IMG/VR virus record: IMGVR_UViG_3300042691_049331
Span: 1-29,364 of that record
Source of the DNA: a virus
Reading direction: 5' to 3' (one strand)
DNA: 29,364 nt
Below are positions 1 to 29,364 of the stretch, in pieces. Position numbers and translations under genes: made by a program. The notes under the pieces were generated by a model. That model made no database searches. It saw nothing but the letters and a program-made list of their open reading frames with translations, and was not told the DNA's origin. The number at the start of each line of letters is the position of its first letter. Positions within the stretch are counted from its first letter, which is position 1.

Positions 1-719
1 AAAGATCTATTTTTTATGCTTCTAAATCTGATTTAGCTAGTATTTTCTTTAATTTAATTGGTCAATTAACAGAAGTTGAGGAAAGCGATAGTAATATTGA
101 AACTTTTAATCGTTCTCAAGAAGATGTAATGGATTTTTTGACAAAAATATCGTATAGCGCATCACCAGCTTCAATGGTCTTTTTAAGACCAGAATATTCA
201 AAATATGTTAAAAAATATTTGTTATGGCTGCTAGATTTTACGACTAAAACTCTTGGAACTATAGCAGAACAATCAAGTAAAAATATTCAATTAACTAAAC
301 TAATTTCTAGAGCTACCGTATTAATTTCAACAGGCGTCTGGTCTTTATTGGATAGTCAGACCAGAACGTCTCTTATAGCAAAAGATGCAAGTTTATTTTC
401 TATGAGAATTGATCAAGGTAAGCCTCTATTACCAGAATCGGTAGTATCTGTTGGTCTTTTTGTAGGTTCTGGTTTAAATCCGCTAATGAACCCCGGCCAA
501 ATCGGTTGGGCTTTTGATGCTTTTGACGCTATTGGCGAAACTATTTGGTATTATAACGCTGTAATGGAATATTTGAGATTACAAGGGCAAAAACCACAGA
601 ACGATCCTTGCCAAATCCCACAAGAAAATAAAGATAAGGCTATCAACTCTACGGAATGCACACTTGAGACGAATGAAGAACTTATGAAAGAAATAAAAAG
701 CCTTGAAGGTGATATTTAA
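1..719 (+). CDS. Unrecognised phage protein, 5' end cut by window edge
   Basis: The reading frame (codons from base 3) is open from the window edge to the TAA at 719, so the ATG at 129 is probably internal and the gene starts outside the window. About 238 residues are visible. The protein has a serine/leucine-rich helical part, then a stretch rich in G, P and W around NPGQIGWAFDAFDAIGETIW, and an acidic, lysine-rich tail. I do not recognise the family and see no catalytic motif, zinc cluster or signal peptide. Its position directly before gp25-like and gp6-like wedge genes suggests a baseplate or tail role; that rests on context only. Confidence 0.7.
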   Translation, partial: RSIFYASKSDLASIFFNLIGQLTEVEESDSNIETFNRSQEDVMDFLTKISYSASPASMVFLRPEYSKYVKKYLLWLLDFTTKTLGTIAEQSSKNIQLTKLISRATVLISTGVWSLLDSQTRTSLIAKDASLFSMRIDQGKPLLPESVVSVGLFVGSGLNPLMNPGQIGWAFDAFDAIGETIWYYNAVMEYLRLQGQKPQNDPCQIPQENKDKAINSTECTLETNEELMKEIKSLEGDI

Positions 720-747
720 TTTATTTTGTTGCTAATTATCTATTGAG

Positions 748-1164
748 ATGTCAAATACAAAAAAATATGCACCTAAACTGCCTTTAGAATTAGATTCCAA
801 TAGTAATTTTATTAAAATTGAAGACGCTCTAAACAACGTAAAACAAAAATTACGTATGATTATATTAACAAACCCCGGCGAAAAAATAATGAATCCATTT
901 TTTGGCGTTGGGATAAAAAAATATTTATTTGAATCTGAAAAAGGAATTATAACATTTTTAAATGATACTAAAAAAACATTAGATTTAAGAGATTTTCAAA
1001 GCACTATAGCTAATTCTATAACAAATCAAATAATTAGTTATTGCGATGATATAACAATATATAATATACAAACCGACGTTCGAGAAAATTCTTTATATAT
1101 TACAATTAATTATAATTATAAAAACACATTAAATGATTCGTTAGAAATAGTTGTTGGAGCTTAA
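748..1164 (+). CDS. 25: Baseplate wedge protein, gp25-like
   Basis: This 138-residue protein matches the gp25 / TssE type in length (T4 gp25 is 132 residues) and in its core: a helix followed by LTNPGEKIMNPFFGVG (residues 40-55), the site where the family has its TxPGER...FG signature, then a small alpha/beta C-terminal half. In T4, gp25 is part of the inner baseplate wedge and helps start sheath assembly around the tube. The start is the ATG at 748 just after GAG; there is no good Shine-Dalgarno at normal spacing. It lies 5 bases before the gp6-like gene, the partner expected in this family, which supports the call. Confidence 0.9.
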   Translation: MSNTKKYAPKLPLELDSNSNFIKIEDALNNVKQKLRMIILTNPGEKIMNPFFGVGIKKYLFESEKGIITFLNDTKKTLDLRDFQSTIANSITNQIISYCDDITIYNIQTDVRENSLYITINYNYKNTLNDSLEIVVGA

Positions 1165-1169
1165 CTAAA

Positions 1170-2966
1170 ATGAATAAAACTTTTAAAATCAATTATTTAA
1201 CAAAAGATTTTCAAAGCATAAAAGATGAATTAAAAAAATACGCTAAAAGATATTATTCTGATGAATTCTCAGATCTGTCAGAGGCTAGCATTAATTCATT
1301 TATGATCGATGCAGCTGCATATGTTGGAGACGTTTTATCATATTATACTGATTATCAAGCTAATGAATCTATACTTGCAACGGCAATTGACGATAGAAAT
1401 ATTCAAAATTTAGCAAAATCTTTAGGCTTCAAACAAGCTTCTACTACAACGACTGCTGGGAAATTAGCAGTATTTATGCTTATTCCTACTGATGGTTTTG
1501 GAAACCCAGATTATTCGAGCGTTCCAATAATTCAAAAAGGAACAACGTTTACGACTGCCGATAACACTAGGGAATACCTTTTAAATGAAGATGTTGTAAT
1601 AGATGAAAACTTAATAGGAACAAATTATGTAGTAGCCAGAACTAATGATGCTGGCAATCCAACATATTTTGCCATAAAGTTCTATATTTCAATAATATCA
1701 GGCAATATTTTAACCACTACAGTGGATATTGGAAATTTTGTTAAATTTAATAAAGTTTTTTTATCAGATTTGAGTACAGTAGAAATAATATCAGTAACAG
1801 ACACAGAAGGAAATGAGTATTATGAAGTACCAAATTTATCACAAAATATTGTTTACCGCTCAATATTAAACAATGATGACAAAAATTCTTTAAGTAAATA
1901 TACTTTAAAAGCTGTTTCTGCTCAAAGAAGATTTGTTTTTGATTTTGATTTTGGCATTCCATATCTGCTATTTGGTGGTAAACAGTATAAACCTGACGAA
2001 GATTTAACAATCAATCCAATCGCAGAGCCTTCTAAATTTATTATTAATAGATATAACAACGATTTTTTACAGGATACATTTTTTGAACCGCACAAATTGT
2101 TAAATGGAGATAACGTTGGTGTCGGGCCAGACAGCACAACATTAACGATAACATATAGAAGAAATTTATCTCAATTAAATACCGCAAATACTGGTGAGAT
2201 AATAAATGTTTCTAATTTATTATATTCTACTCCTCCTAACATTGCAACAGAAAAATTAGAAACAATAATTTCTAATATTCAAGTTATTAATGAAGAACCT
2301 ATTATTGGGGAAAATCTACAATTAACAGGGGATGAAATAAAAGATATAGCCGGTATGGTTTATCAAGCTCAGAATAGAGCAGTAACCGCAAAGGATTATG
2401 AAGCTTTATGTTATATGCTCCCAGCAAAATATGGATCAATTAAAAAAGCAAGAGCTGAAAGAGATCCAAGAAGCTTAAAAAATAATATAAATATTTATTT
2501 AGCCTGCTCTGATATTAATGGAAAATTAGCTGCTCCAAATACAAAAATTAAAGAAAATATAAAAACTTGGTTATCAGGTTATAAAATTATTACTGATACT
2601 GTTGATTTAATAGATGCTAAAATTATTAATTTATCTATCAATTACACTATAAGAGTAGATCCTGAATATGATAAACTTTCTGTATATAATTCTGTTCAAG
2701 ACAGATTAATTAATTATTATAATAATAAACCAGATATTGGTGAGCATTTTGATATTACAAATATTTATAGAGAAATACAAAAAATAGATGGAGTTTTAGA
2801 AATAAAAAGCGTTGATGTATTAGGTAAAAATTCTTCTGGTTATTCTTCTTTATTTTTTAACACTCAGCAAAATAAAACAAAAGATGGAAGTATGATCATG
2901 ATTCCAAGAAATGCTATTTATGAAATTAAATATCCTAGCGTAGATATAATAGGAAAAGTATTATAA
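1170..2966 (+). CDS. 6: Baseplate wedge protein, gp6-like (baseplate J family)
   Basis: A 598-residue protein of the gp6 / baseplate J type (T4 gp6 is 660). The N-terminus has the usual DFQSIKDELKKYA and then INSFMIDAAAYVGDVLSYYTDYQANE-like helices (about residues 42-70) ending in LAKSLGFK. The C-terminal part (about 390-540) carries QNRAVTAKDYEAL and a beta-rich segment typical of J domains. In T4, gp6 dimers form the ring of the baseplate wedge with gp7 and gp25. It follows the gp25-like gene by 5 bases and its stop overlaps the next start as TAATG. No frameshift or missing segment is evident. Confidence 0.88.
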   Translation: MNKTFKINYLTKDFQSIKDELKKYAKRYYSDEFSDLSEASINSFMIDAAAYVGDVLSYYTDYQANESILATAIDDRNIQNLAKSLGFKQASTTTTAGKLAVFMLIPTDGFGNPDYSSVPIIQKGTTFTTADNTREYLLNEDVVIDENLIGTNYVVARTNDAGNPTYFAIKFYISIISGNILTTTVDIGNFVKFNKVFLSDLSTVEIISVTDTEGNEYYEVPNLSQNIVYRSILNNDDKNSLSKYTLKAVSAQRRFVFDFDFGIPYLLFGGKQYKPDEDLTINPIAEPSKFIINRYNNDFLQDTFFEPHKLLNGDNVGVGPDSTTLTITYRRNLSQLNTANTGEIINVSNLLYSTPPNIATEKLETIISNIQVINEEPIIGENLQLTGDEIKDIAGMVYQAQNRAVTAKDYEALCYMLPAKYGSIKKARAERDPRSLKNNINIYLACSDINGKLAAPNTKIKENIKTWLSGYKIITDTVDLIDAKIINLSINYTIRVDPEYDKLSVYNSVQDRLINYYNNKPDIGEHFDITNIYREIQKIDGVLEIKSVDVLGKNSSGYSSLFFNTQQNKTKDGSMIMIPRNAIYEIKYPSVDIIGKVL

Positions 2967-4375
2967 TGCCAATAACAAAATTTACAGCATCGGCTGATAC
3001 TACAATAGTAAATGCTTATTATCCAAATAGTATTTCTAGAGCCTATCATGCAAATATTGGCGCAGCTGATTCGTTAGAAATGTTTTCTATTTATATAAGT
3101 GGATCTGAAACTCAAAAAGCAAGAATACTAATAAAGTTTCCTATTTCACAAATTTCCGCTAGTCGTGCAGCAGGCAGTATTCCTAGTTCTGGTAGCGTTA
3201 ACTTTATTTTTAAACTTTCAAACGTACAACACCCAGAAACTCTTTCTAAAAATTATTATGCTTCTATTCAGCCTATTTCTTCTTCGTGGGATGAAGGGTT
3301 TGGCCTTGATTTAGAAAATTATTCAGATAAAGGTCAGAGCGGTTCTATTGGTTATGGTGCAAACTGGGAGTTTCGATCCACGACGCCAGCTGGATCTGCA
3401 TGGTCTTCCCTAGGCGGCGATATTATCAGTGGATATGAAAAAACTTTTTATTTTGACAATGGCACAGAAGATTTATTAGTGGATATAACAAATATTGTCG
3501 AAGCGCAAATTTCCAACACAATACCAGATTATGGTCTTATGATAAAACTTTCTGGCTCGTACGAAAATGGAGTAAATACAAAAACTTATTATACAAAAAG
3601 ATTTTCCGCTAGAAGTTCAGAATATTTTTATAAAGTCCCAACAATTGAAGCGAGATGGAAATCAGTTGTAAACGATAACCGTGGAAACTTCTATTATTCT
3701 ACGGCAAATTTATCTGACGCAGATAACGAACAAAACATTTATTTTTATAATAGAGTTAATGGTATACTTAAAGATATCCCAAATAGTGCAATCCCTAAAG
3801 TCAATATTTACAACGAAGAAGATGTTTTTTTAACAGGTAGTATACAATCTACTAAGGTTTCTACCGGAATTTATAAAGCGGCTTTTAGTATAACTGGCAC
3901 GGTTGAGCAAAGCTTAAAAGACGTATGGTTTTCTGGCAGTAACCAATATTACACTGGATCGATACAAGCCTATACAAGAATTTTTGAAGATAGCGCTACT
4001 ATAAATGAATATATTTTTGCATTAACTAATCTAAAACAAACTTATAGTCAAATAGAGAAGCCTTCAATAAGAGTGTTTGGAAGAGCAAAAAATTGGTCAC
4101 CAAACGTCTATACAATTGCTAATAACAATATAGAAACAATAATTTTTAATAATTTATATTATAAAATTATAAGAATAGTTGATAATGAAACAATTGTAGA
4201 TTATGGTATAGATCCGATAGCATATACGTTGTGTTCATTTGACAGTAATGGTAATTATTTTGATTTTGATATGTCACTTTTGCAAGCAGGTTATGCATAT
4301 GGAATTAAATTAATGTTATTAAACGGTGATAACAAAATAGAATATAAAGACACATTTAGATTTAAGGTTGAATAA
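2966..4375 (+). CDS. Virion protein with DNRLRE-like beta-sandwich N-terminus
   Basis: 469 residues. The first 200 resemble the DNRLRE / CBM96-type beta sandwich: an opening ASADTTIVNAYYPN, a conserved strand ARILIKFPIS (about residues 48-57), and later SSSWDEGFG and a W in GANWEFR. The rest is beta-rich and ends in a strand FRFKVE. Proteins of this fold bind sugars or link surface proteins, so a wedge-attached adhesion or decoration role is possible, but that is inference. The ATG overlaps the stop of the gp6-like gene (TAATG at 2964) and its own stop overlaps the next start in the same way. The family assignment is by eye and only moderate. Confidence 0.75.
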   Translation: MPITKFTASADTTIVNAYYPNSISRAYHANIGAADSLEMFSIYISGSETQKARILIKFPISQISASRAAGSIPSSGSVNFIFKLSNVQHPETLSKNYYASIQPISSSWDEGFGLDLENYSDKGQSGSIGYGANWEFRSTTPAGSAWSSLGGDIISGYEKTFYFDNGTEDLLVDITNIVEAQISNTIPDYGLMIKLSGSYENGVNTKTYYTKRFSARSSEYFYKVPTIEARWKSVVNDNRGNFYYSTANLSDADNEQNIYFYNRVNGILKDIPNSAIPKVNIYNEEDVFLTGSIQSTKVSTGIYKAAFSITGTVEQSLKDVWFSGSNQYYTGSIQAYTRIFEDSATINEYIFALTNLKQTYSQIEKPSIRVFGRAKNWSPNVYTIANNNIETIIFNNLYYKIIRIVDNETIVDYGIDPIAYTLCSFDSNGNYFDFDMSLLQAGYAYGIKLMLLNGDNKIEYKDTFRFKVE

Positions 4376-6783
4376 TGGCTAGCACAATAGATATTTTTAA
4401 TTCAGCTAAAATAGATTTAACAAAATTAACTGGCAGTAACGATGTTTTTTCTTCAATATCAGAAATAACAGAATCTTCTAAATTACAAAAAAAATTCATT
4501 TCTGATGTTGATTATTCAAATCCTGAAAATTTTGCTAAATTTGGATTAGCGGAAGAATATTATAAGAATGCAATTAATTATATTGCAACGGAATATCCGT
4601 TTGATGGTTCAAAAAGTAAAAAATTTAAATGGATAAATGATTTAAATGAGCTTGAATACTATATTTTTAACAATGAATTTCCTAAATATGCTGGCTATAT
4701 AGAACTTTCCGGCACACAATATATAGGAGCTTTTTCTCCATCAAGAGACATAGATGAAACTGGCTCTCAAAATGTTTATATTAATGGTGAACGATATTTT
4801 GTTAGAGAAAATTTAAATTTTACAGATGGGTTTGCCTTTGAAAGTTGGATAAAATTTTCCAACACTACAAATACTTCATCTATTCTAACAATAAATACTG
4901 TTCAGTCATCTAGCGGCGGCGTTTCAGATAAAAACTTTTTACAAATATATGTCGATTCTGGAAAAATAAATCTTTCTGGCACAACAGCAACTTCTAATTT
5001 TGCTTACGATCTTTCAAATGATGTTTGGCATCATTATGCAATTTCTATAAATGAAAATAGTTCATCTTTATTTGTAGACGGCATTCTTCAAGAAAAAATC
5101 TTAACTAGTAATTTTAGTGATACCGCAGAAAAATATGTTTTTTATAAAATTGGGCTTGTTCCAATAAGTATTACATCAAGCTTTGGTTTAACTGGTAGTT
5201 ATTCTAAGATTCCAACATTTAAAATTGGTAGTGGTTCTATAATATCTTTTGATGAAACACGTTTTTGGAACAGCGAAAAAACTATTGAAAAAATAGGAAG
5301 AAATTGGTTTACTCAAATTCATGGTAATGATTTTAGCGACGACAATAATTCTAGTTTAATATTATATTATAAATTTAATGAAGGGTGGAATGTAAGCAGC
5401 TCTTATTGTTTAGATTATTCTGGATTTAGAAATCATGGTTATATTTACAATTTTAATGATTATAATTGTAGAAAAAGCGGATCAGCCATTAATTCATCTA
5501 GTTTAGTTCAAGATGTTGAAATCGAAAATCAAATATATGTTCCATCATTATCGTACTCTACAGATATTTTAGTTCCATTTTACGATGCAAAAGTTGAAAT
5601 TGGTAAAGAGTATGATACAAATAATTTACACTCACTGTATAAAAAATTTCCAAGTTGGGTTTTAGAACAAGAAGAAGAACAAGAAACAAAACATTTAAAA
5701 CAAATAATTCAAATAGTTTCCTCTTATTTTGATGATTTATATAATAAAATAGGTGAAATAAATAAATTAAAAAATATAAAATATTCTCAAAATTCTGATT
5801 CACTATATCCTTTTTATGACAAAATTTTAACATCTACAGGTTTTGATGTTACTGATCTTTTTTCTAATTTAAATATTTTAGAAAAAATTTCTTCAAGAAC
5901 AGAAACAAATATTTTTGATGAAGATATTTCTAAAATAAAAAATAGTATTTTTCAAAATATTTATAACAATTTAGCTTATATACTTAAATCTAAAGGCACT
6001 GAAAAATCTTTAAGAAGCTTTTTAAGAAGTTATGGTATAAGCGAAAACTTAGTTAGAATAAATCTTTATGCAGATAAATCGAACTATACTGTTTCAGACA
6101 AGTATTCAGAAACAATTGTTAAGAAAAAAACAATAACCCTAACTGGCAATCAAAATATATTTTTAAATGGTCCTTCTATTCCAAGCAGCAATACATATAC
6201 ACTTGAAACTAGTGTTATTTTTCCAAAAAATTTATTGCCAGAACAATATACGACTAGTTCAATAGCAGGAATTTATGTGACTAATAATTTGACCGATTAT
6301 ACGCCAGATTCTTCTAAAAATCAATTTTATTTATATGTAGAAAATGACGTAAATGGTCATAGATTTTGTTTTAGAACTGGTTCGTCTAAAGAACTAGCTG
6401 CTTCTTCTTCTTATTTTTATGATCTTTATGATAATACTGTTTGGAATTTTGCAATTGGTTTTTACCCTGACATAGAGACGCTAAATGGCGCTCCAACTAC
6501 TTATAATTTTAAAATAGATTTTAGAGCTGTAAATACAAATAAAGATAACCCACAGTATATTACAGGATCATTTAACGGACATTCATCGGCAGTTGCTAAT
6601 AATTCGGGCTATCAAAGATATTATATTGGAGCAGAAAAAACAAATATGAGTGGAAGTGTTATTAAAAATGCAAATGCAAAATATTTATATTGTAACTTCT
6701 GGCAAAAATATCTTTCAAACGACGAATTGATTTCTCATAATAGAGATATCTTAAGTTATGGAACACAATTTGAATCCGAATAG
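4375..6783 (+). CDS. Large virion protein with two LamG-like domains
   Basis: 802 residues. Residues about 150-345 look like a LamG / concanavalin A-like jelly roll: FAFESWIKF, then VWHHYAISINENSSSLFVDG, then FDETRFWN. A helical middle (about 405-560) has a charged segment rich in E and K, and KSKGTEKSLRSFLRSYGI (about 540-557), a motif I associate with phage tail proteins. A second jelly-roll-like region follows (about 595-790: YTLETSVIF, VWNFAIGFYPD, YYIGAEKT). LamG folds usually bind glycans, so a host-surface contact at the baseplate is plausible, though not shown. It starts at TAATG (4373-4377) and is 10 bases from the next gene. Confidence 0.8.
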   Translation: MASTIDIFNSAKIDLTKLTGSNDVFSSISEITESSKLQKKFISDVDYSNPENFAKFGLAEEYYKNAINYIATEYPFDGSKSKKFKWINDLNELEYYIFNNEFPKYAGYIELSGTQYIGAFSPSRDIDETGSQNVYINGERYFVRENLNFTDGFAFESWIKFSNTTNTSSILTINTVQSSSGGVSDKNFLQIYVDSGKINLSGTTATSNFAYDLSNDVWHHYAISINENSSSLFVDGILQEKILTSNFSDTAEKYVFYKIGLVPISITSSFGLTGSYSKIPTFKIGSGSIISFDETRFWNSEKTIEKIGRNWFTQIHGNDFSDDNNSSLILYYKFNEGWNVSSSYCLDYSGFRNHGYIYNFNDYNCRKSGSAINSSSLVQDVEIENQIYVPSLSYSTDILVPFYDAKVEIGKEYDTNNLHSLYKKFPSWVLEQEEEQETKHLKQIIQIVSSYFDDLYNKIGEINKLKNIKYSQNSDSLYPFYDKILTSTGFDVTDLFSNLNILEKISSRTETNIFDEDISKIKNSIFQNIYNNLAYILKSKGTEKSLRSFLRSYGISENLVRINLYADKSNYTVSDKYSETIVKKKTITLTGNQNIFLNGPSIPSSNTYTLETSVIFPKNLLPEQYTTSSIAGIYVTNNLTDYTPDSSKNQFYLYVENDVNGHRFCFRTGSSKELAASSSYFYDLYDNTVWNFAIGFYPDIETLNGAPTTYNFKIDFRAVNTNKDNPQYITGSFNGHSSAVANNSGYQRYYIGAEKTNMSGSVIKNANAKYLYCNFWQKYLSNDELISHNRDILSYGTQFESE

Positions 6784-6793
6784 GTAATAAAAT

Positions 6794-9700
6794 ATGTCAC
6801 TTAATAAAAATCTTTTAGTTTCTTGGAATTTTGATACCGTAACTGGTTCTGATGCAAACGGAACATTTACAGTAGATGATATTTCAAACGAATATTCTGG
6901 TGAATCTTCTGGGTTTACCTCTGATTCAACCTCTATGGTGTTGAAAGAGGATATAAAAACTGGAAAAAAACAAAGCTATGAAACTTTGGAAGGCATAGAT
7001 ACAATTCAATTAATTGAAAACGATGATGAAAGAATAACTGATTTAAAAAAACCAAGTTCAATTAAGTTAATGATTGAAAATAGTATGTATCAAGTTATTT
7101 CTGATGAAATGTTAAATCTTTTTGCTTCAATAAATGATTATGCTTTTAGATTTACAGTTCCTATAAATAAATATAAATCAGAATATGATAGTTTAATACA
7201 AGCAAGAAGAAATTTTTTTGAAAAAGTTCTTAGTAAACCAAACCTTGAAAAATATATAGAATTTTATAAATGGATTGATTCTTCACTCGGCGCGCTTATA
7301 GATCAGTTAAAACCAGAAAACTCTTTTGATTCTTCTGGACTAAAAACAACAGTTGAAAGTCACATTCTAGAAAGAAACAAATACCAATATCCTCTTCCTA
7401 TAACCATAGGGTCTAATTATGTTTTTAAAAACAATGATAGATCAATAACTATAATTAAAGGCGTCACTGGTTCCGCAGGCGTCTATACTAATTCTACAAA
7501 TACAACGAATCCAGAAGCGTTTTATATTTCAGATGAAATAAGCGCTTCTTCTGATCAGTTTACATCTTTAAATGTTGCATCTAGAAACTATCAAAAAAAT
7601 TATGAAATTATTCAAGGCGCAGGTAAATTTGTAAACAACAGGGGCGACAAAACAAACAAAACAATCCTTCAGACAAGGTTTAGCGCCGGGGATGGGTTAT
7701 CTGAATTAAATAAACATGACAATAGCAAAGAATTTTCTGTTTATAATACTCTAACAAATAGAGCGTATACACAAAGAGCAGATTATAATGCCTCTCAGAG
7801 CGTCACATTAGGTCGGCAAGGTTCTAATACAACCGCTACTACAACTTTATATAATGATTTTGCTGATAACGGATTTATTCAAAGAAATATACCATATACT
7901 TCAAGTAATTATGCATATTCTTCTAGCTTAACAAATTATCAAGCCATCCCGTCAAAAGAAATACAGGATAGGCAAAGAAACAATATAATAATTAAGGACG
8001 AAACAAACAATTTAACTGTTTATGAATCCCCAATACAATTCGGAGTACCAGCAAAACATAATTTATTAGTTAAAGATGCATTTGAAGAAATACAAATTTT
8101 TTCTCCATATGGAACAAAAATTTCTACTTTTTCTCCAAGAGTTCTAAAACAAACTGGCTCATTGGCGAAAGGGTTTCAACTTTATTTTAATAAGCCATTA
8201 GAAAATTTATCCGATGAAGATACTTTTTATAAAAAAATCAATAACGCAAATAGCGAAAGTTTACAAATTAACAGAATAGAAATATTAGATAACGTTTATC
8301 CTAGAAAAGATTTGATGGGTAGAGCGTTAACAAGAACAAAAACAAATTATGAAGAAAACGCTGGTACATATAACGTTAGCGCGTTTACATGGTCGCAAAA
8401 TAGTTATAACAACAATAGCTCACATATTAGAACTTTTTGGAAAAATAATATCGAGAGTCGCAAAAGAACACGCGGCGGTAATGCTGATTCTGGTTCGATA
8501 AACTGTTTAGGCGCTATAAACGTATCGTCATCCGACGATGAGCATTCTTACATAGAGCCTACACAGCTTTTTACATTTATGAATTCGGATAATTTTGGTT
8601 TTTATACATTTGGTCAAGTACACGTAACCGCTAGTGTTTCTCAAAACAAAAGCTATTATGATTCTTTGTATTTACTAGATGGCTCTTCTTCTTTTAATAT
8701 TTCTTCTCAATCTTATGGAATAGGTGTAGGGTTTAATAATTATGTACTAGGAGATTTAACTACCTTTCCTCACAACTTATGTGTAAATATTTTAAGTTCG
8801 TCCATTAATCATAAAGCAAAACCGCAATTTGCTTATAATAATTTTCCCGGCTATAACGCTTACAATGGCAATTATCAAGGCGGTGGCAGCAAAAAAAGAG
8901 CAATTATAAATATTGTATTTAATAAATCATATCAAGATTTTTCTGATGCAAATATCATTCCTTTTTATGATTCATATAATGATTTTTTTGTAGATATAAA
9001 AAAATATTATAAAAATTATTCAATAATTCCTGAATTTTGTGTAGGTAATTATAATGAAATCATAACGTTTCAAACAAGATCAATAAAAGAATATACAAAA
9101 ATTTTAGGTAGAGAAACTTTTAATGAAATTTTAAATTATGGAGACACTTTTACTGCTGATTTTAATAAATTTGTAGATAAAAAATCAAATAAAATAAAAA
9201 TTATATTTAATGGAGTAAAAAAACTATTACCCTATAATGGTTTTTATCCATCACAAAGAACAGTTCAGATTGTATCTGATTTTTCTGGAACTTATTTATC
9301 TGATCTTAGCGAAAGAGAGAAACAATACGCAATACAACCATTTTTTGCTCCCGGTATCTTATTTAATAGTATAAAAGCTGGTATTGCTGTAGATTTTCCA
9401 ATTGTAGTTGGAGAAAACTTAGCGGAAGATGATATATTAGGGGCCACAATTTTTTGGCAGTATAAATCAGCTTACAATTATGGAACAAATCAAGGTTCTA
9501 GAGCTGTTAGATATTTTTCCGAAAGATTGCCTTTTGAAGCCATTTTAGATCCTAAAAATTATTTATTTAACACTAACAATGATGCGAAAAATTATTATTA
9601 TTTAGACCCAACGCACTATAACTGGTTGTTTACAAGTGGTTCTGCTTTAGGTACTACACAAACCGTACCGTATGTTGAGCTTAAAAAAATTACTAATTCT

Positions 9701-11449
9701 TCAGCTCAAAAAACTGATTTTTATGAGCTTGCAATTAATAATTTTATTGCCGAAATCCCAAATTTTTTCTTAGAAAATTCTGAATTAACTAACTTTGTTT
9801 CCTTGCCGGATACACAATTTAATACTGTTTTGTCTGGCGCTGTCTATCAAATGAAAATTTCGATAGATAAAAATAGTAATTTTTCTTCTTTTAAAAAAAC
9901 AAATTATTCTTTAAGTGCTTCAAGTGGTTTTTGGTTTGATTCCTCAGAACAAACTCTTTATGGCCCAGTGGTGACTAATCTAAGTGCTTCAACTGGGTAT
10001 TATAATTTTGCTGTTTATGGCGATTCATATGCCCCTTTCACCCCAGCTTATTATAGATCTAATACAGTAAGCACTATTACCGAAAGTATAACAGTATTTG
10101 ATGGTTTTAAATTTGATACAGGTGTTCCAAGTTGGTTTGGTCCAGATTTTAGAACAATAACAAATAGTTCTAGTTTAGGATTTAATGAAATTAGATTAGA
10201 TTTTTGTCCAAATACAAATGGCATCCCTACGGTTGCTGATATTATTAGTAAAACAAAAATAATAACACCTTCTACGCATACAACTTCAAGCTATACAAAT
10301 CATAAGTGGGCAATGTCACTTCTTAGTTCATTGTTGGTTAACCAAAAAGTTTCCTCACCTTCTATTGCTAAAGATCCTATAACTGGCAAAATTATACAAA
10401 CAGTTGATGACACTTCAACGAATCGATTGGCTATTCAAACTAAGTTTGAGGTACCACTAATTGATTTTCAAGATACCATTGCTTCTAGTACTATTACGCC
10501 ATTTCAAACCCCAGTATTAAACTTTGACGACGCAGCATTACCTGAATATGGTTTTACTGCTGACGTAACAGCAAGTATTGTTGATTATCAGGGCATATGG
10601 AATTCTTACGGCACCATCCCAGAGGATGGTAAAAGCATTCAAATTAAAGTTAGCGATGATGGTGCAAGTAATTCACTAATGAATATTATAGGTCTTAAGC
10701 CGCAAAGCAAATCAATAGGAAAGATTGCAGATAAAAAAGTTATTTCAGAAGCAGTAGTTATTTTGCCATATCTTAATAAACAAGTGTCTAGGGTAAGAAG
10801 GCCATTTGGAATTAATTTATTAGATCCATTTCCACCAGAAGGATTTGTTACAAATAAAACAGAAAATAAATATTTGTTTAAAATTGAAGACGCTGTTATA
10901 AATAAGTTATTAAACGTGCCAAATTACAAAAACCTTTCTATAAAAGATATTAAATTAATTTTAGATACGGATACCAACATAAATAGAAGTAATTCTATTG
11001 TTGATTTAATGATTAAAATGGTAACATATAATATCCCACCGCATCTTAACTGGCTAGAAACGCCCGAAAAGAAACAACCATGCGTTATGTTTATAGGTGA
11101 ATTTACTCATGAATTAACAAAACAAGATCTAGCTGATATTTGGCAAGGAACTATGCCGAGTATTACTAAAAATTCTGAAGAGCAAAGCGTATCTTTGGAG
11201 TATTTTTTAGGTGAACAAGAATTATTTGGAAATTTAAATTTAAATGATTATGATATAAGTATGTCTGTTTTTAAGGCTAAAAAACGAGCAAATACAGATT
11301 ATAAGCAAATTACTCTAGACCCAAACGATGCAAACGAAAAAATCCCTTGGTATACTTACAATTGGCCTTATGATTATTTTTCGCTTGTAGAACTACTTAA
11401 TATACAAGCTGGAGAGGTTTACGAACCTATAGCATCTGGTAGTGTATAA
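6794..11449 (+). CDS. Very large (1551 aa) unrecognised virion protein
   Basis: The largest gene here. The N-terminus (LLVSWNFDTVTG...FTVDDIS) resembles the start of a LamG-type sandwich. Residues about 125-200 form a helical segment with FFEKVL, IEFYKWIDSSLG and ESHILERNKYQYP. The long middle is rich in N, S, Y and F and strongly beta. A C-terminal part has HELTKQDLADIWQGTMP (about 1439-1455). No enzyme motif is visible. Its place among wedge and fibre-type genes implies a major tail or baseplate component. It starts 10 bases after the previous stop with a weak GGTAA in front; its stop overlaps the next start (TAATG at 11447). Confidence 0.8.
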   Translation: MSLNKNLLVSWNFDTVTGSDANGTFTVDDISNEYSGESSGFTSDSTSMVLKEDIKTGKKQSYETLEGIDTIQLIENDDERITDLKKPSSIKLMIENSMYQVISDEMLNLFASINDYAFRFTVPINKYKSEYDSLIQARRNFFEKVLSKPNLEKYIEFYKWIDSSLGALIDQLKPENSFDSSGLKTTVESHILERNKYQYPLPITIGSNYVFKNNDRSITIIKGVTGSAGVYTNSTNTTNPEAFYISDEISASSDQFTSLNVASRNYQKNYEIIQGAGKFVNNRGDKTNKTILQTRFSAGDGLSELNKHDNSKEFSVYNTLTNRAYTQRADYNASQSVTLGRQGSNTTATTTLYNDFADNGFIQRNIPYTSSNYAYSSSLTNYQAIPSKEIQDRQRNNIIIKDETNNLTVYESPIQFGVPAKHNLLVKDAFEEIQIFSPYGTKISTFSPRVLKQTGSLAKGFQLYFNKPLENLSDEDTFYKKINNANSESLQINRIEILDNVYPRKDLMGRALTRTKTNYEENAGTYNVSAFTWSQNSYNNNSSHIRTFWKNNIESRKRTRGGNADSGSINCLGAINVSSSDDEHSYIEPTQLFTFMNSDNFGFYTFGQVHVTASVSQNKSYYDSLYLLDGSSSFNISSQSYGIGVGFNNYVLGDLTTFPHNLCVNILSSSINHKAKPQFAYNNFPGYNAYNGNYQGGGSKKRAIINIVFNKSYQDFSDANIIPFYDSYNDFFVDIKKYYKNYSIIPEFCVGNYNEIITFQTRSIKEYTKILGRETFNEILNYGDTFTADFNKFVDKKSNKIKIIFNGVKKLLPYNGFYPSQRTVQIVSDFSGTYLSDLSEREKQYAIQPFFAPGILFNSIKAGIAVDFPIVVGENLAEDDILGATIFWQYKSAYNYGTNQGSRAVRYFSERLPFEAILDPKNYLFNTNNDAKNYYYLDPTHYNWLFTSGSALGTTQTVPYVELKKITNSSAQKTDFYELAINNFIAEIPNFFLENSELTNFVSLPDTQFNTVLSGAVYQMKISIDKNSNFSSFKKTNYSLSASSGFWFDSSEQTLYGPVVTNLSASTGYYNFAVYGDSYAPFTPAYYRSNTVSTITESITVFDGFKFDTGVPSWFGPDFRTITNSSSLGFNEIRLDFCPNTNGIPTVADIISKTKIITPSTHTTSSYTNHKWAMSLLSSLLVNQKVSSPSIAKDPITGKIIQTVDDTSTNRLAIQTKFEVPLIDFQDTIASSTITPFQTPVLNFDDAALPEYGFTADVTASIVDYQGIWNSYGTIPEDGKSIQIKVSDDGASNSLMNIIGLKPQSKSIGKIADKKVISEAVVILPYLNKQVSRVRRPFGINLLDPFPPEGFVTNKTENKYLFKIEDAVINKLLNVPNYKNLSIKDIKLILDTDTNINRSNSIVDLMIKMVTYNIPPHLNWLETPEKKQPCVMFIGEFTHELTKQDLADIWQGTMPSITKNSEEQSVSLEYFLGEQELFGNLNLNDYDISMSVFKAKKRANTDYKQITLDPNDANEKIPWYTYNWPYDYFSLVELLNIQAGEVYEPIASGSV

Positions 11450-12282
11450 TGGCAGATTTTTTAGATCAGAAAGAAGAAGTATTAAAAATAGAGCTTACTA
11501 AGCACGGTAGGAAGTTATTAGGGTTAGGAATATTTAATCCTGAATATTATTCATTTTTTGATGATTCTATAATTTATGATACAAATTATATATCAACACA
11601 AGAAGAACAGAATACTTCACAGGATAGAATTTTAGACAATTCTTTAACTTTTGGTGCGTTAAATTTACTAAATGAAAATACTACACAAGAACCTCTAGGG
11701 ACTTCTCTTACAGATAATGATTATGCGCCTTCTTGGACTTTAAATGTTTTAAATGGTGCAATTAGCTTTATTGAAGAGTCATCTAGCTATTATAAAAATG
11801 TTTTTACAGCTAGTTCAATAACATACGGTCTTGAATTAAAAAAAACAAACGTTTCTAATATTACAAACTATAACTTGTCTACTTATGAATTAGAAGATGG
11901 AAAAATCATAGATATAAGCGATGATTATGTTTTATTAGAACTAAAAGAAAACAACATGGAAGATAATTACGAAAATTTTGAAATTGAGTTTTTTTCATAT
12001 GATCCGCTTACAACTGGGATTAGCGGCTCTGTTGAAACTAAATTAAATTTTATCCCTAGAAAAAACAACATTATTGATGGTATTATTTACGAAGACAGTG
12101 AATTACCAAGTAAATTTAGTGATATAGATGTAACTAAAAATGATGTTAGTTATTTTTTTGATATTTTAGTTGACGATGAAATAGATCAAGCTATTATAAC
12201 AAAAGCTGCTAAGAAGTTAATTGAAGAAGTTAAGGCAACATATACTACAACATTTGAAGGCCCTGCTAAGGAAGATTGTTAA
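11449..12282 (+). CDS. Virion protein with N-terminal LTxxGRxLL motif
   Basis: 277 residues. The first 45 (MADFLDQKEE..., ELTKHGRKLLGLG at about 15-27, FFDDSIIYD at about 36-44) align with the first 50 of the gene at 16742 (MASFLDNTGD, LTDYGRQLLAKG, FALGDDEIDY). The two therefore share a short N-terminal domain, while the rest differs. The C-terminus is acidic, then lysine-rich, and ends in a Cys. The motif occurs in structural proteins of large phages as far as I recall; its function is unknown to me. Both ends overlap neighbours by the TAATG pattern. Confidence 0.78.
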   Translation: MADFLDQKEEVLKIELTKHGRKLLGLGIFNPEYYSFFDDSIIYDTNYISTQEEQNTSQDRILDNSLTFGALNLLNENTTQEPLGTSLTDNDYAPSWTLNVLNGAISFIEESSSYYKNVFTASSITYGLELKKTNVSNITNYNLSTYELEDGKIIDISDDYVLLELKENNMEDNYENFEIEFFSYDPLTTGISGSVETKLNFIPRKNNIIDGIIYEDSELPSKFSDIDVTKNDVSYFFDILVDDEIDQAIITKAAKKLIEEVKATYTTTFEGPAKEDC

Positions 12283-14525
12283 TGTTAAAAGTTGCAAATA
12301 TTAATGATCCAGAAGAAAATTTTATTGCCCCCTCTGTTTATATTGATAGCATTGTTTTAGAAAATAAAACAATGACGGTTCATTACAGCTTAAGAGATTT
12401 AGTAAACAGCTGGATGCTAAATGATTTAATCACAGATAATTTGTTTGTGTATATTTCTGATGGAAAAAATACTGATAAAAGATTATTAAAAACTATAATT
12501 AAAGCAAATAAAATAAGTGACAATACTGTAAAAGATTATGCTTCATTCACCTACATAAATGATTTTACTTCTAGTTTAAATTCTACTACAATTCAGGCTT
12601 GGTGTGGCAATGAAAATATTAGCAGCAGTATTGTTACCGAACAAGTAATAATAAGTGGTAGTTTGGTTAAAGCAAAATATAATAATTTAGAAAATACATT
12701 TTTAAATAAAACAAAAAATTTAAATTTATTAAATTTTAATATTATTTTTCCAACTGGATCATTGTCAGAGGCTTCTGAAAGCCCTATCGTTTCAGACCTT
12801 ATGGTTTCTTATAGGCCAGACAAAAAAAGTAATTTATCATTTGTTTTTGATTTACAAAGTTATTTAAAAAAAACATCTAAACAATATAATTTTTTACAAA
12901 AAAATTCAACCTTTCGACAAATTATTTTAGCTAATTCTAGTATTGATGTTGATAAGAGTTATTTTAAAAAGTACAATTTAAGTATAAAAGATTTTTTTGG
13001 ATCAAAAATTTCTAATAAAATAGAAGCACAATTAATAGATACTAATTCTTATAAATATCTTATTAGTGTTGCTGATGACAATTTAGCAATACAAAACAGA
13101 CATTATTATGATATAGAGGCGCATTTAGAAGTTATTGACTATTCATCAAAGCTATTAAGCGATGTTACAAGACAAAACATTAGAAAAAGTATTATTTTTC
13201 TTGAGGAATACAGGAATAATTTTAATATAGCTTATAATAACTCCTTTATACAAAATCCACAAATATATATATTTGAAAATTTTTACGAAGAACATATTAA
13301 TAACGGAAACATTTCTAATCTTATTGACACTTTGGCTCCAGTTTGTTCGTTGTTTTCAGGGATTAAGCAAGAACAATTTGCTGAATTGTTTGTTTCAATA
13401 ATTCATCCATTGAATACAGAAGAAAAATTAATCACTAAGCTAATAGATTTTATGTATAGAATGGAATCTGTCGTAGTATCGGCTATTTCTACTGCCATAG
13501 ATGCTTCAAACATAAGTTATGCAAGCAATAAAAAAGGTCGTTTAATAGTAGACAAAAGGTTTAGCGTATCAACACAAAATGTATACGCCTCAGATCTTAA
13601 TTACGATTATGATGAAAACACTGGCATAGAAGTTATTCTTAGCGATTCGCTTGAAACTATTTCTAATTCTATAAATCCATCAGTATATACATTCACAGAA
13701 GCAGAATTTTTTAATAGAAAATTTTTAGAAAGTAAAAAATACTTTAATAATCCCGGCGTTACTACTCGTCAAGCAGTAAATACATTTTCTATAGCTAATT
13801 TTTTTATAAATGGTTCTGAATATAATTTAATTATAAATCCACCAGAGCAAGATAATAGTTTTTTTAATGATATATTTACTAAAGTTAAAGAATCTAAATA
13901 TCCGTTCCGCTATAAAGCACCAGAAACATACGTTTTTCAATTGTTGCAAGAAGGCGTAAATATAAAAACTATTACTAATAGAAATAGCAATTCAACAAAT
14001 AATATAAAACTTAATACATTATTTGATAATAATCAAGATAGTTTACAAAATTCACTTAAATTTATGACCGATACGAACGTACGAGGTTTATATTTTATAA
14101 TAGATGATACGGATTTTTTGCCTTTAGAAGAAATAAAAGATTCGATTCAATATAATTCAACTCGACAGGAATATGTTTTTGAATCTCCAAAAAAAATCTA
14201 CAATGAAGAATCTTTAAAAGATTTTGAACAAAAAGCAAAATTATTAATATACTATAATAGCATTTATAAACTAAATGTAGTTTCTAGCGGCGACCTAATG
14301 GATGTGTATACGCTTATTCCAACAAGGTGTTTAAGTAATATTTTTACAGATAATTTAAGATTATTAACAACTAATTTTATTGTTCGTAAAAAATTTATTA
14401 CTCCAACTGAACCTCCGTTACAGTTTTTTAATATTGTCAATGATTTAAAAATTAATATTCCTTCTATATATCTTAATAGAAATATTACAAAAGCAGCAAT
14501 TAATATAACGGTAGATGATATATAA
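12282..14525 (+). CDS. Unrecognised large virion protein (747 aa)
   Basis: I place the start at the ATG at 12282, which overlaps the upstream stop as TAATG, rather than at a TTG two codons earlier, because four other junctions in this block have the same arrangement. The protein is mixed alpha/beta with a lysine- and asparagine-rich composition. It has helical segments around residues 265-310 (RQNIRKSIIFLEEYRNN) and 385-400 (LITKLIDFMYRMESV). No known domain was recognised, and no signal peptide or membrane segment is evident. The context is a tail/baseplate cluster. Its stop overlaps the next start. Confidence 0.78.
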   Translation: MLKVANINDPEENFIAPSVYIDSIVLENKTMTVHYSLRDLVNSWMLNDLITDNLFVYISDGKNTDKRLLKTIIKANKISDNTVKDYASFTYINDFTSSLNSTTIQAWCGNENISSSIVTEQVIISGSLVKAKYNNLENTFLNKTKNLNLLNFNIIFPTGSLSEASESPIVSDLMVSYRPDKKSNLSFVFDLQSYLKKTSKQYNFLQKNSTFRQIILANSSIDVDKSYFKKYNLSIKDFFGSKISNKIEAQLIDTNSYKYLISVADDNLAIQNRHYYDIEAHLEVIDYSSKLLSDVTRQNIRKSIIFLEEYRNNFNIAYNNSFIQNPQIYIFENFYEEHINNGNISNLIDTLAPVCSLFSGIKQEQFAELFVSIIHPLNTEEKLITKLIDFMYRMESVVVSAISTAIDASNISYASNKKGRLIVDKRFSVSTQNVYASDLNYDYDENTGIEVILSDSLETISNSINPSVYTFTEAEFFNRKFLESKKYFNNPGVTTRQAVNTFSIANFFINGSEYNLIINPPEQDNSFFNDIFTKVKESKYPFRYKAPETYVFQLLQEGVNIKTITNRNSNSTNNIKLNTLFDNNQDSLQNSLKFMTDTNVRGLYFIIDDTDFLPLEEIKDSIQYNSTRQEYVFESPKKIYNEESLKDFEQKAKLLIYYNSIYKLNVVSSGDLMDVYTLIPTRCLSNIFTDNLRLLTTNFIVRKKFITPTEPPLQFFNIVNDLKINIPSIYLNRNITKAAINITVDDI

Positions 14526-16717
14526 TGTCAAATAATGGTAAAAAAACAGTATATGTAGATTCAAACAATTATGCTGAAACTGTTCAAAGAGAAAATTTTA
14601 ATAAAAACTCTTTTGTTTCGCAAATCCCAGACCAAATTAGATATTATTCTTCAAATTTTTGGACTAATATAAAAAATCAATTAAAATTATCAGATGTCGG
14701 TGGACTTTTCTCTATTTCAAAAAGAGAAAATTATTATGTTTTAACAGCCGATAAAACTAAATTTTTTGAAAATGTTTTTGAAAATGGTCTAATAAAAGAA
14801 AAATTTAATAAATCTGCTTGGGAATTATTTGTAGAACAAAAAATGCCACAAGAAAATCAAATTTTTGAAGATTTTTATTTTCTTTTTCCTGAATCTACAG
14901 AAATTGCAGATGTAACTGCTAAAGAAACAAAAGATATAAATTACTTTAATAGAGAGTTTATTTATAATTTTTTCTCTCCATATTATGAAAAATTAACTTC
15001 TGACCAATTTTTTGATGTAACAACTTTGCCAACAATTTATAACGTCTTAAATAACAAAATTCAACAAAAACGTGGGCAACAAGAAAATCTTGCTCTTTCG
15101 CTTGGTGGCTTAATTGATGTTAACTACGTTGATTCATTAATGGCATCAAACAAAACAACAGATTATTTAAAAGAATATTTTGTTCAATATAGCCAAATCT
15201 ATAATAGACCAGAAGTTGTGCCTGTTTTAGAGCAAATAAAAGATTTTAATTCTTTAGTAATTTACAGCAGTTCTAATTTAACAAATATTAAAAAATTAAA
15301 TAATAAATACGTTCCATTTCCTTTTTATTCTTCTATAGAATTTTCTAATCTTGTAAATAATAAAAATGCGTTTATACATGACTTAAAAGCAATTAATAAT
15401 CTTGATTCTGATCTTCTTAATTTTGTTACTACACAATTTAGCTTCAATCAAAAAAAATATATTTTTAGCAAAGATAATAATCCTACTGAGGAAGTTTCAT
15501 TAAATAATTTTAATTTAAAAACATGGATAAATGCAAATATAGACGTTACTAATGAAGGAGATTTTTCTTTAACTGCCAACAACACAATAAAATACACTGA
15601 GCTTCTTGAATATATTAAGAAAAATTTAAAACAAAAATTTAGAGATTATGATAAATTAACATCAGAGCCATCGTATTATGAAGTGTTATTTTATAAAATT
15701 GACAAAAGGCAGTTTAACCACGAAAAAAATAATAAACCAATAAATTCTGTTTTCATAACACCGGATAGCGGTGATGTTATAAAATACATCGATACACAAA
15801 TAAAATATGGAACAAAGTATTACTATACGATCTCAGCTTTTACTTTAGTAATAGGCACAGAATATAAATATAAAAAATACTACTCAGAGCAAATAAACAC
15901 TGAAAAAAATTACGACATAGAAAACGGCTTATATAAATTCAACGTAGAAACTAAAGCTTCATATAAAGTTTTTGAAGTACCGGTTGCAAAATTTAATGGA
16001 GCTGTTTTTGAAAAACCTTATACAAAACCAGTTATAAATATTAAACAACAGGATAACAATTTGGTGTTTTTATTAGAAAATTCAGATATTAGAAATTTTG
16101 AAAAATTTGAAATTTTAGACAATAGAGATTTTAACTTATTTGAATCTATAAGAACTTCTCAACAAAATGAAGACCCAGATACTATAGAATCTTTACTAGG
16201 TAATAATTCTATAAACAAATTGCAAATCTTTAGAACGGTTAATTATCCTGAAAATTATTTAGCTTTTAATGGTAAACTATATAAAACGCTAATATTAGAT
16301 AATAATAAAAAAAGTTTTATAGATAATATAGTTCCAAACATAAAATATTACTATGTTTTTAGATATTTAAACGAGCATGACATACCATCAAATACTTCAA
16401 AAATTTATGAAATTATACTAAAAGACGAAGATGGATATCAATATTTAGAAACAAAAATTATAGATTTAAATATGAGCTCTCCAAGACAAAAAATAAAAGG
16501 AATGAAAAAATATCTATTAATAAGACCAAGCCTATTACAAACTCAGCCAAAATTCAACAAAGATATACAAACAGTACAAGACATAGAACTTGGTCCAAAA
16601 ATAAATAATTTATGGGGGATCGATAAAAAATTTCTATTAAGAATAAAATCTAATAAAAGTAATAGAGTTTTAGATTTTTATATAACTTCAACTATAAAAA
16701 GAAAAAATAGTACCTAA
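14525..16717 (+). CDS. Large virion protein with fibronectin III-like segments
   Basis: 730 residues. The N-terminal half is helical and asparagine-rich. Around residues 380-445 there is a fibronectin III-like pattern: YYEVLFYKIDK, then YIDTQIKYGTKYYYTISAF. A second appears at about 585-645: FIDNIVPNIKYYYVFRYLN followed by SNTSKIYEI. Such Ig-like folds are common in tail proteins, where they aid surface contact or assembly. The C-terminus is basic (KSNKSNRV...IKRKNST). It starts at a TAATG overlap and is followed by a 24-base gap carrying the strong ribosome site of the next gene, so the coupled block appears to end here. Confidence 0.78.
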   Translation: MSNNGKKTVYVDSNNYAETVQRENFNKNSFVSQIPDQIRYYSSNFWTNIKNQLKLSDVGGLFSISKRENYYVLTADKTKFFENVFENGLIKEKFNKSAWELFVEQKMPQENQIFEDFYFLFPESTEIADVTAKETKDINYFNREFIYNFFSPYYEKLTSDQFFDVTTLPTIYNVLNNKIQQKRGQQENLALSLGGLIDVNYVDSLMASNKTTDYLKEYFVQYSQIYNRPEVVPVLEQIKDFNSLVIYSSSNLTNIKKLNNKYVPFPFYSSIEFSNLVNNKNAFIHDLKAINNLDSDLLNFVTTQFSFNQKKYIFSKDNNPTEEVSLNNFNLKTWINANIDVTNEGDFSLTANNTIKYTELLEYIKKNLKQKFRDYDKLTSEPSYYEVLFYKIDKRQFNHEKNNKPINSVFITPDSGDVIKYIDTQIKYGTKYYYTISAFTLVIGTEYKYKKYYSEQINTEKNYDIENGLYKFNVETKASYKVFEVPVAKFNGAVFEKPYTKPVINIKQQDNNLVFLLENSDIRNFEKFEILDNRDFNLFESIRTSQQNEDPDTIESLLGNNSINKLQIFRTVNYPENYLAFNGKLYKTLILDNNKKSFIDNIVPNIKYYYVFRYLNEHDIPSNTSKIYEIILKDEDGYQYLETKIIDLNMSSPRQKIKGMKKYLLIRPSLLQTQPKFNKDIQTVQDIELGPKINNLWGIDKKFLLRIKSNKSNRVLDFYITSTIKRKNST

Positions 16718-16741
16718 TTATAACAGCAAAGAGGAAAAAGC

Positions 16742-17650
16742 ATGGCTTCTTTTTTAGATAATACCGGGGATATAATTCTTGACGCCGTTTTAACGGACTA
16801 TGGCCGTCAATTGCTAGCTAAAGGTGATGGGTCTTTTAATATTGTTAAATTTGCGCTTGGTGATGACGAAATTGATTATTCAAAATGGGACTCAACAGCC
16901 GTTACCACATTAAAAGATCAAAAAATTTTATTAACGCCCATAATGGAAGCATTTACAAATAATGCCGCTTCGTTAAAAAACAAATTACTAACAATAGGTA
17001 TTGAAAACCTACTATATTTACCAATATTAAAATTGCAAACTAAAATTTTTAATGTTGCAGATTTTAATAGTAAATTTACTGGCTTTTTAATTCCAATCGA
17101 TGACTCAAACAATACTACAAGAAATCAATTTACTGGTTCGTATTCAGAAACCGGTCTATTGAACTATAGTAAATTAATTACAGTTGATCAAGGTTTAGAT
17201 TCTAGTGATTTATCAAAAGATAGAAGTTTGGCAAATGAATTACCAGAAATTTACGAAACAGAATACAATATTATGATCGATAATCGTCTTGGGACTATAG
17301 CCTCAACTATAGGCGGAGCTTCAATTCCGTATGTTAGCGTTGATGATGATAATATGGCTACATACAAGGTTAGTTTAGGCGTTGGAAATGGTTTTGTATC
17401 TCAAATCAATCCAGTAAATAATAATAGCGATATTGCTGGTTATAAAGGCACAAGATTAACATTTACCATAAAGCCTACATTAGCTATTGAAAGTGATAGC
17501 GTTTTAGATAGATTAGGCGAAGAGCTAGAACTTGTTACTTCACCTGCTAGCGTCACATTTAAAACAGTTAAAAGCTTTGTAAGAATAACTGGTGTAACAA
17601 CTGGCTACTCTATAGAACTTCCACTTTTATTTGCTAAAAAGAAAACTTAA
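16742..17650 (+). CDS. Virion protein with LTDYGR / GDDEIDY N-terminal motif
   Basis: 302 residues, preceded by a strong Shine-Dalgarno (AGAGG, 7 bases before the ATG). The N-terminus reads MASFLDNTGDIILDAVLTDY, then GRQLLAKG (21-28) and KFALGDDEIDY (36-46), a signature I recall from structural proteins of large myophages. The same N-terminal block is found in the gene at 11449. The C-terminal third is beta-rich (YKGTRLTFTIKP, then an all-beta tail). It is the first of three adjacent genes that probably form one structural unit with the two GLYD-type paralogues downstream. The precise role is unknown. Confidence 0.8.
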   Translation: MASFLDNTGDIILDAVLTDYGRQLLAKGDGSFNIVKFALGDDEIDYSKWDSTAVTTLKDQKILLTPIMEAFTNNAASLKNKLLTIGIENLLYLPILKLQTKIFNVADFNSKFTGFLIPIDDSNNTTRNQFTGSYSETGLLNYSKLITVDQGLDSSDLSKDRSLANELPEIYETEYNIMIDNRLGTIASTIGGASIPYVSVDDDNMATYKVSLGVGNGFVSQINPVNNNSDIAGYKGTRLTFTIKPTLAIESDSVLDRLGEELELVTSPASVTFKTVKSFVRITGVTTGYSIELPLLFAKKKT

Positions 17651-17662
17651 TAGGACATAAAC

Positions 17663-18727
17663 ATGGCTTCTTCTTATAAATACTTAGGCAATAATGACAG
17701 AGTTGTTTCTACAACAGAGTTATTAGAAAGCGTTTCTAATAATGTTTCCAGTAGTACTTTGCCATCTAATAAAACTACATTTGTTAAAGTTGTTTCCGGT
17801 AGCTCATCAACAAATATTTTAGATATAACTGCTGGTAGATCCTCGGCTTGTACAAGCGGTTCCTCTGATCTTACAAAACAACAAATTGTTTACAATCAAA
17901 TGGCTAAAGTTTTAATTGGCTTAGATGTAAATAATAATGTTAAAAAATTTAGCCTAGATGCTAATGCAATTGATACAGATAATATTCTTCATAATGCATT
18001 TTTTATTAATCTAGCAAGAAATCAATTTAAAGATAAAATTAAAAAAGGCACCTTTGAATTACTTATTAAACCAAATGGCACTCTTAGCGTCTATTTAACT
18101 GATAAAAGTGGGTCTTTAGGCCCAACTGTAAGAGAATGCGAAACTGGAGAATATGGTATATTATACGTTAGTGCCTCAAGCACTACTGGGCTAAGTATAG
18201 CGACTAATCGTTCCAATCTAACAGGTGGTTTAGTGTTTTATGAAGCTGGCGTGGCTGTTGTTTCCCCTTATCTGTTTGCACAAAGCGGTACAAACGCAGA
18301 ACCAACAGATTCAACTGGCAACTTTAATGAAAATCAAAGAGGTTTATTGTCTACGCTATATAGCACTTTTAGTGGTTCTCAAAATGTTGGTTATACTTTT
18401 GTTAGCGGTGGAATCAATGATAGCGCAGTAGGATTATATAAAAATTTCTTTTCCGCTAGTTATCAATCTGTTACAGAATTAAATTCAACCGTTTATTTCT
18501 GCCGCGCATTCAATAATGAATTTAATTATTCCTCAAATCCAACATACTTAACTGAAAGTCAGATTGTTGTTAAAGAAGGCGATCCAATGGCTCAACCAGC
18601 TTCCTATATAACAACTGTTGGCTTATATGATGACAATAATCAATTATTAGCTGTTGCTAAATTATCTGAACCTATTAAGAAAACCCCAGATACAGAATTA
18701 ATAACAAGAGTCAGATTGGACTTCTAA
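17663..18727 (+). CDS. Virion protein with C-terminal GLYD...LA domain (paralogue A)
   Basis: 354 residues, with AGGA 9 bases before the ATG. The C-terminal 41 residues (SYITTVGLYDDNNQLLAVAK, then LSEPIKKT and a final VRLDF) align with the end of the gene at 18986. Further similarity runs upstream: a KGTFELL strand, a GLVFYEAGVAVV strand, and a NEFNYSSNPTY segment that matches NELNHSNNITY. The two are therefore full-length but diverged paralogues. Position and style suggest a tail or neck appendage protein; no enzymatic motif is seen. Confidence 0.8.
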   Translation: MASSYKYLGNNDRVVSTTELLESVSNNVSSSTLPSNKTTFVKVVSGSSSTNILDITAGRSSACTSGSSDLTKQQIVYNQMAKVLIGLDVNNNVKKFSLDANAIDTDNILHNAFFINLARNQFKDKIKKGTFELLIKPNGTLSVYLTDKSGSLGPTVRECETGEYGILYVSASSTTGLSIATNRSNLTGGLVFYEAGVAVVSPYLFAQSGTNAEPTDSTGNFNENQRGLLSTLYSTFSGSQNVGYTFVSGGINDSAVGLYKNFFSASYQSVTELNSTVYFCRAFNNEFNYSSNPTYLTESQIVVKEGDPMAQPASYITTVGLYDDNNQLLAVAKLSEPIKKTPDTELITRVRLDF

Positions 18728-18731
18728 AAAC

Positions 18732-18908
18732 ATGAAAACTGTTGCGCCTCAAGCATCCAATAACTCATCTGCTAAAAATAAAAACGTTATTAAAGTAAAT
18801 GTTTACAGGGGAACACAAAATGGTAATATTTTTCCTGTCACAACTTTTTGTGAAATAAAGTTAGATTTTAGTTGTGAGGACAATAGTCAGTATATTCCTG
18901 TAATATAA
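18732..18908 (+). CDS. Small protein of 58 residues, unknown
   Basis: An ATG 4 bases after the previous stop opens a frame of 58 codons ending in TAA at 18906-18908, just before a strong terminator. The N-terminal 20 residues are polar and probably disordered (MKTVAPQASNNSSAKNKN). The rest looks like strands: VIKVNVYRG, FPVTTFCEIKLDFSC, YIPVI, with two cysteines. There is no good Shine-Dalgarno (only GGA about 14 bases upstream), so coupling to the upstream stop is likely. It fills the only available gap between the paralogue and the terminator, which favours a real gene. The function is not recognised. Confidence 0.6.
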   Translation: MKTVAPQASNNSSAKNKNVIKVNVYRGTQNGNIFPVTTFCEIKLDFSCEDNSQYIPVI

Positions 18909-18928
18909 AATTTACACTTTATACACAG

Positions 18929-18961
18929 ATGGGCAATGCAAATGCATTGCCCATTTTTTTT
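18929..18961 (+). terminator. Strong rho-independent terminator
   Basis: A perfect inverted repeat, ATGGGCAATGC (18929-18939) and GCATTGCCCAT (18944-18954) with a four-base loop, is followed by an uninterrupted run of T through 18961. This is the canonical hairpin plus U-tract. It ends transcripts from the 16742-18908 genes and separates the two GLYD-type paralogues. Confidence 0.93.
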
Positions 18962-18967
18962 AAAAAA

Positions 18968-18977
18968 ACTATATACT
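18968..18977 (+). promoter_or_regulatory. ACTATATACT box, candidate phage promoter element
   Basis: The box lies 7 bases after the terminator's T-run and 8 bases before the ATG at 18986. It resembles ACTATTTATA boxes at 20987 and 22552 and ACTATTTAAA at 24420. A new start is needed after the terminator, which supports a promoter role, but the short distance to the ATG would leave almost no leader. Confidence 0.35.
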
Positions 18978-18985
18978 ATAAGAAT

Positions 18986-19888
18986 ATGTCAAAATATATA
19001 CTTTACAAAGATTCTTCTCTGGCAAGGCCTAAAAATGTTTCTGCTGCTAATTTTGCTTCTGCAAGCTATGGCACGGAATACACCTATGAACCATCTGATC
19101 AAAGATATAGTAGATATTATTTTTCCTCTAGCAATGATTTTATCAGCGATAACTATAGAAAACTAGAATGTCTTAAAAATACAATAAATTATTATTTTGG
19201 ATATGATAACTCGTTAAATTTTGATAATTTCTATAATGTAACTTCTAGCATTATTGCCTTTAATTCAAACTATATCGGCTCTGGTATACAACGCGGAACA
19301 GTTATGCTGAACTTTTATTTATCAGGTTCTGTAATTGATACTGCCGCCGATTATAAAGAAAATGGAGTTCTATCTAGCAGCATAAACGGAATTATTGGTA
19401 TAGTTCTTTATAGAGAAGGTTTTATTATTATAAATAATAGCACGGCACTGAGTGCTGAACAGTCCACGTTTAATGGAGTTACTGATTTTCCAAGATGGAC
19501 AAATTTTTTAAGTAATGATTTTGCTAATGAAGCTTTTTATTGCGACTATCAATTTGGCTTTGAAAATACTGTACCAACTAATATTTTAACTGTAACCGCT
19601 GAAAAAAATGAATTAAATCATTCAAATAACATAACATATATTAATTCTGGTAGTTATTGGTATAACACTGGCTCTAATTTTTTTAAAGAAAATGAAAAAA
19701 TAACAATAAAAAATATTGTTAAATCCCCATTTGTTAGTGGAACAGCAAATTTTGAAAAAGAAACCTACATTTCTAGAATTGGTCTTTATGACAAAGACAA
19801 AAAATTAATTGGCTATGCCTCTTTAGCAAATCCAATTAGAAAAACAGAGAATAGAGAGTTTATATTTAAACTTAAATTAGATATTTAA
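18986..19888 (+). CDS. Virion protein with C-terminal GLYD...LA domain (paralogue B)
   Basis: 300 residues from the ATG at 18986 (MSKYILYKDSS). An upstream in-frame ATG at 18929 is rejected because it is the first stem base of the terminator and its codons would encode hairpin and poly-T. The last 41 residues (TYISRIGLYDKDKKLIGYAS, then LANPIRKT and a final LKLDI) match the end of the 17663 gene, and NELNHSNNITY also matches. The middle is beta-rich with GIIGIVLYREGFIII. No enzyme motif is visible. It probably has a structural role alongside its paralogue but is transcribed after a terminator, so it may be made at another level or time. Confidence 0.78.
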   Translation: MSKYILYKDSSLARPKNVSAANFASASYGTEYTYEPSDQRYSRYYFSSSNDFISDNYRKLECLKNTINYYFGYDNSLNFDNFYNVTSSIIAFNSNYIGSGIQRGTVMLNFYLSGSVIDTAADYKENGVLSSSINGIIGIVLYREGFIIINNSTALSAEQSTFNGVTDFPRWTNFLSNDFANEAFYCDYQFGFENTVPTNILTVTAEKNELNHSNNITYINSGSYWYNTGSNFFKENEKITIKNIVKSPFVSGTANFEKETYISRIGLYDKDKKLIGYASLANPIRKTENREFIFKLKLDI

Positions 19889-19889
19889 A

Positions 19890-20972
19890 ATGGAAAACAA
19901 AACAAATCAAAACCTTGATTTAACTTATGCAGCATCAATTGAAAATGTAGATTTTGCATTTTTTGATTGGCTTGATAAACAATTAAATTTATCCTGTAAT
20001 TCTAAGGATGGTTTTAAAAAAGTACCAGTTGTTTGGGTAACACCAGAAAGAGCTTTCCAAGTAAAACAAAATAAAGAATTTCGTGATATTAATGGCACTA
20101 TAAATATTCCATTAATAACGCTAGAAAGAACAAATATCACAAAAGATGTAAAAAATAATGGCGTTTATTATACAAACTTACCACCAAAAAACAACAGACA
20201 TATAATTTCAAAAAGAATAAATCAAAAGAAAACTTCTGAATTTGCAAACGCCGATTATGAAAAACAATATGGGCTGGTACAATTTGCAAGACCAAGAAAG
20301 AATCAAAAAATTGTATATGAATTTAAAAATATGCTTTTACCTGTGTACGCTACATTTACATATAATATAACGTTATTTACACAATATCAGCAACAAATGA
20401 ATGAATTAATTCAACCATTTATATCAAGAACAGGTAGTACAAAATATTTTATTATTGAAAGAGATGGCTACAAGTATGAGTGTTTTATAGAAGGCAGCAT
20501 AGATTCTAAAAATAATGTTGCAAATATGGATGAAGAAGAAAGAAGATATATTTCAACAATAACAATAAAAACATTAGCAAATTTAATATCTGATGGGGTC
20601 AATCAAGAAGAGCCTGTTATAAAAGTATTTGAAAATGCTGTGGAATTAAAAATACCTAGAGAAAATATAATACTCGAACCAAGAAAAGAAACAAAAGAGC
20701 TTGTACCTCCGCTGGGTGGTACATTTGGCACTCAAGTTTCTTCTAATGTAGCTCTTAAAAAAGTTTTTACTATAGGCAATGGTTCAAGCGAAACAATATA
20801 TACTGTACAGCATAATTTAAACACTAGGGACATGTATGTATCTGTTAGAGAAAACTTTAGCCCATATTCTATTGTAAGTGTTGGTATTGAATATGTAAAT
20901 TTAAACCGTATAGATCTTGATGTGGGCGACCCAATAGAAGCGGATGCATATGTAGTTACAATAATAGGTTAA
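19890..20972 (+). CDS. Virion protein with added C-terminal HNLN domain
   Basis: 360 residues. The N-terminal 250 contain FAFFDWLDKQLN, a VPVVWVTPERAFQ strand (about residues 45-57), INIPLITLERTNITKD and RRYISTITIKTLA. I recall this combination from conserved structural proteins of large myophages but cannot give a T4 gene equivalent. After a linker rich in E, P and K (about 250-280), residues 285-360 form a small beta domain with YTVQHNLNTRDMYVSVREN, a module often found at the ends of phage fibre and head-fibre proteins. The ATG is 1 base after the previous stop, so translation is probably coupled. No other function can be read. Confidence 0.8.
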   Translation: MENKTNQNLDLTYAASIENVDFAFFDWLDKQLNLSCNSKDGFKKVPVVWVTPERAFQVKQNKEFRDINGTINIPLITLERTNITKDVKNNGVYYTNLPPKNNRHIISKRINQKKTSEFANADYEKQYGLVQFARPRKNQKIVYEFKNMLLPVYATFTYNITLFTQYQQQMNELIQPFISRTGSTKYFIIERDGYKYECFIEGSIDSKNNVANMDEEERRYISTITIKTLANLISDGVNQEEPVIKVFENAVELKIPRENIILEPRKETKELVPPLGGTFGTQVSSNVALKKVFTIGNGSSETIYTVQHNLNTRDMYVSVRENFSPYSIVSVGIEYVNLNRIDLDVGDPIEADAYVVTIIG

Positions 20973-20986
20973 GTTGTTTTTTAAAC

Positions 20987-20996
20987 ACTATTTATA
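20987..20996 (+). promoter_or_regulatory. ACTATTTATA box, candidate late promoter element
   Basis: It lies in the 46-base gap before the gene at 21019, with room for a short leader and a GAGGTG ribosome site at 21008-21013. The same ten bases recur at 22552-22561. Its reverse complement TATAAATAGT contains the T4 late promoter core TATAAATA, so orientation is uncertain; read forward, it could also provide TATACT at 20994 as a -10. Confidence 0.42.
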
Positions 20997-21018
20997 CTTA
21001 TAGAAATGAGGTGTTTTT

Positions 21019-22041
21019 ATGGCTTTAACAATTAAAGATGGCGCTGGTTCTATTACAAATTTAAAAACCACACTAACCGGTAGTGAACATATGCCGCATC
21101 ATGTTGTGCAGGCAGTTAGTGGCACAGTGGCAGTTAGCGCGTCAGCGGCAAATCCTGTTTATGTAACAGGAAATGTGTCTATTACTCAACCAGTAAACGT
21201 AGACGTTAACCTAAGTGATCAATTGACGGTTGTTGTTTCCTCTTCACAAAATAATAATGCGGTATGGATAACCTCTAGCGCAAATTACCCAGCTGCTGTT
21301 ACAGGTACTGTTTACGTAGGAAACTCTGTTTTACAAATATCAGCTGATTCATATATGTATCCCGGCGCTGCTTATGGCGCTTTAATAACTAAAATTACTC
21401 AATCCGTAGATGAAGGCATTCATGTTACTTCATCAAAAAATTTACCATTATTTGTTGTTTCCGATAGCGATAAACCAGTTGTTGTTGCAAGCAGCCCGGG
21501 TATTCCAGTTTATGTAACTAGCTCTGGCGGAAGCCCAGTATTTGTTTCTGCTTCAGATTTTTCGCCGGTACCAATTACTTCAAGCGATTATAGACCAGTT
21601 TTTGTTACAAACAATGAGCTTAAACCGGTATTTGTAACTTCGTCAAATTCTTACCCTGTTGTTACTAAGAATGCTGCTGTAAATTCTACATCAAGAACAA
21701 GTTTTACTAGTTATGCTAGCACAATTAATTGGGCTGGAACTGGTTCCTCTGACATAAGCGGCACGTTTATTTTAGCAAATTCTTCTTCAACAAGAAGAGG
21801 TCTTATGTTTGCCAATAATACAAGCAAAGATTTATATATTGCATTAGGCGATAATGATTTAGCTAGTACAAATGGGTTTTTATTAACAACAACAGCTTCA
21901 GCACCAGCGGTTTATTCTTTTATTTTATATCCGTCAGGAACTTACTTTGCAGAACCATCTTTTGTTAATGTTAAACACAGCGGATTTTTTATTAGCTCTT
22001 CCAATATAGATGTATCTGTAACCGTTGTTGGAACAGAATAG
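21019..22041 (+). CDS. Beta-repeat virion protein with eight 10-residue repeats
   Basis: 340 residues with a good Shine-Dalgarno (GAGGTG, 5 bases before the ATG). The opening NLKTTLTGSEHMPHHVVQAV is followed by beta strands and then an array with consensus PVxVTSSxxx. Prolines fall exactly at residues 143, 153, 163, 173, 183, 193, 203 and 213, and a related unit starts at 133. Looser copies lie at about 46-100. The C-terminal 120 residues are a separate beta domain (STINWAGTGSSDISGTF, then FILYPSGTYF). The periodicity suggests a stacked beta structure such as a stalk or spike. The likely role is a fibre or decoration protein, inferred from the repeat and the neighbours. Confidence 0.82.
   Translation: MALTIKDGAGSITNLKTTLTGSEHMPHHVVQAVSGTVAVSASAANPVYVTGNVSITQPVNVDVNLSDQLTVVVSSSQNNNAVWITSSANYPAAVTGTVYVGNSVLQISADSYMYPGAAYGALITKITQSVDEGIHVTSSKNLPLFVVSDSDKPVVVASSPGIPVYVTSSGGSPVFVSASDFSPVPITSSDYRPVFVTNNELKPVFVTSSNSYPVVTKNAAVNSTSRTSFTSYASTINWAGTGSSDISGTFILANSSSTRRGLMFANNTSKDLYIALGDNDLASTNGFLLTTTASAPAVYSFILYPSGTYFAEPSFVNVKHSGFFISSSNIDVSVTVVGTE
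21415..21669 (+). repeat. In-frame 30-base repeat array encoding PVxVTSSxxx
   Basis: About eight and a half units of 30 bases each encode ten residues, in perfect register with no insertions. The DNA copies have diverged while the protein pattern is kept, so selection is on the protein, not on recent slippage. Confidence 0.85.
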
Positions 22042-22049
22042 GAATTAAA

Positions 22050-22529
22050 ATGGCAATTAGTTATCCAATTATTTCTTCTCAGGCTACTCCTTCAACCGGA
22101 TCTGGTATCGCTAACCGTTTCCAGTATTCTGTTGGACAATTTTCATCAAACGTTGCTATGGTTGAAACGCAAGCTTATACTGCAAGTTTTGATGTATCTT
22201 CATGGATTGTTTATGTTAGCTCAAGCGTGCCATCGGCAACAACAATGAGTATAGCAATGCCGACAGCATCATTTGTTCAGGCAGTTGGTGGCGGAAATTT
22301 AGATCCGCATCATTATTCTCCTGCTTTAGAATTTTGGCGTGTGGATCAAGAAAATGTTCAAATGCAATTATCTAGCAGCGACCCAGATATTGTCTTTGGA
22401 ATTGGTTCGCAAACACCAACATATATTTTGCCAACGTCTTCATATACAAATTTAACACAAATTGATTTAGGTTATGGTTTTGGCGGAAAATTAGTGTATT
22501 TTATTCTTGAGCAAAGCCCCTTACCATAA
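22050..22529 (+). CDS. Small virion-type protein (159 aa), unrecognised
   Basis: 159 residues, 8 bases after the previous stop, with AGGA 7 bases before the ATG. It is beta-rich, with many S and T residues (SSWIVYVSSSVPSATT, SSSYTNL-like turns) and a short DPHHYSPALEFWRVDQ segment near the middle (about 92-107). There is no cysteine, signal peptide or catalytic motif. It is flanked by the repeat protein and a fibre protein and is likely a partner or tip component of one of them. This is inference from position. Confidence 0.75.
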   Translation: MAISYPIISSQATPSTGSGIANRFQYSVGQFSSNVAMVETQAYTASFDVSSWIVYVSSSVPSATTMSIAMPTASFVQAVGGGNLDPHHYSPALEFWRVDQENVQMQLSSSDPDIVFGIGSQTPTYILPTSSYTNLTQIDLGYGFGGKLVYFILEQSPLP

Positions 22530-22551
22530 ATAAGAATTTTAAAAAAATAAA

Positions 22552-22561
22552 ACTATTTATA
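22552..22561 (+). promoter_or_regulatory. ACTATTTATA box, candidate late promoter element
   Basis: Identical to the box at 20987 and placed in the 78-base gap before the fibre gene, 46 bases before its ATG. A CATAAATA (22525-22532), one base from the T4 late core TATAAATA, lies just upstream across the previous stop and is an alternative. A small hairpin GGTC-TTTT-GACC (22581-22592) sits between the box and the GGGAG ribosome site. Confidence 0.42.
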
Positions 22562-22607
22562 TTAGTTATAACATATTATAGGTCTTTTGACCGGGAGCAG
22601 TAAATTA

Positions 22608-24362
22608 ATGGCAAATCCATTAAAAATTTTAACAGCACTATCCGCATCATCCGGTGTGGCTGTATCAGGCAGTGGCGGTTTAATAGTTCAGCAAGATGGT
22701 ATTACAATAAGTAATGGTAATATTTCTGCTGCAAATTCACAAGTAACTGCAAGCGCTTTAAGCGCAAGCGGAACATCATTTCTAGGAACTGCAACAATTG
22801 ATAGCGCTACAGTCAAGGGCGGCAATATTGATAATACTGCGATTGGCACAACAACGCAATCAACTGGTAAATTTACAACAATCAGCGGCTCAAGTACGTT
22901 AGATGTTGGCGGGGCTGCGACATTTGCATCCACTGTAACATTAAACGGCGGCAATCTTTCACTAGCTAGTGGTTTTAAAGTAACCGGTAGTGGCGTTACG
23001 GTTGATGTTTCAACATTATCGGGTAGTTTAAGTGGTTCATATCTAGTCGCTAGCTCTGTTGCTAATGACAAATTAGCAAATTCATCATTAACGGTTACAG
23101 CAGGTGACGGTCTTACTGGTGGAGGCTCAGTATCACTAGGCGGATCTACTACACTAACTATCGGTGCCGGTACCCACATTACAGTAAACGCAAACGATGT
23201 TGAAGTTAATACAACAACATTAGTACCAGCAATTACTAGCTCAATCTTTGGTGGCGTTTCTGGCGATATCCTAATCAACGGAAGTGGCGTTGCAACAATC
23301 CAAGCAAATTCAGTTGCATTAGGTACTGATACAACTGGTAATTATGTTGGAGACGTAACCGCTGGGGCTGGTTTAAAGAAAACTTCAACAGCTGGTGAAG
23401 GCCAAACAGTTGATTTATCGATTGAAGCTGGCACTGGTATTAGTGTTACTGCTGATGGCGTTTCGGTTACAACTGGCTCGACTGCCCTTAGCAATGGCGA
23501 TGTGTTAAAGTGGGATGGATCTGCTTTTGCTAAGTCAAAGATGACCGAAACCGCTGGTGGCATTTTCATTGACGGTAACTTAGAAGTTAGTGGTTATGTA
23601 ACCGGTACAGTTGTTCGTATTGATACAACAAATGCAGTTGTAGCAGATCAATTCGTATATCTAAACAGCGGCAGTGCCGGTATTACAACCTCTGAAGGCG
23701 GTATTAAGATTGGCGTTTCTGGTTCTGGTGGAACAAAAGAGGGCCAACTTTCATACGTTAGTGGTTCTGGCTGGAAAGTAACAGATGGAAGCACAACTGG
23801 AGCACAAAGCAATACTTCGCTAACAGCTTTAGCTGATTTTACCGCCAAGACGCTAAACTTTAGTGCAAGTTCTAATAGCCCAGCAATGTTTTATACCGCT
23901 GGTATAAACAGCGTTCAAACTGTTTTAGATACTATTGCGAACGGCCTTGGCAGCACTGTACAAGGTCCACAATACTACAACCTTAGAAGTAGCGCGTATG
24001 CTACAAAAGGAGCTGGATCAACTGTAACATTCTTTTTAAGCAGCTCTATTGGAAACGTATCAGATAGAAGTGGCGATAGAGCAAATCAAAATACCGCAAA
24101 CGCTACCGCCCCAGCTATTCAAGGCTTATCAGATGGAGACGTAAATGTGGTTATTTCACGCCTAGCTAATGTTTCATTTGATGTTGCAGTTAAAGCTGAT
24201 GGCACAACCAGCTGGACAAACGATCTTTGCTCAGTTTATGCATCGGCATCGCTAGGTGCAGGCGGCGATTATTATCCTTATATTACAATTGAATGTCCCG
24301 GGTTGGCAGCAGGTTCGTTAGTAAGATTAATTGCAGTTCAAGAAGATTATAACCAACTATAA
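22608..24362 (+). CDS. Tail-fibre-like protein (584 aa)
   Basis: I start at the ATG at 22608, 10 bases after GGGAG, not at an in-frame TTG seven codons earlier. The N-terminus MANPLKILTALSASS is followed by fibre-type repeats: NISAANSQVTASALSASG, IDSATVKGGNIDNTAIGTTT, GKFTTISGSSTLDVGG. Then come two shaft-like segments, DGLTGGGSVSLGG...GAGTHITV and AGAGLKKT...AGTGISVTADGVSV. The last 59 residues (VKADGTTSWTNDL to LIAVQEDYNQL) match the end of the fibre-like gene at 24882 and may be a tip or trimerisation domain. G+C is clearly higher than in the preceding structural genes, which fits a highly expressed or separately acquired fibre. It ends before a strong terminator. Confidence 0.82.
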   Translation: MANPLKILTALSASSGVAVSGSGGLIVQQDGITISNGNISAANSQVTASALSASGTSFLGTATIDSATVKGGNIDNTAIGTTTQSTGKFTTISGSSTLDVGGAATFASTVTLNGGNLSLASGFKVTGSGVTVDVSTLSGSLSGSYLVASSVANDKLANSSLTVTAGDGLTGGGSVSLGGSTTLTIGAGTHITVNANDVEVNTTTLVPAITSSIFGGVSGDILINGSGVATIQANSVALGTDTTGNYVGDVTAGAGLKKTSTAGEGQTVDLSIEAGTGISVTADGVSVTTGSTALSNGDVLKWDGSAFAKSKMTETAGGIFIDGNLEVSGYVTGTVVRIDTTNAVVADQFVYLNSGSAGITTSEGGIKIGVSGSGGTKEGQLSYVSGSGWKVTDGSTTGAQSNTSLTALADFTAKTLNFSASSNSPAMFYTAGINSVQTVLDTIANGLGSTVQGPQYYNLRSSAYATKGAGSTVTFFLSSSIGNVSDRSGDRANQNTANATAPAIQGLSDGDVNVVISRLANVSFDVAVKADGTTSWTNDLCSVYASASLGAGGDYYPYITIECPGLAAGSLVRLIAVQEDYNQL

Positions 24363-24383
24363 AATTATTAAAAAATAATTTTG

Positions 24384-24415
24384 CAGGGTGGCCTAAAAAG
24401 CCACCCTGTTTTTTT
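24384..24415 (+). terminator. Rho-independent terminator after fibre gene
   Basis: A 9-base perfect stem, CAGGGTGGC (24384-24392) and GCCACCCTG (24400-24408) with loop CTAAAAA, is followed by seven T. It lies 22 bases after the fibre stop, so it ends the fibre transcript. Confidence 0.93.
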
Positions 24416-24419
24416 GTAA

Positions 24420-24429
24420 ACTATTTAAA
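24420..24429 (+). promoter_or_regulatory. ACTATTTAAA box, weak candidate promoter element
   Basis: It matches the ACTATTTATA boxes in nine of ten positions and directly follows the terminator. It is only 2 bases before the ATG at 24432, so if it works as a promoter box the transcript would be leaderless or start inside the gene. The match could be chance in AT-rich DNA. Confidence 0.25.
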
Positions 24430-24431
24430 GC

Positions 24432-24635
24432 ATGAAGCGAAAAATAACATATCTTCTTAAAGATTTTGATGAAATGACAAAGTTAATTCTTTGTCATACT
24501 AAAGATTTTAAAAGCCAAGTTGAGCTAATGAAAAATAAACAAGAAATTTTAGATGAAGTTGAAAAAATGTCTAAAAAATATGACAAAATAATTACAGAAA
24601 TTAGTCAAGAAAAAGAAGAAGAATATGAAAAATAG
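24432..24635 (+). CDS. Small helical protein (67 aa), possible fibre chaperone
   Basis: 67 residues, highly charged (rich in K and E), almost entirely helical with coiled-coil-like spacing (VELMKNKQEILDEVEKMSKK) and an acidic KEEEYEK tail. It is not recognised. It overlaps the next small gene by 11 bases, and the pair is enclosed by two fibre-like genes that share a C-terminal domain. T4 gp57A, a general fibre chaperone, is also a small coiled-coil protein (79 residues); no sequence similarity is claimed. There is no clear Shine-Dalgarno. Confidence 0.65.
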   Translation: MKRKITYLLKDFDEMTKLILCHTKDFKSQVELMKNKQEILDEVEKMSKKYDKIITEISQEKEEEYEK

Positions 24636-24879
24636 ATTTAATTTTATTCAAGTTGCTAACTGGGTTTATTTAATAAGAACAAATTTAAAAGCATTTAGAG
24701 AAAAATTAGATAAAGAAAAAGTTTCAAAACAAGAAGCATTAGAACTATTACAGCAACAAAAGCGGCATTTAGAACTAATTAAAGAAATACTTAATAAAAA
24801 AGTTAATTTATTAGGTATACAGCCGGATTTTTTGAAAAATTTAAAAGAAATTAAAAAAATGTACGGGATTGAGGAATAA
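24625..24879 (+). CDS. Small helical protein (84 aa), possible fibre chaperone
   Basis: 84 residues, basic and helical. An N-terminal amphipathic helix has FNFIQVANWVYLIRTNLKAF, then EALELLQQQKRHLELIKEIL (about 39-57) with coiled-coil-like spacing, and a C-terminal LKNLKEIKKMYGIEE. It starts inside the previous gene (11-base overlap), which suggests coupled translation and paired function, and ends 2 bases before the fibre-like gene at 24882. The family is not recognised. A scaffold, chaperone or adaptor for the flanking fibres is one possibility, from context only. Confidence 0.65.
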   Translation: MKNRFNFIQVANWVYLIRTNLKAFREKLDKEKVSKQEALELLQQQKRHLELIKEILNKKVNLLGIQPDFLKNLKEIKKMYGIEE

Positions 24880-24881
24880 GC

Positions 24882-25607
24882 ATGGCAGTAAAGCCCGTAA
24901 AAGTTCTTACTGATTTACAAACTAAAAAACAATTATTAAAGTTAGATGCTAATAATAATGTTCTTTTTAGAGTAAGCGGTAGCTTAGGCGATGGTGTTGT
25001 ATTAATAGATGTGCCAGTAACTGCCTCGCAAGGCATTACTGCTAGATTATATGGTACCGCTTCATATGCTTTAAATGCGGCTACTGCTTCCTATGCCGAA
25101 AATGCTGGCAGTGCATTAACTTCTGTTTATACAACCGGCAGTGTTACTGGTAGCGGTTTACAAGCAAATCCAATAACTCTAACCGATCCATTAATTATTG
25201 GAACAATTACTTCGTCATTTATATATTCACCACAAATTACCGGTTCGCTTTATGGTACTGCTTCTTATGCTGAAAACGCTGGTAATATTAACACAGCAAA
25301 TATTCAAAATGCGTATAAAAGATTGCGTTTTCAAGAAGTGGGTTTTTTTGATATAAATGGTGAAGCATCTATTGAGCTTCCAAGTTCTTCTTATGGAGGC
25401 GATGCTTTTCCTATTACTTCTTTTAATTATGTCAACGTAAGCGTTGACATAAAAGAAGATGGAAGATGGATCAATGATATGCTAGCAGTTCAAATGTTAA
25501 CATCAAGCGGTAAGATAATTGTTGAAATTTCGGCACCGGCATTAACAAATACTGATCAGTATAAATTAATTGCTTTAAATGAAGACCCAAATTATTTTAT
25601 AATATAG
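24882..25607 (+). CDS. Short tail-fibre-like protein with GTASYA repeats
   Basis: 241 residues. After an N-terminal strand region (AVKPVKVLTDLQTKKQLLKL) come LYGTASYALNAATASYAENA (about 57-76) and a second LYGTASYAENAG (123-134), a repeat type common in phage fibres and likely forming a trimeric shaft. The last 56 residues (VSVDIKEDGRWINDM to LIALNEDPN) align with the tip of the larger fibre at 22608. It sits after the two small helical genes and only 2 bases before the ruvC-like gene, so structural and recombination genes may share a transcript here. An 11-bp inverted repeat lies within the gene. Confidence 0.8.
   Translation: MAVKPVKVLTDLQTKKQLLKLDANNNVLFRVSGSLGDGVVLIDVPVTASQGITARLYGTASYALNAATASYAENAGSALTSVYTTGSVTGSGLQANPITLTDPLIIGTITSSFIYSPQITGSLYGTASYAENAGNINTANIQNAYKRLRFQEVGFFDINGEASIELPSSSYGGDAFPITSFNYVNVSVDIKEDGRWINDMLAVQMLTSSGKIIVEISAPALTNTDQYKLIALNEDPNYFII
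25427..25452 (+). repeat. Inverted repeat inside fibre gene
   Basis: TTATGTCAACG (25427-25437) and CGTTGACATAA (25442-25452) form a perfect 11-bp stem with a TAAG loop. After a 4-base bulge six more pairs can form (25417-25422 with 25453-25458). There is no T-run, so it is not a typical terminator. Confidence 0.6.
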
Positions 25608-25609
25608 CT

Positions 25610-26143
25610 ATGATTTTAGGATTAGATATAAGCACTTCAATTACCGGCTATACGGTTTTAAGTGGACAAGCAATAATAAAATGTGATAAACTTGATCTTC
25701 GTAATAAAAAATATGTTGATTTTTTTGATAAAAGCGTGGCTGCAAAACAGCTTCTGCAAGATATAAAACAAAAATTTACGATAGATCAGATCTGGATAGA
25801 AGAAACACTTAATGTTATGAGTCGCGGGATGTCAAGCGCACATACAATAATGACGCTGAACCGCTTTAATGGTATAATATCATGGCAATGCTATGAAATC
25901 TTTAATATACGACCGCGTTATGTCAGCGCTAGGCAGGCACGAAAACTGGTTGGTGTCCAGATTCCAAAGGGAAGTGACGCAAAACAGTGCGTATTTAACT
26001 TCTTACTTGCCAACGAACCACAATTCAAGGTAGAATACTCCAAGTTCGGGAACCCTGTTCAAGGCACGTTTGATCGTGCCGACAGCTTGGTTATTGCGAA
26101 AGCGGGGCAGCTACTTTGTCAAAATCAAAACTTAGCATCGTAA
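25610..26143 (+). CDS. RuvC-like Holliday junction resolvase
   Basis: 177 residues, near the size of RuvC (about 173). The acidic set of the RuvC/RNase H fold is present: D6 in ILGLDISTS, E64/E65 in IWIEETLN, and D155/D158 in FDRADSLVIA, matching D7, E66, D138 and D141 of E. coli RuvC. The DRADS helix and the lysine just downstream fit. The enzyme would cut four-way junctions during phage recombination and before packaging. Spacing is 2 bases after the fibre gene, with no clear Shine-Dalgarno. Its 3' end overlaps the primase by 28 bases. The first 180 bases are AT-rich like the structural genes, while the rest is much richer in G+C. Confidence 0.85.
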   Translation: MILGLDISTSITGYTVLSGQAIIKCDKLDLRNKKYVDFFDKSVAAKQLLQDIKQKFTIDQIWIEETLNVMSRGMSSAHTIMTLNRFNGIISWQCYEIFNIRPRYVSARQARKLVGVQIPKGSDAKQCVFNFLLANEPQFKVEYSKFGNPVQGTFDRADSLVIAKAGQLLCQNQNLAS

Positions 26144-27051
26144 GAGAGATACTTGGGGAACCGCAACGCAGCGGTAACGAGTATCTTTTTTATTGTGTCT
26201 ACTGCAAACACCACAAGAAAAAACTATCCCTAAATCTTGATAAGAACAAGTACAAATGCTGGATTTGTGATGCTGCTGGCCCTATTCAGCGCCTTGTGCG
26301 TAAGCATGGCACATTTTTACAGCTTCAAGCGTGGCGTGAGCTTACAGGCCACGTAGAAATTGCAGATTTTGACACACTATTTACGCCACAACAACAAGAG
26401 GCTGTAGAAGAACAAGTTATTGCGCTTCCAGAAGAGTTTGTTTCGCTGTGTAATCGCAACACATCACTTACATCCGTGCAAGCTAAAAACTATCTTGTTA
26501 ATCGTGGAATAGAAAAAGAAGACATCCTGCGTTGGAAGATAGGTTTTTGCTCAACAGGTGATTATAGTGAGCGAATTATTGTGCCGTCTTTTAATCTTGA
26601 CGGCAAATGTAACTACTTTGTTGCCCGTACTTATGCTAAAAATTGGAAAAAATATATAAACCCCCCACAAAGCCGCGACATCATTTTTAATGAACTAATG
26701 GTTGATTGGGACGAAGATGTTGTGCTATGCGAAGGCGTGTTTGATGCACTAAAAATTCCAAATAGTGTGCCTATTCTTGGCTCTACACTGCGCGAAGATA
26801 GCAAGCTCTTCCAGCAAATTGTCAAAAATGACAGCGCTATCTATCTTGCACTTGATCCAGATGCAGAAAAAAAGATCGAACAGCTGATCGAAAGCCTACT
26901 TCGTTATGGGATTGAAATCTACAAAGTAGAAATAAAACCATTCAAAGATGTTGGTGAAATGACCAAAGAAGAATTTTTGAGAAGAAAAGCTAACGCGAAA
27001 CTAATTAAAAACACGGATAGTTTACTTTTACAAAAAATAATGAGTATTTAA
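26116..27051 (+). CDS. DNA primase, DnaG / T4 gp61 type
   Basis: 311 residues from a TTG start at 26116; the frame has a stop at 26071 and no ATG or GTG between, so TTG is the only early candidate (GGGG lies 9 bases upstream). A zinc ribbon of the CHC2 type uses C27, C30, C48 and C51 (YCVYC, KCWIC, with H32/H33 nearby). A Toprim core follows: LCEGVFDALK with E206 and D210, then LALDPDAEK with D247 and D249. No helicase domain is present. T4 gp61 is 342 residues. It would lay RNA primers for lagging-strand synthesis beside a separate phage helicase. It overlaps the resolvase gene by 28 bases in another frame. Confidence 0.87.
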   Translation: MSKSKLSIVREILGEPQRSGNEYLFYCVYCKHHKKKLSLNLDKNKYKCWICDAAGPIQRLVRKHGTFLQLQAWRELTGHVEIADFDTLFTPQQQEAVEEQVIALPEEFVSLCNRNTSLTSVQAKNYLVNRGIEKEDILRWKIGFCSTGDYSERIIVPSFNLDGKCNYFVARTYAKNWKKYINPPQSRDIIFNELMVDWDEDVVLCEGVFDALKIPNSVPILGSTLREDSKLFQQIVKNDSAIYLALDPDAEKKIEQLIESLLRYGIEIYKVEIKPFKDVGEMTKEEFLRRKANAKLIKNTDSLLLQKIMSI

Positions 27052-27052
27052 C

Positions 27053-27409
27053 ATGAAACTAAACAAAAAAATTTTAAAAGGTCTTATTATGGAATCGCTA
27101 GAAGAAATGCATGGCGGCGAACACACCGGCACAGCCTATGATGATGTGCGTGCTGGCATGGAAAGCGAACCACAACCAGAGGATTTTGCTACAGGCGACA
27201 TAGCAGGCTATTTCAAACAAGTTGGTCAAGAAATTCAAGATCGAATCAAAGCGTTTGAAGATGCCCCAAGATTTGAAATGCAACCCGCCATGACTCCAGA
27301 AGATGTAAAAGCGGCGCTAGATGAAATGGATCGCGTTCAAAAAGATTTAGAAGAAATTAAGAAAGTGTTGCAAGACCTTGAGAAACGCGACATGAGAGGC
27401 GAAGATTAG
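27053..27409 (+). CDS. Small acidic protein (118 aa), unrecognised
   Basis: 118 residues. The N-terminus is basic (MKLNKKILKGLIMESLEEM). The centre is acidic and probably flexible (GTAYDDVRAGMESEPQPEDF). The C-terminal half is helical, ending in a heptad-like DEMDRVQKDLEEIKKVLQDL. No known domain is recognised. It begins 1 base after the primase stop, so it belongs to the same transcript. A partner or adaptor of replication proteins, or a small virion protein placed here, are both possible; nothing in the sequence decides. Confidence 0.72.
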   Translation: MKLNKKILKGLIMESLEEMHGGEHTGTAYDDVRAGMESEPQPEDFATGDIAGYFKQVGQEIQDRIKAFEDAPRFEMQPAMTPEDVKAALDEMDRVQKDLEEIKKVLQDLEKRDMRGED

Positions 27410-27438
27410 TTGAAATCATAGCTTGCCTGTGTTACACT
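27410..27438 (+). promoter_or_regulatory. Sigma70-like extended -10 promoter
   Basis: TTGAAA (27410-27415, one mismatch to TTGACA) is separated by exactly 17 bases from TACACT (27433-27438), which has TGT directly before it (extended -10). It begins right after the stop of the small acidic gene and faces the SbcD-SbcC gene. Host RNA polymerase could use it. The predicted start falls within the hairpin that follows. Confidence 0.5.
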
Positions 27439-27470
27439 TAGCCCTGCAATCGCGGGGCTAAATTATTTTT
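27438..27470 (+). terminator. Hairpin with T-run before SbcD-SbcC gene
   Basis: TTAGCCCTGC (27438-27447) pairs with GCGGGGCTAA (27452-27461) around an AATC loop, with one T-G pair; ATTATTTTT follows. It looks like a rho-independent terminator for the upstream genes, with an imperfect T-run. Because it overlaps the start region of the promoter at 27410 it could instead be a 5' leader hairpin or attenuator. Confidence 0.6.
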
Positions 27471-27479
27471 GAGGTACGC

Positions 27480-29364
27480 ATGCCAAAGATCGCGCACATA
27501 AGTGACACACACATAAAAACGCTAAAGCAACACGATGAGTACAAGCAAGTTTTTGAACAAATTTATGCTAGGCTGCAAACAGAAAAAGTAGATTACATTG
27601 TTCACACGGGCGACATCGCGCACACTAAAACACAAATTAGCCCTGAATTTGTTGATGTTTGTGGACAATTTTTTACTAAATTAGCAGCAATCGCACCGCT
27701 ACACATTATTTTAGGAAATCACGATGGAAATCTTCGCAATAGTAATCGCCAAGATGCTATTTCGCCAATCGTCACAGCGCTAAACAATCCAAACATAACG
27801 CTTTACAAGAACAGCGGCGAGTATGTAATAAACGATAACTTAACTTTTAACGTTCTTAGCATTTTTGATAAAGAGGGCTGGGTGAAACCAAGCTCACAAG
27901 AGCGCATAAACATCGCACTTTATCATGGTTCTATCAACGGCGTTATGACAGACACCGGTTATGTTATTGAACATGGTGACGATGTTATCGACATCTTTGA
28001 TGGACACGATTATGCGCTACTTGGTGACATCCATCTTGCTAACCAGATCGTAGATCCCGATGGGCGGATGCGTTATGCGGGCAGCACAATCCAACAAAAC
28101 TTCGGTGAAACCAACGATAAAGGTTTTTTGATCTGGGACATCCGCAGTAAAGATGATTTTAGCGTTGAGCATGTTCGCATCCCTAACCCACGACCATTTA
28201 TCAGCATCGAACTAGGGCTTGATGGTGAGATCGGTGATGCCATTTGGGCACCAAAGGGTGCGCGCATCCGTCTTATCGCACGCAATAATTTATCTGTGGA
28301 TAAAGTCAAGAACGCTATTGACGCCGCAAAGACACGCTTCAAGCCAGAGAGTGTCACATTTGTCAATAAAGCCCTAGACACAAAAGAAAATCTACAGGAA
28401 GTTTCACGACTTTCGCAAACTCTTAATTTACGAGATCTTTCTATTCAAGAAGAACTTATCTCTAGCTACCTAAAAGATTATAAACCAGACAATGAAACAC
28501 TAGAAAAAATTTATGATATGAACCGGCGTTTCTCTTCGCAAGTAGAACAAGGCGAAGAAGTGGCGCGCAATGTTAATTGGAAGATTAAATCACTTGAATG
28601 GGACAATCTTTTTAACTATGGCGAAGGCAATAAATTAAACTTTGAAAAACTGAATGGGGTTGTTGGTATTTTTGGTAAAAACTACACCGGCAAATCGTCA
28701 GTAATTGATTCTTTGCTTTACACAGTATTCAACACTACATCTAAAAACAATCGCAAGAATCTAAACATCATCAATCAAAATTGCGACAAAGGTCGCGGCA
28801 AGATCCTATTTGATATAGACGGCGATGAATATGTTATTGAGCGCACAAGCGAAAAATATACAAAAAAAAGCAAAGGCGTTGAAACCGTAGAGGCCAAAAC
28901 AGATGTTGTATTCTCAGCGCAAGACGAAGAACTTCTTAATGGTTTGGACCGTAGTGATACTGATAAAGGTATCCGTAGATTTGTTGGCACAATTGATGAC
29001 TTCCTTTTAACTTCAATGTCAAGCCAACTAAATTCTCTTGCTTTTATTGGCGAAGGCTCAACACAACGCAAGGCAATACTTGCTAAATTTCTTGATCTAG
29101 ACATGTTTGAACTTAAATTTAAACTTGCTAAGAGTGAGGCGGCTGAAATAAAAGCCGTTCTAAAGAAGCTAGAAGGTACAGATTTTGATGCGCAAATTGC
29201 TGCTGCCAAAGCAGCTATCGCTACTAATGAAAAAAGTATTTCTGATGCCAAGAGTGAAACAGCGCTTTCGCAAGAAGAACTTAAAAAACTTCAGGAAGAA
29301 CTACTAGAAGTTTCCTCGTTCCTACGCAACATCAAAAAAGAACAAGGTAGCTTATCTGATGTTT
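27480..29364 (+). CDS. Fused SbcD-SbcC (Mre11-Rad50, T4 gp47-gp46) protein, 3' end outside window
   Basis: A frame of 628 codons, open to the window edge, begins at an ATG 5 bases after GAGGT. Residues 1-340 are a calcineurin-like nuclease of the SbcD/Mre11 type: D9-T-H11, G44-D45 with H48, G79-N80-H81-D82, H149 in LYHGS, and G182-D-I-H185 where the family usually has GHxH; then QQNFGE (205-210). Without a stop, residues from about 366 are the SbcC/Rad50 head: WKIKSLEWDNLFNYGEG, Walker A GKNYTGKS (399-406), and Q516 in MSSQLNSL as the Q-loop. From about 545 the helix rich in K, E and A is the start of the coiled coil. In T4 these are two genes, 47 and 46. The product would process DNA ends for recombination. 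I checked every codon across the join and found no stop or shift. Confidence 0.88.
   Translation, partial: MPKIAHISDTHIKTLKQHDEYKQVFEQIYARLQTEKVDYIVHTGDIAHTKTQISPEFVDVCGQFFTKLAAIAPLHIILGNHDGNLRNSNRQDAISPIVTALNNPNITLYKNSGEYVINDNLTFNVLSIFDKEGWVKPSSQERINIALYHGSINGVMTDTGYVIEHGDDVIDIFDGHDYALLGDIHLANQIVDPDGRMRYAGSTIQQNFGETNDKGFLIWDIRSKDDFSVEHVRIPNPRPFISIELGLDGEIGDAIWAPKGARIRLIARNNLSVDKVKNAIDAAKTRFKPESVTFVNKALDTKENLQEVSRLSQTLNLRDLSIQEELISSYLKDYKPDNETLEKIYDMNRRFSSQVEQGEEVARNVNWKIKSLEWDNLFNYGEGNKLNFEKLNGVVGIFGKNYTGKSSVIDSLLYTVFNTTSKNNRKNLNIINQNCDKGRGKILFDIDGDEYVIERTSEKYTKKSKGVETVEAKTDVVFSAQDEELLNGLDRSDTDKGIRRFVGTIDDFLLTSMSSQLNSLAFIGEGSTQRKAILAKFLDLDMFELKFKLAKSEAAEIKAVLKKLEGTDFDAQIAAAKAAIATNEKSISDAKSETALSQEELKKLQEELLEVSSFLRNIKKEQGSLSDV

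Follow-up and report, generated by a model that had tools for sequence, protein, structure and literature searches.

Description of the locus

The window, the whole 29,364-base stretch analysed here, is a complete virus contig record (IMG/VR IMGVR_UViG_3300042691_049331). Its last gene is the 5' part of an sbcDC fusion gene (27480..29364, plus strand), cut by the contig end. The single frame (27480-29363) has 628 codons, contains no stop and is open at the window end; a full length of about 1,045 aa is expected from relatives. A GAGG ribosome-binding site, read from the sequence, lies 5 nt upstream of the ATG (27471..27474, plus strand), and is also kept in four relatives (L001, L002, L003 and L009). 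At 27440-27470, between a 118-aa gene and the fused gene, an inverted repeat (AGCCC...GGGCT) precedes an A/T-rich tract. Together they resemble an intrinsic terminator, and relatives have a GGGCC-ATTTTATTT stretch at the corresponding place. Upstream of the fused gene are a RuvC-like (Holliday-resolvase-like) gene and a primase gene, both recognised with PHROGs. Low-complexity proteins rich in Ser, Gly and Thr, with segments such as SGSLYGTASYAENAG, are encoded at 22587-24362 and 24882-25607; they have no PHROG match and are probably virion appendage proteins. An ORF of 1,551 aa without Pfam match is located at 6794-11449, downstream of baseplate genes.

The window protein carries Mre11 and Rad50 domains in one chain, Mre11 first, as do its relatives. 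Pfam assigns Metallophos to residues 3-185 (E 3.5e-14) and AAA_23 to residues 373-610 (E 4.3e-11). PHROGs assign the SbcD-like phrog_100 to residues 1-342 (E 8e-35) and the SbcC-like phrog_77 to residues 210-620 (E 5e-23). The two collections agree with the preliminary description, which read one uninterrupted frame of SbcD/Mre11 followed by the N-terminal head of SbcC/Rad50. Motifs of the SbcD part are SDTH, GDIAH, GNHD, YHG, GDIH and QQNFGE (205-210). In the SbcC part, GKNYTGKSS forms Walker A and QLNS the Q-loop. About 155 residues lie between QQNFGE and the first strand of Rad50, in agreement with the preliminary description. The further claim that all SbcD motifs are present holds nearly, the last histidine pair being GDIH and not GHIH.

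Domain organisation

The structure of the full-length protein of the nearest relative, L001 (1,044 aa; 88% identity over residues 1-628), was predicted with 68 sequences. Mean pLDDT is 81.5. A single chain was modelled, and at a pTM of 0.47 the placement of the nuclease relative to the head is unreliable. The following parts are all on the plus strand. SbcD/Mre11 phosphoesterase and capping domain, residues 1-296 (27480..28367), are recognised by Pfam Metallophos and the L001 model; residues 1-297 of the model align to solved Mre11/SbcD nuclease-capping cores with Z of about 24. A partly disordered tether, residues 297-319 (28368..28436; pLDDT below 50 at 297-312), leads from the capping domain to the docking helices. 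A helix-loop-helix, residues 320-358 (28437..28553), occupies the place that the Rad50-docking domain takes in Mre11; the helices are predicted at 320-334 and 338-358 with pLDDT of 84-93, and the docking role is assigned by position. A loop of about 7 residues, 359-365 (28554..28574; secondary structure of the model), connects SbcD to SbcC. The N-terminal ATPase lobe of SbcC/Rad50, with Walker A (GKNYTGKSS) and Q-loop, occupies residues 366-541 (28575..29102; AAA_23). Positions 29103..29364 hold the start of the Rad50 coiled coil, which the model shows as helices from residue 542 onwards. In L001, head and coiled coil together (365-1044) align to solved Rad50/SbcC heads with Z of 26-30.

A linker at residues 340-365 had been proposed to take the place of the docking helices. 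This is not supported: a helix-loop-helix is predicted at 320-358, and between it and Rad50 strand 1 there is room for no more than about 7 residues (359-365). The model therefore places the junction between the docking domain of SbcD and the opening strand of SbcC. The same layout was described for other fusions, with the C-terminus of Mre11 about 28 Å from the N-terminus of Rad50 (Yoshida et al. 2011, PMC3175470).

The C-terminal lobe is missing from the window because the window ends; hook, signature, Walker B, D-loop and H-loop all fall past its end. The lobe was looked for in the complete ORFs of relatives and is present there, with signature SGAEK, Walker B ILDEP, D-loop LD and a conserved SHLD (H-loop H1019). 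The ATPase set of SbcC/Rad50 consists of the N lobe in the window and the C lobe, invariant in relatives, with the coiled coil between. By analogy with the relatives, of which the nearest is 88% identical over residues 1-628, the window's own gene copy would encode a complete C-terminal lobe.

Catalytic motifs

D9, H11, G44-D45, GNHD 79-82, H149 and H185 are invariant in 68 aligned rows. Asp183 replaces the first His of HxH (GDIH) in all 68. GDIH is also found in Microcystis phage Mel-JY01, L083, L084 and Tenacibaculum phage PTm1; GHxH is found in T4-type gp47 proteins and in Sphingomonas phage PAU. Mimivirus R555 has the same change of His to Asp, at the equivalent of Mre11 His206, together with a GDxxH motif II (PMC3175470). 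In L083 (LR756508.1, a 484-kb phage) the SbcDC gene at 3944-8169 is split between GDIH and QQNHGE by an ORF of 305 aa. The insert has Cys-rich segments and looks like an insertion of the homing-endonuclease type; a group I intron was considered and rejected, no Rfam match being obtained at the gathering threshold.

Relatives and integrity of the fused frame

IMG/VR was scanned with the window protein; 450 stretches encode a relative, and the best 80 of these were analysed. SbcD (GNHD) and the Rad50 N-lobe share one frame in all of these best 80 of 450. Complete ORFs of 1,043-1,089 codons (about 1,045 aa) are present in 78 of the 80, and the other two end at contig ends. Between the window and L001, synonymous sites are near saturation; dN/dS is 0.014 at residues 301-366 (helix-loop-helix and linker), which indicates strong purifying selection, 0.035 in the ATPase N-lobe, and 0.19 in the looser coiled coil. 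Nine relatives are 155-204 kb long (contigs, which may be incomplete genomes). Each has a single match to phrog_100 and a single match to phrog_77, both inside the fused ORF; profile matches place no separate sbcC or sbcD beside it.

The preliminary description allowed for a lost stop or frameshift near 28400-28580. Two separate genes joined by an error of sequencing or assembly (near 28380-28580) would be in line with the separate genes of T4, cyanophage S-SSM7 and Caulobacter phage Cr30, and the window is a metagenomic contig. Against such a join, the same junction is fused and read through in frame in 80/80 independently assembled relatives (best 80 of 450), the junction is under strong purifying selection, and cultured phages carry the same arrangement, annotated as single genes. 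An error at the junction is ruled out by the 80 fused relatives and can be given practically no weight. The SbcD-SbcC fusion is genuine: it is conserved in every relative analysed, its junction is under purifying selection, and in the nine large relatives it holds the only SbcD and SbcC matches.

An internal start in the fused frame could also yield free SbcC, hence two products. ATG, GTG and TTG codons are scattered in the junction, for example at residue 347 in 19/78 relatives, two of these with an SD-like site. The commonest position of a junction start codon, however, reaches only 27/78, and SD-like sites at any one position do not exceed 6/78, against the clear GAGG at the true start. No conserved SbcC start codon with a ribosome site is present among the 78 relatives, and a second product is very unlikely. 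The fused chain may be cleaved post-translationally, which counts against the single-chain reading.

A scan of genome contigs for the fusion gave only four stretches, in three MAGs. Two (L090 and L091) lie at distant scaffold sites of a WOR-3 MAG (CP070664.1), each abutting runs of N, and are probably misplaced phage contigs in a scaffolded MAG chromosome. One other MAG contig and the IMG/VR contig L046 are both 24,260 bases long. Because N runs abut the WOR-3 stretches and the 24,260-base length matches that of L046, the MAG stretches look like binned phage sequence, and on this one scan a spread of the fusion through bacteria was rejected.

Comparison with known fusions and with separate SbcC and SbcD

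Mre11-Rad50 fusions were described in 2011 from Mimivirus (R555), Bacillus phage 0305phi8-36, plasmids, bacteria and eukaryotes (Yoshida, Claverie and Ogata, PMC3175470). In aquatic metagenomes the homologues of R555 are abundant; viral size fractions are enriched in them, and their scaffolds also carry phage primases (PMC3175470). The window gene is a well-supported case of this published SbcDC fusion type, and the arrangement is already known. The question of how widespread such fusions are, raised by the preliminary description, is answered by that publication and by the 450 IMG/VR stretches with a relative, of which all 80 analysed are fused.

R555 (by its published description) and its aquatic homologues share with these proteins the order of Mre11 then Rad50, the retained docking helix-loop-helix and a short linker. 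Also shared with the R555 type are GDxxH motif II, Asp at the equivalent of Mre11 His206, aquatic virus origin and a phage primase on the same scaffolds. R555 differs in its length (1,351 aa, against about 1,045 aa in these phage proteins) and in its longer coiled coil. A structural search of viral proteins placed giant-virus fusions (Tupanvirus, Harvfovirus, Yasminevirus, Catovirus) and Tenacibaculum phages at the top; identity to the Tupanvirus fusion in that search is 22%.

Cultured phages with one SbcD-then-SbcC gene are Microcystis phage Mel-JY01 (WWT39521.1), Tenacibaculum phages PTm1 and pT24, Sphingomonas phage PAU (gp288) and Chryseobacterium phage MA9V-1. Their genes are annotated as metallo-phosphoesterase, DNA repair exonuclease or AAA-domain protein. 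Mel-JY01 is 33% identical over 90% of the window fragment, with a primase gene just upstream. The PTm1 and PAU fusions are longer proteins of about 1,300 aa. MT836500 (L087) encodes a normal unfused SbcC. T4 gp47/gp46 and E. coli SbcD/SbcC have the same domains, catalytic motifs and expected reaction, but are encoded by two genes. T4-type proteins further differ in GHxH in gp47 instead of GDIH, and have a CPTC hook in gp46.

Coiled-coil apex

The apex lies beyond the window and was read in relatives. In 72/78 it is PCG-x4-5-C-K-F-I-x-D-A, that is C-x6-7-C with no CxxC (in L001 near residues 717-731, PCG...CKFIKDA). In the remaining 6/78 it is HEYDPDC-x-Y-C, with CxxC. Two apex Cys are retained in all 78. 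CxxC is a highly conserved zinc-hook motif (PMC9569753). It is present in L083, L084, T4, S-SSM7 and Cr30, and, in contrast to the 72 relatives, in the fusions of Mel-JY01, PTm1 and PAU. A limited literature search found no published description of a C-x6-7-C hook.

The occurrence of CxxC in the 6/78 and in the outgroup phages Mel-JY01, PTm1, PAU and T4 suggests a switch inside the family. A redesigned apex in the main clade is tentatively proposed and is rather doubtful: C-x6-7-C would replace the CxxC hook, and the contact between two chains would be a zinc site of other geometry, or would be made by something else than zinc. The apex variant is the least ordinary detail of the family.

Genomic context and proposed function

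The primase gene found upstream of the fused gene in the window also stands upstream of it in Mel-JY01, and adjoins the SbcDC gene in L083. A RecA-family gene is present in 8/9 large relatives (155-204 kb); G001, the 162-kb contig of L001, has no RecA-family match, unlike the eight others. What the window holds is very probably the first 60%, from the 5' end, of a phage sbcDC gene for a single-chain Mre11-Rad50 enzyme, most likely acting like T4 gp46/gp47. By that analogy, its function is most likely DNA-end processing for recombination and for replication and repair.

In the predicted fold, the chain runs from nuclease and capping domain through a flexible tether, the docking helix-loop-helix and a short loop to the Rad50 ATPase, whose two lobes are separated by about 350 residues of antiparallel coiled coil. 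For the quaternary structure, activity and role of the protein we infer the following. Pairing of two chains would rest on the Mre11 dimer and on the ATP-bound heads, probably also on the apex of the coiled coil. The pairing would give an M2R2 assembly, as with separate SbcC and SbcD, with the 1:1 stoichiometry built in. SbcCD enzymes are ATP-dependent nucleases that act on DNA ends and hairpins. The fused enzyme would bind DNA ends, and ATP hydrolysis would open the nuclease for resection or nicking. The resulting 3' single strands may feed the phage RecA/UvsX recombinase in recombination-dependent replication and repair. No biochemical work on these phage fusion proteins was found in the literature.

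The fusion may instead have left DNA-end repair and act as a specialised nuclease, for example in degradation of host DNA or in defence against competing phages. Most cellular fusions occur alongside a normal SbcCD, and their role may be a different one (PMC3175470); the GDIH change, at a metal-site position, is invariant in this family. The fused ORF is, however, the only SbcCD in the nine large relatives, and beside it in the window stand a primase gene and a resolvase-like one. This role is considered improbable. It does not strictly exclude the other, as T4 gp46/47 itself takes part in degradation of host DNA, according to its annotation.

The relatives give complete full-length sequences and a genome context that are absent from the metagenomic fragments of 2011. 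One lineage of large aquatic phages carries the single-chain Mre11-Rad50 design as a stable and common feature. For structural work on SbcCD, a single polypeptide whose coiled coil is short could serve well. In the altered hook, nature offers a variant on which the requirements of the CxxC hook can be tested.
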